Source: Methanomassiliicoccus sp. (lineage in GTDB: Archaea > Thermoplasmatota > Thermoplasmata > Methanomassiliicoccales > Methanomassiliicoccaceae). Taken from it: a stretch of DNA of 64,000 nucleotides. Positions 1 to 64,000 of this stretch are shown here, in pieces. Position 1 is the stretch's first letter, and each line of letters opens with the position of its first letter. The position numbers and the translations under genes are program-made. The stretch lies in assembly GCA_018262895.1 (NCBI GenBank), contig JADFDJ010000001.1, positions 1-64,000 of the forward strand, in the 5' to 3' direction. The notes beneath the pieces are model-generated. The model made no database searches. It was not told the origin of the DNA and saw only the letters and a program-made list of their open reading frames with translations.

Positions 1-686
1 TCCTCCAAGTTCCTCTTGTCGTTGGCGCCCTTGTCGAAGACGATCAACGAGTTCTCGGAAAGAACGCTCCGGACCTGGTCGTACGTCCGGCGGAAGTGCT
101 CCTTGTCGTTGATGTTGCCCGGCTCTACGGTCATCGCCACCGGTACGTTCACCGGTGGCGCCAGCTGCGCCACCCCCAGCGTCACCTGCTTCTTGTCCGG
201 ACGATGGTCGCGAGAGTACCCGTACTTTGCTAGAGAAGCGAGATCACCGTAGTACACGATGGACGTCCAGTCCATGAGCACGTCCGTGCTCTCGCATCCT
301 AACAGCTTCAGGACGCGGTCCTGAAGCTCGCGGACGATGCGTTCCCTATTTCGTCCGAGAGTCTCCACAGCACGGTACAGCGTCTTGACATTGAACTCCC
401 TGAGTCCGTAGTGCTCGCGTACTTCCACTCGGTTGAGCCACTCGCCCGCTCTCAGCACGCTGAAGTTGTCCCCTAACTTGTAGGCGAGCATGCCACGGAC
501 CAACGCGTCCAAGGAGATGCCTCGGTCCTTGTGCCGGCCGATGACGGCCGGCAGATCAAGACGTTCGTAGAGATCATCGACCATCAGCATGGTGCCGATG
601 GAAAAAGACTTATTGTCGTTCGGCGTAAGCTGAGCTGTCCTCAGCTTTGACTGTCTTCTCACAAACTCAGAATAGGTTGAGGACAC
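1..686 (-). CDS. IS4-superfamily (IS1634-like) transposase, 3' part missing at window edge
   Basis: This is the N-terminal part of a DDE transposase read on the minus strand; the gene runs off the left edge. About 228 residues are visible. Reading starts at a GTG at 686, two codons after an in-frame TAA. An in-frame ATG about 31 codons further in is an alternative, and I see no clear ribosome-binding site. The stretch VLMDWTSIVYYG fits the first catalytic Asp, followed by a YGYSRDHRPDKKQ block, a GNINDKEHF block and the second Asp in IVFDKGAND. This order is typical of IS1634-like members of the IS4 superfamily. It is clearly a different type from the transposase at 61.5-63.0 kb. Whether the element is intact cannot be judged here. 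Confidence 0.75.
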   Translation of the reverse strand, partial: MSSTYSEFVRRQSKLRTAQLTPNDNKSFSIGTMLMVDDLYERLDLPAVIGRHKDRGISLDALVRGMLAYKLGDNFSVLRAGEWLNRVEVREHYGLREFNVKTLYRAVETLGRNRERIVRELQDRVLKLLGCESTDVLMDWTSIVYYGDLASLAKYGYSRDHRPDKKQVTLGVAQLAPPVNVPVAMTVEPGNINDKEHFRRTYDQVRSVLSENSLIVFDKGANDKRNLE

Positions 687-703
687 TTTTTATTACTCTC
701 TGT

Positions 704-723
704 CCTCCGCTTTTCAGCGGAGG
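704..723. repeat. Perfect hairpin upstream of the transposase
   Basis: CCTCCGCT and AGCGGAGG form an 8-bp perfect stem around a TTTC loop. It lies 18 bp upstream of the transposase GTG. It could be a subterminal structure of the insertion sequence or a terminator. A second inverted repeat, TTCGAC-N5-GTCGAA, lies at 762-778. The other element end is outside the window, so neither can be confirmed as a terminal repeat. Confidence 0.5.
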
Positions 724-899
724 CCAGCATAATATCCCTCAACAAAACGAGAATTATTTAATTCGACTCATTGTCGAAGTCGAGTTGTATTCCTGATCCC
801 GATGAGCGACGCGTGCGGCCTCCTGGACATCAGTGGTCGATGGAACCGTACATGCCTCTGGGAGCGGGAGGGCGGGACATGGTGCTACGACAGTATGCC

Positions 900-3800
900 T
901 TATACCCTGCTCACCGACCTCCACACCCCGCTCGGAACAGTGATCTCGAAACGGGCCCCCCTGCCCGGCTCGCCGTTCTCGCAGATGTTGATGCCCGTGA
1001 TGGAAAGTACCTCTTTTGACAGGAACAGGCCCAGGCCGGTGTTCTTACCGTAGCCCTTCGTGAAGAGCTTGTCCTTGTCCGCCAATGGAATCCCCTCTCC
1101 ATCATCCTGGTAAGTTATCTTCAGGTCCCCGCCGATATCGATCATGGAGATCTTTATGGTCGACACCTTCGCCCCGCCGTGACGGAGGGAGTTGTCCATC
1201 AGGTTGTAGAACACCTTCTCCACCAGCGGATCGGCGAAAACCTCCAGCCCCTGGCCATGGATGATCAGCTTGATGTCGCGCATGGGCAGGGCCGCCGCCG
1301 CGTTCCTCGCCAGGGCGTGCACGTCGTGCCACACCGCCGACCTCACCCCCAGCTCCTCGTAGTCCTTGGTGAAGTCTATCTGGCGGGAGATGGCGTCGGA
1401 GGCTCTTTGCGCCTTCTCGATGAGCTGCTTCATCCTCTCAGGGACGTTGGGGACCGACCCGCCGAGGTAGATGTACCCGTTGAGCACCCCCAGCTGGTTC
1501 TTGATATCGTGTCGCGTTATCCCCGAGAGGAGAGTGAGCTTCCTGTTGGCCATGCGCAGGGCGTTCTCCACCCGCCGCAGCTCGGTCACGTCGTGGAGGA
1601 CGCCCTCCACGCCCTTGAGCTCGCCCTTGTCATCGTACGCGAACCTGCTGTTCGTTATGAAGTGGTGCTGCGTCCCGTCCCTGGACATCAGGACCAGCTG
1701 GTAGCCGGACAGGGACCCGGTCTTGCTCAGGGCCTTCATGAAGGCGGTCACATCTTCCGGGTTAGCGTATATTCTGGAAACGGGCAGGCCTATCATCTCC
1801 GCGGGGGAGGAGAAGCCCAGTAACCGGGCCCCGGACGGGCTGACCATGGTGAAGTTGCCGTCCATATCGGCCTCGTACACCAGGTCGATGAGGTTATCGA
1901 CTATGGTCCGGTTCTTAATCTCGCTCCGCTTCAGAGCGTTCTCCGTGCGCTTCCGCTCGGTGATATCGATGAACGTCGCGCAGGCGAACTGTTCGAAGAC
2001 TATCCCGCTTATGATGACATCCTTGACCGTCCTGTCCTTGCATGTGACCTTCAACTCGGCGGCCTGAATGTCCGCACCGCTCCTCTTCGCTTCCCTGACC
2101 GCGACCGTCCATAGGTCGGTGACCCTGCGTCTGTAGTCCTCATCAGGGTACGCCAGGCCCCACCAATCGTCCAGGGTCCGAAGGTCATCGATGGTGTAAC
2201 CGAAGGTCTGCTGGAACCTCTTGTTGACGTACTGGATGGTCCCGTCGTTCCTTACCAGGCATATGGGGACGGGCATCAGGGAGATGAGCTGCCGGAACTC
2301 CTCCTCCCTTTGTATCAGAGCGTTCTCCGTGCGCTTCCGCTCGGTGATGTCCACGAACATCGCGGCTATATTGCCGGGCGAGGTCTGGAACGCTGTGACC
2401 GAGAAGGCGCCGTTGATCGACTCCCCCTCGTATTTGACCTGATCGGCCTGCCAGGTACCGCCCTCCTTCGCGATCTTCCGGTACATCTCCGGGACCCCGG
2501 TCCCGACAAGCAGAGGGAACAGCTCCTCGATGCCCTTCCCGATGAACTGATCGTGACGCGTTCGGATCATCTTATCAGCGCTGGGGTTCCCCCCGGTGAA
2601 GATCAGCGAGCCGTCGGGGTCCAAGCGGTAGAAGTGGATCCCGTACGGAGAGTTCTCCACCACGCTCCTGTACCTCTCCTCGCTCTCCTTCACGGCCTTT
2701 TCGGCGAGCACCCGGTCGGTGACATCACGGCCGTGGAAGAGGAGGCCCTGGATCCCAGGTGTGTCCGGAAGGTACACGAAGGAGCCTTCTATGTAAAGGG
2801 TCCGGCCATCACCGTCGAGGCTCTTGAAGACGGGGATTTTCACATACTGGCCAGGGTCTTGCACAGCCTGCTCCGAGCAAGAGATGATATTTTGGAGATC
2901 GTCGGGGTGGATACTGAGAGGGATATCCTTGCTATCGATCCTCCCGCCCAGGACCCTCTCCTCCTCAAGCCCCATGAGGTTTAGGACCGAGTGGCTGACG
3001 TAGGTATGCACGCCGTTCCTGTCGGTTATGGACGTGAGGTCCGATAAGCACTCGGTGAACGCGCGGAACCTCTCCTCGGACACCCGGAGCGCAGCCTGGC
3101 TGGCCCCCAGTTCCTCGACGTGCCTCTTGAGCTCCTCCTTGTCCAGTGTGAGCTGCTCGTTCGCCTCCTTCAGCTTCTCCTCGACCATCTTCATCTGTGT
3201 GAAGTCATTGGTAGCGACCCCTAGGCCATCCCCCACCTTGAAGGCCCGGATGGTGAGCCAGCATACGCCGAACTGGGCCTCGGGCATGCTCACCATGCCG
3301 CTGAAGGGTACTCCGGTCCTGATGACCTCACGGTACCTATCAAGCTTCTCCCTCCCGACGGACCCGTGCAGTAGGTCCATAAGGTTCCTGCCGATCACCT
3401 CCTCCTTGTGGGTTCCCTCAGGAAGGTACCCCAGGGCGTTCCTGTTGAGGTCTACGAGGTTCAGGTCGTGATCCCAGATCGTGAACGCATCGGAGGCGGA
3501 GTCCATGAACATTTGGAGCCGCTCCTTGTTTTCCCTCAGCTCCCTCTCCCTCCTCAGCAGCTCATCGTACTGCTCCCGGAGTTTCTCCTCGGAGGCGGTT
3601 ATCCTTTCGTTGGCGGCGCGGAGCTCCTCCTCGGTCCTCACCCGGTAGGTTATGTCGCGTATAGACTCTATGGCACCGACGACCTGCCCCTTCTGGTCGT
3701 AAAGAGGGCCGGCCTTGCCCATCAGGGCGACGGGGCGATCCTCCATCTGGAAGATGGTCGTCTCCGCGATGAGGAAGCCCTCCCCGCTCTGGACGGAGCG

Positions 3801-3941
3801 GTAGTTCTCCATGAAGGACTGATCAGGTTCCAGGATCAGGTCGGCGAGCATCTTGCGCCTCTCTCCGTAGATGGGGACGGTGTACTCGTGGTCCCCCCTG
3901 CCCAGCATATCGGCCGAGGGGATGTGCGTCAGCTCCTCCAT
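900..3941 (-). CDS. Multi-PAS sensor histidine kinase (kinase part of a frameshifted receiver-PAS-kinase gene)
   Basis: Cytosolic sensor kinase part, 1013 residues, with no membrane segments. It begins inside a PAS domain and continues with about five more PAS/PAC units, roughly residues 145-255, 290-425, 425-555, 560-690 and 690-810. Two of the PAC ends read DITERKRTENAL. A coiled coil lies at 100-145. The phospho-acceptor region is TRHDIKNQLGVLNGYI, and the ATPase domain has DNSLRHGG (N box), DDGEGIP (G1) and GLGLFLS (G2), so the kinase core looks intact. The ATG at 3941 has no ribosome-binding site and sits in the middle of a PAS domain. The missing PAS start is in the adjoining ORF in another frame. 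This should be read as the 3' part of one gene of about 1177 codons. Input signal and output are unknown. Confidence 0.85.
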   Translation of the reverse strand: MEELTHIPSADMLGRGDHEYTVPIYGERRKMLADLILEPDQSFMENYRSVQSGEGFLIAETTIFQMEDRPVALMGKAGPLYDQKGQVVGAIESIRDITYRVRTEEELRAANERITASEEKLREQYDELLRRERELRENKERLQMFMDSASDAFTIWDHDLNLVDLNRNALGYLPEGTHKEEVIGRNLMDLLHGSVGREKLDRYREVIRTGVPFSGMVSMPEAQFGVCWLTIRAFKVGDGLGVATNDFTQMKMVEEKLKEANEQLTLDKEELKRHVEELGASQAALRVSEERFRAFTECLSDLTSITDRNGVHTYVSHSVLNLMGLEEERVLGGRIDSKDIPLSIHPDDLQNIISCSEQAVQDPGQYVKIPVFKSLDGDGRTLYIEGSFVYLPDTPGIQGLLFHGRDVTDRVLAEKAVKESEERYRSVVENSPYGIHFYRLDPDGSLIFTGGNPSADKMIRTRHDQFIGKGIEELFPLLVGTGVPEMYRKIAKEGGTWQADQVKYEGESINGAFSVTAFQTSPGNIAAMFVDITERKRTENALIQREEEFRQLISLMPVPICLVRNDGTIQYVNKRFQQTFGYTIDDLRTLDDWWGLAYPDEDYRRRVTDLWTVAVREAKRSGADIQAAELKVTCKDRTVKDVIISGIVFEQFACATFIDITERKRTENALKRSEIKNRTIVDNLIDLVYEADMDGNFTMVSPSGARLLGFSSPAEMIGLPVSRIYANPEDVTAFMKALSKTGSLSGYQLVLMSRDGTQHHFITNSRFAYDDKGELKGVEGVLHDVTELRRVENALRMANRKLTLLSGITRHDIKNQLGVLNGYIYLGGSVPNVPERMKQLIEKAQRASDAISRQIDFTKDYEELGVRSAVWHDVHALARNAAAALPMRDIKLIIHGQGLEVFADPLVEKVFYNLMDNSLRHGGAKVSTIKISMIDIGGDLKITYQDDGEGIPLADKDKLFTKGYGKNTGLGLFLSKEVLSITGINICENGEPGRGARFEITVPSGVWRSVSRV

Positions 3942-4432
3942 GGCCCGGTTCCAGGCGATGACCTTTCCCGACAGGTCGATGCGAACGTGGCGTCCGGCAG
4001 AAAGTTGATGATGTCCGAAAGACGCTTCTCCGACTCCTTGAGCGCCAGCTCCGCGCTCCTCCTGCTCACCGCCTGCCGTATCTTGTAGGCCAGCTCCGTG
4101 AACTGGGAGATGGGGTCCCCTCCCTTCTGAAGGTAGAAGTCCGCACCTTCGTTAAGTGCCTGTATCGCTATCTCCTCACGGCCCCGCCCGGTGAAGAGGA
4201 TAAAGGGGATGTCGCTCCCTGATGTCCTAACCCTCCTTAGAAACTCGATGCCGTCCATCTCCGGCATCTGGTAGTCCGATACGATGGCATCGAACTTTTT
4301 TTCGTTCATCAGGGAGATGGCAGTGCACGCGGAGGTAGCGGTGTCGATGGAAAAATGTCCCAGGCTCTCCAGGAATATCTTGCCTATGTCGAGTAGGCCA
4401 GTTTCGTCATCGACATACAGAACGGAGAGCAT
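3929..4432 (-). CDS. Response regulator receiver domain plus PAS start (5' part of the frameshifted gene)
   Basis: Residues 1-120 form a receiver domain: acidic pair DDE near residue 8, phospho-acceptor Asp in IVSDYQMPEMDG, FTGRGREE, and a Lys in LQKGGD. A linker and the first residues of a PAS domain follow (LSDIINFLPDATFA). The frame then runs into unrelated sequence and stops. At that point the next frame continues the expected PAS sequence (IDLSGKVIAWNRAMEEL), so one base appears to be missing at about 3981. In methanogens, receiver-PAS-kinase proteins are common and form one polypeptide. Either the gene is a true frameshift mutant or the reference has a one-base error. Confidence 0.8.
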   Translation of the reverse strand: MLSVLYVDDETGLLDIGKIFLESLGHFSIDTATSACTAISLMNEKKFDAIVSDYQMPEMDGIEFLRRVRTSGSDIPFILFTGRGREEIAIQALNEGADFYLQKGGDPISQFTELAYKIRQAVSRRSAELALKESEKRLSDIINFLPDATFASTCRERSSPGTGPWRS

Positions 4433-4740
4433 GATCCATCGCCAAGGTTATTGACCCAAGGAAGCGTCGATAGAGGCTATTCCAGCAGCTACCGGTAACG
4501 TGACGGACCGTATAAAGGATGCTATCCAGTTCCATCAGGTACGGAACAGGGCCTCATCCGGCCATAACAAACAGAACTTAGATGCGGGCATGCCGTTTAA
4601 TGTATCTCGAGAGGGGTGGTGTCGATATGCTGAAGATCGACAATGAAGGCGTTTTCGCGTCCACGAACGCTGGAGCCTGCTGACCCCGAGCAGGGCGGGG
4701 TAAGGTCCGCGAGGTCCTGGGTCCTTAGTACCGCGCAGAC
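4433..4740. other. Intergenic stretch with an 18-codon mini-ORF and a hairpin
   Basis: No full gene is visible. On the plus strand an ATG at 4627, preceded by the purine-rich GAGGGGTGG, opens an 18-residue frame that ends at TGA 4681-4683. CCTGCT (4676-4681) and AGCAGG (4689-4694) can pair as a hairpin overlapping that stop. A T-rich TTTAATGTA lies about 35 bp upstream of the ATG. It may be a very short peptide or the remnant of a gene start; I cannot distinguish these. Confidence 0.3.
4509..4518 (-). promoter_or_regulatory. Putative TATA box for the receiver-PAS-kinase gene
   Basis: Read on the minus strand this is CCTTTATACG, a fair archaeal TATA box. A transcription start about 27 bp downstream would lie near 4487, giving a leader of about 55 nt before the ATG at 4432. 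The box is nearly symmetric, so it could also serve the plus strand. Confidence 0.35.
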
Positions 4741-5652
4741 CTAATCGCCAACGTCCACCCTGCTGGAATCCGTGGACTGCATGGCCTTAAGGCCGTCCTC
4801 GAAGGACATCATTCGGATATCGAGCTCCGCCTCCACCTTCTGCGAGCTGAGGCAAAGGTATCTACCGCGCCTCGCGATGAGGTCAGAATCGTCCACACTG
4901 GCCCGCCGGCACAATGATGAGGGAAGGTCGAACACCTCGGCCACCTTGAGGCCCATCTCATAACGGTCGAGGCAGTCGGCCCCGGCCACGTGGTAGATGC
5001 CCTGGCCCTCCTTGTCCAGCAGCTTGAGCAGGACCTTAGCGCAGTGGGGCGCGTAAGTGGGGCAGGTCCTCCTGTCCTCAAAGAGGTTGACCATCTCCCC
5101 CGCCCTCAGCCGGGACAGGGTCCAGGTGACGAAGTTCTCCTTGTCGATGAGGCGGTTCCAACCGTAAAGCAGGGAAATGCGGGCGACGATATTGCGCTGG
5201 TCCGCATCCAGGGTGATCCTCTCCGCCTCCAGCTTGGTCTGGGCATATATGCTGAGGGGATCGGGGGTGTCGAACTCGTAGTACGGCTCCCTCTTCTGAC
5301 CGTTGAACACCGCATCCGTGGAGATGTACAGGAGCTTGATGTCATTGAGCTTGCAGGCCGCGGCCACGTTCAGCGTGCCCTCGGCGTTGACCTCCCATGC
5401 CTCCTGAGGATTGGTCTCGCAGCGATCGAGGTCCGTGATACCGGCAGCCAGGATGACCGCCTCCGGCCGCACGGACCTAAGGATCTCGCTGACCTCGCCC
5501 TCGTTCCTGACGTCCATGTGGACCAGGGTCCTCGTCCCTATCTTGGCATCGTTGTCGTGATAGGTCGCAGTGACCTCCCACCCTCGCTGGTACGCTTCCA
5601 GCACCAGGTATTGGCCCAGCAGGCCGGTCCCGCCGATTATAAGCAGCCTCAT
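4741..5652 (-). CDS. RmlD-like extended SDR, NAD(P)-dependent sugar-nucleotide reductase
   Basis: 303 residues of the extended short-chain dehydrogenase family, closest in style to dTDP-4-dehydrorhamnose reductase (RmlD/RfbD). The Rossmann motif is GGTGLLG at residues 7-13. A DVRNEGEV region and ILAAGITDLDRCE follow, then the STDAVF catalytic Ser/Thr strand and YAQTK (YxxxK). RmlD enzymes reduce the 4-keto group of dTDP-6-deoxy-4-ketohexoses. No other rml genes are nearby, so the substrate is uncertain, and the MAT2B-like branch of the family is an alternative. A TATA-like AATTAAAC at 5677-5684 lies about 28 bp before the ATG, which suggests a leaderless mRNA. Confidence 0.75.
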   Translation of the reverse strand: MRLLIIGGTGLLGQYLVLEAYQRGWEVTATYHDNDAKIGTRTLVHMDVRNEGEVSEILRSVRPEAVILAAGITDLDRCETNPQEAWEVNAEGTLNVAAACKLNDIKLLYISTDAVFNGQKREPYYEFDTPDPLSIYAQTKLEAERITLDADQRNIVARISLLYGWNRLIDKENFVTWTLSRLRAGEMVNLFEDRRTCPTYAPHCAKVLLKLLDKEGQGIYHVAGADCLDRYEMGLKVAEVFDLPSSLCRRASVDDSDLIARRGRYLCLSSQKVEAELDIRMMSFEDGLKAMQSTDSSRVDVGD

Positions 5653-5876
5653 CGGGTAATAATCACCACTAGGTCGAATTAAACTTGCTCCTGATTCGGT
5701 CGTCCGGTAGCTAATGTGGGATGGTGGCGCACACGAGGATGAGGATAACGCGAGGGACCGGGGACATCGAACCTATCTGGTGATGGTCCCCGGCAGCGTT
5801 GTACTTCGGTGCCGTCCGGGCCCGGGCATGATGGCAGAACATCACGCGCCTGGCCAAAGGCCTCGGTGTCGGCCGA

Positions 5877-6209
5877 TCACTTCTCGCAGGAGCACTTCAC
5901 GTTCCCGGCGATTATCTCCGGCCAGTCCGCCAGGACGTCGTGGGTCCAGCAATCGTCGGCGCCGGCGGACTCGCGCATTGTCAGGGCCATGATATAGCAC
6001 AGCTCCTTGACCGTAGCACCAGCCTCCAGGGCGCCCTTGAAATGCTTCCTCACGCAGGGTGCGCTCCGCCCCTTGATGGACAGCGCGAAGCAGATGAACT
6101 GATAGGTCTTCTCATCGATCGTCCGCTTCTCCCTGTACATCGCATCTATCTCGTCCAGCTTGCCCGTGAACTCCGGGAAGAACTCCTCCAGCATCTTCAT
6201 TCCTATCAC
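5877..6209 (-). CDS. Carboxymuconolactone decarboxylase (AhpD-like) family protein
   Basis: 110 residues, the usual size for a single CMD/AhpD-like domain (PF02627). The core reads RSAPCVRKHFKGALEAGAT followed by KELCYIMALT. The AhpD CxxC...H site is reduced here: only the second Cys and the His remain, with Ser at the first position. This argues against AhpD-type disulfide peroxidase chemistry. The C-terminus carries CSCEK. Members form small helical oligomers, and most archaeal ones have no assigned reaction. It stands alone between an SDR gene and a surface protein on the same strand. Confidence 0.75.
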   Translation of the reverse strand: MIGMKMLEEFFPEFTGKLDEIDAMYREKRTIDEKTYQFICFALSIKGRSAPCVRKHFKGALEAGATVKELCYIMALTMRESAGADDCWTHDVLADWPEIIAGNVKCSCEK

Positions 6210-6374
6210 TCCCTTGCTGATGGTTCAGCATAATGGGACTTAACGATAATAAAGTCAACTCGCCGGCGTCGGATAGGCCTACCGCCTTTTATCGGTCCAA
6301 TGCCCCCTGGCATCAAGTGAGCAGCGCCGTTCCAGCCCTTCAGGGAGCAGGGGCCACCCCTGCCCCATCGTCAC

Positions 6375-9236
6375 CTACTGCCGCCTCCTGCGCCATAGGA
6401 GGTATCCCGCACCGGCCACGCCAGCGATGGCCAATCCCGCGACAGCGAGCTGACCCTCGAGGGTATCGAGGAAGGAGGATGACGTCCCTGATGGCGAGGA
6501 TGATGACAAGGTGACATTGACCTCACCGCTCCGTTCGCCCTCACCAGCGTCGTTCACGGCCGAGACCTGGTAGTAGTAGGTCTGGTTACCGGTGACGGTA
6601 TTGTCCATGAACGTGGTTCCTATGACCGACGCGATCATCTGCATCGTGGGAACTGAGGCTCCCCGATACACTCTGAAACCAACGATATCAAGGGCACCAT
6701 CGGCCGGGGCCGTCCAGTTCAGTGAGACATATCCGCTGATTATGGAAGCCGTGAGACCGGTGGGAGCGGAGGGTAGGGAAAGCGAAGCGCTCGGTGTGGC
6801 GGCGGCTACATCCGATGTATCCCCTTCACCCACCTCATTGACGGCGGAGACCCTGTAATAGAGGACCTGTCCGTTCTCCAGCCCCTCGTGCAGGTAGCTC
6901 GTACCGGTGGTCGATATTGGGCCATCGCTGCTACTGGGATCGGTGCCCCAGTGAATAAGATAACCGGTGACCGCCCTTCCGCCGTTGTTGGCCGGCGGGT
7001 TCCATGAGAGCATTACCTGGCCGTCGCCTCCGGTCGCGTTCAGCTCTGTGGGAGCACCGGGAACGGTGGCCGTGGCCGAAGGCGTCACGACCACTGCCTC
7101 GCTTACCTCCCCAATCGCAGCGCTGTTATGGGCTGCGACCGTGAAGCTGTAAGGGATGCCGTTCATCAGTCCGCTCACCGTCGCCGATGTCCCGGTGACG
7201 GTAGCGACGCTGGATCCGTCCTGGTAGACGACGTAATGGTCGATGGCCGCTCCCCCGTTGTCCGCGGGAGCGTTCCACGAGAGCGATGCTTGTCCATCAC
7301 CGGGGGTCGCCGTCAGCGCGGTAGGGGCGCTCGGAGGCATGACCAACGCCAGTGGTGCCTTGGGCGTGGCGCTGACCACCGGGCTCATCGTACCTACGCC
7401 CGCGCTATTGTGTGCTGCCACCGCGAAATCATAGCTCGCACCGTTGGTCAGCGAGGTGATGGTCCTTGAGGTTCCGCTCTCATGGACCACGTCAGCGCCG
7501 TTCTGGTAGATGACGTAGTGATCGATCGCTGCACCCCCGTCGCTGGTCGGAGGGCCCCATGATAGATGCACCTGGCCGTCGCCGGGGGTCGCGGTCAATG
7601 TCACGGGAGCACCGGGTACGGTCACTGGCGTGGGAGTCGAACTCACCGTCGCGCTCCTGTCGCCGGTTCCGGCACTGTTGTGGGCAGCGACCGCAAAACT
7701 GTAGGTGTCCCCGTTCCAGAGACCATCCACCGTCGCCGTCGTTCCGGTCACATGGTCCACGTCAAAGCCGTTCATGTACACGACATAGTAGTTTATGGAG
7801 GCTCCCCCGTTGTCCGCGGGAGCGTTCCACGTCAGGGTGACCCTAGTATCTCCAGGTACCGCATTGAGGCCGGTGGGGGGCCCCGGAGGAGATGCCGGCA
7901 GAGCGGTACCCATGGTCAACCCGTGCCAAACACCTCCAGGAGCGGGAAAGTTGGAGCCGGTCCGGGCGTGGCCTCTGATGGCCCCGGGCGTCCCGTCGAG
8001 CCAATCCACACCGACGGTGGTGGGCGCCACGAGGCCGTAGAATGATATCGAGGTCAGGTGGTCGCAGTCAGAGAACGCATCACTCCCTATGGTGGTGACG
8101 CCGCTGGGAACGATCACCGATGTGATGGCGGAACACCCCCCGAAAGCATCCTGACCAATGCTGGTCACTGTGCTGGGGATCGTGAACGAGCCAGCCTTGC
8201 CGCCCGGATATGCGAGCAGGGCGGTAACGGCCTTGTTGTAGAGCACGTTGCTCACGCTGCTGTAGCTAGGGTTGGAGGGGCTCACCGCAAGGGTGGTAAG
8301 TTCGTCGCAGTGCGAGAACGCGGAGACCCCGATGCTTGTGACACTGCTGGGTATGATCGCCGAGGTCAGGTCTGTGCGGAGGTAAGCGCCATCCCCGATG
8401 GAGGTGACGCTGCTGGGGAAGTTCACCGATGTTAGAACGGTCCTCAAGAAAGCATAGTCCCCGATCGTCGTGACACCGGTCGGTAAGGCCGCTGTGGCCA
8501 GCTGGGTGCAGTCGGAGAATGCACGGTCGCCAATGGTCCTGACGCTGTTCGGCAGGCTCACCGATTCCAGGTAATGGCTGTGATCGAACGCACCGTTGGC
8601 GATGATGGAGACGGTGTCGGGTATGGAGAACGACGATCCAGCCTGCCTCCCTGCATATTTGATCAGAGTGCTCTTTGAATGGTCATAGAGCACATTCCCG
8701 GCGCTGGAAAAGTCCGAACTGCCTGCAGCGACAGTGATCGAGCTCAGGGAGGTGCATTGAAAGAAGGCATAGTCACCGATGGTGGTCACACTGCTGGGTA
8801 TGGCCAATGAGGTTAATGCCAGGCATAGATCGAAAGCATGGTCGCCTATGGTGGTCACCGTGTTGGGTATGGTCACCGATGTCATGAGCTGGCAGAATTT
8901 GAAGGCATTGTTTCGTATGGTCGTGACACCACTGGGGATACTTGCTGATGTGATCCTATGACCATCGTCGCTGTCGAACGCACCCTCGCCTATGGCCCTG
9001 ACAGGGTATTCCCCGAAGTTAAAACTGGATGGAATGGAGATGGCGCCTCCGTCTCCTGTGTAATCCGTTATGGTAGCGACGGTGCCCCCTTTGGATAAAC
9101 TGAGGGTATAGGTATAATCCCCTTCCGACAACGCCGAGGCGGTATCCGTTACCATAATGAGAAACGCAGCGTTCATCATCAATAAACAAATGGCCAAGCT
9201 TACCACGCGCCCATGCGGCCTTGCCGTTCCACTCAT
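6375..9236 (-). CDS. Secreted BspA-type leucine-rich-repeat / fibronectin type III surface protein
   Basis: Predicted cell-surface protein of 953 residues. The start was placed at ATG 9236 because GAGGAGGAAG lies just upstream and the next residues form a signal peptide (hydrophobic 14-35). The frame is open upstream to 9620, but that part overlaps the divergent MFS gene and is not protein-like. Residues about 40-430 hold some ten BspA-like LRR_5 repeats of the form IPSSVTTIGDYAF. Five FN3 domains follow, each opening with a PSAPTGLTA-like strand. A Ser-rich linker, one C-terminal membrane helix and an RRRR tail end the protein. BspA-like repeats are known in adhesins of host-associated microbes and methanogens. 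Binding or adhesion is the likely role; the ligand is unknown. Confidence 0.85.
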   Translation of the reverse strand: MSGTARPHGRVVSLAICLLMMNAAFLIMVTDTASALSEGDYTYTLSLSKGGTVATITDYTGDGGAISIPSSFNFGEYPVRAIGEGAFDSDDGHRITSASIPSGVTTIRNNAFKFCQLMTSVTIPNTVTTIGDHAFDLCLALTSLAIPSSVTTIGDYAFFQCTSLSSITVAAGSSDFSSAGNVLYDHSKSTLIKYAGRQAGSSFSIPDTVSIIANGAFDHSHYLESVSLPNSVRTIGDRAFSDCTQLATAALPTGVTTIGDYAFLRTVLTSVNFPSSVTSIGDGAYLRTDLTSAIIPSSVTSIGVSAFSHCDELTTLAVSPSNPSYSSVSNVLYNKAVTALLAYPGGKAGSFTIPSTVTSIGQDAFGGCSAITSVIVPSGVTTIGSDAFSDCDHLTSISFYGLVAPTTVGVDWLDGTPGAIRGHARTGSNFPAPGGVWHGLTMGTALPASPPGPPTGLNAVPGDTRVTLTWNAPADNGGASINYYVVYMNGFDVDHVTGTTATVDGLWNGDTYSFAVAAHNSAGTGDRSATVSSTPTPVTVPGAPVTLTATPGDGQVHLSWGPPTSDGGAAIDHYVIYQNGADVVHESGTSRTITSLTNGASYDFAVAAHNSAGVGTMSPVVSATPKAPLALVMPPSAPTALTATPGDGQASLSWNAPADNGGAAIDHYVVYQDGSSVATVTGTSATVSGLMNGIPYSFTVAAHNSAAIGEVSEAVVVTPSATATVPGAPTELNATGGDGQVMLSWNPPANNGGRAVTGYLIHWGTDPSSSDGPISTTGTSYLHEGLENGQVLYYRVSAVNEVGEGDTSDVAAATPSASLSLPSAPTGLTASIISGYVSLNWTAPADGALDIVGFRVYRGASVPTMQMIASVIGTTFMDNTVTGNQTYYYQVSAVNDAGEGERSGEVNVTLSSSSPSGTSSSFLDTLEGQLAVAGLAIAGVAGAGYLLWRRRRQ

Positions 9237-9501
9237 CCCAGCTTCCTCCTCTGCTCCTCCACTGCCGCTCCCCGGTGGATAGTACCAGGTCGTTCTTTCT
9301 TCTTTCCTGCAGATGATAATACTATGTTTTTTGAATCGTCCAGGGATTAATTTATCAATCGTTAAGGAAGAACAAGCCTGCCTAATATCCGGTGAACGCC
9401 CGGCCATGAACGACGAAGAATGGTCGATCCGGAGAGACAACGTTCGTTCCTTCGAGCAAGAAACCCGTAAATACTCAAGCCCAATATCGGTCCTCGATAT
9501 A

Positions 9502-10992
9502 ATGGAGAATGTATCTGAAGAGAAGGGCAACCGCACTGGAGCGATACTGCTTATACTGGCCAGCATGGCCATGATTTCCATGTTCGTGGAGATCATGATC
9601 GTCCCGGCGCTGCCTACCATGGCCCAGGACTTCCCGACACAGGTTGACTGGCTGCCCTGGGTGCTCTCTATCTACATGCTAGTGGGTGCCGTGGCCACCC
9701 CCCTCGTCGGTAAGCTCGGCGACATCCACGGGAAGAAGAGGGTCCTCATAGTCGTCATGTCGCTGTACGTCGTGGCCCTGCTGGGCAGCGGCTTCTCCCT
9801 TGAGATCTCTGACGCCCTCCTGGGCGAGCGGAACATCTTCGTCCTGCTGTTCTTCCGGGCGATGCAGGGCATGGGCATGGGCATGTTCACCCTGGCCTTC
9901 GGCATAGTCAGGGACACCTTCCCCAAGGAAAGGATACCGGTGGCCATAGGCATGATCTCGGCGATGTTCTCCGTTGGTGTCAGCATCGGCCTGGTAGGCG
10001 GCGGCTACATCACCTCGGTGGCGAGGTGGACCGATGCCTTCCACGTCATCGTTCCTTTCTTCGTGGTGCTCACCGTGGCGGCGGCCTACCTCATCCATGA
10101 TCCCCGCTACACGAGGAAGGGGAGCCTGGACGTGCCGGGCGCGGCCACCCTGGGCATCGGTGTCGTAGCCCTCCTGCTGGCGCTAACAGAAGGCGACAGG
10201 TGGGGGTGGGGCAGCGGTGCAATACTCGGACTGTTCGCCGCCTCCCTTGTCGCGCTCGTCGTCTTCGTGCTCATCGAGCGGCGTACCAAGGACCCCATCG
10301 TCAGGCCGTCCCTCCTCGCCAACCGGGGCATCCTCGGCGGTAACATCGTGGCGCTGTTCGTGGGCCTCACCATGTTCATGGTCTACCAGACCGTCCCCTT
10401 CTTCCTGGAGACCCCCACCGCCGCAGGCGGGTACTTCGGTCTCACCGATACCTTCACCGTCGGTCTGTACATGTTCCCCAGCGCCATCGCCCAGCTGTTC
10501 TTCGGGCCCTACGGCGGGAAGATGTCCAAGAGGATAGGGCCGTCCAACGTGCTGGCCATCGGCATGGCCATAATGACCGCGGGCTTCATATCGCTGGTGT
10601 TCCTCAACTCCGACTTCTGGCAGCTCACCGCTTCCATGGTGATCTTCGGCTCGGGGGTCTCGCTGTGCATGGTGTCCATGATCAACGTGGTGGTGGAGGC
10701 GGCACCGCAGAGCGAGTTCGGCGTGGCCTCGGGCATGAACACCCTTTTCCGCATCGTGGGCGGCTCCATCGGCCCGGTGCTGGCAGCGGTCATCCTAACG
10801 GCGAACTCCTTCCAGTACCAGGTGGCGCCGACGGTGTTCGTGGAGCTGTACAAGGTCGATGGCTACATCCAGGCATGGTGGGTGGGCTTCGCCCTGGCCC
10901 TAGTGGGCCTGGCCGCGGCCATCGTCCTCCGTCCCAAGCCTCAGGCTTTTGAGGAGAAAGCCGCGGTGAGAGCCTCTTCCGAGAACGAGTGA
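9502..10992 (+). CDS. MFS multidrug exporter, DHA2 (EmrB/QacA) type
   Basis: About 496 residues with some 14 hydrophobic helices, the DHA2 size and pattern. Loop 2-3 has the MFS motif GKLGDIHGKKRV. RAMQGMGMGM and a motif-C-like GPVLAA region are also visible. Such pumps expel drugs or amphiphilic compounds using the proton gradient; the substrate cannot be read from sequence. The frame is open from 9313, with a second ATG at 9407. I prefer ATG 9502 because the first helix starts about ten residues later and GTAAATACTC near 9467-9476 sits where a TATA box for a leaderless mRNA would be. The gene is divergent from the surface protein upstream. Confidence 0.85.
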   Translation: MENVSEEKGNRTGAILLILASMAMISMFVEIMIVPALPTMAQDFPTQVDWLPWVLSIYMLVGAVATPLVGKLGDIHGKKRVLIVVMSLYVVALLGSGFSLEISDALLGERNIFVLLFFRAMQGMGMGMFTLAFGIVRDTFPKERIPVAIGMISAMFSVGVSIGLVGGGYITSVARWTDAFHVIVPFFVVLTVAAAYLIHDPRYTRKGSLDVPGAATLGIGVVALLLALTEGDRWGWGSGAILGLFAASLVALVVFVLIERRTKDPIVRPSLLANRGILGGNIVALFVGLTMFMVYQTVPFFLETPTAAGGYFGLTDTFTVGLYMFPSAIAQLFFGPYGGKMSKRIGPSNVLAIGMAIMTAGFISLVFLNSDFWQLTASMVIFGSGVSLCMVSMINVVVEAAPQSEFGVASGMNTLFRIVGGSIGPVLAAVILTANSFQYQVAPTVFVELYKVDGYIQAWWVGFALALVGLAAAIVLRPKPQAFEEKAAVRASSENE

Positions 10993-11037
10993 GCAGACCC
11001 GCAAGGCTCTTATCCATCACCGACCGTAGGGCACTGG

Positions 11038-12069
11038 ATGGCAGAGAGAGTGACCCTAAGGGCGTGCCCCTACTGCGGCAGCATGGACACGCACCCCGCG
11101 CTGCTGTTCGGCGGACCGCTGCCGTGGGTGGACCACAACGACGGCGGGTACCAGTGCCGAAGCTGCGGTAAGACCGCGGTGCCCCTGGACTTCGATTCGC
11201 TGGAGGACCTGTCCGCCTTCCAGAAGAGCATCAAGGCCGTGGCCGGCGGCAAGGCCGACGACTTCATCCACCTTCCCATAATGCCGGTGGACACCGCGTC
11301 CCTGTTCAACGTCCCTGTGCTCAAGTACTCCGTGGGGCAGGTCGCCAGCGTGGTGGAGGTGGATTGGGACGGAGGCTACCGGGTCCGGGGGAAGAGCGCC
11401 AGGTTCTCCCGCTACTGGTCCGCGGTGCAGAGCCCCCGGTACTCTGCCAAGGAGGTCATGCTGCTGGACCTCGCGGGGGTCCGGGACGGGCATCCCAACT
11501 TCGACGTTCTCAAGAAGCTCATCAAGACCAGGTACCAGGTGTGGCTGGACCTTGGGGTCAGGGACCTGGACGACGTATTCGACGCCTTCACCATGGACGT
11601 GGCCCGGACGGTCATCGGAAGCCTCACCGTGCCCGACCTGGATGTGTTCGAGGAGGCCTTCGAGATCTCCGACCGCGTCGTGCCCTGCCTCCACTGGTCG
11701 CGGGAGGTGCTGTGGTCCCACCGGGACGTCGGCCCCCGGGACCTGGGGAGGGCCATCGCCGCCATGAGGGACATCGGCTTCGACACCATCGGGGTCATCG
11801 ACATGACCCGCCTGGGCAGGGGGCAGGGAGTGGACCGTGGCCTGGTGGACAGGCTGTCGGGGATGGAGGGCGGGATGATCGTCGGGGGAGGGGTGAACGA
11901 GAAGGACCTCGACCTCATCCGCGCCTCGGGCCTCAAAGGGGCGTTCATGGACCCCTTCACCCCGGTCATCGGGGACCTCATCCTCGAGGAGGAGCGGGAG
12001 CTGCCGACGGACGACGTGGCCCCGGCCGTGCGACCGCTGGCAAGGAACAACGCCGTTCCGGGCGAGTGA
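11038..12069 (+). CDS. Zinc-ribbon plus HisA/HisF-related TIM-barrel protein
   Basis: 343 residues. The N-terminus is a four-Cys zinc ribbon (C10, C13, C40, C43 in CPYCGS and CRSCGK). From about residue 80 the sequence matches the archaeal proFAR-isomerase-related group (COG1411/HisAF_rel): LLDLAGVRDGHPNF, VWLDLGVRDLDD, a phosphate-loop-like IVGGGVNEKDL and a last strand before GAFMDP. These proteins are distinct from the true histidine enzymes and have no proven reaction. Fusion to a zinc ribbon is not part of HisA. The gene lies 45 bp after the MFS gene and about 100 bp before the MtaA-like gene on the same strand. A role in one-carbon or cofactor metabolism is only a guess. Confidence 0.7.
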   Translation: MAERVTLRACPYCGSMDTHPALLFGGPLPWVDHNDGGYQCRSCGKTAVPLDFDSLEDLSAFQKSIKAVAGGKADDFIHLPIMPVDTASLFNVPVLKYSVGQVASVVEVDWDGGYRVRGKSARFSRYWSAVQSPRYSAKEVMLLDLAGVRDGHPNFDVLKKLIKTRYQVWLDLGVRDLDDVFDAFTMDVARTVIGSLTVPDLDVFEEAFEISDRVVPCLHWSREVLWSHRDVGPRDLGRAIAAMRDIGFDTIGVIDMTRLGRGQGVDRGLVDRLSGMEGGMIVGGGVNEKDLDLIRASGLKGAFMDPFTPVIGDLILEEERELPTDDVAPAVRPLARNNAVPGE

Positions 12070-12193
12070 TCCAGGCCCCCATTCTCCCGTTGGCATCGGA
12101 TGCCGTTCACTTTTCCCCCAGGACCTCTGCCATTTTTTTCTCTCCTTCGTTGAGAGGATACCTTGAAGTTAGGTGAGCGTTCATTCACCGCAG

Positions 12194-13204
12194 ATGCGGG
12201 ACCGTCTATTGGCTGCTCTTGATCGGCAGGGGGTGGACCGCCCTCCCTGCGTCAGCTCCGGCCAGACGGCCATTTTGGAGCTCCAGAGGGCGGTGGGCGC
12301 TCTCTGGCCCCAGGCCCACCAGGATGCCGAGCTTATGGCGCGGTTGGCGATGGCCGCGGTGGAGATGGGGGGACAGGAGGGAGCAAGGGTCCCCTTCGAG
12401 ACCACGGTGGACGCCTCCGCGTTCGGGGCAGGGGTAGCCATGGGAGGCCCGACCAAGCATCCCTATGTCAGCTGGCATCCTCTCGCCGACCATGAGAAGC
12501 TGGACGTGGCGCAACTGCCGGACCCGCGCAGGGACGGCCGCTCCCCGGTGGTCCTGGAGGCGGTCCGGAAATTGAGTGGCGGCCAGGTACCGGTGCTGTG
12601 CGCGGTGACCGCGCCCTTCACCCTGACCTGCATGCTGCGGGGGGAGCGGGAGACGATGATGGACCTGATCGTCGATCCCACCTACATCCACAACGTCATG
12701 GCATTGGCCGAGAAGTTCTCCCTGTCATTCGTGGAGGCGGCGGTGGAGGAGGGAGCGGACGTTATCGTGGTGGAGGACACCTGGGCGAGCGGGGAGATCC
12801 TGTCATCGCAGCAGTATGAGGGGTTCGCGCTTCCGGGAGAGCGGGCGTTGACCTCGAAGGTCCGGGAGCTGGGCGCGCGGTCCATCCTGCAGCTCTGCGG
12901 CCATCCCATGCTCAACCTGCCGCTGATGGCCAAGTGCGGCGCGAACGGTGTATCGGTCCATCAGATGGTCGACCTCAAGGAGGCGAGGGCCGTGCTGGGC
13001 GATGGCCTCGCACTGGTGGGTAGCATAGATCCCAAGGACATGGTGCTGCAGTCGCCGGAGAGGATCATGGAGCTAAGCAAGAAGTGCATGGACGGAGGTA
13101 TCGATATACTGTCCCCGGCCTGCGGCCTGGACCCCACCGCCTCCCTGCGGAACCTGCAGGCCATGGCCGAGGCCGCCAAGAGCTTCCGGCCGGGGGAGGG
13201 TTAA
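12194..13204 (+). CDS. MtaA/MtbA-family methylcobamide:CoM methyltransferase homologue with altered zinc site
   Basis: About 336 residues of the uroporphyrinogen decarboxylase-like fold (MtaA/CmuA group). In methanogens MtaA/MtbA move a methyl group from a corrinoid protein to coenzyme M using a zinc held by an HxC pair and a distal Cys. Here the region reads ILQLCGHP, so the His is replaced by Gln (Q233). C235 and the distal Cys in LSPACGLDP (C310) are kept, as is the EDTWASGE stretch. I start at ATG 12194 because MRDRLLAALDRQGVDRP aligns with family starts; a GTG at 12173 is also possible. No corrinoid protein or MtaB/MttB-like partner is adjacent. It may be a methyltransferase with another acceptor or a non-canonical metal site. 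Confidence 0.75.
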   Translation: MRDRLLAALDRQGVDRPPCVSSGQTAILELQRAVGALWPQAHQDAELMARLAMAAVEMGGQEGARVPFETTVDASAFGAGVAMGGPTKHPYVSWHPLADHEKLDVAQLPDPRRDGRSPVVLEAVRKLSGGQVPVLCAVTAPFTLTCMLRGERETMMDLIVDPTYIHNVMALAEKFSLSFVEAAVEEGADVIVVEDTWASGEILSSQQYEGFALPGERALTSKVRELGARSILQLCGHPMLNLPLMAKCGANGVSVHQMVDLKEARAVLGDGLALVGSIDPKDMVLQSPERIMELSKKCMDGGIDILSPACGLDPTASLRNLQAMAEAAKSFRPGEG

Positions 13205-13555
13205 GAGCGCTCATTGGACCTTATGAGACAAAACGGTGCTTGCTGGACGTGCAGGGAGATAAGAAACATCAGGCAATTCTAGGCCATCAAGGGCTGTTTT
13301 TAAATAAGATAGACGAATAGTAACTTCCGGGATGCATATCACATTCCATGCTTGTATCAACGGTGCTTCGGGAGCTGACAACGCTTCAGCTTGTTCCAAT
13401 GCCCATGCTCCGTTCACGAGAGGGGCTGGCGCGACGTCATGGTCGTCAGAGTTCCTTTGGATGGGCTGGTTTAAGCGAGAAGCGTATAGCAACGCCTCCC
13501 AAAGCCAAGCCCCACGCCTGGTCGGCCATGAATTCACGTTGCTGTCGAGGTGGGC
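13205..13555. other. Intergenic region with a likely promoter and long leader
   Basis: No convincing gene is present. CTGTTTTTAAATAAG near 13291-13305 looks like an archaeal TATA region. A start about 25-30 bp later would give an mRNA leader of more than 200 nt before the surface protein at 13556. The leader is GC-rich and could fold, but I recognise no known riboswitch. Confidence 0.35.
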
Positions 13556-15280
13556 ATGAAGGCCGGGGCCATCATCCTGTGCGCCTTGCTGCTCGCGGTA
13601 TCGCTCAGCGGAACGGTGTCCGCTGCCGACAGCACCGATACCTGTGCCTTCCTGTTCGACTTCGGGGACGGCAGAACGTACTGGACCGATGTGCCCCTGG
13701 TAGCGGGGATGACCGGATACGATGTCTTCGTCAACGCCACGGAGGTGTTCGGCTTCTCCCAGACCAACATCTTCTTGGAGGAGTGGGGCCACCAGATCAT
13801 GAGCATCGAGGGCTACAGCGGCAACTACAACTTCTCCGACCCGAACGCCCCCTACGATTTCTGGCGACTGCTGAAGTGGGAGAGGTCCAGCAACAGCTGG
13901 ATATGGTCGGCGACCCTCCTGGATGGCATCAATCCCACCACTACCGATGCCATAGCGTTCATATTCACAAGGTGGACGTACATGGGCCCGCCGACCTCCA
14001 CTCCCTCCGACCGCGACACCTGGATCACTGAAAGGGGAGATTATTCCAACACCGGCAGCTTGCTTAGCTACGCACCGTCGAGCATAGACCCCAAGTGGTC
14101 GAAGGACCTGGGCAACGGGGCCGTGGATGCGACCGCGATATACGCCGCGGGGCGGCTGTACGTGGTGACCAGCGGGAACAGCGCCGACGGGACGACCTAC
14201 AGCACCAATGGCAAGATATTCTGCCTCACTGGGTCCGGCGACGTGGTGTGGAGCGAGGAGCTGGGCAACGGCCATCATGTGGCCGCTCCCATGTACTGGA
14301 ACGGCTATATTTACGTGCCCTCCGCTGACGGTAAACTTTATGCGTTCAACGCCGAGAACGGGCTCAAGAGATGGAGCTATAACACCGGAACGTCTGTTGC
14401 TGGCATCGTCTCCTCCCCCGTGATGTACCAGAACCTCATCATCGTGGCCAACGAGGACGGCAACGTCGTAGCGGTGGACCAGTCCGGGGCTCTCAAGTGG
14501 AGCGAGAAGCTTGCCACGACCGTGAGCAAATCACCGGCCGTCCGCAACGGCCTCCTGCTGATCAGCGGCGATGACGGTACCCTGTACGCGCTGGCCGGCG
14601 ACGGGAAAGGGCAGGAGTGGAGCGTACCGCTGGGAAGCAAGGTCACCTCCTCGCCGATCGCCACCGCGGATCAGGTCCTGGTGTCGTACGCCTCGGGCTC
14701 GGGAGGCGGAGTGGCGGCCGTCAACTTCGACGGTGACCTGGAGTGGAAGGCCGAGACCGGTAGCGCTCCGGGCTCTGCGGCGCTCACCTCCGAGGGAGTG
14801 GTGACGGTATCAGGGGAAGGTCTGACCCTGGTGGATCTCAACGGCACCGAGAAGTGGACGACGTCGATAGGATCGGCGAGCTCGGGGAGCACGGTGGTTG
14901 CGGTCGAAGGGATGAGCTACGTAGTGACCGGCGAAGGCGGAAGCAAGATCACCGCGGTGGACAGCGATGGAGCGGTGGCATGGACCGAAGACATAGCGGA
15001 CGCTGCGATACTGGGTGCGCCGTCCATGTCCAACGGTTCGATGTACCTGCCGTCTAGTGGCGGCAGCTTGCTCGCGTACTCGTTCGTCGACCTCCAGCGT
15101 GAAGGGGGGAACGGTGGCAACGGAGGCGGCGATAACGGAGGCTCATCGAACGGGGGACAGGGCGGAGGAACAGTGGGCGGAGAGAGCAACAATCCCATAT
15201 GGATCGCGGGCGTGGCTGCCCTGGTGCTGCTGGCTATGGCCACCATCTATGTGAGATGGCACAAGAAGAAATCGTCGTAA
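13556..15280 (+). CDS. Secreted PQQ-like beta-propeller surface protein with C-terminal anchor
   Basis: 574 residues. The frame opens at GTG 13550, but that codon is part of the ribosome-binding site (GAGGTG at 13547-13552) for ATG 13556, which I choose. Residues 1-25 form a signal peptide. Residues about 30-145 (FLFDFGDGRTYW, GYDVFVNATEVFG) resemble the DUF4430/transcobalamin-C-like domain; this is inferred. Residues about 175-515 form a beta-propeller of PQQ_2-like repeats such as GKLYAFNAENGLKRW and GTLYALAGDGKGQEW. A Gly/Asn-rich linker, one membrane helix and a basic HKKKSS tail follow. The protein should sit outside the cell, anchored at its C-terminus. Binding of a small ligand or partner protein is plausible; catalysis is not evident. 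Confidence 0.8.
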   Translation: MKAGAIILCALLLAVSLSGTVSAADSTDTCAFLFDFGDGRTYWTDVPLVAGMTGYDVFVNATEVFGFSQTNIFLEEWGHQIMSIEGYSGNYNFSDPNAPYDFWRLLKWERSSNSWIWSATLLDGINPTTTDAIAFIFTRWTYMGPPTSTPSDRDTWITERGDYSNTGSLLSYAPSSIDPKWSKDLGNGAVDATAIYAAGRLYVVTSGNSADGTTYSTNGKIFCLTGSGDVVWSEELGNGHHVAAPMYWNGYIYVPSADGKLYAFNAENGLKRWSYNTGTSVAGIVSSPVMYQNLIIVANEDGNVVAVDQSGALKWSEKLATTVSKSPAVRNGLLLISGDDGTLYALAGDGKGQEWSVPLGSKVTSSPIATADQVLVSYASGSGGGVAAVNFDGDLEWKAETGSAPGSAALTSEGVVTVSGEGLTLVDLNGTEKWTTSIGSASSGSTVVAVEGMSYVVTGEGGSKITAVDSDGAVAWTEDIADAAILGAPSMSNGSMYLPSSGGSLLAYSFVDLQREGGNGGNGGGDNGGSSNGGQGGGTVGGESNNPIWIAGVAALVLLAMATIYVRWHKKKSS

Positions 15281-15387
15281 CGGCGATCGCTCCACTATCT
15301 GGTCAGAGAAACAATTCAATCTTTTTTAAAACGTATACCATAATTTCTCGTCGCGAATGTTCAGCCTCATAGGTGGTGGTGCCGGTC

Positions 15388-15720
15388 ATGACTTCGAAAG
15401 TTAAGGTCAACATGTTCCCGTGCGAGAACACCTCGCTCATCGAAGTGAGCAAGAACGACGATGGGGACTTCGAGCTCAAGATCACGAGCACCTGCCACAA
15501 GGCCGTGAGGTTCGTGGAGGGCCTTGGCCCGCTCACCATCTTCGACCTAACCGACAAGGCGAACAGCAAGGTCTTTCGAAACTTCATCGATTCTGAGATG
15601 AGCGCCAACTGCCTTCTCCTGCCAGGGGTCATGACCGCGGCGTGGGTGGAGGCGGGCATGATCGCCCGGTCGATGACCAGAAAGAAGATACCTCTGAACA
15701 TCGAGTTCGTCGACGAGTGA
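15388..15720 (+). CDS. Small conserved three-cysteine archaeal protein, function unknown
   Basis: 110 residues. ATG 15388 is preceded by AGGTGGTG; an in-frame GTG at 15373 would add five residues. The order of elements is VKVNMFPCENTS, LKITSTCHKAV and SANCLLLPGVMTAAWVEAG. It resembles a family of small methanogen proteins (DUF6951-like) in which three Cys are spaced the same way. The Cys pattern suggests metal or cluster binding but no reaction is known. It precedes the ArsP-like permease by about 100 bp on the same strand, with a separate promoter in between. Confidence 0.55.
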   Translation: MTSKVKVNMFPCENTSLIEVSKNDDGDFELKITSTCHKAVRFVEGLGPLTIFDLTDKANSKVFRNFIDSEMSANCLLLPGVMTAAWVEAGMIARSMTRKKIPLNIEFVDE

Positions 15721-15771
15721 GAGGTGGGGCCGGCCGCCTGAGGGGCGCGCCGTACTATGGAGCGAAATCCA

Positions 15772-15779
15772 TTAATAAT
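15772..15779 (+). promoter_or_regulatory. Putative TATA box of the ArsP-like permease gene
   Basis: TTAATAAT lies in an AT-rich island about 24 bp upstream of the TTCAA-N6-TTGAA inverted repeat. Transcription should therefore start inside that repeat, the same geometry as at acr3. Confidence 0.5.
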
Positions 15780-15795
15780 CAGATTGTAATCTATC

Positions 15796-15811
15796 TTCAA
15801 AATTAATTGAA
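15796..15811. promoter_or_regulatory. Putative ArsR operator TTCAA-N6-TTGAA upstream of the permease
   Basis: TTCAAAATTAATTGAA carries 5-bp inverted half-sites spaced by six bases, 10 bp before ATG 15822. The same half-sites and spacing occur in front of acr3 (17974-17989). An arsR gene lies between the two target genes. ArsR proteins bind such inverted repeats and release on As(III)/Sb(III) binding. The pairing of this site with this ArsR is inferred. Confidence 0.6.
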
Positions 15812-15821
15812 ATGTATCCCC

Positions 15822-16898
15822 ATGGCCGATATCCTGCTTGATCCTCTGCTGAGCGGGCTCAACAGCCTGCTGGACTATCTGTCCCAGCACGTGCTCACCT
15901 GCCTCATCCCCGCTTTCTTCATAGCTGGGGCCATCGCCGCCTTCATCAAGAAGGATGCCATCCTCAGGTACTTCGGACCGAAGACCAAGAAGTACATCTC
16001 CTACCCCGTGGCGGCCGTCTCCGGCACCGTGCTGGCGGTGTGCAGCTGCACCATTCTGCCCCTGTTCGCCGGCATATACAAGAAAGGTAGCGGCCTTGGA
16101 CCGGCGGCCACGTTCCTGTTCTCGGGACCTGCCATCAACGTCCTGGCCATCGTGTACACCGCCCAGGTGCTTGGATACGACATCGGGCTGGCCCGGGCGG
16201 TCACCGCCGTCCTCCTGTCCATGGTGATCGGCCTGTGCATGTCCGTCGTCTTCCGCAAGGATGAGGAAAGACGGGCGTCGGAGGGGAGCGACGTGAAGAT
16301 GCCTTCCATGGGCTCAGTTCAGGAGGACAGGCCCAGGTGGGTGGTGCCTTCGTTCTTCATCCTCCTCATCGCCATCCTGCTCATCGGCTCTTCGAAATTA
16401 GACTGGGTGCCCAAGCTCGCCCTCGTCTACGTCCTGACCCTGGCAGTAGCCGTCATCCTCATCTACTTCTTCTATAAGGACGAGGTGACGGAGTGGGGCA
16501 TGGAGACCTGGGATCTCACGAAAAAGATCTTTCCCATACTCATCGCCGGTACCTTCGTGGTCGGGATCATCGCCTACTTCATCCCTGCGGAGACGTTCCG
16601 TCCGTACCTGGGCGGCAACTCCCTGCCCTCCACCTTCCTTGCCTCCATTATCGGGGGGCTGCTGTACATGCCCACCCTGCTTGAGGTCCCCATAATCGGC
16701 ACGACCTTCGGTTACTCCACGGGGGTGATGGGGGGAGGTCCGGCACTGGCCCTGCTGCTGACCGGCCCATCGCTCAGCCTGCCGTCGATCGTGGTCCTGT
16801 CCCGCCTAATGGGTGCGAAGAAGACTATGGTTTACATCCTGCTGGTGGTGGCCTTCTCCACCATCGTCTCGTTCATTTACGGCCAGCTGTTCGGGTGA
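15822..16898 (+). CDS. ArsP-like membrane permease (PF03773/DUF318)
   Basis: 358 residues with about eight to nine membrane helices. The sequence has the family hallmark AVCSCTILPLFAGIYKKG (C74, C76) and a second-half GGLLYMPTLLEVPIIG block. Characterised ArsP proteins export trivalent organoarsenicals using a Cys pair; many other permeases in this family have no known substrate. I choose ATG 15822; the frame also opens at a TTG inside the putative operator. A small thioredoxin-like gene follows about 250 bp downstream and ArsR and Acr3 lie next to it, supporting a role in export of arsenic or a similar metalloid. Confidence 0.8.
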   Translation: MADILLDPLLSGLNSLLDYLSQHVLTCLIPAFFIAGAIAAFIKKDAILRYFGPKTKKYISYPVAAVSGTVLAVCSCTILPLFAGIYKKGSGLGPAATFLFSGPAINVLAIVYTAQVLGYDIGLARAVTAVLLSMVIGLCMSVVFRKDEERRASEGSDVKMPSMGSVQEDRPRWVVPSFFILLIAILLIGSSKLDWVPKLALVYVLTLAVAVILIYFFYKDEVTEWGMETWDLTKKIFPILIAGTFVVGIIAYFIPAETFRPYLGGNSLPSTFLASIIGGLLYMPTLLEVPIIGTTFGYSTGVMGGGPALALLLTGPSLSLPSIVVLSRLMGAKKTMVYILLVVAFSTIVSFIYGQLFG

Positions 16899-16914
16899 TC
16901 ACTTGGTAGATCCT

Positions 16915-16924
16915 CACCTAGGTG
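16915..16924. repeat. 10-bp palindrome CACCTAGGTG after the permease gene
   Basis: A perfect palindrome starting 17 bp after the permease stop. It may be chance, part of a terminator, or a protein-binding site. Confidence 0.3.
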
Positions 16925-16962
16925 TTCCGGCTCATGCGATCGATTATCTTAGTGATGCCAGG

Positions 16963-17151
16963 ATGAGCAGGCAAGATTTTCAGCTGGTACGACCGGATCC
17001 GTCCTTCCGGAAAATTGCCCTGGAAGGTTCCGAGAATGCATGGGGTTCGAAGAGAGAAATGCATAAGGAAGAGGACGATAACTATATCTCGTCCAGCAGA
17101 GAGCTGAAAAACATCATCACGCTAATTAAGGTACCCATAAGGAGGAAATGA
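16963..17151 (+). CDS. Possible small charged protein, 62 residues
   Basis: The frame from ATG 16963 runs 62 codons to TGA 17149-17151, ending one base before the start of the thioredoxin gene. It is rich in Lys, Arg, Glu and Asp (ALEGSENAWGSKREM, KEEDDNYISSSREL) with no membrane segment or known motif. The last codons contain the AGGAGGAAA that serves as ribosome-binding site for the next gene. Translational coupling would fit, but the frame may be chance: start context is weak and the base composition is more AT-rich than the neighbours. Confidence 0.25.
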   Translation: MSRQDFQLVRPDPSFRKIALEGSENAWGSKREMHKEEDDNYISSSRELKNIITLIKVPIRRK

Positions 17152-17152
17152 G

Positions 17153-17398
17153 ATGGCAACTAGGATAGAGGTTCTGGGAACCGGGTGCGCGAAGTGCAAG
17201 AGGCTGCTCAAGAACGCTGAGGAAGCGGTAAAGGAGCTGGGGCTGAACATCGAGGTCGCCAAGATCGAGGACCTTCATGAGATCGCCCGCAGGGGCGTCA
17301 TGATGACCCCTGGCCTGGTCATCGACGGAGAGGTCGTGGCCGTAGGCCGGGTCCCCGGTGTCGATGAGATCAAGAAATTGCTGTCTGGCGGGAAGTAG
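17153..17398 (+). CDS. Small redox thioredoxin-like protein (Thioredoxin_3 family)
   Basis: 81 residues, the size of the small archaeal thioredoxins of the MTH895/TM0996 type (PF13192). The active site is GTGCAKCKRL (C12, C15). MMTPGLVIDGEVVAVGRVP holds the cis-Pro, and the helix KKLL closes the fold. A strong ribosome-binding site, AGGAGGAAA, precedes ATG 17153. These proteins commonly sit next to PF03773 permeases. It probably keeps the permease Cys pair or the metalloid cargo reduced; that is an inference from context. It is convergent with arsR, ending 45 bp from it. Confidence 0.85.
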   Translation: MATRIEVLGTGCAKCKRLLKNAEEAVKELGLNIEVAKIEDLHEIARRGVMMTPGLVIDGEVVAVGRVPGVDEIKKLLSGGK

Positions 17399-17443
17399 GG
17401 GTGACCAGTAGCCCAGCAGGGTTCAGCCCTGAAGGGCGCGTTC

Positions 17444-17836
17444 TCACTCCCGAGCGCGGGCGAGGCGGTCCACGACGGAGAGGCCCAGCTCGCTGAGCAT
17501 GTAGATGCGCCACTTCTTGCGCGAGGACCATGTCACCAGCTTGGCCTCCTCCAGGACGCTGAGGTGGTACGATAGCTTGGAGTCTGAGAGCGAAGTGATC
17601 TCCTTGAGAATGCAGGGGCACAGGTCGGCGATCTGCAGGGCGTGAAGTATCTGCAGGCGAATGGGGTCGGACAAGGATTGGAACAGCTTGGCCTCCTCGG
17701 TAACGTCCTCTCGGCCAGGTACCCGGGATCTCAGCCCTTCCAGCCCGCCCAGCTTCTCCATCGTTGCTGCCATCTCGTCAGGAAGATTGAGGATATCGGT
17801 GCAGCACTCCTTGTCCGCGGAACATTTCGTTGACAT
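17444..17836 (-). CDS. arsR: ArsR-family metalloid-responsive repressor
   Basis: 130 residues. The winged helix-turn-helix spans about 45-120: LFQSLSDPIRLQILHAL, then DLCPCILKEI with C73 and C75 in the position of the classic arsenic-sensing ELCVC site, and the recognition region SKLSYHLSVLEEAKLV. An extra N-terminal tail has C5, C11 and C12, which could give a third ligand as in other ArsR branches. It lies between the permease/thioredoxin genes and acr3 and is divergent from acr3. The repressor is likely to act on the two TTCAA-N6-TTGAA sites and perhaps on its own promoter. Confidence 0.88.
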   Translation of the reverse strand: MSTKCSADKECCTDILNLPDEMAATMEKLGGLEGLRSRVPGREDVTEEAKLFQSLSDPIRLQILHALQIADLCPCILKEITSLSDSKLSYHLSVLEEAKLVTWSSRKKWRIYMLSELGLSVVDRLARARE

Positions 17837-17856
17837 TTCTATTCACCGGGTTGGTC

Positions 17857-17875
17857 TAAGATATTGGACATCTTA
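17857..17875. promoter_or_regulatory. Inverted repeat TAAGAT-N7-ATCTTA in front of arsR
   Basis: Perfect 6-bp arms lie 21 bp upstream of the arsR ATG, where transcription of arsR should begin. The sequence differs from the TTCAA-N6-TTGAA sites. It could be an autoregulatory site for ArsR or the target of another factor. Confidence 0.45.
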
Positions 17876-17950
17876 TCATCCGTTTGGATACACTTATTCT
17901 TTACCGCTGTGCGGCTACAGGGGCCGGACCTAACGATTGTGCAAAAATCT

Positions 17951-17960
17951 TTTATACATA
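17951..17960 (+). promoter_or_regulatory. Putative TATA box of acr3
   Basis: TTTATACATA lies 23 bp upstream of the palindrome at 17974, so transcription should start inside the palindrome. A second AT box, TATAAATA at 18004-18011, is too close to the gene to be the promoter of the start chosen. Confidence 0.55.
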
Positions 17961-17973
17961 CCATGGGATTTAC

Positions 17974-17989
17974 TTCAATAATTATTGAA
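17974..17989. promoter_or_regulatory. Putative ArsR operator, perfect 16-bp palindrome before acr3
   Basis: TTCAATAATTATTGAA is a perfect palindrome of the TTCAA-N6-TTGAA form. It lies between the acr3 TATA box and start codon, in the divergent arsR-acr3 region. Its position over the expected transcription start fits repression. Confidence 0.65.
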
Positions 17990-18023
17990 ATAACATTTCA
18001 CCGTATAAATAAGGATGTGCTGG

Positions 18024-19145
18024 ATGACCGGACGGCAAGGCGGCGATGAAGGGGCCGAGGGCGACAAGAAGAAGCTATCCTTCCTTAACAAGTACCTGAC
18101 CGTCTGGATCTTCGCTGCCATGGGCCTTGGGGTCGCGCTGGGCGTCTTCGTTCCTTGGTTCGCCGATTCCCTGAACAGCCTGAGCGTCGGGACGACATCC
18201 ATCCCCATCGCCATCGGCCTCATACTCATGATGTACCCGCCCCTGGCCAAGGTGAGGTACGAGGAGATCGGAAAGATAACCAAGCAGCCCGAGGCCAAGA
18301 GGATGTTCGGCACCTCCCTGGCGCTTAACTACATCGTCGGCCCGCTGCTGATGTTCGCCCTGGCGTGGATATTCCTCCCCGACGAGCCCCTGTACCGCAT
18401 CGGCCTCATCCTCACGGGGGTCGCCAGGTGCATCGCCATGGTGCTGGTATGGAACCAGCTGGCCGAGGGCGACACCGAGTATGCGGCCATCCTCGTCGCC
18501 TTGAACTCCATCTTCCAGATAGTGCTGTACGCCTTCTACGCGTACTTCCTCATCGCTGTCCTCTCTGACGTGGTCTCACCGGGATCAGGAGTGCCGGTGG
18601 AGATCAGCATCGTGTCCGTGGCCATCAGCGTCATCATCTACCTGGGTATCCCGTTCTTCGGCGGCATCCTGACGAGGTACCTGCTCCGCCCCCGCATCGG
18701 CGCTGACAGGTACGACAACAGGTTCATCCCCATCGCCGGAAAGGTCGGCCTGCTGGCACTGCTGTTCACCATCGTGGTCATGTTCTCCCTTCGCGCCCAA
18801 TCCATCGTGGACACGCCCCTGGACGTAGTAAGGATCGCCATACCGCTGGTGATCTACTTCGTCATCATGTTCCTGCTGTCGTTCTGGCTGTCCATGAGGT
18901 TCGCGTTCGACTACCCTCATGCGGCCACGCAGTCGTTCACCGCGGCCAGCAACAACTTCGAGCTGGCGATCGCGGTGGCCGTGGGAGTGTTCGGAATAGG
19001 CTCCGCGGTGGCGTTCGCCACGGTCATCGGCCCCCTGGTGGAGGTCCCGGCGCTCATCTCGCTGGTCAACCTGTCCCTGTACTTCAAGCGCAGATACTAC
19101 GACAGCAGCGGCCGTCACATCGGCAAGAGAACGGAGGCGGTGTGA
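18024..19145 (+). CDS. acr3: Acr3-type arsenite efflux permease
   Basis: 373 residues with about ten membrane helices. The sequence contains the conserved Cys segment GVARCIAMVLVWNQLA and the late helix SNNFELAIAVAVGVFG with its conserved Glu, both hallmarks of ACR3 of the bile-acid/arsenite carrier superfamily. It exports As(III), and often Sb(III), across the membrane. ATG 18024 is chosen because AAGGA lies at good spacing before it; ATG 18015 in the same frame is the alternative. It is divergent from arsR and followed at once (ATG 19147) by a CMD protein, forming an operon with the next three genes. Confidence 0.88.
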   Translation: MTGRQGGDEGAEGDKKKLSFLNKYLTVWIFAAMGLGVALGVFVPWFADSLNSLSVGTTSIPIAIGLILMMYPPLAKVRYEEIGKITKQPEAKRMFGTSLALNYIVGPLLMFALAWIFLPDEPLYRIGLILTGVARCIAMVLVWNQLAEGDTEYAAILVALNSIFQIVLYAFYAYFLIAVLSDVVSPGSGVPVEISIVSVAISVIIYLGIPFFGGILTRYLLRPRIGADRYDNRFIPIAGKVGLLALLFTIVVMFSLRAQSIVDTPLDVVRIAIPLVIYFVIMFLLSFWLSMRFAFDYPHAATQSFTAASNNFELAIAVAVGVFGIGSAVAFATVIGPLVEVPALISLVNLSLYFKRRYYDSSGRHIGKRTEAV

Positions 19146-19146
19146 T

Positions 19147-19524
19147 ATGGATAGCAAGACCAAGGAGCTGGTGGCCCTCGCCTCAAGCGTCGCCGCTCAT
19201 TGCCAGCCATGCTTCAGGTTCCACCTCGACAAGGCCCGCAAGCTGGGCATCAGCGAAGAGGACATGCGGTCAGCGATCGATCTGGCAGAGCGGATCAGTA
19301 CCGTAGGGGACCAGCGCATGGCCGAGTTCGTTGACCAAGCGATGAAGGAAGGACAAACGGAGGAAAAAAATGACCGTAGAGGAGATCGACCTATACTGGC
19401 TGAAGCCACAGGACATTATGAACTACCTGCCCACGGACAAGACCCCGGGGTGCGGGGCCAAGGACTGGGAGGAGTTCGCCCAGATGCTCGTAGACAAGAA
19501 AGTGAAGGCCGCGGACTGCGATAA
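19147..19524 (+). CDS. CMD/AhpD-like CxxC protein with a probable frameshifted C-terminus
   Basis: The first 74 or so residues form a small CMD-family protein with an AhpD-like redox site, HCQPCFRFHLDKARKLG (C19, C22, His five residues on). The rest of the frame overlaps the next gene by 155 bp and looks like out-of-frame translation. The change occurs at a run of seven A (19364-19370). One additional A would give EEKK and a TGA overlapping the next ATG as ATGA, the normal operon arrangement. So the real product is probably about 75 residues, and the run is either a sequencing indel or a slippage site. A thiol-redox role in arsenic handling is likely but unproven. Confidence 0.7.
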   Translation: MDSKTKELVALASSVAAHCQPCFRFHLDKARKLGISEEDMRSAIDLAERISTVGDQRMAEFVDQAMKEGQTEEKNDRRGDRPILAEATGHYELPAHGQDPGVRGQGLGGVRPDARRQESEGRGLR

Positions 19525-19984
19525 GATCGACAAGGCCATGGCGGAGGCGATCGACGGAGCGCTATCCGTGGACATCAGGCTGCCGGAGAGCGACCCTTTG
19601 CAGCAGAAGGTGCCGGAGCCCCTGTTCGAGTACAACTCCCCGGACGAGAGCTCTCCCATAATCGTCACCAGTAACTCCGTGATCACCCATCAGATACTGG
19701 GTCTCATATTGAAAGCGGCCAAGGTAAGGGCGTTCGTCATCCCCGTGGACGCCCAGGGGCTCACATATGATAATGCGGTAGTGGGCAACTTCTTCTCGGG
19801 CATGCAGGTCATGAAGGCCATCACCGGTAGCGGGATATCGACCAAGACCACCAGCCACAAGATGATCATCGGAGGCCTGGGGAAGGATATGAGGTCTTCG
19901 ATCGAGCGCATCACCAAGTGGAGCGTGGAGGTCGGTCCGGTCAGCGGCTTCGAGCTCCCGATGTACCTGGTCGCCAACCGTTAA
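19370..19984 (+). CDS. Protein related to the corrinoid Fe-S subunit of CODH/ACS, in an arsenic operon
   Basis: 204 residues, no membrane segment. Residues about 14-52 resemble the small 4Fe-4S domain of CODH/ACS gamma subunits (CdhE/AcsC): YLPTDKTPGCGAKDWEEF...KAADC. Only two of the four expected Cys (C28, C50) remain. Residues about 95-204 (SPIIVTSNSVITHQILGL, FFSGMQVMKAITGSG, GFELPMYLVANR) resemble the C-terminal corrinoid-binding region of those subunits (CdhD, PF03599). It lacks the HgcA cap-helix motif NVWCAAGK and the HgcA membrane domain. Its place after acr3 and a CxxC protein suggests a metalloid or methyl/cobamide link. Family assignment is from visual resemblance and needs a profile search. 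Confidence 0.55.
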   Translation: MTVEEIDLYWLKPQDIMNYLPTDKTPGCGAKDWEEFAQMLVDKKVKAADCDKIDKAMAEAIDGALSVDIRLPESDPLQQKVPEPLFEYNSPDESSPIIVTSNSVITHQILGLILKAAKVRAFVIPVDAQGLTYDNAVVGNFFSGMQVMKAITGSGISTKTTSHKMIIGGLGKDMRSSIERITKWSVEVGPVSGFELPMYLVANR

Positions 19985-20017
19985 GGACGGCGGAAAAGCT
20001 AAAGGAGGATGTCGCAG

Positions 20018-20302
20018 GTGAGCCCTGTCGCCGTGAAGAGGGAGCAGAGGCACTACCCACGCCCAGCGTGCGTGATAGGTGATGTAAGGAGGCATTGCGC
20101 CCTCTGCGAGGCGGAGGTCGAGCGTCTGCAGCGCACCTGCTCCCAGTGCTACGCACCGCTGCGCAAGGAGTGCCCTCACTGCCATTACTGGGTGGAGATG
20201 GACGCGGCCTACTGTGTATCGTGCCGCCATCCCTTCCCCATGCCGCCCCCTCGAAAGGCGGTCATCAAGATGTGGCATCCTGACGGGGACGGGGCGGTCT
20301 GA
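20018..20302 (+). CDS. Small multi-zinc-ribbon protein
   Basis: About 94 residues. Three or four Cys pairs form consecutive zinc ribbons (CALCEAE, CSQCYAPL, CPHCHYWV, CVSCRHP). I choose GTG 20018 because AAAGGAGG (20001-20008) directly abuts the alternative ATG 20009 and leaves no spacing for it. It ends the acr3 operon, about 33 bp after the corrinoid-protein-like gene. Such proteins usually bind nucleic acid or protein partners; metal or metalloid binding by the Cys is possible. No specific function can be assigned. Confidence 0.6.
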   Translation: MSPVAVKREQRHYPRPACVIGDVRRHCALCEAEVERLQRTCSQCYAPLRKECPHCHYWVEMDAAYCVSCRHPFPMPPPRKAVIKMWHPDGDGAV

Positions 20303-20625
20303 TCTCTCCGTCCGATTAGCTGGACAGGCAGTGGCGGAGGCAAGCTTTCCGATGAAGGACCGACCTTGAAGGTGTATGTAGGAGCCCCGTTCACACACCC
20401 GATGTCCCTCAATATCAAAAATTGAAAATGATAATGCATTATCGCTAATCATTCTAGCATGATAGAACAAAATAATAATCTACGCTGGCTTCATTGAAAT
20501 AATTAAAAATAAGGTCAAAATATTGTTATTAATATACATATGTTGAATATATATAAATTATTGATAATTACCGCACCACCTATATATGCGCTCCCTCCGT
20601 CCTAAAAGGGCTAAAGGTGGTTCGC
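20303..20625. other. AT-rich promoter region of the giant beta-helix protein
   Basis: From about 20410 to 20580 the sequence drops to very low GC with many A/T tracts, in sharp contrast to its surroundings. No gene is visible. It ends in the TATA box at 20581 and a ribosome-binding site AAAGGTGG at 20611-20618. Regulatory protein binding is likely given its length. Confidence 0.5.
20581..20588 (+). promoter_or_regulatory. TATA box of the beta-helix surface protein gene
   Basis: TATATATG is a strong archaeal TATA box. Transcription about 27 bp later would begin near 20611, giving a short leader that just includes the AAAGGTGG ribosome-binding site before ATG 20626. Confidence 0.6.
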
Positions 20626-23600
20626 ATGTCGAGGCTGAAGAGATCTAGCGTTGTAAAGGGAACGATAGCAATGGCAGCAGTTGTCCTCATCGGCCTTCTG
20701 CTGGTAGGGACGTTGGGAGCCCTCTCCAACAGTTCAGACCGCATGGATGCGGGGGCGCCCATCAAGACCGGCATCAATCCCGGGTCACCGACCCAGATCA
20801 CCTCTCCGTTCCGGATCAACAGCGATGCCGAGCTCACCGCCAAGGCCTCCGCCATGGGCTGGGTCGGCGATGGTACGGCCAGCAACCCGTACATAATCTA
20901 CAATGTCTACATCAACAACAACTACTACGCTCATTCCACATACGGCATCTTCATCGGTAACACCACGAAGTCCTTCGTAATCTACCAGTGCTACATCTAC
21001 CGGACCACCGACGCCTCCTCCAACCCCTACACCACGGGCGCGATCAACCTCTACCATGTAAGCAACGCCCAGATACTCTACACTTACGTTAGCAACGCCT
21101 ACAATGGCATCATCCTCAACGGATGCTCCAACGTCAGTCTGTACGCGGGGAGCTGCTACGATGTCGTCAATGTCGGCGTCAAGATCGACAGCTCCAACAG
21201 TATCACGGTGGCCACTCGCAACATCAACTACTGCCGGTCCTACGGCATCTACCTTACACAATCCCAGGATGTGCTCCTGGACCATAACAGCATATACTCG
21301 TCCAATTCCGGGGATGGAATATACCTGTCCAACTCCGACAACAACCGTATCGAGAACAACAGTGTGGGCTCCTCGCAGCACGCTGGGATCGAGCTCTCGA
21401 GCTCGGATGGCAATGTCGTCCGCAGCAACACCATCAGCGGCAACTACGGGATCGTTGTGGAGTCATCGACCAGGGACGTGCTCATTTACAACACCCTCAG
21501 CTACGGTTCAAACAGGGGCGTGCACCTGATCTCGTCCGACAACATCACCGTCGAGGGCAACACCGCTAACAGCTGGAACGTGGGTATGTACTCGCAGTCC
21601 TCCTCGGACATCCTGTTCCGTAACAACACGGTCAACACCTGCTCGTACGGCATTTACCTATACACCTCCAGCACCCACAACATCCTGGTCGAGAACCGTG
21701 TTAACAACTGCGGCATCGGAGGTATAACCGTGGAAGCGTCGATGTACAACACCTTCTACAACAACACCCTTACCGGAACCTCCTTCCTTATCCAGTACAG
21801 CTCCTCTGATGTCTATGCCGGCCAAGACATCTCGACGAACAACACCGTGAACGGTCGGCCGGTCTACTACTACGCCAACGTCAACATGGAGAACGCCTCC
21901 GTGCCCCTGGACGCGGGCCAGGTGATCCTGGCCTCAGTGCAGTACCTCAACGTGGCCGGACTGAACCTCAGCGACCAGAACGCGGGACTGCTGATGGGCT
22001 ACAGCTCCCACATCCGGGTGGCGGACAACCTCTTCTCGAGAGGGAACCCCCAGGGCGTGAGGGCGGTCGTTTGCACCGATAGCGTGTTCCACAACAACGC
22101 CATAGCCGACTGCAACATCGGCCTGTCCCTCTATCAGTCATCCAATAACGTGATCGACAGCAATATTGTGGACAGCTGCTCCGAAGGCATCGTGCTGGAG
22201 TCCTGCACAAGCAACGTGATCAGCGCCAACGTGGTGTCTGAATGCTCCGAGAGCGGCATCGATCTCAGCAGCTCCAACAACAACGCCCTTTTCGAGAACG
22301 TCCTGGCGTCCTGCTCCATAAACCTCGAGGGCTCGGAGTTCTACTTCAACTCGCAGGTCATATCGACGAACAACACCGTGAACGGTCGGCCGGTCTACTA
22401 CTACGCCAACGTCAACATGGAGAACGCCTCCGTGCCCCTGGGGGCTGGACAGGTCATACTCGCAAGCGTCCATTATGCCCATGTGACCGGACAGAACCTC
22501 AGCGACCAGAACGTGGGCCTGCTCATTGGGTACAGTTCCCACATCGTTGTCGACGGCAACACGATCGATAATGGGTCCCCCCACGGGGCCCGTCTGTTCC
22601 ATTGCAGTGACTGCCTTATCGAAGGGAACGGCCTCGAGGGGGATAACCTCGGGATCATCTTGGACGCCTCCTCGGATGTCGCCCTTCGCAGCAACGAACT
22701 GACCGCCTGCGGCACCGGCATCTACATCCACTACTGCGATGGCATTGAGATATCGGACAGCGAGGTGAACGCCGACACCGGCATCAACCTCTACTCTTCG
22801 ACAGCGGTCATCGTTGCCTCGAACCAGCTACTAGACTGTGGGGCCGGAGTGACCATCTACTCCTCCACCGCGACCATCGAGGATAATCTCTTCGAGGACA
22901 TCACCACGAACGGCATCAGCGTGCAGAGCTCCAACGGCGGGATCCATGTGCTGTACAACCTGATGAACGAGACCAACGCCGGCATAAGGATCTGGGACTC
23001 CGATGGGAACGAGGTGAGGGGCAACGACATCAGCAACTCCACCTACGGTATCTATGTGGATCAGTCTGCCAACAACATCGTTACCGGCAATAACGTGTCC
23101 TCCTCCTCCTTTGGGGTAATGGGCAATTACTGCACTGGAACGATCGGCAGCAACAACATAACGGGCTGTGGTGAGGGGGTGCGTGTCGACAACTGCAGTC
23201 CCCTGGTCATCGAGGGCAGCAATATAGTTGGATGCACCTTAGGAATAAACACCTATAACAGCGGCGGGGTGATCGTCCAGGACAACGCCATCACCGACTG
23301 CGGTACCGGGGTCCGGATCTATTACACCAACAGCGCTGTTGTCAGGAACAACGACATCGATGGCGGCGACAACGGCATCTATGTGGCGGGCAACTCCTTG
23401 TGCAATGTGAGCGCCAACAATGTCATAGGCTGCTCCCAGGCCGGGATATTCCTTTACAGCACCGAGAACAACGTGCTGAGCGGCAACGCCCTGACCGCCT
23501 GCGCCATAAACCTCGACATGGGCCAGAACACCTACAAGACCCAGACCATCTACGCATCCAACACCGTGAACGGCAAGCCCGTCTACTACTACAAGGTGAT

Positions 23601-26600
23601 GGACATGACCGGGACCACCGTTCCCTCGGATGCGGGGGAGGTCATACTGGGCAACGTCACCAACGCGCACATCAGCGGCCTGGCCATCGACAACACGACC
23701 TTGGCGGTCCTGTCCGGTTACTCGGACCATGTGACCATCGATGGCTCCACGTTCGACAACCTGACCTCCATGGCCGTGAGCCTCCAGAGCAGCCACTACT
23801 TCACCGTCAGTCATTGTGAGTTCACCTCCTGCGAGAAGGGGGTCAATCTTAACAACGCCAACGACGACACGGTGGACAACTGCACCTTCAAAGGCTGCAC
23901 GGAAGGCGTCAGGATCGTCGGCGGCAACAACGACCGCCTGCTCTACAACACCATCTCCGCCTGCGACACTGGAATGTACCTTTATGGTCAGAACGCCCGT
24001 GCGGGATACAACACCATATCCCAGTGCAGGGTGGGCATTGATGTCCGCTATACCTCCATCGATGTTGACCACAACACCCTGTCCGCCTGCAGCCAGGATG
24101 GCATACTGTTCTACTCATGCAGCTCCGGCGAGGCCCTTGCCAACGTCATCTCCGGATGCCCTGATGGCATCCACCTGTACCAGAGCAGCTACAGCGTGGT
24201 GCAGTGGAACGAGATAGGGTCCTGCGGAGTGGGCATCAACGCCACCCAGACCTACGGCGAGAGCCTGCATGATAACCTCATCAACGGTGCTGGGACCGTG
24301 GGGATACTGCTCGACCATGTGGAGGAATGCACGGTGGAGGCCAACGAGGTCTCGGGATGCCCCCAGGGACTTACGGTAAGGAACAGCATGAACGTGGGGG
24401 TGTCCGGCAACAATGTCGAGGGGTGCTACGACGGGGTTGTGGTGCTGGTAAGCGAGAGCGTCCAGATGACCTGGAACCGCGTCAACGGGTCCTCCGACAT
24501 GGGGGTGAAGGTCTTCTCCTCTGAACAGGTCATCATCAGCTACAACACCTTCTCCAACAGCACGTCCTACGGCCTGTGGTTCAACACCTCCCTGGACAAC
24601 GAGGTTTACCTCAACCGCTTCATCGACAACAACGGTGCCGGTGAGACCTACGACCCTGAGCATGCTCAGGCCTACGACGACTGCTATATCTATGTGGACA
24701 TCTTCGGGCCGGAGATTTACCTCTACGAGCCTTACGAGGGCGAGGAGGTCTACGGGAGCTTCTATGCCTACTGGGATGCCTATGATGAGGCGGGGGTGGA
24801 CCACAGCGAGCTCCGCATCGACGACGGGGATTGGATAACCCCCGAGGGAGAGGATTCGTTCTTCTACTACCCCCTGGAACTGAGCTCTGGGGAACATATG
24901 ATCGAGGTCAGGGCGTGGGACGGCCTGGGCAACAGCGCCTCGGTGTTCGCCAACTTCACCGTCGAGGGTGGCCCAGATCACCCGCTGTTCGCCTCGAACG
25001 CCCCATCTCTCTCATCGCCGGCAGAACCGGAGGACCCGGTCATAGGAAGCACGACCGTGTGGAGCTCGGGACCGGGGAACCAGTGGAGCGACCTGCCGAG
25101 CCCTGACGCGGACCGTGACGGCTACATAGACGTTCCCTACCAGATCGCCGGTGGCAACTCCACCGACGGGCACCCCCTGTCGCAGGAGATCGCCAACCCT
25201 GACTCCCTGCACGCCGCAGCGGAACCGTTCAGCGTGACCCTGACCTGGAGCGGGTACAACTATTCCCTCACGGGCTCCATCGACGGCTACCACCTCACCA
25301 GGAACTCCACCACCGGAGGCAACTTCACCGTGGACCTGGGGGCGTCCAACACCTCCTACAGCGACACCACGGTGGTGCCCTACCATGTGTACACCTACAC
25401 CCTGGTGGCGTTCAGCGGCGATGTGCTCGGGGGCGAGGGGCAGGTCGAGGTAATGACCCCCGATCCCTTCCCGCCCAGCATCGTCATCGATTCTCCCTCC
25501 CACAGCGTCCTGACCAACGCCTCCACCATGGAGGTGACCTGGACAGGCACGGACGAGTATTCGGGCATAGCGGGCTACTGGGTCAAGCTCAATGACGGTG
25601 AATGGGCCAGCGTGGGCATGGAGGTAAGCTACAACTTCACGGGCCTCTCCGAGGGCAACAACACCCTGGCCGTCAAGGCGGTGGCCAATGCCGGAAACGT
25701 CAACGAGACCTCGGTAATGGTGACCAGGGACTCCACCGTGCCCACTCTCAGCATCACCGCGCCCGATATCGACTCGGTCACCGGCATCGACAGCGTGACG
25801 ACCACGTGGAACGCGATCGACTACACCGGCGTGGAGGGATACCAGTACCGCCTTGACGGCGGGAACTGGTCCGTCCTCAACGCCACCCCTGGAGCGACGT
25901 TCACAGGCCTGGCGTCAGGGGCCCATACCATCGACGTCCGCGCCATTGACAATGCCGGCAACGTGGCCGTGGCTACGGTAACGTTCACCGTTGACCGTAC
26001 GGTCCCCACGCTGAGCATCACCTCGCCCACCAACGGCACCTGGGTCAGCTCCCTGCTGGTAACTTGGCAGGGGTCGGACGACATCTCCGCCATATTCTAC
26101 TATGAGGTCAGCCTCGACGGCGGGGAGTGGATCAACGCGCTCTCGGCCACCCAGTACCTGTTCGAGGGCGCCGCTGAAGGGCTTCATGCCGTCCAGGTGA
26201 GGGCGTACGACCAGGCGGGCAACAACGTAACCGCCACCGTGCAGATGTACCTGGACACCGTGGTCCCGAGCCTCACCATAGAGACACCTTCGGAGGGCGA
26301 CCTCCTGAACGGAGGGAACGCCCAGGGCTCTTGGAACGGGATGGATGAGGACTCCGGTTTGGCCAACTACAGCATGAGGGTCGACGGCGGGGAGTGGACC
26401 GAGGTCCAATCCACCAACGACCTCGGGTCCCTGGCCGAGGGGCAGCACCTGCTGGAGGTCAGGGCCTTTGACATCGCCGGGAACTTCGTGATCAAGATGG
26501 TCAGCTTCACCCTGGACCCCGAGGCCCCGGTCATCACCGAGCGCGTGCCCGAGGGTGAGCATGTGGACCCTGACGCGGACATCACCGTGACCTTCTCCGA

Positions 26601-27144
26601 GGACATGAACGTCAGCTCGGTGAACCTGACGGTGGAGGGCGTGGAAGGGATCATAAGCTGGTCCGGCAACACCATGACCTTCGATCCGTCCACCAGCCTG
26701 AGGTACGCCACCGCCTACACGGTCACGGTGAGCGGCATGGACCTTGCCGGAAACGAAGTGAGCATGAGCTGGACCTTCACCACCACCAACCGCGGCGCCC
26801 TCTCCGGAAGGATCGTGGACACCAACGGGGCCCCGGTGGCGAACGCCCTGGTCACCCTGGACACGGGCGAGACCGCCCTGACCGATGAGAACGGCCTTTT
26901 CTACATCGTGACCGAGGCCGGGGAGCACAGCATAACCGTGACCAAGGACGGCTACCAGGCAACGTTCTCCTCCGCACTCCTGGGGGCCGGGGAGACGCTG
27001 TCCATGAGCGCCATCACCTTGACGCCCCAGGCGACCAGCTCCTACGATTGGTGGCCCATCATACTGGCGGTGGCCGCCACCGCCTCCTTCTTCATGCTCC
27101 TGTTCGCAACCAGCAGGAACGATAAGGACCGTGGCCGTAAATAG
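20626..27144 (+). CDS. Giant surface protein: NosD-like beta-helix repeats plus Ig-like domains
   Basis: 2172 residues. ATG 20626 follows AAAGGTGG; a GTG at 20617 is part of that site. Residues 1-40 hold a signal anchor. Residues about 70-1340 are right-handed parallel beta-helix (NosD/PbH1) repeats such as NRIENNSVGSSQHAGIELSSS, in four blocks separated by insertions reading NNTVNGRPVYYYANVNMEN. Residues about 1355-1960 are Ig-like domains, several opening with PTLSITAP. An SbsA-like Ig domain (VTFSEDMNVSS) and a carboxypeptidase-regulatory-like domain (GRIVDTNGAPVANALVTL) follow. One membrane helix and a basic tail anchor it. Beta-helix proteins of this kind bind or modify polysaccharides; no catalytic residues are evident. 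Likely an adhesin or envelope component. Confidence 0.85.
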   Translation: MSRLKRSSVVKGTIAMAAVVLIGLLLVGTLGALSNSSDRMDAGAPIKTGINPGSPTQITSPFRINSDAELTAKASAMGWVGDGTASNPYIIYNVYINNNYYAHSTYGIFIGNTTKSFVIYQCYIYRTTDASSNPYTTGAINLYHVSNAQILYTYVSNAYNGIILNGCSNVSLYAGSCYDVVNVGVKIDSSNSITVATRNINYCRSYGIYLTQSQDVLLDHNSIYSSNSGDGIYLSNSDNNRIENNSVGSSQHAGIELSSSDGNVVRSNTISGNYGIVVESSTRDVLIYNTLSYGSNRGVHLISSDNITVEGNTANSWNVGMYSQSSSDILFRNNTVNTCSYGIYLYTSSTHNILVENRVNNCGIGGITVEASMYNTFYNNTLTGTSFLIQYSSSDVYAGQDISTNNTVNGRPVYYYANVNMENASVPLDAGQVILASVQYLNVAGLNLSDQNAGLLMGYSSHIRVADNLFSRGNPQGVRAVVCTDSVFHNNAIADCNIGLSLYQSSNNVIDSNIVDSCSEGIVLESCTSNVISANVVSECSESGIDLSSSNNNALFENVLASCSINLEGSEFYFNSQVISTNNTVNGRPVYYYANVNMENASVPLGAGQVILASVHYAHVTGQNLSDQNVGLLIGYSSHIVVDGNTIDNGSPHGARLFHCSDCLIEGNGLEGDNLGIILDASSDVALRSNELTACGTGIYIHYCDGIEISDSEVNADTGINLYSSTAVIVASNQLLDCGAGVTIYSSTATIEDNLFEDITTNGISVQSSNGGIHVLYNLMNETNAGIRIWDSDGNEVRGNDISNSTYGIYVDQSANNIVTGNNVSSSSFGVMGNYCTGTIGSNNITGCGEGVRVDNCSPLVIEGSNIVGCTLGINTYNSGGVIVQDNAITDCGTGVRIYYTNSAVVRNNDIDGGDNGIYVAGNSLCNVSANNVIGCSQAGIFLYSTENNVLSGNALTACAINLDMGQNTYKTQTIYASNTVNGKPVYYYKVMDMTGTTVPSDAGEVILGNVTNAHISGLAIDNTTLAVLSGYSDHVTIDGSTFDNLTSMAVSLQSSHYFTVSHCEFTSCEKGVNLNNANDDTVDNCTFKGCTEGVRIVGGNNDRLLYNTISACDTGMYLYGQNARAGYNTISQCRVGIDVRYTSIDVDHNTLSACSQDGILFYSCSSGEALANVISGCPDGIHLYQSSYSVVQWNEIGSCGVGINATQTYGESLHDNLINGAGTVGILLDHVEECTVEANEVSGCPQGLTVRNSMNVGVSGNNVEGCYDGVVVLVSESVQMTWNRVNGSSDMGVKVFSSEQVIISYNTFSNSTSYGLWFNTSLDNEVYLNRFIDNNGAGETYDPEHAQAYDDCYIYVDIFGPEIYLYEPYEGEEVYGSFYAYWDAYDEAGVDHSELRIDDGDWITPEGEDSFFYYPLELSSGEHMIEVRAWDGLGNSASVFANFTVEGGPDHPLFASNAPSLSSPAEPEDPVIGSTTVWSSGPGNQWSDLPSPDADRDGYIDVPYQIAGGNSTDGHPLSQEIANPDSLHAAAEPFSVTLTWSGYNYSLTGSIDGYHLTRNSTTGGNFTVDLGASNTSYSDTTVVPYHVYTYTLVAFSGDVLGGEGQVEVMTPDPFPPSIVIDSPSHSVLTNASTMEVTWTGTDEYSGIAGYWVKLNDGEWASVGMEVSYNFTGLSEGNNTLAVKAVANAGNVNETSVMVTRDSTVPTLSITAPDIDSVTGIDSVTTTWNAIDYTGVEGYQYRLDGGNWSVLNATPGATFTGLASGAHTIDVRAIDNAGNVAVATVTFTVDRTVPTLSITSPTNGTWVSSLLVTWQGSDDISAIFYYEVSLDGGEWINALSATQYLFEGAAEGLHAVQVRAYDQAGNNVTATVQMYLDTVVPSLTIETPSEGDLLNGGNAQGSWNGMDEDSGLANYSMRVDGGEWTEVQSTNDLGSLAEGQHLLEVRAFDIAGNFVIKMVSFTLDPEAPVITERVPEGEHVDPDADITVTFSEDMNVSSVNLTVEGVEGIISWSGNTMTFDPSTSLRYATAYTVTVSGMDLAGNEVSMSWTFTTTNRGALSGRIVDTNGAPVANALVTLDTGETALTDENGLFYIVTEAGEHSITVTKDGYQATFSSALLGAGETLSMSAITLTPQATSSYDWWPIILAVAATASFFMLLFATSRNDKDRGRK
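21832..21910 (+). repeat. 79-bp exact repeat, copy 1, inside the beta-helix gene
   Basis: Identical to 22363-22441. It encodes the insertion with VNGRPVYYYANVN. The flanking repeats are much more diverged, so this stretch was copied or converted recently. Confidence 0.9.
22363..22441 (+). repeat. 79-bp exact repeat, copy 2, inside the beta-helix gene
   Basis: Identical to 21832-21910. A third, diverged protein-level version (NTVNGKPVYYYKVMDM) lies near 23560-23610. Confidence 0.9.
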
Positions 27145-27199
27145 GCTGGAACCCAAACCTCTATGCTAAAATGAGGCCTCTCGACCTCTCCCTTATCAA

Positions 27200-27222
27200 C
27201 TTTTTATTTCTTCATCTTTTTT
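27200..27222 (+). terminator. T-rich tract, possible archaeal terminator
   Basis: A pyrimidine run dominated by T about 55 bp after the beta-helix gene stop. Archaeal RNA polymerase terminates at oligo-T tracts. The rest of 27145-27439 shows no gene I can support. Confidence 0.4.
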
Positions 27223-27439
27223 CCGTGACCTATCCCCTCGATGACGTGGACATACCTCTATCCGCGGTCTTGCCGCAATATGGCGCTTCGTCCCATGTCA
27301 TCGACGTGCCTCAATCCTCTTCTGTTTTTCCTTTCCTAAGTGTTGCCTCTATACTCCCGAACCATCCGCTCTCGTCAGCCCTGGACGGCTTGTACATGGT
27401 CATCTATTTTATCGGCGGCCGCTCATACCCTTAACGTAT

Positions 27440-28216
27440 ATGGCCCTCATCGAGCTGGAGCTGATCGTCGTCCTGATCGTGGCCTTCGTGCCCGCCGCCC
27501 TGTACCTCATGTGGATACGTCAGACGGAGATCTATGAGCGTGAGCCGGTGGGGGCCATAGCGGGGACGTTCATCTACGGGCTGGTCATCGCCCTGAGCCT
27601 GGCCTTCGTGCTGGAGATGCTGGCGCTGACCGTTCTGGAGGCGTATACGGACGGTAGCCTGGACCCTACGGTCGAGAGCATCATCCTGGCCGTGGTGCTC
27701 GCGCCTGTCATCGAGGAGTTCACCAAGCTGACCGGCGTCATGGCCTCGAGCCGCCGCCTCACGGAGCTGGAGAACGGCCTGGTGTACGGGGCCGCGGTGG
27801 GCCTGGGGTTCGCCGCGGGAGAGAACGTATTGTATTACACCAGCTCCCTCGCGGAGGGCGTGGAGCTGTTCATCATAACCGTCCTGGCCCGGACCATAAC
27901 CTCCACCCTCCTGCACACCTCAGCGTCCGCCATCTCCGGCTTCGGGATATCGCGCTCGTACGTCTCCAAGCTGAGGACGGGGAGAGGTACCAGCTGGCTG
28001 CCCTACTACTTCGCGGCGGTGCTCATGCACGCGGCCTTCAACTTCCTTGCCATCCTGGGATCGGACATCCTGCCCGATGCCAGCGGAGAGATATCCCTCT
28101 TAGGACTTCTCGGGTCACTGGTGCTGGTGTGGACCACGGTGCGCTACATACGCAGCAAGATCATCAGCCTCGATAGGGCCTATCCCCGGTACGTGCAACC
28201 GCCATACTACCGCTGA
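27440..28216 (+). CDS. PrsW-family intramembrane metalloprotease
   Basis: 258 residues with about eight membrane helices. The PrsW signatures are present: APVIEEFTK (E92, E93), GLGFAAGENVLYY, LLHTSASAISGFG and LMHAAFNF. In Bacillus PrsW cleaves an anti-sigma factor; the archaeal members' substrates are unknown. ATG 27440 starts at the end of a hydrophobic-free leader, with CTATTTTATC about 32 bp upstream as a possible TATA box. It stands alone after the giant surface protein, so a role in processing membrane proteins is plausible but not shown. Confidence 0.85.
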   Translation: MALIELELIVVLIVAFVPAALYLMWIRQTEIYEREPVGAIAGTFIYGLVIALSLAFVLEMLALTVLEAYTDGSLDPTVESIILAVVLAPVIEEFTKLTGVMASSRRLTELENGLVYGAAVGLGFAAGENVLYYTSSLAEGVELFIITVLARTITSTLLHTSASAISGFGISRSYVSKLRTGRGTSWLPYYFAAVLMHAAFNFLAILGSDILPDASGEISLLGLLGSLVLVWTTVRYIRSKIISLDRAYPRYVQPPYYR

Positions 28217-28386
28217 AACGGATGATGGTCCGTCTCCTCCGGAAATGTGGCTCTACCCGGCATGCTCCCCTTGAGAAGATTGCCGCCGGCGTGAGCCCGG
28301 CGGTGCTCCGCGGCCCATCGACGCCGGACCGGGGACGCTGGTGTTGCCAGCGCGACGGGGAGCGTCAGCAGGTTCCCGCCAAAGCC

Positions 28387-29037
28387 TCACTCCGGCTCCG
28401 GCCCCGGAGGGTTCTGGCCGAGCCCCGGGATGGGCATGCCCATGGACCTCCGGGGGACGGGGCACCTCATGGGCCCGGCGCTCTGCGCCAGCTCCTTACC
28501 CAGCAGCCGCGCGTCGGAGAGGGCCGTGGGATGGTCGGCGATGGAGCCCTTCTCCTCGAAGCCGGCGAAGGTCAGCTTGCACGACGGGGTGGCCTCGAGG
28601 GTGAAGAAGAAAGCCTGCGCGCTGGCCTCGGCGGCGGCGAAGTCGGTGCGTATCCTCGCCCCCACGGAGATGAACGCTCCCTTGCGCTTCTTGGAGCGGT
28701 AGTGAAGCACGAACTTCTGGACCCAGAAGAGCTGGGCCCGGTCGATGAAGGCCTTCATCTGGGCGGTGACGCCGTAGAAGTAAACGGGGGAGGCCAGAAT
28801 TATCACGTCGGCCTCCTCGAGCTTGGGGTACAGTGAGGCCATGTCATCATCGAGCACGCACCTCACACCGTCCGCGCACCCATCGCAGGCGGTGCAGGGG
28901 CTGATGTTAAGCCTGCCCAGCCTCACCTTCTCCACCTTGGCCCCGGCCTCCGCTGCGCCCTCCAGGGCGGCGTCCAGCAGCATGTCGGTGTTGCCGCCCT
29001 CCCTAGGGCTACCCAGCACTCCCAGCACGTACGTCAT
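28387..29037 (-). CDS. Iron-sulfur flavoprotein (Isf-like NADPH-dependent FMN reductase family)
   Basis: 216 residues. The flavodoxin-like FMN loop is GSPREGGNTDML. A compact Cys motif CTACDGCADGVRC (C48, C51, C54, C60) fits the 4Fe-4S site of archaeal Isf proteins, which pass electrons between ferredoxin and FMN and reduce O2 or peroxide. ASPVYFYGVTAQMKAFIDR matches the family's second FMN-contact region. The Pro/Gly-rich C-terminal tail is longer than needed for the fold. Its ATG overlaps the stop of the upstream methyltransferase gene by 4 bp (ATGA), so the two are translationally coupled. Confidence 0.82.
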   Translation of the reverse strand: MTYVLGVLGSPREGGNTDMLLDAALEGAAEAGAKVEKVRLGRLNISPCTACDGCADGVRCVLDDDMASLYPKLEEADVIILASPVYFYGVTAQMKAFIDRAQLFWVQKFVLHYRSKKRKGAFISVGARIRTDFAAAEASAQAFFFTLEATPSCKLTFAGFEEKGSIADHPTALSDARLLGKELAQSAGPMRCPVPRRSMGMPIPGLGQNPPGPEPE

Positions 29038-29864
29038 GTCCTTTCCTCCGTCTTTATCCCGGTTCCCTTGAAGAAGGTGTAGTCGAACGTCCCCGTCCCC
29101 GTGGTTTCGCGGAGCCCGCGGATGCCCTCCTCAAACTCCGCCTCCGTCATCATGGAGCAGGCGAGCACCCGGTCCCTCACCCCCTCCACCATGGCCGCGA
29201 AGGTGTTGCGGGTGAAGCCCTCCTCCAGCTCCGGGCGGGAGGGATCAACGTAGACCATGCGGGGGGAGACGCGGACCTCCTGCAGGCCGGCGGCGGTCAG
29301 CAGGGGGAACAGGCGGCGGCCGATGAGAGCATCTACCCCGCTCCTGCTCTGCAGCTCCACCAGGCAGTCGATCGCCCGCTGCGAAAGCGGGTTCAGAGGG
29401 TAGAAGAAGGTGGAACCGTGGTCACCCTCAATCACCGTAAGGCTTCCCCCCGGCCTCAGCATTCCCAGGGCGATGTCCAGCGCCCTCTCCGGCCGAGGGA
29501 GATGCTCCAGGACGAAGCATATGAACACATGGTCGAAGCTTCCGGGTGCGAACGGCAGGTCGAAGATGTTCGCCACCTGGAAGGTCACATTGGTGATCCC
29601 CTCTCGCTCAGCGGCGGCACGGGCGGCGGCCACCGAGTCGGGGGAGATGTCCACCGAGGTTATCTCCGCCGCCGGGCTGTTTCGAGCGAGGAACACGGTC
29701 TGGGCGCCGACCCCGCACCCCATCTCCAGCACCCTGCTCCCAGGGGGGTAGCGGGTGTCGTGGTGCAGAAGGTCGGTGAGGGTCCGGGATTGGTCGTTCA
29801 GCCGTGTCATTTCCCGCTCGGTGTAGCCGTGGACGTAATCGTCGGGGTTCATCCGACCGTCCAT
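29034..29864 (-). CDS. Class I SAM-dependent methyltransferase (UbiE-like)
   Basis: 276 residues. Motif I is VLEMGCGVGAQT, followed by the acidic end of strand 2 in SVDISPDS, motif II NIFDLPFAPGSFDHVF and motif III LRPGGSLTVIEGD. The domain is followed by a C-terminal part with a GVDALIGRRLFPLL stretch typical of small-molecule methyltransferases. The substrate cannot be read from the sequence. It lies 31 bp after the receiver gene and overlaps the flavoprotein gene by 4 bp, so it belongs to the same transcription unit as the kinase and receiver. Confidence 0.82.
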   Translation of the reverse strand: MDGRMNPDDYVHGYTEREMTRLNDQSRTLTDLLHHDTRYPPGSRVLEMGCGVGAQTVFLARNSPAAEITSVDISPDSVAAARAAAEREGITNVTFQVANIFDLPFAPGSFDHVFICFVLEHLPRPERALDIALGMLRPGGSLTVIEGDHGSTFFYPLNPLSQRAIDCLVELQSRSGVDALIGRRLFPLLTAAGLQEVRVSPRMVYVDPSRPELEEGFTRNTFAAMVEGVRDRVLACSMMTEAEFEEGIRGLRETTGTGTFDYTFFKGTGIKTEERT

Positions 29865-29895
29865 GACGCCCTTTCTTTCAGAATAAGCTTTGCTC

Positions 29896-30291
29896 TCACC
29901 GCTCGGACGAGCAGGCCTCGATGTTCTCGAGGAGCCGGGAGCGCAGGCTCGAGTAGTAGCGGAAGGTCTTCACGATGTAGTCGCACGCCCCCAGCTTCAT
30001 GGCCTGCACGCTGAGGTCAGGGTCCTCGGCCGCGGACACGAATATCACCGGGGCACCGTATCCCTTGGCCCGGAGCTTCCTCAACAGTTCCACACCAGAC
30101 ATGTCCGGCAGTGCATAGTCAAGCACCACTATGTCGAAGGTGTTCTTGCCCAGTACCTTGAGGGCGTCGGAGCCGTTGCCGGCCTCGGCCACCTCGAACT
30201 CCGATTCCGGTAAGGATTCCTTGCACAGCAGGACGTGCTCGTGGTTATCATCGACCATCAATACGGTGATCTTGCCTGTTGAGGACGGCAT
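29896..30291 (-). CDS. Single-domain response regulator
   Basis: 131 residues comprising only a receiver domain: acidic MVDDNHEH, phospho-acceptor Asp in IVVLDYALPDMSG, the conserved Ser in FVSAAED, and the Lys in YIVKTFR. No output domain is attached. It lies 4 bp after the histidine kinase gene and is surely its partner. In archaea such stand-alone receivers act by protein contacts rather than DNA binding. Confidence 0.88.
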   Translation of the reverse strand: MPSSTGKITVLMVDDNHEHVLLCKESLPESEFEVAEAGNGSDALKVLGKNTFDIVVLDYALPDMSGVELLRKLRAKGYGAPVIFVSAAEDPDLSVQAMKLGACDYIVKTFRYYSSLRSRLLENIEACSSER

Positions 30292-30295
30292 CTCA

Positions 30296-32431
30296 TCACT
30301 CCGTTACGCGGGTATCGATCTTGGGGAAGATGACGTTATAGGACGCCCCCTTGCAGGGGTCTCCGGGAACGCGGTCCTCGACCCACACCTTCCCGTGGTA
30401 CCGGTCGGTGAGAATGCCCACCACCGACATGCTGAGCCCGTATCCGTCGGAGCCCTGGACCGTGTCCAGGCGGTCAAAGCGCTTGAACATCCCCTTCTTC
30501 TGCTCATCGGGGATCCCCTTGCCGGCGTCCATGATCCGCACCCTCCACCATACGCCGCTGGCGTCCACATGCTCCATAACGTCGATCTCCACCGGCCTCC
30601 CTTGCCCATACTTGAACGCGTACGCCAGGAGGTTGTGGAACAGCACCTTGAGGGAGGCGTCGGCCATAACCATGGCCATATCGGGGGCGGAGCTGATGTG
30701 GGCCTCCACGTCCTCGTTGACCGCGTTGGAGAGCAGGTCCTCCCTGGCCTCCTTCAGGATGGGGACCAGGTTCACGGTCTCCAGGGGCGCCTCTCCCATC
30801 TGGCTGCGGAGGCGCGACAGCTCCCTGATGTCGGAGATGACCTCGGATATGTTGTCCGATTGCACCAGGGCCGAGCGGACATATCGGCGCTGCCGCATGT
30901 CCAGCTTGGGGTCCTTGATGAGCATCTCCAGGAAGCCGTGGATGGGGACGTTGAAGTTGGCGACGTCGTGGGTGAGAAGAACGTTGTACATCTGAAGGTT
31001 GCTGGCAAAGGCCCTGGTCTTGTCGTACTGCGACGCCCTGTGGATGGCCATGGCCGCCTGCAGGGAGAACAGCTCGATGAGCTCGTACTGCTTCTTGGTG
31101 AAAGGTATCCCCGGCCGCTTCTCCAAGGTCATGACGCCGAGCAGGTCGTCGGAGAACCGCAGGGGCACGCAGATGATGGAGCTGGGATCGTCTTTCGGCG
31201 TTCCCGGGACGGTGATCGCCCGGGGGTCGAGGTCCGCCCGCACCACTAGCTGTCCCTTCCCAGTGTGCGCCACCAGCCCGGTGATGCCTTCCCCGACCTT
31301 CAGCTCCGGTACCTCCCTTATCTCCTCCTCGGTTATGTGCGCTATCGCTTCCAGCCGTTCTCGGGAGCGGTTCAGCTGGAATATGTAGCAGTTGTCCGCG
31401 CTGACCAACTTACGGGCGGTCTGCAGGATCGTGTGCAGCAGCTCCTTCAGCTCCAGCGTCGAGGACAGTGCCTGGGTGGTCTCATAGAGGCCCTGCAGGA
31501 TGTCAGAGCGGACCATCAGCTCCTGATGGAGGCGGGCGTTGCGCAGGGAGGTGGCCACGTGGTTGCAGAAGACCTGGAGGATGGGGTAGAGGAGGTCGAG
31601 ATCGCCTCCCAGCCGATGGTTACCGAACACCGCGCATCCGTAGGCCCGCTCCGACCAGTTGACGGTCAGGCACACCATGGACCTGATTTCCGGGACCGGG
31701 CAGTTCACCTCCGACCGCTCCAGGTCGTCGATTATCATCTCCTGTCCCCGGTTCACTGTCTGGTACAGCATGCTCCCGTCGGAGAGCCGGGACTCCAGGA
31801 CCAGCCTCGCATCGGACACCTCGATGCCGTGACAGATGATCTGCGGCTGCTCCTGCGGGTGCAATATGCGGAAGATGGCGAAGTCCAGGCCAAGGGAGCG
31901 GGCTAGCCGGGAGGCCTCGCTCTCTATCATCTCCTTGAGGTCGCACCCCTCGATGACCTCCAGTGAGGTGCTGGCCAGGACCTTGATCACCTCGTACGGG
32001 TCGGTCTCGCCCCGCGGAGGCTCGGCACCGCGGCCGTCACCTATCAGCAAGAGAACGCCGTCGAGGGTCCCGTGCGCGTCCCAGGATGGGAGAAGCACGC
32101 ACTGGCGATCGACATTGTGCGGGGTGTCGAACACCAGGCTGGCCCTGGCCGGCGTCCCGTTGATGCACTGCTTGAACGCTTGATGGTAGAGGTCCAAGCC
32201 TTGGTCCGAAAAGTTATTGGAGAGGAGCGCTCCCAGCAACTGGCCCTCGCATTCGGAGGATGTGCGCCCCAAGATGGACTCTGCCGGACAGTTCAAGGAG
32301 ACCACTCGGCCTCCCGTGTCCAGGAGCATGAGTGGATCGGGCAGATGGTCAAGAAGGTGAGAGGTGTTCAACATGGCGACCTTATCCAACACCTCTTCTG
32401 TAGGACCGTCAATGCCTTGCTGCCCTAGCAT
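30296..32431 (-). CDS. PAS-GAF-GAF sensor histidine kinase
   Basis: About 711 residues, no membrane helices. A PAS domain (about 20-110, LPDPLMLLDTGGRV) is followed by two GAF domains (about 145-310 and 320-490, the second with LKVGEGITGLVAHTGKG). The dimerisation helix has the phospho-acceptor in LLTHDVANFNVPIHG. The ATPase domain has a degenerate N box (FHNLLAYAFKYG), DAGKGIP and GYGLSMS. ATG 32431 is chosen over ATG 32443 because the TATA box at 32455-32464 places the transcription start almost exactly there (leaderless). It heads an operon with a receiver, a methyltransferase and a flavoprotein. Ligands of the GAF domains are unknown. Confidence 0.85.
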   Translation of the reverse strand: MLGQQGIDGPTEEVLDKVAMLNTSHLLDHLPDPLMLLDTGGRVVSLNCPAESILGRTSSECEGQLLGALLSNNFSDQGLDLYHQAFKQCINGTPARASLVFDTPHNVDRQCVLLPSWDAHGTLDGVLLLIGDGRGAEPPRGETDPYEVIKVLASTSLEVIEGCDLKEMIESEASRLARSLGLDFAIFRILHPQEQPQIICHGIEVSDARLVLESRLSDGSMLYQTVNRGQEMIIDDLERSEVNCPVPEIRSMVCLTVNWSERAYGCAVFGNHRLGGDLDLLYPILQVFCNHVATSLRNARLHQELMVRSDILQGLYETTQALSSTLELKELLHTILQTARKLVSADNCYIFQLNRSRERLEAIAHITEEEIREVPELKVGEGITGLVAHTGKGQLVVRADLDPRAITVPGTPKDDPSSIICVPLRFSDDLLGVMTLEKRPGIPFTKKQYELIELFSLQAAMAIHRASQYDKTRAFASNLQMYNVLLTHDVANFNVPIHGFLEMLIKDPKLDMRQRRYVRSALVQSDNISEVISDIRELSRLRSQMGEAPLETVNLVPILKEAREDLLSNAVNEDVEAHISSAPDMAMVMADASLKVLFHNLLAYAFKYGQGRPVEIDVMEHVDASGVWWRVRIMDAGKGIPDEQKKGMFKRFDRLDTVQGSDGYGLSMSVVGILTDRYHGKVWVEDRVPGDPCKGASYNVIFPKIDTRVTE

Positions 32432-32454
32432 TAGCCCTCTCATTTCGTTCTTGC

Positions 32455-32464
32455 ATATATAAAC
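32455..32464 (-). promoter_or_regulatory. TATA box of the PAS-GAF kinase operon
   Basis: On the minus strand the box reads GTTTATATATG. Its centre is about 27 bp from ATG 32431, which implies a leaderless transcript. Confidence 0.6.
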
Positions 32465-32844
32465 AAGGAAGGCTTTATTATCACTTTGGGCCAGTACCCT
32501 TCCTCTTCAACTGCTGGGACTCCGGCGCCTTCACCATCAGGGCGGCCAGATGCCCTGCGGGCCCCCTCGATCTGGAGGAGAGCCCGTTCTCATGAGCGTC
32601 TTATCCGACCTGCATCGGGGCGGTAATATCATCTTCCGAAAACGATAATATCCCTCCTTCCTCCGTCCTAGTGCGGGAGGGGACGCGCGATAATGGGCAC
32701 CTCCGACCGTTCGTCGTAAAGGGTTGGTCCGGAGCATGTCGTTGAGCACACCTCCCTAACCTTTCCTGGTCTCCCAGGTCAAGTGGGAATGTTGTATGTT
32801 GTAAAAAGAAGGTACTAATATCCGGCCATGGTTAAGGTGCTTCA
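32465..32844. other. Intergenic region between kinase operon and egsA
   Basis: Two divergent promoters bound this stretch. Its middle holds no gene I can support; short frames there lack any protein-like character. The motif TAATATC occurs twice near 32622-32655. TACTAATATCC around 32813-32823 is a likely TATA box for egsA. Confidence 0.4.
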
Positions 32845-33909
32845 ATGGACGAGGGCGATTTCACGAAGGCTCGCTCGATCCTTTTTCCAAGGAATGTGCT
32901 GGCGGGCCACGGCGTATTGGGACAGACTCCCGATGTCTGCAAGGATTTCGGGCTCTCAGGTTCAGCCCTGATCGTCACCGGTTCCAAGACCAAGAACGTT
33001 GCCGCGGACATAGTCACCAGCAAGATGATGGATGCTGGCTATGAGGTGCAGATGGCCACCGTGGGAGAGGCCACCCAGGAAAACCTCGAAAAGGTCGAGC
33101 AGATAGCCCGGGAGTGCAAGACCAACTTCATACTGGGCGTGGGCGGAGGGAGCAAGATCGACCTCGCCAAGATGGCGGCCAAGAACCTGGGGCAGGAGTG
33201 GATATCCATACCCACCTCGGCATCGCATGACGGGATCGCTTCCGGCAGAGCGTCCATAAAGAACGAGAACGGCCCCCTGTCCCTTGACGCCAAGGTCCCC
33301 CTGGGCGTGGTCGCGGACACGGCCATCATCGTCCAGGCACCATACCGCCTGCTTGCGGCTGGTTGCGCGGACGTCATCTCCAATTCCACAGCGGTCAAGG
33401 ACTGGGAGTACGCCAAGCGTCTCCGGGGAGAGGAGTTCTCCCGCTCCGCCTACTCCCTTGCCCTGTACACCGCCGAGACCATAATAGACAACGCCGACCT
33501 GATCAAGCCCAACCTCGAGGAGAGCGTATGGGTCGCCATCAGGCCCATCATCATATCGGGCGTGTCCATGGCCGTGGCCGGGTCCTCGAGGCCCACCAGC
33601 GGCTCGGAGCATATGTTCTCCCACGCCCTGGACATGATCGCTCCAGGAAAGGCCCTGCATGGCGAGCAGTGCGGTGTCGGGTCCATCATGATGATGTACC
33701 TTCACGGCGGCGACTGGTCGCGCATCCGGGAGGCCCTGGCCAAGATCGGCGCCCCCACCTCCGCCAAGGAGCTGGGGATAACCGAGGAGCAGGTCATCGA
33801 AGCGCTCGTCAACGCGCACAAGGTGCGCAGCAGGTTCACTATACTGGGCCATGTAGGCCTTACTCATGAGGCCGCCGAGAGGCTGGCCACGATCACAAAG
33901 GTCATCTAA
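32845..33909 (+). CDS. egsA: sn-Glycerol-1-phosphate dehydrogenase
   Basis: 354 residues. It makes sn-glycerol-1-phosphate from dihydroxyacetone phosphate with NAD(P)H, the step that sets archaeal lipid stereochemistry. Evidence: the nucleotide loop GVGGGSKIDLAKM (about 98-110), the SIPTSASHDGIASGRAS block, a zinc-ligand Asp in GCADVISN (D176), and His ligands in SGSEHMFSHALD and LHGEQCGVG. Length and motif order match archaeal EgsA. AAGGTG precedes the ATG, and a TATA box about 27 bp upstream makes a leaderless mRNA possible as well. The UPF0179 gene follows 13 bp downstream. This is one of the clearest archaeal markers in the window. Confidence 0.95.
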   Translation: MDEGDFTKARSILFPRNVLAGHGVLGQTPDVCKDFGLSGSALIVTGSKTKNVAADIVTSKMMDAGYEVQMATVGEATQENLEKVEQIARECKTNFILGVGGGSKIDLAKMAAKNLGQEWISIPTSASHDGIASGRASIKNENGPLSLDAKVPLGVVADTAIIVQAPYRLLAAGCADVISNSTAVKDWEYAKRLRGEEFSRSAYSLALYTAETIIDNADLIKPNLEESVWVAIRPIIISGVSMAVAGSSRPTSGSEHMFSHALDMIAPGKALHGEQCGVGSIMMMYLHGGDWSRIREALAKIGAPTSAKELGITEEQVIEALVNAHKVRSRFTILGHVGLTHEAAERLATITKVI

Positions 33910-33922
33910 GGGAGGTTCAGCG

Positions 33923-34348
33923 ATGGTCGTCATCACTCTGATAGGAGAGCACCTCGCCAAGGAAGGCGATGAGTTCGTTTACCGTGGACCGCTCACGGAA
34001 TGCCGTGACTGCAAGCTCAAGGGCGTCTGCTTCAACCTGGACACCGGAGGGCTGTACCGCATCAAGGCTGTGCGCAGCGTTAAGCATCTCTGCCGCATCC
34101 ACGAGGAGGGGGTGCGCGTTGTGGAGGTCCAGAAGCTGCAGCAGAGGTGCGCCCTGCCCCAGAAGTACGCGCTTGAGGGGTCCACCATAACCTTCGAGGA
34201 GGTCAAGTGCAAGTCCCCCGGGTGCGAGAACTACCGCATCTGCCACCCCATGGGTCTGGAGAGGAACATGAAGTTCCGCATCCACAGCATCGATGAGGAC
34301 ATCAAGTGCCCCGAGGGTCACCGGCTGGTCGCGGTCACGCTGGAATGA
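33923..34348 (+). CDS. UPF0179 family protein, conserved in archaea
   Basis: 141 residues, function unknown. ATG 33923 follows GGGAGGTT; the frame is open into the end of egsA but that part is not protein-like. Cys-rich: CRDCKLKGVCF, RCALP, KCKSPGCENYRICHP and KCPEGH. This pattern is typical of UPF0179 and suggests one or two metal sites. The family is largely restricted to euryarchaea. It lies 13 bp after egsA and is likely co-transcribed with it, though no link to lipid synthesis is known. Confidence 0.9.
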   Translation: MVVITLIGEHLAKEGDEFVYRGPLTECRDCKLKGVCFNLDTGGLYRIKAVRSVKHLCRIHEEGVRVVEVQKLQQRCALPQKYALEGSTITFEEVKCKSPGCENYRICHPMGLERNMKFRIHSIDEDIKCPEGHRLVAVTLE

Positions 34349-34435
34349 GGACGGCCCCGCCCGTCCTCCAATCTGCACAGCAGGCAGTGGTCTGGAACCT
34401 GTTTAATAATCATACACGTCGTTCGCTCCAACCAC

Positions 34436-35113
34436 ATGCTCCTGCCGAACCCCGCGGTGCTCATCATCCAGGTAGGCTGCCTGCTCCTCATCGCATTTGT
34501 CCTCATAGAAGATAGGCGGGCCATGAGGAGGGTAAGGGCAAGGGTCGATCCATTCTCGGCCGATAATCCATCGGGCAAGCCGACGACCATTCTGAGACCC
34601 AGGACCAGGATCGTGCACCGAGCTGCCATCTGGGCGGCGATAGTGCTGGTCCTCATGACCCTCTATTCTTTTGCGGAAGGACTGTACGAATGGGGGCCGC
34701 ACTATCTCGACCGGTGGCTGGAACCCGAGAACCTGGCCGTGTCCATCATGCTGGTATTGCTGCTCCTCATCGTCCCTGGGCTCCTGGCCAGGAGGTCGGT
34801 ACAGGAGTTCTTCCTGGTCTCCGATGCCGATCTGACGCATATTGTCGGTAAGGAGGAGGAACGTATGCTCTGGAAGGATGTTAGCTCGATAACCGCCCGC
34901 CCTCAGGGCCAACCGTTTCTCGTCAGGTTCTCATCATCCAATGGGCACATAGATGCCCACCTCATGATCGAGGATGTCGAGCGGTTGTACGAAGTGGCCC
35001 TCAGGAGGTTGCCCGAGCCCCTGCGGGAGAGCGATGCGTATGCGTGGATGACATCGCAGGTAGCCGGCAATAAGGCAATGGGAGCGGGCACCGAAGACCG
35101 GCAAGCCCGTTAG
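34436..35113 (+). CDS. Membrane protein of unknown function, three helices and a cytosolic domain
   Basis: 225 residues. Helices lie at about 6-24, 62-82 and 100-120. The C-terminal 100 residues form a soluble domain (ERMLWKDVSSITARPQGQPFLVRFSS) whose pattern recalls the PH-like membrane-associated domain of bacterial and archaeal YdbT/DUF304 proteins; this is a weak resemblance. GTTTAATAATC about 30 bp upstream could be a TATA box for a leaderless mRNA. It is convergent with purC. Confidence 0.6.
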   Translation: MLLPNPAVLIIQVGCLLLIAFVLIEDRRAMRRVRARVDPFSADNPSGKPTTILRPRTRIVHRAAIWAAIVLVLMTLYSFAEGLYEWGPHYLDRWLEPENLAVSIMLVLLLLIVPGLLARRSVQEFFLVSDADLTHIVGKEEERMLWKDVSSITARPQGQPFLVRFSSSNGHIDAHLMIEDVERLYEVALRRLPEPLRESDAYAWMTSQVAGNKAMGAGTEDRQAR

Positions 35114-35195
35114 CCAGTAACATGAGCGGTCCTATCCTAGCTTTGATCGTCCTCTTCCTGATGGCAGAGGATGGGGGGTCTGATGGAGGCCGCGC

Positions 35196-36101
35196 TTACC
35201 GGAAGCTCTCGCCGGTGAGGCGCTCGAACATCTCGATGTAGAGGTCGCTCACCTTCTTGACCTCGGGACCCGGCAGGGGAGGGATGTCCGGTTCCTGCTG
35301 GCCGGCCTTCCTGGCCTTCATAAGCTGATCGTAGTAACCGATGGAGCGGTAGTACTGGCGGACCGATTCCTTGGAGAGCTCCAGGCACTGTCCCGCCGCA
35401 TATGAGTCCTCGTCCCACCAGCGGTCCTCGTCGGCCGTCCCGAAGGTGTCGATGAGCATCAGGCGGCGGTGCTCGTCGAAGGCGAACTCCTTCTTACCGT
35501 CCACGTGTATGAGCATGCGCTCCTCGACCTCGGACGCGATGATCTCGTCGATCTTGGCGACGACCTCGAACATGTTGTCCATCTCCTCCTCGGTCAGCCC
35601 GGATATCTTCAGAGCCTCCTCGCGGTCGAGCAGACGGTCCACCTTCTCCAGCTTGGTCGTGGTCTCGTAGAACGTCCTGGGGAGCTTATCCCCGTACTTG
35701 ACCTCATGACCCTGGGGGAAGCCCAGGTCCTCGACCCTGATCTCCTTGGATACTATGCGGTCCCACAGAGAGCCCGCCACGTAGTGCCGGGAGATGACCT
35801 CCAGGGGGATGAGGTAGTTCGTTGTGGAGCGGTCGATCTTGGAGTAGTCCGATATGACCTCGACCCTCTTGACCCGCATGCGGTTGGGCGGTATCAGCTC
35901 GGTGAAGTGGGTCCTCACCCCGGCCTTGCGGCAGACCTGGAACCAGAAGGCGGCAGTGCGGCACAGCGACTCTCCCTTGAAAGGTATCTGGGAAGGTATT
36001 GTCTTGTCGAATACGGAAATGTTGTCGGTAAAGAGGAACTCTAGCGTGTCTTCGTCCACCTCGTAAACCTGCTTTACCTTACCGGTCCTGACCAACTGCA
36101 T
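35196..36101 (-). CDS. purC: Phosphoribosylaminoimidazole-succinocarboxamide (SAICAR) synthase
   Basis: 301 residues. It joins CAIR and aspartate with ATP in purine synthesis. Clear family features: GKVKQVYEVDEDTLEFLFTD at the N-terminus, SVFDKTIPSQIPFKG, the RNYL-like LIPLEVISRHYVAGSLWDR, and the C-terminal LMLIDTFGTADEDRWW. Longer than the roughly 240-residue bacterial form and closer to the longer archaeal/eukaryotic-type enzyme. Start ATG 36101 has GGAGTGAG upstream and a TATA box at 36138-36147. No other purine genes are near. Confidence 0.93.
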   Translation of the reverse strand: MQLVRTGKVKQVYEVDEDTLEFLFTDNISVFDKTIPSQIPFKGESLCRTAAFWFQVCRKAGVRTHFTELIPPNRMRVKRVEVISDYSKIDRSTTNYLIPLEVISRHYVAGSLWDRIVSKEIRVEDLGFPQGHEVKYGDKLPRTFYETTTKLEKVDRLLDREEALKISGLTEEEMDNMFEVVAKIDEIIASEVEERMLIHVDGKKEFAFDEHRRLMLIDTFGTADEDRWWDEDSYAAGQCLELSKESVRQYYRSIGYYDQLMKARKAGQQEPDIPPLPGPEVKKVSDLYIEMFERLTGESFR

Positions 36102-36137
36102 CTGGTCTCACTCCGGCCCGAAGTAACATGTAAGGGG

Positions 36138-36147
36138 ATTTATAGTT
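36138..36147 (-). promoter_or_regulatory. TATA box of purC
   Basis: Reads AACTATAAAT on the minus strand. The expected start near 36115 leaves a short leader with a GGAGTGAG ribosome-binding site before ATG 36101. Confidence 0.55.
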
Positions 36148-36176
36148 AGTGTTGCCAGCGGCCTTTTTGGGCCAGC

Positions 36177-36914
36177 TCAGCCGTGGAACATCCTGACCAG
36201 GTCCTTTGCGGGAAGGAACAGGAACGCTTCCGCATATCCGTCCAGCGCCAGGCTCGCGGCGCGGTAGCCGGTGAGGCCCTGGGACACCCGGACATAGTCT
36301 ATCTCCCGCACCTGCGTCCAGTGGTCCCTGATGGCCGTGACCTTGCGCTCCATCGCGGAATTGACGGGGATGAGCAGGTTGGGCATGAGGGGGTTCCAGA
36401 TCTCATAGAGGATGGCATCGGGGTTGACGTTCATCCTCTCCACGGCGCTCCTGAAGGCCTCGAAGGTCCTCAGGTGCTGGTCATGGTTCTCGAAGGGCGA
36501 AGGGGCGAAGACGGCATCGGGATTGAAATCCCGCAGCTCCCGGGCTACGATGTCGATTGCCTCCTGAAGTGTGGGGAAGGACGCCTCCCGGAGGCTGAAG
36601 TCCTTCACCCCCAGGTGCTCAAGGGCGGAGTGGATCTCCTTGCGCCGTTCATCGGGTGTGAAGTCCCCGACCTGCATGGAGAGGTACACCACCCTTACGT
36701 CCTTCCCCGCCTCCAGGAGCTTTACGATGGTCCCGCCGCATCCCACGGTATCATCATCGGGGTGGGGGGAGAGGACCAGGAAGCGCTGACCGGGAGGGAT
36801 CTCCATGACCTTGGGGCTCCACTGGGTGCCCTCCAGCCTTCCGGGGACGGTGAAACGATTGCGCAGCTTCTCGGCGATGAGCCTCAGTTCCAACTTTGCT
36901 TCCTGATACCCCAT
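36177..36914 (-). CDS. PIG-L/LmbE-family N-deacetylase
   Basis: 245 residues. The zinc motif is LSPHPDDDTVGCGG (H51, D53, D54), followed by PSPFENHDQHLRTF with the third ligand His. Enzymes of this family remove acetyl groups from N-acetylglucosamine linked to lipids, nucleotides or inositol. It lies at the border of a glycan locus, divergent from a glycosyltransferase 46 bp away, so it probably deacetylates a sugar of that pathway. A TATA-like GTTAATTTAG centred near 36941 predicts a leaderless mRNA starting at ATG 36914. Confidence 0.85.
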   Translation of the reverse strand: MGYQEAKLELRLIAEKLRNRFTVPGRLEGTQWSPKVMEIPPGQRFLVLSPHPDDDTVGCGGTIVKLLEAGKDVRVVYLSMQVGDFTPDERRKEIHSALEHLGVKDFSLREASFPTLQEAIDIVARELRDFNPDAVFAPSPFENHDQHLRTFEAFRSAVERMNVNPDAILYEIWNPLMPNLLIPVNSAMERKVTAIRDHWTQVREIDYVRVSQGLTGYRAASLALDGYAEAFLFLPAKDLVRMFHG

Positions 36915-36915
36915 G

Positions 36916-36931
36916 GGTAATCTTGATTACC
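36916..36931. promoter_or_regulatory. Perfect inverted repeat GGTAATC-TT-GATTACC between divergent glycan genes
   Basis: A 16-bp inverted repeat ending two bases before the PIG-L start codon. It lies between the shared AT-rich promoter (36937-36946) and that gene, where a bound repressor would block initiation. The regulator is unknown. Confidence 0.5.
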
Positions 36932-36960
36932 ATTCACTAAATTAACCCATTGTCCTGATT

Positions 36961-38007
36961 ATGAGGGTCGCTGTCCTATCCTACCACGGTTTTGAGAGGG
37001 TGAAGGGGGGCACCGAGCTTTTCACCGAGCAGCTACGTCGGGCCTTCCCCGATCTCGTCACCATCACCTTCGAGGACAGCGGGCGAAGGTCCCTGCCGGT
37101 CCTTGACCGCCTGAACCTGAAGGAGGCGTGGATGGGCGCGTCCATCGGGCGCCACTTCCGGAAGGTAGCGAAGAATGACGATTTCGATCTCATCCTCTGC
37201 AACTCCACCGCCGGGTGGTGGCTCTCCCTGTTCCGGCCACGCGCTCCCATGGTCAACGTGTTCCATTATACGTCCATAGGTTTCGCGGAGGGCACGCTGC
37301 GCGGCACCCCCGGCTTCCTGCCAACGCGCTATTTGATGCCCCTGCTGGAGAAGCTGACGTCGTTCTCCAAGCACAACGTGGCCGTGAGCCCCAAGGTGCA
37401 GAGGGAGCTGGCCGACCGCTATGGGATACGGTCCCAGGTGATCGTCAACGGGGTGGACGTGGAGCGTTTCTCTCCCCGTGAACGGCAGGAGGCCAGGAGG
37501 GTGCTGGGGATCGAGCATGATGGACCTCTGGCGATCTTCGTGGGCCGGGCGGACCACACCAAGGGGTTCGACCTGGTGAGGGAGATAGCCTCCCGCCGTG
37601 AGGACCTCAGGGTGCTGTGCGTCACCTCCTCGGAGGTGGAGGGGAGGAACCTCATCGTCCGCAGGAACGTCCCCCATGACCACATGCCCCTGCACTACTG
37701 TGCGGCCGACCTCCTGCTGTTCCCCACTCACTACGAAGCGTGCAGCTACACGCCCTTCGAGGCCATGGCCTGCGATGTGCCGGTGGTAACCTCGCGCACG
37801 GGGATATTCGAGGACCTCGAGGACGATAGGGCCGGGGTGGTAGTCACCACCTTCGAGGTCGAGGATTACCTCTCGGCGATAGACGATGTTCTGGCCAGGG
37901 AGCGGCATCCCCGGGCGGTGGTGACCGAGAGGTTCAGCCTAGAGAGGTTCGCGGAGCAGTACCGGGAGATGGCCGAGAGATTGGTCAAGGAGCGCTCAAA
38001 AAGGTGA
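36961..38007 (+). CDS. Family-4-like glycosyltransferase (GT-B)
   Basis: 348 residues. The N-terminal GT-B half starts MRVAVLSYHGFERVKGGTE. The C-terminal half has VNGVDVERFSP, AIFVGRADHTKGF and the nucleotide-sugar-binding THYEACSYTPFEAMACDVPVV with the conserved ExxxxxxxE pattern. It transfers a sugar from an NDP-sugar with retention, on the cytosolic side of the membrane. Donor and acceptor cannot be read. It is divergent from the PIG-L deacetylase with overlapping promoters, suggesting a shared pathway. Confidence 0.85.
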   Translation: MRVAVLSYHGFERVKGGTELFTEQLRRAFPDLVTITFEDSGRRSLPVLDRLNLKEAWMGASIGRHFRKVAKNDDFDLILCNSTAGWWLSLFRPRAPMVNVFHYTSIGFAEGTLRGTPGFLPTRYLMPLLEKLTSFSKHNVAVSPKVQRELADRYGIRSQVIVNGVDVERFSPRERQEARRVLGIEHDGPLAIFVGRADHTKGFDLVREIASRREDLRVLCVTSSEVEGRNLIVRRNVPHDHMPLHYCAADLLLFPTHYEACSYTPFEAMACDVPVVTSRTGIFEDLEDDRAGVVVTTFEVEDYLSAIDDVLARERHPRAVVTERFSLERFAEQYREMAERLVKERSKR

Positions 38008-38362
38008 GATGATATCTGGCTCGGAAGCTGTGAAACGCTGAATATTATTCATTTTTCTACATAACGAAAATGTAAATACCAATTTATAAATATGCTCGAA
38101 AATTAACAGGGACCGGGGTCTTGAGGACACCTCCCTTTGAGGGTACCCTGCCCCTGGGACGCACCTATCGCCTTGCAGCCAGCACTATGTATCTGGCTGT
38201 CGGCACGCCTCGACCCTTTGACTCCTGGCATGGAGACGGCCGCAAGCACCAGAGGAACACGATGAGACCATCTGAGGACCGCCATCACTCCGCAGCCGGA
38301 GGAAGCTTCGGTACATGGATAAGGGCAGGTTTCGGCCCCTGGTCCCGAAGGGAGTGAGCGAT
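38008..38362. other. Intergenic region with promoter and about 250-nt leader
   Basis: TTTATAAATA at 38083-38092 is a good TATA box. Transcription from about 38112 would give a leader of about 250 nt before ATG 38363. The leader is GC-rich and contains complementary runs such as GAGGG/CCCTG near 38150. No known RNA family is recognised, and no protein gene is visible. Confidence 0.4.
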
Positions 38363-40669
38363 ATGAGCATCATCAGGAAGGCGAGGGCAGCGTTCGGTGC
38401 GGGGCTCCGCCCGTCGAAGAGCGGGCGGCATGCTCTGACCGCCTTCCTCGTGCTCGCCCTCCTCCTGTGCTCGCTCTATCCCCTTGCATCGTGGAGCGGG
38501 AACGCGGGTATGAGCGCGGGCGTGAGCGCTGACCGCTCGGACAGCGACGATGATGGGCCCGACCTCACTGCCGATGACGGCTCCGACGGCGCTGATGGTT
38601 CTCAGGGAGAGGCGGATGAAGAGAACGGCGGGCTGCTGATCACTGGAGGCGGTAGAAGCAGCTCGACGGGCGTTTTCGCCCTCGATAACGATGGGCGGAC
38701 CATCGACCTGGACGCCCGCTCCTCCGAGCTCTCCGCGACGAACACCGGCGGCACCTACGTGGTGCGCACGGACAACTACATGATCACCGTGGTGCAGTCC
38801 GGCAGCTCCGTCTCCTACATCATCAGGCCGTACTTCACCACCGACTACATCCTCTACCAGAGGCTGGACCCCCTGAACGCGGACGAGGGGACGGTGGACG
38901 AGTATGGCAAGGACCTCAACTGGGTCACCACTCGTATCACTGACTGGGGCCAGGACGGCGACTCCGTATGGTTCCTGGAGTCGTGCTCGCAGTTCAGCCT
39001 GCGCCACACCTTCGACCTCTACCGGGACTACTTCGAGCTGGAAGTTGCTTACGCGCCAGGGACGTCCAAGGTCATCGTGACCTACGTCATAGCTTTGTGC
39101 TCCACCAACGGGCACATGTACGACCTGTTCAGCGACGGGCAGGTGCACCGCTACGTCCCCGGCATCCCCGAGGAGACGCCGAAGACGAACGGCATCGGAG
39201 GCTGGTACCCATGCTACGAGATGTTCGCACCGGCCTTCGACGTGAGGGTGCCGGGAAGGAGCCTGGGCATGGAGTGGGGCTTCAACGAGGCCGAGGCCTA
39301 CCTGTACTCCCCGATATGGATCGAGGGGGACCCCGTGGACGGGGCCTCGGTCTTCGGGGTGAAGTATACCTCCACCGGCGGGGTGCTGCCCGATCCCTCG
39401 CTGGGGACGGAGAAGACCTGGCACATGTTCGTGCGCCCCTACGAGCAGACCGACGGAGAGGCCCGGGGCCACGATGCCGGCTACGCCGAGTGGATAGGGC
39501 CTCAGATCGCCGAGACCTGGGGATACCGGAGCACCGAGCAGTTCCCCCTGACCTTCAACGACTTCGGCAAGGACCTCAACGGTCTTTCAGGGCAGTGGGA
39601 CGCCTCCACCCGCTCGTGGGTGGAGGGCTCCCCCATCCTCGTGGCCACGCTGTCCACCAACAGCGACCAGGTGAACTGGCACTACAAGTCGGCCCAGCGC
39701 TACGGCTCAGGGACGATGCCCGCCGAGTACAAGCTCCACGATTCCGTGGGCCACGCCTACACCCTCTCTGACGGCACGGCCATAGCATCCGCGTGCAGCA
39801 GCGCCTACCGCAAGTACCTCATATCCGGCGATGAGCACAACGAGTGGTGGTGGTCCAGCACCGGCGTGTTCTGGGACGAGATGAACATCTGGTACGGGGA
39901 TACCAACGAACCACGGAGCGACTACAACCACCGCAGCGGGGTGTTCCTCCATGAGGGGTACCTCAAGCTGGTCCAGGAGACGTGGGCCTCGGGCCACTTC
40001 GAGTTCGTGATCACCAACTCCTACACTCCGTCCGTTCACCTGGCCATGCTCAGCGACCTCACACTTGTCGAGGGCTTCGAGCCCTCCTCCATCTACGGCA
40101 CGGACCTGGTGGCCCACGTGAGCTCCCTGATGGCGTTCGTTAACCACATGTCCTCGACCTACCGCCCGGACATACTGGTATACCAGAACTACGATACCGG
40201 CAGCTCCTCGGACCAGGAGGACGTGTACTCGGTCCTTTTCAACGCTGCCCGCAACGGGTTCTGCGTCGATCTGCTATCGTACGACAGCTACTCATCGCAG
40301 ATGCACAACCTCAGGATGGCCGTGGCCATGTTCGAGGCCATGGGGGCCGAAAGACACCAGGACCCAGTGAACTGGCCGGCGACCATCGACCTGGGCTCGG
40401 AGGGGAGGGCGCTCACCACCGACCGGCAGATGGCGGTGATCACCGGCTCCGGGAGCGTGACCGTGACGTTCACCGAGGAGCACGGCGCGTACACCTTCAC
40501 CAACCTCGGGAGCAAGGCCGTCACCATCAGCGCGGTTCTGCCCGGTGGCTCCACCTGGCACTCCGACGGCGAGGGGATGACCCTCACGAGCCTGGAGAAG
40601 CTGTCCGACGGCAGGGTCGTGTTCCACGGCACCTTGGCCGCGGAGTCGACCTCCAGCATCATACCATGA
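38363..40669 (+). CDS. Secreted glycoside-hydrolase-like protein of unknown specificity
   Basis: 768 residues. The ATG follows GGAGTGAGCG; an in-frame ATG at 38315 would add 16 residues. A signal peptide or membrane anchor lies at 27-47, then an acidic Asp/Ser/Gly-rich linker to about 100. The body has a beta-rich first half (residues 110-330) and a second half that looks like a TIM barrel: QFPLTFNDFGKD, STGVFWDEMNIWYG, FEFVITNSYTPS and VDLLSYDS. Asp/Glu in VFWDEMN are candidate catalytic acids. The layout resembles alpha-galactosidase-type hydrolases, but I cannot assign a family. No C-terminal anchor. Its site inside a glycan locus supports action on surface polysaccharide. Confidence 0.5.
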   Translation: MSIIRKARAAFGAGLRPSKSGRHALTAFLVLALLLCSLYPLASWSGNAGMSAGVSADRSDSDDDGPDLTADDGSDGADGSQGEADEENGGLLITGGGRSSSTGVFALDNDGRTIDLDARSSELSATNTGGTYVVRTDNYMITVVQSGSSVSYIIRPYFTTDYILYQRLDPLNADEGTVDEYGKDLNWVTTRITDWGQDGDSVWFLESCSQFSLRHTFDLYRDYFELEVAYAPGTSKVIVTYVIALCSTNGHMYDLFSDGQVHRYVPGIPEETPKTNGIGGWYPCYEMFAPAFDVRVPGRSLGMEWGFNEAEAYLYSPIWIEGDPVDGASVFGVKYTSTGGVLPDPSLGTEKTWHMFVRPYEQTDGEARGHDAGYAEWIGPQIAETWGYRSTEQFPLTFNDFGKDLNGLSGQWDASTRSWVEGSPILVATLSTNSDQVNWHYKSAQRYGSGTMPAEYKLHDSVGHAYTLSDGTAIASACSSAYRKYLISGDEHNEWWWSSTGVFWDEMNIWYGDTNEPRSDYNHRSGVFLHEGYLKLVQETWASGHFEFVITNSYTPSVHLAMLSDLTLVEGFEPSSIYGTDLVAHVSSLMAFVNHMSSTYRPDILVYQNYDTGSSSDQEDVYSVLFNAARNGFCVDLLSYDSYSSQMHNLRMAVAMFEAMGAERHQDPVNWPATIDLGSEGRALTTDRQMAVITGSGSVTVTFTEEHGAYTFTNLGSKAVTISAVLPGGSTWHSDGEGMTLTSLEKLSDGRVVFHGTLAAESTSSIIP

Positions 40670-40711
40670 CCACAGGTAGAATAAGCCAAGTCATGAGGTT
40701 GAGCTTCGCAT

Positions 40712-41725
40712 TCAAGTACGGCGGGCGCTGCCGCCGTCCCTCCAGCCCTTTAGAAGGCCTAAGACCTCGGACAGCGCGCCTACGGCGACGAAGAAGCGGG
40801 GCATGTTCTCGGTGTCCGATGCCGCCTCCTTCTTGACCGCGTCCGCCCGCGGCGCCCTCCTAGTGAAGAAGCCCATGAAGCGGGAGCCGAAGTAGTCCGC
40901 GAACCGGACCTGCTTCCCGAAGTGCTTGCGCACGAGATAGGAGTTGTTCCTCCCCCACAGGTACCTCAGGCGCAGGTACCACTTCACCTTGTCCTTACGG
41001 TAGGAGCCCTCGCACCAAGCGTGCCAGACCAGCGCTCCCTCGTCGTAGAGTATCTTATAGCCAGCGCCCAGGACCGCCAGACAGGCATCGGTCTCGTCCT
41101 GGTGGAACTTGAAGTAGGGATCGAAGCCGCCCACGCCCGAGAGGGCGGCGCGACGGAAGGACATGTTGCAGCCGACCATCACCTGGCTCAAGCCCTCGAT
41201 GCTCTCCCCCTTGGACTCGTCGAACCACTGGCCGTCCGGGGCCACGGCGTTCCTGCCCATGGCGGGGCGGCCCTCGATATCGTAGACCGGTCCTCCGGCC
41301 CCTCCGACCTGGGGGTCCCTGTAAAGCGGGAGCAGAGAGGCCAGCCACCCCGGCTGGGCGATGGCGTCGTCATCGATGTAGCAGACGATCTCCCCCTTGG
41401 CCTGCGACAGGCCGAGGTTCCTGGCGGCGGATATCCCGTCCAGCTTGGGCTGCCTGACGAGGGTGATGCTGCCCTGCCTCTCCAGGAGCTCCAGCATCTC
41501 CCTGGTCCCGTCGGTGGAGGGGCCGTCGACCACCATGATCTCGTCCGGGCGGGGTACCTGCTCCTCGAGGGAGCGGAGGCACTTCGACAGCCACTGCACC
41601 CGGTTGTACGTGCACACGATCACCGTGGCCGTCGGTCCGTCGCCGCTGCCTTTATGCACGCTCGCCCCGGGACCTGCCGTTCCTGTCCCCTTGCCGATGC
41701 TGGCCTTCTCGTCGATGGTGCTCAA
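40712..41725 (-). CDS. Family-2 glycosyltransferase (GT-A)
   Basis: 337 residues. After a Gly/Ser-rich 28-residue tail, the GT-A fold starts with TATVIVCTYNRVQWLSKCL. The metal-binding motif is VCYIDDDAIAQPGW and the acceptor-side region is FDPYFKFHQDETDACL (ED-like). No membrane helix follows, so the product is probably a peripheral enzyme acting on a lipid-linked acceptor. The gene is convergent with the secreted hydrolase-like gene. Confidence 0.85.
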   Translation of the reverse strand: MSTIDEKASIGKGTGTAGPGASVHKGSGDGPTATVIVCTYNRVQWLSKCLRSLEEQVPRPDEIMVVDGPSTDGTREMLELLERQGSITLVRQPKLDGISAARNLGLSQAKGEIVCYIDDDAIAQPGWLASLLPLYRDPQVGGAGGPVYDIEGRPAMGRNAVAPDGQWFDESKGESIEGLSQVMVGCNMSFRRAALSGVGGFDPYFKFHQDETDACLAVLGAGYKILYDEGALVWHAWCEGSYRKDKVKWYLRLRYLWGRNNSYLVRKHFGKQVRFADYFGSRFMGFFTRRAPRADAVKKEAASDTENMPRFFVAVGALSEVLGLLKGWRDGGSARRT

Positions 41726-41913
41726 ACCCGCTTCCCTCTCCGGACATTCTATTCATGACATTACATAATGTGGTACTGTGTCCGCTCAGCAGGTAGCGGC
41801 GGGGATGAGAAATGGGTTTCGATGTGGACATCAGGAAAGAGGAATGAGCGGGAGCGTCACTGAGATCCCCTCTCTTACGCCGCTCCGTGCCTTGATGCGA
41901 CGACAGGCGGTGC

Positions 41914-42666
41914 TCAGCCGGCAACACCCAGCAGCAGCAGGGCGACCACCATCCAGGTATCGGTGAGGGCGTGCACGGTGCCCACGAACATGAGGCTGTG
42001 GGACCTCAAGTACAGCACCCCCATCACGATGCCCAGGAAGAAGGCGAAGAAGGCGTACGGGAGCGATCCCCAGAACAGCATGAACACCGCCCCCAGCGAT
42101 GCGGAGAACAGTATCGCCCTCCACCTGCCCAGCAGCGGCAGGGAGGAGCGCAGCGCTATCCCTCGGAACAGCACCTCCTCCAGGTACCCCCATACCGCCA
42201 TTATGGGAATCATCATGATGGTGGACCTCCCGATGTGGAAGTTCTCGAAGAAGCGGTAGCCTAGGAACATGGCCTCGGCCAGCGCCAGGCCCAGGGGCAG
42301 TAGGAGCACCACCATCACCGAGCGCAGAAGCAGCGGGCGGGGCCTCAGGACGGGGAGCTGGACAGAGCGGTAGTGGATGATCGTGGCGCCGGCCACCACC
42401 GCCAGCAGGGGCAGATGCTCCAGGGGCATCCAGCTCAGGCTGGGAAGGAGTATGACCACTAAGGCCAAGGCCTGCACCAGGACCACCGAGGATGCGGCCA
42501 GGGCCACCTCCCTCTGCTCAACGAACAGCACCATGACCATGGACGACAGCAGCCCGAAGACCAGGAGGATTAGCCCGGCAAGAACCGCCTGGTCCATGCC
42601 CAGGAGTCGGTAGATGTATATGGCCGCGCACCCGCAGACGAAGGGCAGGCTCAGCACTGTCAGCAC
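41914..42666 (-). CDS. CPBP-family intramembrane metalloprotease (Abi/CAAX-like)
   Basis: About 250 residues, seven to eight helices. The family motif EEVLFRG lies in WGYLEEVLFRGIALR, and the later His motifs are in FFLGIVMG and GTVHALTDTW. The open frame runs to 42849, but its first 60 codons overlap the small membrane protein in another frame and are not protein-like. I choose GTG 42666, which follows GAGGAGGT. Related proteases process prenylated or lipid-linked peptides. It clusters with DUF1616 and glycosyltransferase genes, so a role in envelope assembly is likely. Confidence 0.75.
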   Translation of the reverse strand: MLTVLSLPFVCGCAAIYIYRLLGMDQAVLAGLILLVFGLLSSMVMVLFVEQREVALAASSVVLVQALALVVILLPSLSWMPLEHLPLLAVVAGATIIHYRSVQLPVLRPRPLLLRSVMVVLLLPLGLALAEAMFLGYRFFENFHIGRSTIMMIPIMAVWGYLEEVLFRGIALRSSLPLLGRWRAILFSASLGAVFMLFWGSLPYAFFAFFLGIVMGVLYLRSHSLMFVGTVHALTDTWMVVALLLLGVAG

Positions 42667-42713
42667 AGGCCAGCTTACCTCCTCGTGGACCTGCGCGGAG
42701 GAGAAGGAGGTGG

Positions 42714-42944
42714 TCAGGCGATCAGGCCCCCGATCAGCAGAACCAGGACCATCACCGCTATCGCCCACAGTCCGAAGGTGGAGGAGGTCACCAGGTTCCA
42801 CCTCCGCCTGGAGGCCAAGGCCCCCAGGGTGAGCATGCCCACCAGGCACAGTATGCAGATCAGCAGTGCGAGGACGGGGGAGGTCGAGCCGATGTCCAGC
42901 GTGGGGACTATGACCGCCGTTAGGTTATCTGTAAAATAAGCCAG
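42714..42944 (-). CDS. Small two-helix membrane protein with probable CTG start
   Basis: A 76-residue frame between the DUF1616 and CPBP genes. Two long hydrophobic segments (SPVLALLICILCLVGMLTLG and WAIAVMVLVLLIGGLI) are joined by a basic ASRRRWN turn. There is no ATG, GTG or TTG before the first helix. CTG 42944 has GGAGGTG seven to eight bases upstream and would overlap the DUF1616 end by 25 bp. The hydrophobic pattern on the correct strand and the good ribosome-binding site favour a real gene. An undetected frameshift joining it to DUF1616 is the alternative. It was not found by standard start codons. Confidence 0.5.
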   Translation of the reverse strand: MAYFTDNLTAVIVPTLDIGSTSPVLALLICILCLVGMLTLGALASRRRWNLVTSSTFGLWAIAVMVLVLLIGGLIA

Positions 42945-43867
42945 TTGCTCTTCACCTCCATACCATCATCAAGGATCAGGTACAGGGTCTGGCTTCCGGC
43001 GGCATTGACCACGAAGGCGATGTCCTGCTGCCACGTCGCCCCCGGCTGCAGCTCGAACTGGTAGGACCTCCCCAGTCCGGGGGAGATATCCACCGTCTGC
43101 GCGGGTTCGAAGGGCGAGGTGTTGTTGGGCGCCTTGTCCAGGGAGAGGACGAGGTGGAACATCTCGGGGGTGCTCAGGTGCGATCTCACGGTCACCTTCA
43201 TCAGGCCCGCCTGGCCCTGGGCCAGGACGCTGGGAAGGCTGTCCATGTCGCCATCGACACCTACGATGTGCAGCTCCGAGTACTCCTCGGCGACGGGCTT
43301 GGCGCCCAGTCCCTGGACCGCCAGCGCTGCCAGCGCCACCACGGCCACGGCGAGGAGGGCGGATACGACCCGCTCTCCCGACGATAGGCTCGGCCTGCTC
43401 AGCCTAGGGGTGCTGTAGAGCACGAACTGGTCCTCCGGGGGGGTGCGTGCCCGGCGCGTCAAAGCTATCCAGGAGGCGGTGTACGTTATCGCGATCGCCT
43501 CCACCGCCACCACCCAGACATCGAAGTTCAGGATTCCCCTTGTTATTACGGTGCCCGCCAATGCCATGACCGCAGAGCCCAGGAGCGAACCGAGGATGAG
43601 CCTCTCCAGGAGGGATATGGTCATGGTGTGCTCGTCACGCCGCGCCGTGAAGGAGGGGGCGATGACGGCCTTGCGTCCGGGGAAGAGCGCGGACACGATG
43701 GCGTACCCAGGGGCGAAGAACACCGCCAGGAACCCCAATGTCCATCTTACCACGCCCTGCACGTCGATGAGGGCCAGGAGGACCGAGACGGTCACGATCG
43801 CACAGACCGCAACCAGGTCATATGGCTTGCCCGGTCCAACGTATAACCTAACCGCCTTGTTTGCCAT
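42920..43867 (-). CDS. DUF1616 membrane protein
   Basis: 315 residues from ATG 43867 (a GTG at 43891 is also in frame). Four N-terminal helices with the family segment WTLGFLAVFFAPGYAIVSALFPGRK and LLERLILGSLLGSAV are followed by one more helix and an extracytoplasmic beta domain (SELHIVGVDGDM...). DUF1616 proteins occur widely in archaea near surface glycosylation and sorting genes; no reaction is known. Here it lies among glycosyltransferases, upstream of a CPBP protease. A role in handling surface proteins or glycan export is an inference from context. Confidence 0.85.
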   Translation of the reverse strand: MANKAVRLYVGPGKPYDLVAVCAIVTVSVLLALIDVQGVVRWTLGFLAVFFAPGYAIVSALFPGRKAVIAPSFTARRDEHTMTISLLERLILGSLLGSAVMALAGTVITRGILNFDVWVVAVEAIAITYTASWIALTRRARTPPEDQFVLYSTPRLSRPSLSSGERVVSALLAVAVVALAALAVQGLGAKPVAEEYSELHIVGVDGDMDSLPSVLAQGQAGLMKVTVRSHLSTPEMFHLVLSLDKAPNNTSPFEPAQTVDISPGLGRSYQFELQPGATWQQDIAFVVNAAGSQTLYLILDDGMEVKSNWLILQIT

Positions 43868-43917
43868 ATGACGACCCTTGATCTGCTGCACATCTTTGCA
43901 ACTTAACGTTCATGTAC

Positions 43918-45027
43918 TTATCGGTCCCCCGTCAGCCCCGATATCAGGTCCCTGAGCCGGGGGCCCACCTCCTCCCAGGAGTACCTCTCCGACACCAGCT
44001 GCAGCCCCCTGGCACCCAGGGCGTCGGCTCCCGAGGGGTCCCGCAGCAGGGCGATGGTCTGGGCCGCGAAATCGTCCCGGTCCTTGCCCACCATGCAGTT
44101 GACCCCGTGCTCCAGCTCCGGTATGCCCTCCAGGGCCAGGGGGCTCACCACCGTGGCCCTACCCACCGAGAGCATGTCGATGACCTTGGTGAGTATGCCC
44201 ACCCCCTTCCACATGGGGGCCACGCACACGTCCGCCGCTGACAGCCACAGGTACAGGTCCGGAACGAAGCCCAGCATCCTCACCCCCGGCGGCGCTTCCT
44301 CCCCCAATGAGCCCGAGCCGGCGATGAACAGCTCCGTGCCCGGTACCTCGCCGGCAACGCGGGGATGGAACTCCTTGGCGAGGTACCGCGCGGCATCGCG
44401 GTTGGGCATGTACCTCAGCGTGCCGAAGAAGAGCACCACCCTCGTCCCCTCGCTGATCCCCAGCTCCTTCCTCGCCTCCTCCCTTGTCCTCGTCAGGGAG
44501 CGCACCAGGGTCATGTCCGCGCACGTCGGGACCACCTCGAACCTGGAGGTGTCGAAGCCCAGGGAGCGGTAGGCCTCGACCTCCTTCTGCGACACCACCA
44601 GGACCCTCGTGGCCAGCCTTGCAAGGACCTTCTCCAGGAGCAGGTTTCCATACAGGAAGAGACCGGACTTGCCGAGGGTGGCGGAGAAGTCCTTGATGTT
44701 GCCGTGGTTATCCCATACCATGGGCACCCCCAGCATGCGCGCGGCCACCCCTCCGGCGAGGGAGTAGTAGGTCCCCTCGGCGAAGACCGCCGAGACCCTC
44801 CCCCTCCTGCCCTTCGTCAAGGTGCCCCAGGTGATGGCCAGCTCGTTGAGCACGAAGGTCACGTAGCGGAAGAAGCGGTTCCTCGACTGGTCGAAGGTCA
44901 TCTTGTCCAGTGCCCCCGTGGGTATGGGCACCACATCGAACCACTGCGAGAGAAGGTACAGGAGCTTGGGCGTCCTCTCCGAGTTGGTGGGGTCCACTGC
45001 CACCTTGGGCACGAACGCGATCCTCAT
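43918..45027 (-). CDS. Family-4-like glycosyltransferase
   Basis: 369 residues, GT-B fold. MRIAFVPKVAVDPTNSERTPKL opens it; VVSQKEVEAYRSLG, VVLFFGTLRYMPNRDAARYL and VRMLGFVPDLYLWLSAADVCVAPMW mark the C-terminal half with the sugar-nucleotide site. KVIDMLSVGRATV carries the conserved position for the last acidic residue, here Asp. Its ATG overlaps the stop of the upstream glycosyltransferase by 4 bp. Donor and acceptor unknown; the two are expressed together and likely add consecutive sugars. Confidence 0.84.
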   Translation of the reverse strand: MRIAFVPKVAVDPTNSERTPKLLYLLSQWFDVVPIPTGALDKMTFDQSRNRFFRYVTFVLNELAITWGTLTKGRRGRVSAVFAEGTYYSLAGGVAARMLGVPMVWDNHGNIKDFSATLGKSGLFLYGNLLLEKVLARLATRVLVVSQKEVEAYRSLGFDTSRFEVVPTCADMTLVRSLTRTREEARKELGISEGTRVVLFFGTLRYMPNRDAARYLAKEFHPRVAGEVPGTELFIAGSGSLGEEAPPGVRMLGFVPDLYLWLSAADVCVAPMWKGVGILTKVIDMLSVGRATVVSPLALEGIPELEHGVNCMVGKDRDDFAAQTIALLRDPSGADALGARGLQLVSERYSWEEVGPRLRDLISGLTGDR

Positions 45028-46217
45028 CCGTCCCTCCGGCTATAGATATCCAATAACCGCTCGGCCCCCACATCGAAGCTGAAGTCCCGGAGGGCCACCT
45101 CCCGGGCCCGAGCCCCCATGCGGTCCAGGCCCACGGCGTCCTCGAGAAGGGAGCGCAGCTCCGCCGCCATCTCCTCCGGCCCCGGTGGCAGCATGGCCCC
45201 GGCCCCCTCGTCCACGATGTCGCTCTTGAGCCCCCGGGCGAAGGAGGTGGCGATGGGGACCCCGCAGGATATGGACTCGATAGCGGTGAACGGGAAGAGG
45301 TCGGTGCGCGAGGCCACCAGCAGCATGTCGGCAGCGTTGTACAGCGCGGCCATGTCCGCCTGGTCCAGGCGGTCTGTCATGATCCTCACATTGTCCTCCA
45401 GGCCGCTGGTCCTCACCATCTCCCGCAGCACAGGCTCCTGGGGCCCAGTTCCCTTGAGGATGAGGAGGCAGTCCGGGTCCCCCACGCGGAGGAAGGATAG
45501 GGCCTTGACCATGAGGTCCATCCCCTTGTTCTCGTGCATGCGTCCGATGGACAGGAGGACGTTCTGGCCCTCCTCCACACCGAACCGCGCCCGGGAGTCC
45601 TCCTTGTTCAGGGGGCGGTAGACGTCGGTGTCGACGCCGGAGTGGACCACGGGGGCGATCCTCTCCTCCGGCACCCCGGCCTCCTGGAGATGTTGGGCGG
45701 CAGAGCGGGACCGGGGTATTACCGCCCGGCAGCCGTTGGTGACCGCCTTCCCCAGCGTCCGGTAGTACTGCTTCTGGAGCCACCCCATGGGGCCCTGCAT
45801 GTAAATGTCCAGCTCCTGCCAGATGTACATGTCCGGCCCCCGGTCGCGGGTGGCCGCCCATGTGAGGTACGTCCCCGGCTGGAACACCTCACCGGACTGC
45901 ACCACGTCAAGGTGCTCCCTGTAGATCTCCTCCCTCAGGCTCGGGGTGAGGGGTGCAAGGGACGGGGGGAACATCCACGGCAGCCGGGTGGGTATGTAGT
46001 CCATCCTCACCCCGCCCAGATCCCCCGTGCTCTGGGGCCGGTAGGCATCGGCGACAAAGATCGTGACCTCGTTCCCCCTGCGCACCAGCCGCCGCCCGGT
46101 CTCCACTATGTTCAGGTCCTGGTCCGTGCCCGGCCTGAGGCCTGCGGTGCGCATGACGCTGGCATCGGCCTGGACGTCGGCCGTCTTGGTGATGAGATTG
46201 ACCAGTCCTATCCTCAT
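45024..46217 (-). CDS. Family-4 glycosyltransferase
   Basis: 397 residues. ATG 46217 is chosen: MRIGLVNLITKTADVQADAS starts the Rossmann fold, and the open frame upstream lies within the preceding gene. It has VVHSGVDTDVYRPLN, VLLSIGRMHENKGMDLM, and FPFTAIESISCGVPIATS with the conserved Glu pair. It sits 2 bp after the stop of the GT-C-like membrane protein and overlaps the next glycosyltransferase by 4 bp, forming a tight three-gene unit. Confidence 0.87.
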   Translation of the reverse strand: MRIGLVNLITKTADVQADASVMRTAGLRPGTDQDLNIVETGRRLVRRGNEVTIFVADAYRPQSTGDLGGVRMDYIPTRLPWMFPPSLAPLTPSLREEIYREHLDVVQSGEVFQPGTYLTWAATRDRGPDMYIWQELDIYMQGPMGWLQKQYYRTLGKAVTNGCRAVIPRSRSAAQHLQEAGVPEERIAPVVHSGVDTDVYRPLNKEDSRARFGVEEGQNVLLSIGRMHENKGMDLMVKALSFLRVGDPDCLLILKGTGPQEPVLREMVRTSGLEDNVRIMTDRLDQADMAALYNAADMLLVASRTDLFPFTAIESISCGVPIATSFARGLKSDIVDEGAGAMLPPGPEEMAAELRSLLEDAVGLDRMGARAREVALRDFSFDVGAERLLDIYSRRDG

Positions 46218-46219
46218 GA

Positions 46220-47911
46220 CTATGCCCCTCTGATGTACATGACCCAAGCTCCCCCGTTGTCGTAGACCCGATAGTTGTACGGCGCCTGATCGCGGTAGAA
46301 ATCGTACATGCCGATGGTACCCCACTGCCTGTACCACATCTCCGTGGTATCATCGAAGAGGATCGTCCCCCCGCCGTAGAACCTGGCTATGTTCCCTATG
46401 GACATGTTGTACAGTGCGCTGATCTTGATGCGGTCGAACTGCTCCCCTGCATCGTCCCATACATCGACAGGGTAGAAGCCCCCTCCCACGATGGTGTGGG
46501 GAGCGTTCCCGGCCAAGAAGTCGGCAACGTCCACCGCCCGGTCGTTGTTGATGTACAGCGCCTCCTGGTAGAATATGGTGGAGGCGGCCGCCACCACCAC
46601 CAGGGAGATGGCCACGCTGAGCCCTGCGCGGACCACCTTCTTCCTGTTGGTGATCAGTATGGGCACGAAGATTATGGGCGCCACCAGGGCAAGGTACAGT
46701 ATTCCCCGGTCGTACAGCTGCCCGTTGAAGAAGGCCATATCCAAGGGGATTATGCCCAGGGGCAGCAGGAACAGTGCCAGTATGTTCCGGGGGAAGTTGA
46801 CGTGACGTCTGTTCTTGGACAGCAGGTAAATGAGCAGCGCCAGGAGGGTGAGCGCCAGGAACACGCCCAGCATACCTGTCCTCAGCTGCGGGTACAGAAC
46901 ACCCAGTATGTTCTCCGAGGTGCCCCTCATGGCCCACTGCTCGGACACGCTCTCCTGCACCTGCCCCAGCATGAACAGGCGGTTGGAGATGAACTGGACG
47001 AGGTTGAGGGAGAAGGAGGAGGCCCCCGTGAAGAACCATCCCAGCCAAATGAGGATGAACACCCCCACCGGCCACGGACGCTCCCAGCGCGTCGGCCTTC
47101 GGAGGCCGATCGTGAAGTAGAGGATGCGGTTGAACACCTCCTTAATGGCGATGGCCCCCAGCACGAAGATGAGGGTGGTGGGATGGGAGACCACGATGAA
47201 GGCGAAGAGCATGAGGGCGGCATACAGCCACTCCCGGCCCTCACGTTCCAAACACACGAAGATGAGCAGCCCGGCCACCAGGCCCATGGACTGCGGGGAG
47301 TAGTTGAACTGTAGCCACACGTTGGCGAAGGCCGCGAACAGGAACGCCAGGCGGTGGTCCATTCGGGGCACGTAGGTCCTGGCGAAAAGGTATATGGCCG
47401 CCACCGTCAGGGTAGCGGCGAAGATGGGGTAGAGCCTGAGGAACAGCAGCGCGGGGGGATCGCCCAGGAGGGCGAAGGAGGCGCCCAGGACGAAGAACCC
47501 GGGGTAGTTGTACGCGTAATTATAAGCCGCCGTGTTCGGCACGATGCCCTCCCGGACTATGGCCAACGAGGCGTCGTAATGAACGTACGAGTCCCACACC
47601 GTGGGGTACTTCTCGAACATCGCGGGTGCGCACCACAGGGCCAGGAACAGCAGCATGGACTGGACGAAGAACACCGACTCCGTGCCCGTGCGCAGGCCGA
47701 TGGCAAGGGATATCACCAAGAACAGGATGCCGATCCAGTAACCCATCGGAAGCAGGCCGAAGAGCCCGAAGGGGGTTCCCAGGGGAACGTACTGGACCTC
47801 ATATCCGAAAGAGGAAACGATGCATATGGCCATGCCTGAAAGGCTCAGCGCATACAGGAAAGAAGGGCGAATGTCGTACTCCGACCTGCTCACGACTTCC
47901 CTACGAGGCAT
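46220..47911 (-). CDS. Polytopic membrane protein, probable GT-C glycosyltransferase or polymerase
   Basis: 563 residues with 11-13 helices and a C-terminal extracytoplasmic domain (about 470-563). In the first outer loop, DSYVHYDASLAIVREG holds acidic residues where GT-C enzymes have their DxD/ExD site. GT-C enzymes use polyprenyl-phosphate sugars to glycosylate lipid or protein acceptors outside the cell. An O-antigen-polymerase-like role is the alternative. TATATA centred near 47939 lies 27-28 bp before ATG 47911, so the mRNA is likely leaderless. First gene of a run that continues with two family-4 glycosyltransferases. Confidence 0.7.
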   Translation of the reverse strand: MPRREVVSRSEYDIRPSFLYALSLSGMAICIVSSFGYEVQYVPLGTPFGLFGLLPMGYWIGILFLVISLAIGLRTGTESVFFVQSMLLFLALWCAPAMFEKYPTVWDSYVHYDASLAIVREGIVPNTAAYNYAYNYPGFFVLGASFALLGDPPALLFLRLYPIFAATLTVAAIYLFARTYVPRMDHRLAFLFAAFANVWLQFNYSPQSMGLVAGLLIFVCLEREGREWLYAALMLFAFIVVSHPTTLIFVLGAIAIKEVFNRILYFTIGLRRPTRWERPWPVGVFILIWLGWFFTGASSFSLNLVQFISNRLFMLGQVQESVSEQWAMRGTSENILGVLYPQLRTGMLGVFLALTLLALLIYLLSKNRRHVNFPRNILALFLLPLGIIPLDMAFFNGQLYDRGILYLALVAPIIFVPILITNRKKVVRAGLSVAISLVVVAAASTIFYQEALYINNDRAVDVADFLAGNAPHTIVGGGFYPVDVWDDAGEQFDRIKISALYNMSIGNIARFYGGGTILFDDTTEMWYRQWGTIGMYDFYRDQAPYNYRVYDNGGAWVMYIRGA

Positions 47912-47934
47912 CGCGGATTGGAAAATTGACTGGC

Positions 47935-47943
47935 CATATATAG
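47935..47943 (-). promoter_or_regulatory. TATA box of the GT-C/glycosyltransferase operon
   Basis: Reads CTATATATG on the minus strand, 27-28 bp before the start codon at 47911; leaderless transcription is expected. Confidence 0.65.
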
Positions 47944-48056
47944 TTACCTATAGCCATGCCACTGCTCCGGTCCACCATGGAAGGGGCAAAGGTTGAAATC
48001 GTCCCGCCGTGCATTGACCTGTACGGCCGCCATGGGCGGCCCCTTTGGGTGCTGAT

Positions 48057-48734
48057 ATGTGGTTCCCCGGACACCTCGCCTTCTCCCTTTTGATATGCCT
48101 TCCCTTCATCGTGTACTTGAAGAGGGAGAGGGCGCTGGCACTGTCCTTCCTGGGAGTCTTCGCGCTTCTCCCTGACTACATCCACCTGGGGGACCTCCGG
48201 GGGTTCTCCCACTCCTTCCTGGGGCTGGGAGCGATGCTCCTGGTGTTCCTGCTGCCCCTGATCCTGGCCTTCCGCCCCCGCCTTGCGCTGGTGCTGCTGG
48301 CTATCGCAGCGGCCGCGTCCCACCTGCTGGCGGACACGTACATAGGAACGGTGACCCCGTTCTACCCCTGGGACGATACCTGGTTCCAGGTACATGCCTT
48401 CAACAGCGCTTTCGATATCCGCACCGAGGTGGTGCTCTTCGGTGTGGCCGCCCTTGCCGTGACGGCACTTCGTCCCCTGGAGGCCCTCCGTTCCATCGAC
48501 AGCTTCGACGGTCGGGAGCGCGGTGCCCTGATGGTGACCTCCGCCCTGGTAATCGCCATGGCCGGGCTTCAGGCAGTGTACTTCCTCATAGTCTCCCAGG
48601 GTCCTGGACTGGACCTCTTCCGCTCCCTTCTGGTGGCCGCGTTCGCGGCGAGCGTGCTATTTTCATCAGCCTTTTTTATAAAGACAGTGGTCAAAAAGCA
48701 CCATCCGAAATCCATTTCGATAGCAGTAAAATGA
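48057..48734 (+). CDS. DUF457/YdjM-like membrane-bound metal-dependent hydrolase homologue
   Basis: About 225 residues, six to seven helices. The family pattern is visible: WFPGHLAFSLL at the N-terminus, LLPDYIHLGDL, FSHSFLGL and ASHLLADTYIG. The His and Asp residues in these places form the likely metal site. ATG 48057 is chosen; an in-frame TTG lies 12 bp upstream. Activity is poorly known. It is divergent from the GT-C operon and precedes a run of plus-strand glycosyltransferases. Confidence 0.7.
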   Translation: MWFPGHLAFSLLICLPFIVYLKRERALALSFLGVFALLPDYIHLGDLRGFSHSFLGLGAMLLVFLLPLILAFRPRLALVLLAIAAAASHLLADTYIGTVTPFYPWDDTWFQVHAFNSAFDIRTEVVLFGVAALAVTALRPLEALRSIDSFDGRERGALMVTSALVIAMAGLQAVYFLIVSQGPGLDLFRSLLVAAFAASVLFSSAFFIKTVVKKHHPKSISIAVK

Positions 48735-48770
48735 ACATCTGGCTAGGTACCGGGATAACCTTTATATATA

Positions 48771-48780
48771 CGCTAATCTA
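48771..48780 (+). promoter_or_regulatory. TATA box of the downstream glycosyltransferase operon
   Basis: TTTATATATA, strong match. Transcription near 48802 would give a leader of about 125 nt before ATG 48926, and probably drives the five-gene unit to 54827. Confidence 0.55.
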
Positions 48781-48925
48781 AATAAATTTTCAAGGTGAAA
48801 GGACACCATCGGTAGTTTAGATCGATATATGAGGGGGGACGAAAAAGCATGGCCAGTGTTGGTTTCGAGAAACTTTCGGATGCTATTAATACTCGGATTG
48901 TGGTATCCCAGGGAATGTGGTTGTG

Positions 48926-49777
48926 ATGGCGAACAAGATAGTCGTCATGATACCCGCGTTGAACGAAGAACGCAGCATCGGGAAAGTTATCGATGATATC
49001 CCACGAAAAGAACTTATGAGGCGTGGGTTCGATGTTCGCGTTGTTGTTGTGGATGGCCAGTCCACCGACAGGACCTTGGCCATCGCACGTGAGAAGGGCG
49101 CTTACATCCTTGTCCAAAAGGGACGTGGCAAGGGAATAGGCGTTAGGCAGGCCATTGCACTATGCGATCCCCGTGAGGTGGTACCGAAGGTGCTCGCCCT
49201 CACCGGAGGCCTGTGCGCCAAGTTCTCCGATCTGGCGTCCATGCTCGACGCCAAGTACCTGATCATGCTGGACGCTGACGGCACTTACCCGCCGAGGTAC
49301 ATACTCGACGTTGTCTCCACCCTCGAGGAGGGCGCAGACGTGGTCATGGGCTCCCGCTTCCTGGGCAGCATCGCCGATGGGGCCATGACCCCGTTGAACC
49401 ATTTCGGGAACATCCTCCTCAGCGACATAGCGACGCTCCTTTACCAGCAGCGGTGTACAGACCTGTGCACTGGCATGTGGGGGTTCAACGGCCAGGCCCT
49501 CAGGACCTTGGAGCTCAGCTCCAAGCACTTCGAGCTGGAGGCCGAGCTCTTCGCCGAGTCCGTGAAGAAGGGTCTGAACGTCAAGGAGATCCCCATCCAC
49601 TACCTCCCACGGGCCGGCGAGACCAAGCTGGTTCCCCTGAAGGCCGGTGTGACCATCGTGACCAAGCTGTTCGAGAGGCGCTTCTGGAGCGCTGCCGGGG
49701 AGTTCGACGTCAAGATGGCCAAGAAGACCGAGAGGGCAGAGCCGTTCTCTTTCCTTATACCAATGCGCCACATCTAG
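48926..49777 (+). CDS. Family-2 glycosyltransferase, DPM1/polyprenyl-phosphate type
   Basis: 283 residues. MANKIVVMIPALNEERSIGKVI opens a GT-A fold; YLIMLDADGTYPP holds the DxD motif and GSRFLG the acceptor loop. This resembles dolichyl-phosphate sugar synthases, with an insertion of about 30 residues (REVVPKVLALTGGLCAKFSD) before the DxD strand that is not usual. It lacks the C-terminal membrane helices of some members. It would make a polyprenyl-phosphate sugar, the donor used by GT-C enzymes such as the one in the divergent operon. Confidence 0.82.
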   Translation: MANKIVVMIPALNEERSIGKVIDDIPRKELMRRGFDVRVVVVDGQSTDRTLAIAREKGAYILVQKGRGKGIGVRQAIALCDPREVVPKVLALTGGLCAKFSDLASMLDAKYLIMLDADGTYPPRYILDVVSTLEEGADVVMGSRFLGSIADGAMTPLNHFGNILLSDIATLLYQQRCTDLCTGMWGFNGQALRTLELSSKHFELEAELFAESVKKGLNVKEIPIHYLPRAGETKLVPLKAGVTIVTKLFERRFWSAAGEFDVKMAKKTERAEPFSFLIPMRHI

Positions 49778-49786
49778 GGGAAGCCG

Positions 49787-50974
49787 ATGCGCGTGGCCAT
49801 GGTCAGCCCAGAGTTCCTCAGCTGGGGCGGGGTTGGAAGCTACATGAAGCAGCTAGCCGACCATCTGTCACCGGAGCATGAGGTGCACGTCATATGCCTG
49901 GGCAAGGAGGGGAGCGCCCCTCAGGTGGAGAACATCACTCTTCACGTGCTCGGCACCGCTGAGGACACCTTCATGTACAACAACCAGTTCCAGGTGGCAC
50001 TGTGGCGGTCGTTCGACAAGCTCCACCGTGAGAACCAGTTCGACATCATGCACGCGAACCACGCGCAGATGGCGGACATCATGTTCAAGGTCCTGGGGGA
50101 TAGGGTGCCCTCCGTCACCACTGTGCACAGCACCATCGGCTCGCAGCGCATGGGCACCAGGTACTCGGGCCTGCCGGCCAACAAGCTGGAGATGTCGGAG
50201 AAGATGACGCTCCTGCTCCTCCCCCTGCTGACCACCCTAGAGAAGGTCTACATGAAGAGGTCCTCCTCTCTGATCTACGTGTCCGAGTTCATAAGAGACT
50301 GGTGCCAGGACCGCATAGGGGCGACGTGCCCGTCGGAGGTCATCCACAACGGGATCGACACCGACCTGTTCTCCCCGCGGGGCCGCGACGAGTGCCTCGC
50401 CCATTTCCCAGACCTGGAGGGGGCGGAGGAGATCGTACTGTTCTCGGGGCGCATGATCGCCCTCAAGGGCATCGCCACGGCGATAGAGGCCGCCTCGATG
50501 CTCGATCCCTCCATATCGCCGACGTTCGTGTTCGCCGGAAGCGGTAACGCCGAGCAGTGGAAGGCCATGGCCGCCAAGGCCGGGCTGTCCCCGGACGAGT
50601 GCCGTTTTATCGGACCGGTGAGCTATCGGGAGATGCCTTATCTCTATCCCCTCGCTTCCCTGTTCATGCTTCCTTCGTACTCGGAGAGCTTCCCCATGAC
50701 CTTGTTGGAGGCCATGGCGTCAGGGACGCCGGTCGTTGCCAGCAGGGTGGGAGGGGTCCCGGAGATGATACTTGACGGAACCACCGGCCTTCTCGTCCCT
50801 CCTAAGGACGCGTCCGCCCTGGCGCGCAGCATCGAGACCGTGCTCGGCGACAAGACCCTGGCCAGAAAGATGTCCGCCGACGCCCGGGCCCGGGTGCTGG
50901 AGGAGTTCAGCGCGGAGGTCATGGCTCGCCGGACCGCTGAGGTGTACAAAAGGACCGTGGAGGCTTGGGCTTGA
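49787..50974 (+). CDS. Family-4 glycosyltransferase
   Basis: 395 residues. MRVAMVSPEFLSWGGVGSYMKQL is a typical N-terminal GT-B opening. VIHNGIDTDLFSPRG, EIVLFSGRMIALKGI and PSYSESFPMTLLEAMASGTPVVAS complete the pattern with both conserved Glu. It starts 9 bp after the previous gene with GGGGAAG as ribosome-binding site. Its TGA overlaps the TTG start of the radical SAM gene. Confidence 0.88.
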   Translation: MRVAMVSPEFLSWGGVGSYMKQLADHLSPEHEVHVICLGKEGSAPQVENITLHVLGTAEDTFMYNNQFQVALWRSFDKLHRENQFDIMHANHAQMADIMFKVLGDRVPSVTTVHSTIGSQRMGTRYSGLPANKLEMSEKMTLLLLPLLTTLEKVYMKRSSSLIYVSEFIRDWCQDRIGATCPSEVIHNGIDTDLFSPRGRDECLAHFPDLEGAEEIVLFSGRMIALKGIATAIEAASMLDPSISPTFVFAGSGNAEQWKAMAAKAGLSPDECRFIGPVSYREMPYLYPLASLFMLPSYSESFPMTLLEAMASGTPVVASRVGGVPEMILDGTTGLLVPPKDASALARSIETVLGDKTLARKMSADARARVLEEFSAEVMARRTAEVYKRTVEAWA

Positions 50975-52407
50975 AGGTCCTTCTCATCAACCCGCCCCGG
51001 CACCAGGGGGTGTCGGTGATCCGCGAGGAGCGCTGCGAGGTCACGGAACGCTACTCCGTCCTGGAGCCGTACTCCCTCCTCCAGACCGGGGCCCTGCTGC
51101 GCAACGGAGGCCACCAGGTCGACCTCATAGACCTCAACGGGAGGGACCTGAGCTATGACGCGCTGCAGGCCAAGGTCAGGGAGTTCCGCCCGGACGCGGC
51201 CGTGTATAGATTCACGCCCACCACCTTTGACTGGGACCAGAAGGCCGCGTCCACCGTGAAGGAGGTGGACAAGGACGTGCCCACCGTGGGCATATGCTGG
51301 ACCCTCCACACCATGCCCAAGCAGGTCCTGACCGAAGCACCGGACCAGGACATATACGTCCGCCAGGACTACGAGGTCGTGGCACCAGCGGTGGTGGACG
51401 CGCTCAGCAAGGGTACTCCTCTCGATCAGGTGAAGGGCATATCCTTCCGTAACAACGGCGAGATCGTCAACAACCCTGCGGCAACGCCACTCAAGGAATA
51501 TGACTCCATGCCCCTGCCGGCGTACGACCTGCTGCCGGACCTCAAGCCGTACTATGTCACCGCGCCCGCGGGACGGCCGTTCACCATCCTCTACACGAGC
51601 AAGGGCTGCCCGTTCAAGTGCTCCTTCTGCACCGTGGCCGGAACGCCGTGGAAGATGCGGACCGCGCCGCACATCATCGAGGAGCTAAGATATCTGAAGG
51701 AGCACTACGGCCTCAGGACCGCGTCCTTCTTCGACGAGACGTTCACGTTCAACCGCCAGCGGGTGGTGGACATCTGCAAGGCCCTCAAGGAGGAGGACCT
51801 GCGGATCAAGTGGTACTGTAACACCCGCGCCCACCTCGTGGACCGTGAGCTTCTTGCCCTCATGCGCTCCGCCGGCTGCCGGGGCATGTCCTTCGGCATC
51901 GAGTCCGGAAGCCAGCGCATCTTGGACTCGGTGGAAAAGCATATCAGCGTGCAGCAGTGCCGCGATGCCATACTGAACGCCAAGGCCGAGAACATCAAGG
52001 TGCTGTGCTCGTTCATCTTCGGCCTCCCGGGCGAGGACTGGGACAGCGTCAACGAGACGCTGCAGTTCGTGCGCGAGACCCTGCCGACGTCAGCGCAGTT
52101 CAACGTCGCCGTCCCCTACCCGGGCACGAGGCTCCACGAGCAGATCTACGGTTTACCGGGCTTAGAGGAGCCTGACTTCCGCCAGCTGTACCAGCACGCT
52201 TCCGTTGTCGGCACCGAGAAGATGACCCCCCAGGACCTGGACAAGGCGCGGGAGATGGCGTACAAGACGCTGTACTCCTCCTCGCGGTGGTGGGGCTCGA
52301 ACATAAAGCACGTGCTCAAGGAGCCGTCGGACCTGTACCTGGCGTTCCGCTATGCGTTGAAGATCACCAACAACTACATGTTCCACGGCATGAAGGACGC
52401 GCACTAG
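50971..52407 (+). CDS. B12-binding-domain radical SAM enzyme in a glycan operon
   Basis: 478 residues. Start is TTG 50971, overlapping the previous stop as TTGA; a TTG two codons upstream is also in frame. Residues 1-150 form the B12-binding-like domain (KVLLINPPRHQGVSV, SLLQTGALLRNGGHQVDLID). The radical SAM core has the cluster motif CPFKCSFC (C213, C217, C220), then SFFDETFTFN and GIESGSQRILD. Related enzymes methylate or rearrange carbon skeletons of sugars, lipids and antibiotics at unreactive carbons. It lies between two glycosyltransferase genes, so it probably modifies a sugar or the lipid carrier. The exact reaction is unknown. Confidence 0.87.
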   Translation: MKVLLINPPRHQGVSVIREERCEVTERYSVLEPYSLLQTGALLRNGGHQVDLIDLNGRDLSYDALQAKVREFRPDAAVYRFTPTTFDWDQKAASTVKEVDKDVPTVGICWTLHTMPKQVLTEAPDQDIYVRQDYEVVAPAVVDALSKGTPLDQVKGISFRNNGEIVNNPAATPLKEYDSMPLPAYDLLPDLKPYYVTAPAGRPFTILYTSKGCPFKCSFCTVAGTPWKMRTAPHIIEELRYLKEHYGLRTASFFDETFTFNRQRVVDICKALKEEDLRIKWYCNTRAHLVDRELLALMRSAGCRGMSFGIESGSQRILDSVEKHISVQQCRDAILNAKAENIKVLCSFIFGLPGEDWDSVNETLQFVRETLPTSAQFNVAVPYPGTRLHEQIYGLPGLEEPDFRQLYQHASVVGTEKMTPQDLDKAREMAYKTLYSSSRWWGSNIKHVLKEPSDLYLAFRYALKITNNYMFHGMKDAH

Positions 52408-52416
52408 GTGAACGCA

Positions 52417-53601
52417 ATGGAGTCCCGAAGGATCGTAATGGCATCGACGTTCTATCCCCCTTACCACCTGGGCGGGGACGCGGTTCACGTCCGCTACCTA
52501 GCCGAGGAGCTGGTGAGGAGAGGTCACGAGGTCCATGTGGTCCACAGCCTGGACGCCTTCGCCCTCAAGGTCAGGGGCAAGGAGCCGAAGGTCGTTCGGT
52601 CCGACGTTCACACTCACCCGGTAAACACCTCTTTGGGAGCTACATCTGCACGCATGACCTACGTTCTGGGGACCAACAGGGCCGCGGAGAGGGAGCTGGA
52701 TAGGGTGGTGCGGGAGGTGCGGCCGGACTGGATACACCACCACAACATCTCCCTGCTCGGCCAGCATGTCCTTTCAATCGGCGATCCCCCCAAGATTTAC
52801 ACCGCCCACGATCACTGGCTCGCCTGCCCCCGCTCCGACCTCGCCTATCTCGGCGGATCGTGCTGCGACACGGACAGGTGCACCTACTGCTCGCTGCGAA
52901 CTTTCAAGCCCCCGCAGCTGTGGCGGGGCAGCGGCTTCCGCAAGCGCGTCCAAAGGATCGATCGATTCATATCCCCCTCCAGGTACATGGCCATGTTCTT
53001 GAAGGAGAGGGTGGGCGTGGACTCCACTGTCCTGCCCAACTTCGTGCCCCGGCCGGAGGACTACCGCAAGGAGGAGCTCCCTCCCCACTTCGTGTTCGTA
53101 GGGGTGCTCGAGAAGCACAAGGGTCTGGACCTGGTCCTCAGGGCCCATGAGCGGTACGGCATCAGGTCGGAGCTGCACGTGCTCGGCAGCGGGAGCCTGG
53201 GACCGATGCTCAAGGAGCACGAGCAGAGGACCGGCGGGAAGGTACGCGGCCTGGGCTTCCTGTCCAGGGCCGAGGTCCTCGCCGAGGTGGGGACGGCCAT
53301 CGCCCTGGTGTCCCCGTCCACCTGCCAGGAGAACTCCCCTCTCTCAGCCATAGAGGCCCTGTCGGTGGGCACGCCCCTCATAGTCTCACCGAACGGCGGT
53401 CTCCCGGAGCTGGTGGCGGGTGGCTGCGGGATCGTGGCCCAGACCAACGTCGACGGGATCGGCATGGCCATGAGGCACATGGAGGAACATCCCCAGGAGC
53501 GTGCGGACCTCTCCGCCCGCGCCCTCAACGCCTACGAGTCCGCGCACTCTCCCGACAGCTACGTCAACGGCTACCTGAAGCTGGCGGAGGGGATCGCTTG
53601 A
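52417..53601 (+). CDS. Family-4 glycosyltransferase
   Basis: 394 residues from ATG 52417, which follows AGGTGAA; a GTG at 52408 is also in frame. STFYPPYHLGGDAVHVRYLAEEL opens the fold; VGVLEKHKGLDLVLRA and SPSTCQENSPLSAIEALSVGTPLIVS mark the donor site. A Cys-rich loop (GSCCDTDRCTYCSL) in the middle matches a zinc-like insert seen in some family-4 enzymes. Its TGA overlaps the TTG of the next gene. Confidence 0.86.
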   Translation: MESRRIVMASTFYPPYHLGGDAVHVRYLAEELVRRGHEVHVVHSLDAFALKVRGKEPKVVRSDVHTHPVNTSLGATSARMTYVLGTNRAAERELDRVVREVRPDWIHHHNISLLGQHVLSIGDPPKIYTAHDHWLACPRSDLAYLGGSCCDTDRCTYCSLRTFKPPQLWRGSGFRKRVQRIDRFISPSRYMAMFLKERVGVDSTVLPNFVPRPEDYRKEELPPHFVFVGVLEKHKGLDLVLRAHERYGIRSELHVLGSGSLGPMLKEHEQRTGGKVRGLGFLSRAEVLAEVGTAIALVSPSTCQENSPLSAIEALSVGTPLIVSPNGGLPELVAGGCGIVAQTNVDGIGMAMRHMEEHPQERADLSARALNAYESAHSPDSYVNGYLKLAEGIA

Positions 53602-54827
53602 AGCTCATAATGGTCCGCAGGGACGAGGAAGCCCAAGGAACGGACCCACCCAAGGACAGAAGGACTGGTAACATAACGGATGACATAGCGGAAGGAGCGG
53701 CGACGGAGCAGACGGACCGGCAAGAGTGCATGGACCTGACCGTCAGGACGTTGGACAACACGATCGATCTCCAGGGCTACCAGGCGGAGTGGGAGGCGCT
53801 GCGGAAGAGGTGCGGTGGGTCCATCTTCTGCTCCTTCGACTGGGCCATCGAGTGGCTGCGGCACTTCGATAAGGAATCCCTGCCCCGCATCATCATGGTC
53901 GAGGAGAACGGAGCGCTCGTAGGCCTCGCTCCCCTGGCGCTGACCGAGCAGCACTCCATGGGCGTAAAGGTGAAGAGGCTGTCCCTCGTGGGCGACGGCG
54001 TGGGAGTTGCGGAGCTGTACGACCTCGGCGTCCTGGTCAGCGAGGACCGGGATGACATCCTCGACAAGATGGTGCAGGAGATAGGGCGACTCGATTGGAA
54101 CGTTCTGGAGTTCAACAGGATGCGGGACTGCCCCTCGGCTCGGGGGCTGTACCGAAGGGTTGACAGGCGCTGGGAGACCGAGGAGATCTCTACCGTACCC
54201 TGCCCGGGGACGGAACTGCCGGCGAGCGGCAGCCTCATGGACGTGATCTCACCGCGCACCAAGCGCATCATGGTCAGGTCCATGACGATGCTGGAGCAGG
54301 AGAGCCGCGTCCGCTACCGCTGTGTGGACACCCCTAACGAGGCCAACGAAGCCACGGCCATGTACGCGCTCAAGCACCTGGCCAAGGTGGAGGGTAAGGA
54401 TCCGGGCATCTACAGCAGCGAGAGACAGTCCAGCTTCCTCACGGACGTCATGCTGTCCACGGTGCTGGAGGGCCGCGGAATGGTGTACGAGGCGTGGATA
54501 GATGGCTCCCTGGCCGCGCAGATGCTGTGCCTGGAGGATGGGGACGTCATGCGCGCCTTCCGTGTGGGTTCCGGTGACAGATACCAGGAGTACTCCCCCA
54601 GCAACCTCGTGGCGCTGTACGCGATGAACGAGGCCCGGCAGGCGGGGTTCACCTACTTCGACTTCGGCGCGGGAGCGGAGGAGTTCAAGTACCGTCTGGG
54701 AGCCCGGGACCGCCACCTGCTGAAGATCGAGGCCAAGCGGGGAACGGTCCGCGCCATGTCCAAGATCAGCTCACTGCCGGGGGTCCGGCATCTGATGGAC
54801 CGCTCCGGTGCAAGGCAGCAGGTGTAG
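53598..54827 (+). CDS. FemAB/BcsL-type GNAT acyltransferase
   Basis: 409 residues. The TTG at 53598 overlaps the previous stop (TTGA); an internal ATG at about 53730 is an alternative start because the first 40 residues are low-complexity. The body (CSFDWAIEWLRHF, GLAPLALTEQ, RTKRIMVRSMTML, MVYEAWIDGSLAAQML, YFDFGAGAEEFKYRLGA) fits the Acetyltransf_6 (CelD/BcsL) family. Such enzymes add acyl or aminoacyl groups to polysaccharides. It ends the plus-strand glycan operon, so it likely decorates the finished glycan. Confidence 0.8.
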   Translation: MKLIMVRRDEEAQGTDPPKDRRTGNITDDIAEGAATEQTDRQECMDLTVRTLDNTIDLQGYQAEWEALRKRCGGSIFCSFDWAIEWLRHFDKESLPRIIMVEENGALVGLAPLALTEQHSMGVKVKRLSLVGDGVGVAELYDLGVLVSEDRDDILDKMVQEIGRLDWNVLEFNRMRDCPSARGLYRRVDRRWETEEISTVPCPGTELPASGSLMDVISPRTKRIMVRSMTMLEQESRVRYRCVDTPNEANEATAMYALKHLAKVEGKDPGIYSSERQSSFLTDVMLSTVLEGRGMVYEAWIDGSLAAQMLCLEDGDVMRAFRVGSGDRYQEYSPSNLVALYAMNEARQAGFTYFDFGAGAEEFKYRLGARDRHLLKIEAKRGTVRAMSKISSLPGVRHLMDRSGARQQV

Positions 54828-55026
54828 AAAGGCAGGATAGGTCAGCGTCTAACAACGAACGGGGGCCCACCTGGCCGATAGCTTGCTATAGTGCATACTA
54901 CGAAGCTGGAACCGCCGAGCTCATTGCATCTTCAGGCTCAGCATGTCCCATCAAATATCATATCGTTACAGAAGATGAGGACAAAAAAATAGGGAAGATG
55001 TTTCGGGTTATACTCCACGAAGTTGT

Positions 55027-58000
55027 TTAAGGTGACCTCCTGCGGTAGACCGCCATGGCCGCGATGGTCACTGCCGCGCCGATCATTCCGACTATGAGCA
55101 GCACCCACGGGAAGGATGCCCCTGAGCCAGTTCCCGTCATGGTGGTGGCGTCCTGGGGATCGTTGGTCGATGCACCGCTGTTATCATCGGAACCGACAGC
55201 ATCGTTGTTATCCACGACCTCCTCGGCGCTCTCGTCCACAACCTTGTAGACGTCGACACAGTGGTCGTCCTCTGCGGTGTACGAAACGTCACCGAAGTAA
55301 CCGGTGGCTATTGCGGTGTTCCTGAGCGGGTCCGGGCTATCCTGGACGATCCAACTGCTGGTGAACACCCACACCTCGTTCACGTCGAGCAGCCCGTTCT
55401 GGTTAACGTCGCCGGACTTGTATGTCGCTTCCCCGGTGAGCGAGTCGACGACCGTCACCGAGGAGAGCGGCACGTTGCCAATGTTGTACACCTTGAAGGT
55501 GTAGGTGATGGTATCACCAACGTAGGCGCACGCCGGACCGGCCTTGTCCAGGCATATGCCGGCCTTGGCTTGTTCGCGGACATATACGTCCACACAGTGG
55601 CCGTCCGTATCCACATACGGGACACCATCGTAATACCCAGTGGCGGTGCCTATGTTCCTCAACGGATTGGGGCTTTCCTGGACCACCCATGTGGAGGTGA
55701 ACACCCATATCTCGTCCACGTCAAGGAGGTCGTTGTTGTTGTCGTCACCGGACTGGTAGGTCGCCTGTCCGGTCACGTCGTCGAGCACTTGAACGTTGGA
55801 CAGAGGCACGTTGCCCATGTTGTACACCCGGAAGGTGTAGGTGATGGTGTCACCGACGTAGGCACATGCCGGGCCGGTCTTGTCGACGCATATGGCAGGC
55901 CTGTCCGGGGAGACCTCGAAGACATCGAGGCTGTGGTCGTCGGTATCGACAACGGCAACACCGTCATAGTATCCGGTTGCGGTGGCGGTATTGATCAACG
56001 GATTGGGGCTTTCCTGGACCACCCATGTGGAGGTGAACACCCATATCTCGTCCACGTCAAGGAGGTCGTTGTTGTTGTCGTCACCGGACTGGTAGGTCGC
56101 CTGTCCGGTCACGTCGTCGAGCACTTGAACGTTGGACAGAGGCACGTTGCCCATGTTGTACACCCGGAAGGTGTAGGTGATGGTGTCACCGACGTAGGCA
56201 CATGCCGGGCCGGTCTTGTCGACGCATATGGCCGGATGTGCGGGTGTCAGGATGGGGATCACTTCCTCATCATCATCGGTGACCTCATCGCCATCCTCGT
56301 CCTCACCGGTCGCTATGGCGGTGTTTATCAGGGGATTGGGGTCACCTTCTTGGACCGTGTATTCTACAGTGTATGTCCATATCTCGCCCCATTCGAGGAT
56401 GTTGTCGCCGTCATCGCCGCCGACATAGGTCGGGGTGATGCCGAACACATCACTGACCGCCACATTGTAGATGTTCGTTCCGTCGGAGGCAGGGCTGTGC
56501 TGCACCGTTATGGTGTAGGTTATGGTGTCGCCGACGTAGGCCGTATCCGGTCCGGTCTTGATCACCAGCAGGACTGGGTTGCTATCAATGGGTATGGTCT
56601 CGTCATCCTCGTCGGTAACCTCGTCGCCATCGTTGTCCTCACCCGTCACATTGGCGACGTTCACCAGTGGGTCGGGATCGCCGGAAAGGACCTGACGCTC
56701 GTAGGTATAAGTCCAGACCTCTCCTGCTTTAAGGACGTCGTCCTGGTCTCCTCCGGTCTTGGTGACCGATGTCAACGTGCCTCCAAGGCTGTCCGTCACC
56801 ACCACGTTGGATATGGGTGATCCGTCGGACTCGGGAGCGTGTTGTACTACTATAGTATAGTGGATGATGTCACCGACCTTAGCTGTCTGTACATCCGCGC
56901 TCTTTTCGATAGAGATCAACGGGTTGTACTCGATGGAGACCTCCTCATTGTCGTCGTCGGTGACCTCATCGCCATCCTCGTCCTCACCGGTCGCTATGGC
57001 GGTGTTGACCAAGGGGTCGGGATCATCGGCCTGGACGGTGTACTCGACACTGTATGTCCAGATCTCGCCGGCCTGCAGAATGTTGTCTCCGTCATCACCG
57101 CTGACGTATACCGGGGTGATGCCAAACATATCACTGACAACGATATTGCTGATGTTGGAGCCATCGGATGCCGGGTCGTGCTGCACCGTTATGGTGTATG
57201 TGATCGTCTCACCGACCTTGGCGCTATCCGGTCCGGTTTTGATGACCAGGAGGAGTGGGTTGTACTCTATCGGAATGATTTCTTCATCCTCGTCCGTCAC
57301 CTCGTCACCATCATTATCCTCTCCTGTGACATTAGCGACGTTCACTAATAGGTTCGGATCATTCGCGAGGACCTGACGCTCATATTCAAATGTCCAGACC
57401 TCTCCAGCCTCGAGTACGTCATCTTGATCTCCTCCTGTCTTTGTCACTGATGTCAGTGTACCTCCGAGACTGTCGATCACTATGATGTTGTTTATGGGCG
57501 ATCCATCGGAACCAGGGGCATGCTGCACTATTATTGTATAGTGTATCATGTCGCCCACCTTAGCTGAGGTTACGTTTGCCGTTTTAATTATCTCGATCTG
57601 CGGGCTGAAGCTCACGGCGATGGAGTGATCGTCGCTGTCGGTGACATCGTCGCCGTCTCTGTCATCGCCGGTGGCGGTGGCAGTGTTGGGCAGCGGGTCG
57701 AGATCACCGGCCTGGATGGTGTACAGCATGTAGTACGTCCAGGTCTCGCCGAGCTCCAGGATGCCGTCGCCGTCATCGCCGCTGTAGTACACGGGAGTGC
57801 CGAGCGGGTCGGTCACTTGCAGGTTGTACACATCGGACTGGTCGCCGTTCACTGGGTCGATGGTCACGGTGATGGTGTAGTTCACCTCGTCACCGACGTT
57901 GGCGGTGGCCGGTCCGGTCTTGTCCACGATGATCTGCGGGCTGAAGCTCACGGCGATGGAGTGATCGTCGCTGTCGGTGACATCGTCGCCGTCTCTGTCA

Positions 58001-61000
58001 TCGCCGGTGGCGGTGGCAGTGTTGGGCAGCGGGTCGAGATCACCGGCCTGGATGGTGTACAGCATGTAGTACGTCCAGGTCTCGCCGAGCTCCAGGATGC
58101 CGTCGCCGTCATCGCCGCTGTAGTACACGGGAGTGCCGAGCGGGTCGGTCACTTGCAGGTTGTACACATCGGACTGGTCGCCGTTCACTGGGTCGATGGT
58201 CACGGTGATGGTGTAGTTCACCTCGTCACCGACGTTGGCGGTGGCCGGTCCGGTCTTGTCCACGATGATCTGCGGGCTGAAGCTCACGGCGATGGAGTGA
58301 TCGTCGCTGTCGGTGACAGGGGTGTCCAGATAATAGCCAGTTGCTGTAGCGGTGTTCAGTAACGGATTAGGGTCATCCACCTGGATGGTCCAAGTACCTA
58401 TAAATTGCCAGATCTCACCTGGGTCAAGCAGGTTGTTAGTGTTCGTGTCACCAGTGTTGTAACTGCCGGAAAGAACCGGAGAAGCGGTTCCGGTTACGTT
58501 ATCATTCACTCCAACGTTGCTCAATGGGACATTACCCGTACCGGTTGTCACATTGAAGTAATAGGTGATGACATCGCCGACCTCCGCTTCCGTTGGACCT
58601 TCCTTGGTCACTTGGATGCTCGGTGTGGCGCCGTAGTAGAACGCGTCGTCGCTGTCCTGGTAGGTCTGTCCACCATAGCTTCCGGTGGCAGTGGCGGTGT
58701 TCTTTTGCTGACCGGCGGCCCACGGCATCTCGAACGTGCCGATGGCCCACTCGCCCGGAGCGAGCGTCGTATCATTGAGTGATATTGTGCCTCCGTACGC
58801 CGGATCCGTCACTTGGACGTTGGTGAGCGTGACACCATTGGTGTTGGTCACTATAACACGGAACTGCACTGGTCCGCTGACCAGCAGCGGTCCGGTGGCG
58901 GTGTCGGCATCGAGCCACTGAGCGCCGTCCCATACCTGCTTCTTGAGCACGATGCTCGGTGTGGCGCCGTAGTAGAACGCGTCGTCGCTGTCCTGGTAGG
59001 TCTGTCCACCATAGCTTCCGGTGGCAGTGGCGGTGTTCTTTTGCTGACCGGCGGCCCACGGCATCTCGAACGTGCCGATGGCCCACTCGCCCGGAGCGAG
59101 CGTCGTATCATTGAGTGATATTGTGCCTCCGTACGCCGGATCCGTCACTTGGACGTTGGTGAGCGTGACACCATTGGTGTTGGTCACTATAACTCGGAAC
59201 TGCACTGGTCCGCTGACCAGCAGCGGTCCGGTGGCGGTGTCGGCATCGAGCCACTGAGCGCCGTCCCATACCTGCTTCTTGAGCGATATATCTGGCATGG
59301 CTACGACAGAGACGAAAGCGTCATCTTCCGCTGTCAATGTTGTAGGATTAACTGCGGTCCTTCCAGTCGCTGTACCAACGTTCCTGTTAAGGTTCTCAGT
59401 ATCAGCAGATGATGTGGCCCTTGCATCGAATGTGACCGTCACGGATTGGCCGGGTTGTAGGGTCCAATCTTTATCCCAAGTTAGAATGTATCCCGTACTC
59501 AAGCTACCTGTAATCGAATTTGGAGCTGATGGGGATCCACTACCCGTGACATACTCCCATCCTGGGGGGAGAGTGTCCACAAGGTCGATGTTGGTGACTC
59601 CGGACCATGAGCTGCTTGGGACCGAGATCACTATTGTGAACGTTGTCGTATCGCCTACATTCACCACATCGGGGTTTGCGGTTTTATCAACCTTAAGGCC
59701 GATGTCTACCCATTCCGGAGATAGCGGAAGAACGGTGTAGCCCATATCGAGGAATGTTGCTCCCGTACCTGCTAGTGCCGGGTTTTCACCCCATGCAATC
59801 GCCACAGGGGCGCTAGCGACTATACGCATGCCTGTGTTGTCATGATCTGGATCCCAATAAGTAGCTGTTTGGAGCCTGTTTAAGGTGACTGTGAGGTCCG
59901 CTACGCCATCATCCGGATATTTATAGATGGTAACCAGCGTATTGTCGACTGATGCGGTAATGTATACCGAGGACCCATCGGCGTTCTTATTCTGATTGCC
60001 CGGCGCCCAGCCCAGGAACGTTTCCGTTGTTAGAAGGTTAGCAGGGATTAGGGAGTAGGCCCAATCCCAAGCCGATGACTCTGCGTCGCACGATGCGAGT
60101 GCCCAAAAGGTGCTTGATGATGAAAGGTGGGCGCCTGAGTTCGTCGGGACATAGCGACCTGCCCCATCAGAGTATGACTTCACAGAATTCGCATTGACTG
60201 TGAACGTGCCAGATCCAAGTCTATCTGCGTAAGAAACAGTAATTGTTGTCGTGCCGGGATTATAAATATATATGTCAGTGTCTGGTGTATATCCCGTCAC
60301 CGACCAACTTGGGGCCGGAGCATAATAGCTGTTATACCAGTCTGCTCGAGGCAACACTGAATATCCACGCATGTCAACGCGCTGGGCCTGATCACCAGTT
60401 ATTAGTTGGACCTGTACCGGGCTAGTAGATGAAACGGTATATCCTGGACCCCCTGTTATCTTATAATTATATGCTCCTCCTTTGGCAAGAGTGGTGGTCG
60501 CCATGGTTGTCCCGGCGTTATTTTTAATGGTGATCGTGTTTGAGTTTGAACCGGACATCACCTGGATCCACACAGTTTGGAAGTCATTGTAGTCAGGTGG
60601 ATCGTTCGCAAGCTCATCCCCTACTGGAATGACATAGGCGTTCGTTCCGCCCTCCCAAGCTTGAACGGGATAAACTTCCCAGGCATCAGCTAGAACTGTG
60701 CCTGTGGTCGCACCCCACGTCGAGACAACGACTTGGACCGGACCCCCAACAGTGAAGATTCTATCGCCGCCATCAAAAAATGTTGATGTGCCGCGAGGGT
60801 TGGAGGGAACATCGTTCTCACGAATCCAGCTCTGGCCCCGGTTCAGGGTGGCGGACACGTCCCCCGTTGCTCCCGTTGAGTATCCATTTTCCCAATGATC
60901 ATAATATATTGTTGTAGTATCAGTGGTGGCAATAATGCTCACCACATAATGCATTTGCTCACTATCTCCTACACTACTATAGATATCATCGAAAATATCG

Positions 61001-61146
61001 CGCGTCAGAGAGGACGGCAATGGAGTAAAAAACTCTTGGATGCCTGCCGGCAGAGCCTGAGCATTCGGGGATACCATGGGGACGAAAACTCCCATGATCA
61101 TTAGCGAGCAGACCGTTAGCGCTATTATCTTTGATCTATTCATCAT
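55027..61146 (-). CDS. Giant surface protein: IgGFc-binding-like N-domain and 13 DUF11 repeats
   Basis: 2039 residues. Signal peptide 1-31; residues about 33-480 resemble the IgGFc_binding-type N-domain (TTTIYYDHWENGYSTG). From about 487 come thirteen DUF11 units of some 112 residues, each opening like VDKTGPACAYVGDTITYTF. Neighbouring units are nearly identical in places. A Ser/Asp/Asn-rich stalk, one membrane helix (FPWVLLIVGMIGAAVTIAAM) and an RRRSP tail anchor it. DUF11 repeats are common in archaeal and bacterial surface stalks. ATG 61146 is followed in frame by a second ATG; GGAGC lies upstream. Stalk or adhesion function is inferred. It points away from the insertion sequence just upstream. 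Confidence 0.88.
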   Translation of the reverse strand: MMNRSKIIALTVCSLMIMGVFVPMVSPNAQALPAGIQEFFTPLPSSLTRDIFDDIYSSVGDSEQMHYVVSIIATTDTTTIYYDHWENGYSTGATGDVSATLNRGQSWIRENDVPSNPRGTSTFFDGGDRIFTVGGPVQVVVSTWGATTGTVLADAWEVYPVQAWEGGTNAYVIPVGDELANDPPDYNDFQTVWIQVMSGSNSNTITIKNNAGTTMATTTLAKGGAYNYKITGGPGYTVSSTSPVQVQLITGDQAQRVDMRGYSVLPRADWYNSYYAPAPSWSVTGYTPDTDIYIYNPGTTTITVSYADRLGSGTFTVNANSVKSYSDGAGRYVPTNSGAHLSSSSTFWALASCDAESSAWDWAYSLIPANLLTTETFLGWAPGNQNKNADGSSVYITASVDNTLVTIYKYPDDGVADLTVTLNRLQTATYWDPDHDNTGMRIVASAPVAIAWGENPALAGTGATFLDMGYTVLPLSPEWVDIGLKVDKTANPDVVNVGDTTTFTIVISVPSSSWSGVTNIDLVDTLPPGWEYVTGSGSPSAPNSITGSLSTGYILTWDKDWTLQPGQSVTVTFDARATSSADTENLNRNVGTATGRTAVNPTTLTAEDDAFVSVVAMPDISLKKQVWDGAQWLDADTATGPLLVSGPVQFRVIVTNTNGVTLTNVQVTDPAYGGTISLNDTTLAPGEWAIGTFEMPWAAGQQKNTATATGSYGGQTYQDSDDAFYYGATPSIVLKKQVWDGAQWLDADTATGPLLVSGPVQFRVIVTNTNGVTLTNVQVTDPAYGGTISLNDTTLAPGEWAIGTFEMPWAAGQQKNTATATGSYGGQTYQDSDDAFYYGATPSIQVTKEGPTEAEVGDVITYYFNVTTGTGNVPLSNVGVNDNVTGTASPVLSGSYNTGDTNTNNLLDPGEIWQFIGTWTIQVDDPNPLLNTATATGYYLDTPVTDSDDHSIAVSFSPQIIVDKTGPATANVGDEVNYTITVTIDPVNGDQSDVYNLQVTDPLGTPVYYSGDDGDGILELGETWTYYMLYTIQAGDLDPLPNTATATGDDRDGDDVTDSDDHSIAVSFSPQIIVDKTGPATANVGDEVNYTITVTIDPVNGDQSDVYNLQVTDPLGTPVYYSGDDGDGILELGETWTYYMLYTIQAGDLDPLPNTATATGDDRDGDDVTDSDDHSIAVSFSPQIEIIKTANVTSAKVGDMIHYTIIVQHAPGSDGSPINNIIVIDSLGGTLTSVTKTGGDQDDVLEAGEVWTFEYERQVLANDPNLLVNVANVTGEDNDGDEVTDEDEEIIPIEYNPLLLVIKTGPDSAKVGETITYTITVQHDPASDGSNISNIVVSDMFGITPVYVSGDDGDNILQAGEIWTYSVEYTVQADDPDPLVNTAIATGEDEDGDEVTDDDNEEVSIEYNPLISIEKSADVQTAKVGDIIHYTIVVQHAPESDGSPISNVVVTDSLGGTLTSVTKTGGDQDDVLKAGEVWTYTYERQVLSGDPDPLVNVANVTGEDNDGDEVTDEDDETIPIDSNPVLLVIKTGPDTAYVGDTITYTITVQHSPASDGTNIYNVAVSDVFGITPTYVGGDDGDNILEWGEIWTYTVEYTVQEGDPNPLINTAIATGEDEDGDEVTDDDEEVIPILTPAHPAICVDKTGPACAYVGDTITYTFRVYNMGNVPLSNVQVLDDVTGQATYQSGDDNNNDLLDVDEIWVFTSTWVVQESPNPLINTATATGYYDGVAVVDTDDHSLDVFEVSPDRPAICVDKTGPACAYVGDTITYTFRVYNMGNVPLSNVQVLDDVTGQATYQSGDDNNNDLLDVDEIWVFTSTWVVQESPNPLRNIGTATGYYDGVPYVDTDGHCVDVYVREQAKAGICLDKAGPACAYVGDTITYTFKVYNIGNVPLSSVTVVDSLTGEATYKSGDVNQNGLLDVNEVWVFTSSWIVQDSPDPLRNTAIATGYFGDVSYTAEDDHCVDVYKVVDESAEEVVDNNDAVGSDDNSGASTNDPQDATTMTGTGSGASFPWVLLIVGMIGAAVTIAAMAVYRRRSP
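55661..56229 (-). repeat. 233-bp identical blocks 336 bp apart in the DUF11 gene
   Basis: 55661-55893 matches 55997-56229, again with a spacing of 336 bp. The remaining 103 bp of each unit differ, so only part of the unit was copied or homogenised. Confidence 0.85.
57601..58272 (-). repeat. Two tandem 336-bp repeats, identical, in the DUF11 gene
   Basis: 57601-57936 and 57937-58272 show no difference that I can find. A third copy begins at 58273 and diverges after about 46 bp. Each unit equals one 112-residue DUF11 domain. Confidence 0.9.
58615..59284 (-). repeat. Two tandem 336-bp repeats with one difference in the DUF11 gene
   Basis: 58615-58948 and 58951-59284 differ at one base that I can see (ataacAcgg against ataacTcgg). 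They encode the domain pair reading ...LKKQVWDGAQWLDADTATG. Confidence 0.9.
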
Positions 61147-61503
61147 TATCCAGCTCCGATCATCCCCCCCATTTCTTCAATACCGGACTGATTGTTGTTT
61201 AGCGCTGACGCTAATGACACAACTATTCCTCCGGCCCGCTTTGATCTGCGCCCCCCTTTGGTTCCTCTTTCCCAATGGGCGCAGCGATAAGGACGTCCTC
61301 ACGGATGTTATCCTTATCGTTATAGATAGTGATATTAATTTGGTAATAGGAAAGTATGTATTTATATTTGCAGAATGACCTTTCTATATAGATTTAACTC
61401 TATTTTAATTAGGTACTGGCTTATAACAATTATGTAAAATTTTATACATTTATAGAATTCTTGATTTGTAAGAATGATCGTTTTTTATTCAGAAGCTGTC
61501 AAC
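61147..61503. other. AT-rich region upstream of the DUF11 gene
   Basis: No gene is visible. CTATAACG on the minus strand near 61318-61325 could be the TATA box, giving a leader of about 150 nt. The insertion sequence begins at its far end, so the promoter is probably undisturbed, although upstream regulatory sites may be cut off. Confidence 0.4.
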
Positions 61504-63083
61504 AAATTTAATAACTCTAACTCCGCAGCTTAGGGAATAAGTCGAATCCCAGTTTGCGATCGAGGTCCCGGACCTTCTTCGGGACCTCGTATTCCAGCAC
61601 CTGATCTCCGCTCTTAACGAGGTATGCTTTGGAGAACTCGTCCAGGATGTGCCTGGCTGAATACTTCGAGAGCAGGCCTGCGGTACGCAAGGCCTGCTCC
61701 AAGCGGGCGAGGAGATAGAGCGACAGGAACGAGACGAATACGTGGCCGAAGATGCTGGCATCGTCCCGAAGCCACGTCCGATCGGCCTGCAGCGTGGTCT
61801 TCCACACCTCGAACTGCTTCTCCACCTTATCGCGTCGTTTGTACAGCAGGTAGACCGCCTCCGGCGGTCTATCCAGATCGGAAACGATCAGGATGTGGCC
61901 CATGCGGTCCTTCTTCTGTACCTTCTCTTCCCTGGTCAGCTTGCCCTCATTGACCAGCTTGGCCAGGTTCCGCTCCTCGTCGACGCGCATTTGCGTGTCC
62001 TCGAAGCGGTACAGCCAGCGACCACCGTCGCTGGCCTTTCCACAGTGAATGAGGCGATCGTGATAAAGGAACTCGTCCTCGCCGACACGGACACGATCGT
62101 AGAGGTCGCTGTTCCGTCTGGCCGGCATTACGAAGCTGAGAAAGCGGTGCTCCAGGAACTGGAGAACCCCCTCGCCCCAGAAGCCCCGATCAAGGATCAA
62201 TACCTTGTTCTCCAGCCCGACCTCCTCGAGGCTGGCATATATCGTAGCGACATCTCTAACGCTCCCGGGGAGCGCGCGGACCATCATCGGCAGACCGTGC
62301 TCTGCCGAGCACAGCAGAGCGAGGTTGATCTGAGGAAGGTGAACATGCCCACGGTTCTGGCCCTTCTCGGCCATCAGCACCTCGTCGCTGCGAGAGAAGA
62401 AGCAGCTGAGGTCGTAGACCAGTTCCTCGCCCTTGATCGATAGCTGACGGAACAGCTCCGCTTGTCCGGAACGGTCCAGGCCGACCGCCTGGAGCGTCTC
62501 TGACAAGTGCCGAGGGTCCAGGCGAGGTCTCAGTTCCCTGACGTCCAGTATCTTGTCCCAGCGGCCCGAGGCCAGGTGCAACGGTGTTGGTGCGAGCCCC
62601 CTCAGTACCGCCAACGCATAGACCTCCCTCCAGTCATGGGGGAACGCCTCCTCGAGAACTGGAACTAAGTCCTCGAACAACCGATCCAGGAGCAGGGCGT
62701 TCCCCTGCTCCTTGACCGAGGTGACGCGGACCGGCGCAGTCCGCTTCTCTCCCTCGATGAGACCGAGCTCAGGATCGAGCTTGCCCAAGTACTCGGACAC
62801 CTTCCTTCTTCGCTTCTCGTCCTTCAGCCAGATGGTGGTGGAACGATAGACGTAGTGAGTATTGTTGAGCTTCTTGACCTCGAGGGCCTTGCGGCCCTCG
62901 GCCCGCTGGGCCAGGAGCCACTTCCTGGCCCATTCCTCCACCTCGACCATTGATGCACTAATAGGGAATAACATATTAAAGAGGTTTTAAACCACATTTG
63001 GTAACAATCTAGAACGAACGATTATCGTGATTGCATCAATCTAAATTATTCCCTATCCGGAAGAGTTAGAGTTAATAAATTTT
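61504..63083 (-). mobile_element. Complete IS4-superfamily insertion sequence with inverted ends
   Basis: The ends are imperfect inverted repeats of about 37 bp. The left end (61504-61540) and the reverse complement of the right end (63046-63083) share AAATTTA-x-TAACTCTAACTC and TAGGGAATAA. The single transposase gene ends inside the left repeat. The element is about 1.58 kb. I cannot define a target duplication with confidence because the outer edges are AT-rich. Confidence 0.8.
61517..62950 (-). CDS. IS4-superfamily DDE transposase, apparently intact
   Basis: About 477 residues from ATG 62950 (MVEVEEWARKWL); an in-frame ATG at 62974 adds eight. The start resembles IS1634-type proteins (TTIWLKDEKRRRKVSEYLGKLDPE). 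First Asp region LVYDLSCFFSRSDEV, second Asp LILDRGFWGEG, and the Y-R-E/K-like signature in YLLYKRRDKVEKQFEVWKTTL followed by RTWLRDDASIFGHVFVSF. No frameshift or internal stop is seen, so it may be active. The stop codon lies within the left terminal repeat. It is not closely related to the transposase at the left window edge. Confidence 0.85.
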   Translation of the reverse strand: MVEVEEWARKWLLAQRAEGRKALEVKKLNNTHYVYRSTTIWLKDEKRRRKVSEYLGKLDPELGLIEGEKRTAPVRVTSVKEQGNALLLDRLFEDLVPVLEEAFPHDWREVYALAVLRGLAPTPLHLASGRWDKILDVRELRPRLDPRHLSETLQAVGLDRSGQAELFRQLSIKGEELVYDLSCFFSRSDEVLMAEKGQNRGHVHLPQINLALLCSAEHGLPMMVRALPGSVRDVATIYASLEEVGLENKVLILDRGFWGEGVLQFLEHRFLSFVMPARRNSDLYDRVRVGEDEFLYHDRLIHCGKASDGGRWLYRFEDTQMRVDEERNLAKLVNEGKLTREEKVQKKDRMGHILIVSDLDRPPEAVYLLYKRRDKVEKQFEVWKTTLQADRTWLRDDASIFGHVFVSFLSLYLLARLEQALRTAGLLSKYSARHILDEFSKAYLVKSGDQVLEYEVPKKVRDLDRKLGFDLFPKLRS

Positions 63084-63308
63084 TGTATGAACGATTAATA
63101 AATGACATGTTACTGGCACTTGATAAGACAGGTAAAAAAAAACATATTCCTAATAAATACACTAATAATGCAGTAATTCTAAATTCGTAAAAAATTGCAG
63201 AATATCAACGAAGGTGTTCGTATGTTATCATAACGATTCACGATCAGATAGAATTCTAATAAAGGGAAATAGAGATAATGTCGCCATAGTAGCGACATCA
63301 TTCATGGT
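63084..63308. other. AT-rich gap between IS and KaiC-like gene
   Basis: Very low GC with A and T runs; no gene, RNA or clear repeat found. The KaiC-like gene ends at its right border, so it is a 3' flank plus IS flank. Confidence 0.4.
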
Positions 63309-64000
63309 TTAGAAAGCCTCTGCCGCCGCGTGCACCTGTATCCCCTTGTTGCTTATGGTGTACGGCTTGACGCGGCGGGAGTGCGTCGTCCGCCGCATCT
63401 TCATGACCCTTACGGTCAGCTGCACCTCGGCCTTCTCCTTGCTCTCCTCGTAGCGCAGCGCGATGACCCCGTCCGAGGCGTACTCCACCAGCCCATCCCG
63501 CGATGAGTTGGGATTGTCATCGTTAACCTCCGCGGTCATGATGCACGTGGCCCCGGTCCGCTTGATCATCTGTATCAGGGCGAAGAGGTTCGATCTCTTC
63601 TCGTGGTCGGCGTCGAAAAGGAGGTTGAGCAGTGACACTGAATCGATGACGATGCGCGTGGCCCCGAAGCTCTTTATGAACTCCGGAAGCTCGCTCTTCA
63701 CCCTGGTGATGGTAGTTTTTGCATCGGTCGGCTCCAGCTTCACGATGGACAGCTTCTTCTGCTCGATGTACGGCTGCAGCTCCCAACCGAAGGAGCGGGC
63801 GTTGGCGATGACCGACTCCTGGTCCTCCTCCAGGCTGATGAATATTCCTTTCTCCCCTTCCTTCAGCCCCTGCTGGATGTACTGCAGCGCGAAGGTGGTC
63901 TTCCCTGTACCGAAGGAGCCCAGTACCGCCACCGCGTGCGATCTGGGGAGACCCCCCTCAAGCATCTCATCGAGGCCCTCGATCCCGGTCTTGACACGAT
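63309..64000 (-). CDS. KaiC/RAD55-like RecA-superfamily ATPase, N-terminus beyond window
   Basis: At least 230 residues; the frame continues past 64000 through VKTGIEGLDEMLEGGLP, the usual opening of KaiC-like domains, so only a few residues are missing. Walker A is GSFGTGKTTF, a catalytic Glu pair is in FISLEEDQ, and Walker B is RIVIDSVSLL. A TAEVNDDNP loop and a basic KMRRTTHSRRVKPY C-terminus follow. Single-domain archaeal KaiC homologues often act with histidine kinases or receivers as signalling ATPases; no partner is visible here. Confidence 0.85.
   Translation of the reverse strand, partial: RVKTGIEGLDEMLEGGLPRSHAVAVLGSFGTGKTTFALQYIQQGLKEGEKGIFISLEEDQESVIANARSFGWELQPYIEQKKLSIVKLEPTDAKTTITRVKSELPEFIKSFGATRIVIDSVSLLNLLFDADHEKRSNLFALIQMIKRTGATCIMTAEVNDDNPNSSRDGLVEYASDGVIALRYEESKEKAEVQLTVRVMKMRRTTHSRRVKPYTISNKGIQVHAAAEAF

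Follow-up and report, generated by a model that had tools for sequence, protein, structure and literature searches.

A predicted corrinoid protein, trimmed from the CFeSP gamma subunit, encoded in an arsenic operon of Methanomassiliicoccus

What is a relative of the gamma subunit of the CODH/ACS corrinoid Fe-S protein (CFeSP) doing in an arsenic operon? The question is raised by a 64,000-nucleotide stretch of DNA from a Methanomassiliicoccus sp. (hereafter the window), in which an ORF that we call F0 (19370..19984, + strand) encodes a 204 amino acid protein. The original prediction had described F0 as a CODH/ACS gamma-like protein encoded between an AhpD-like CxxC protein and a zinc ribbon protein behind acr3, and had raised the idea that the handling of metalloids includes a cobamide- or methyl-linked step. 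We computed the domain make-up of F0, its invariant threonines, the conservation of its operon and of an upstream palindrome, its two paralogue contexts, and the selection acting on it.

Profile matches bore out this gene order, acr3-ahpD-F0-zinc ribbon, with F0 as the third gene of the operon. The first gene encodes the arsenite efflux transporter Acr3 (18015..19145, +; TIGR00832, 402 bits, cut-off 283), followed by the AhpD-like CxxC protein (19147..19524, +; PF02627, 4.7e-11), F0, and a double zinc ribbon protein (20009..20302, +; PF12773, 1.1e-7). Divergent from acr3 lies the gene for an ArsR repressor with a DLCPC motif (17444..17836, -; PF01022, and NF033788 over its cut-off). The locus further encodes a thioredoxin-like protein of the MTH895/ArsE type (17153..17398, +; TIGR00412, 107.8 bits, cut-off 62) and an ArsP-type permease (15807..16898, +; PF03773, 1.6e-76; the likely start is the in-frame ATG at 15822); ArsR, Acr3, the permease and the ArsE-type protein are all components shared with Acr3-type ars operons. 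An MtaA-family methylcobamide:CoM methyltransferase (12173..13204, +; NF004889, 291.8 bits, cut-off 244) is encoded outside the operon in this window. A DUF6951 protein (15373..15720, +; PF22263, 8.6e-13) recurs at at least seven acr3-linked F0 loci, which makes it a further candidate for an arsenic-response gene. Directly 3' of the operon, positions 20617-27144 encode a repeat-rich, surface-type protein of 2175 amino acids with parallel beta-helix-like repeats, and large proteins resembling it are found near F0 in several relatives.

The conserved part of the AhpD-like protein stops near position 19360, and the remainder is a read-through into F0 in another frame. The ahpD ORF overlaps F0 by 155 bases, adjoins a run of seven A residues, and lacks the stop codon that ends the AhpD of locus L029 at the F0 start, so that a frameshift or decay of the window gene is possible. 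In L029 itself, the CxxC motif of AhpD is changed to CxxS.

F0 is predicted to consist of a degenerate Fe-S domain (residues about 10-66) and a corrinoid domain (about 79-202). Of the two Pfam families suggested for checking the original prediction, PF03599 (CdhD) matched residues 79-192 above its cut-off (1.4e-13), and PF04060 gave no match in the window protein, consistent with the retention of only Cys28 and Cys50 among the four cluster ligands, the two that had been counted originally; PF04060 is matched by 12 of the 18 aligned F0 members. The closest NCBIfam model was the CFeSP gamma equivalog (8.6e-26), but the score of 90.8 bits falls far short of its cut-off (306). A profile of the F0 family matched CFeSP gamma in the PDB (2h9a) at residues 7-57 with its Fe-S domain (i-E 1.8e-5) and at residues 318-440 with its corrinoid domain (i-E 3.6e-18), leaving about 260 residues (58-317), the TIM barrel, without a counterpart. 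The suggested structure prediction gave a confident AlphaFold2 model (pLDDT 90.8, pTM 0.86; 18-sequence alignment), for which Foldseek returned, below 0.001, only CFeSP gamma chains (4djd_C, 2.0 Å over 131 columns) and an HgcA model (1.9e-5). F0 is a real protein under purifying selection: its dN/dS of 0.065 (against G003) is similar to that of acr3 (0.067), and 24 of 150 related genomes encode full-length homologues, two findings that together rule out a chance ORF or a pseudogene. On the profile and fold comparisons, we conclude that F0 is a predicted free-standing corrinoid protein trimmed from the CFeSP gamma subunit, without the TIM barrel.

F0 shares with CFeSP gamma (AcsC/CdhE), its best PDB match, the N-terminal Fe-S and C-terminal corrinoid domains. 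CFeSP gamma, however, has a TIM barrel, four cluster cysteines and Thr374, whereas the window F0 has no barrel, two cysteines and an Asn. CODH/ACS genes and the delta subunit, typical neighbours of CFeSP gamma, were not seen at the F0 locus, in agreement with the original prediction, and the same genome encodes a normal CFeSP gamma/CdhE (L002) on another contig (C22). With the barrel, the four cysteines and the CODH/ACS neighbourhood all missing, F0 as an ordinary CFeSP gamma subunit was ruled out. HgcA also shares the corrinoid domain, and it is under ArsR-type control in some bacteria (PMC10349881). HgcA differs from F0 in its cap-helix Cys within the N(V/I)WCAAGK motif, its C-terminal transmembrane domain and its partner HgcB. 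F0 scored 30.5 bits against the HgcA cut-off of 275 and has no membrane domain, no NVWCAAGK motif and no adjacent HgcB, so that it was rejected as an HgcA, as originally stated. A true HgcA is encoded elsewhere in the window's genome (L003, G000 contig C24, ORF 979-2001, -), with NVWCAAGK and a membrane domain and over the NF040863 cut-off; it is accompanied by an HgcB-like ferredoxin, and this organism is therefore a predicted mercury methylator.

The residues predicted to surround the cofactor support cobamide binding by F0. In the published model of HgcA, Thr60 and Thr66 touch the cofactor and Cys93 occupies the axial position (PMC7305189), and CFeSP Thr374 is found on the same side of the cofactor (PMC4934906). 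Aligned by motif, HgcA Thr60 and Thr66 correspond to F0 Thr100 and Thr106, which are invariant across F0 members (26 and 18 sequences), and the CFeSP Thr374 position corresponds to F0 Asn135 (profile alignment and counting from residue 312). At this axial position, where the window F0 reads GLTYDNA, all members have Asn or His: Asn in the window clade, in its four-Cys sisters and in the deltaproteobacterial F0; a second archaeal set has His. Cluster cysteines are lost in 13/13 members of the acr3-linked clade, and every other F0 member keeps all four, mta-linked copies included. Cys50 is the sole cluster cysteine common to all members, even those without a cluster, which would suit a protein that works without cobamide, as a thiol or protein-binding adaptor that would, for example, use Cys50 as its thiol to hand Acr3 the As(III) received from a thiol carrier. 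We consider such an adaptor improbable, as even the degenerate clade keeps the G-x-T-x-D motif and the threonines at the cofactor-contact positions, and a single cysteine makes a weak As(III) site. Taken with the domain make-up and the methyl-transfer contexts described below, the invariant threonines indicate that F0 is probably a true corrinoid protein, recruited from methyl-transfer metabolism into the arsenic response.

No F0 was found in Thermoplasmatota outside Methanomassiliicoccales, where the matches were full-length, CdhE-sized proteins only. Two peptide patterns, run against about 85,000 species genomes, identified 17 F0 loci, three of them bacterial; scans of this kind miss divergent members. 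A class-level search extended the bacterial set to six loci, all deltaproteobacterial. The count of neighbouring genes placed acr3 immediately upstream of F0 in 17 of the 26 archaeal (Methanomassiliicoccales) loci, with AhpD in between in about ten of the 17. In the window clade, the zinc ribbon gene lies 3' of F0 in 12 of 13 loci (at +473 to +526). DUF1638 comes after F0 and the zinc ribbon in five ars loci, and an MtaA homologue takes the place directly after this pair in L034; several acr3-F0 operons lack AhpD, several lack DUF1638 and several lack MtaA. Since DUF1638 is multi-copy in the order and present in 140/147 genomes, its mere presence carries no weight and only its position next to F0 counts.

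Between arsR and acr3 we identified the palindrome TTCAATAATTATTGAA (17974..17989), a putative ArsR operator expected by chance 0.03 times per window (at most three mismatches), and a second putative operator, TTCAAAATTAATTGAA (15796..15811), lies immediately before arsP. F0 is thus co-directional with acr3 behind an ArsR-type palindrome, as is a component of an ars operon. The form TTCAA-N6-TTGAA is found just before acr3 in all 16 testable acr3-linked F0 loci, covering both F0 types (in the seventeenth, L051, this region is cut by the contig end), and is absent from the nine archaeal F0 loci without that linkage. The 2.34-Mb genome holds only three such sites, two of which are the acr3 and arsP promoters of the window. 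The DLCPC motif is conserved among the ArsR proteins of acr3-linked loci and resembles the CxC motif at the As(III) site of characterized ArsR proteins; we infer that ArsR binds the palindrome. In the F0 tree, the acr3-linked copies comprise a 13-member clade (support 100/98) and four His-type members, and the supported branches require at least two changes of acr3 linkage. That most linked loci fall in the one clade would fit a merely inherited neighbourhood, in which F0 stands behind acr3 by chance and has no role with arsenic. We set this very improbable reading aside on account of the palindrome and of linkage in at least two parts of the tree; the tight operon spacing also speaks against it. 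Matching a corrinoid family and strongly associated with acr3, F0 thus neither belongs to an unrelated family nor lacks a link to metalloid genes, and the proposed cobamide- or methyl-linked step is better supported by its genomic context.

The arsenic-operon reading holds for the 17 acr3-linked loci and does not extend to the whole family, other copies of F0 being found at RamA, CobW and MtaABC loci; F0 is not exclusively an arsenic-operon protein. RamA (TIGR04270, 737 bits) and CobW are encoded beside F0 in L043, L044, L047 and L052, three of which also include MtaB and MtaC. All six bacterial loci (L095 of G493, L064, L065, L069, L096 and L097) open with F0-mtaA, and the four with enough sequence continue with mtaC, mtaB, an AmiS/UreI-like protein, a GTPase, an unknown 200 amino acid protein and RamA; a sensor kinase and an NtrC-type regulator precede these deltaproteobacterial operons. 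G036 and G048 each encode two F0 paralogues, one of the ars type and one of the mta type. MtaABC/RamA clusters thus encode paralogues of F0, and some ars copies have DUF1638 or an MtaA homologue; the MtaC-type corrinoid proteins belong to another family, and in the literature found F0 is not named as a component of MtaABC clusters.

These contexts raise the possibility that F0 loads, reduces or protects corrinoid methyltransferases, and that the ars copy is an arsenic-induced spare for when As(III) damages them. RamA and DUF1638 were linked to B12 reactivation by genetics (PMC5764234), and RamA-like and DUF1638 proteins serve this function (PMC5764234, PMC12478193); both the several non-ars copies, archaeal and deltaproteobacterial, beside RamA, the CobW GTPase and MtaABC and the DUF1638 genes after F0 in ars loci would fit it. 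The loss of cluster cysteines in the 13-member ars clade and their retention in mta-linked copies also agree with this proposal, under which the loss would render F0 arsenic-tolerant. Yet RamA was not found in the ars operons, the invariant cofactor-contact residues suit a cobamide carrier better than an accessory protein, and methanogens with acr3 but without F0 exist. We regard corrinoid maintenance as rather unlikely and rank it second.

Our first choice, to which we assign a probability of about 0.38, is that the ars-type F0 would take part in an anaerobic pathway that strips trivalent methylarsenicals of methyl groups and directs these to coenzyme M. Methanomassiliicoccus luminyensis CZDD1 demethylates DMAs(III), and no enzyme has been named for this activity; in coculture, 13C-DMAs is converted to 13CH4, and Methanosarcina mazei shows no demethylation (PMC10579292). 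This published activity supports the demethylation reading, as do the F0 neighbours DUF1638, MtaA and RamA/CobW/MtaABC, which constitute a methyl-transfer signature, and the combination of acr3 linkage in two parts of the tree, the palindrome and the ars/mta paralogue pairs. Slightly less probable still is the specific proposal of an O2-independent, arsenic-induced demethylation of trivalent methylarsenicals in which F0 accepts the methyl group on its corrinoid and methanogenesis consumes it, which would make this pathway the anaerobic equivalent of the C-As lyase ArsI. Against demethylation, the activity of CZDD1 is slow and partial (1-7%; PMC10579292) and could be explained by general methyltransferases; no dedicated arsenic-substrate methyltransferase (an MtaB analogue) is encoded in the acr3-F0 operon, AhpD, DUF1638 and MtaA are patchy among operons, and many Methanomassiliicoccales have acr3 without F0.

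Genome content bears on these readings within limits. Compared with genomes of the order that lack F0, those with F0 more often encode acr3 (21/24 versus 29/123) and hgcA (19/24 versus 13/123; 32/147 in the order), counts that are not phylogenetically independent and whose absences are affected by MAG incompleteness; given the co-occurrence with hgcA, lifestyle may explain part of the co-occurrence of F0. In L050, F0 lies near hgcA. ArsM is absent from 19/24 F0 genomes, including that of the window, which makes it unlikely that the organism processes its own ArsM product; the locus also differs from known ArsP/ArsI/ArsM methylarsenical handling in having a predicted corrinoid protein in the operon. 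A published survey reported no arsM in Methanomassiliicoccales (PMC7824343). In L048 (G023), F0 adjoins arsR and an ArsM-like methyltransferase gene (4448-5539, -).

The lack of ArsM in most F0 genomes would also suit the opposite direction of transfer, in which methyl-Co(III) F0 methylates As(III), SAM or another donor recharges it, and ArsP exports the product. HgcA, with the same corrinoid domain, methylates mercury with SAM as donor (PMC11588087), and an ArsP-type permease lies under the second copy of the palindrome. HgcA, however, needs its axial Cys, membrane domain and HgcB, whereas F0 lacks a membrane domain and carries Asn or His at the axial position, and the MtaA and DUF1638 neighbours point towards methyl uptake. 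As trivalent methylarsenicals exceed arsenite in toxicity, methylation by F0 would not be a simple detoxification. We therefore place this HgcA-like reading third and consider it quite unlikely.

For the preferred demethylation reading, the cobamide binding, arsenic substrate, transfer direction and partners that we infer for F0 would combine as follows. F0 probably served corrinoid methyl transfer first, as its copies beside MtaABC, RamA and CobW suggest, and in the tree its ArsR-controlled association with acr3 changed at least twice. As(III) or a methylarsenical would free ArsR. F0 would carry a base-off Co(I) cobamide, held reduced by activators of the RamA/DUF1638 type, and the Co(I) would accept a methyl group from DMAs(III) or MMAs(III), with the AhpD dithiol perhaps presenting the arsenical to it. 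An MtaA-family enzyme would then move the group from methyl-Co(III) to coenzyme M, on its way to methane, while inorganic As(III) would leave by Acr3 and undemethylated species by ArsP.

In the open-licence papers found, no corrinoid protein is reported in an ars operon, and F0 is a concrete candidate for the addition of methyl groups to arsenic, or their removal from it, in methanogens. DMAs causes straighthead disease of rice and is removed by Methanomassiliicoccus (PMC10579292), so that the methylarsenic-demethylating enzyme of methanogens is a question of practical weight, for which this locus provides a gene, a regulatory site and contrasting paralogues. F0 is also a minimal corrinoid protein in which Asn or His stands at the position of the CFeSP Thr and the HgcA Cys, and it thereby offers a natural series for relating axial ligation to methyl-transfer chemistry. 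Overall, F0 appears to be a portable corrinoid unit that the arsenic response has taken over from methyl-transfer metabolism.
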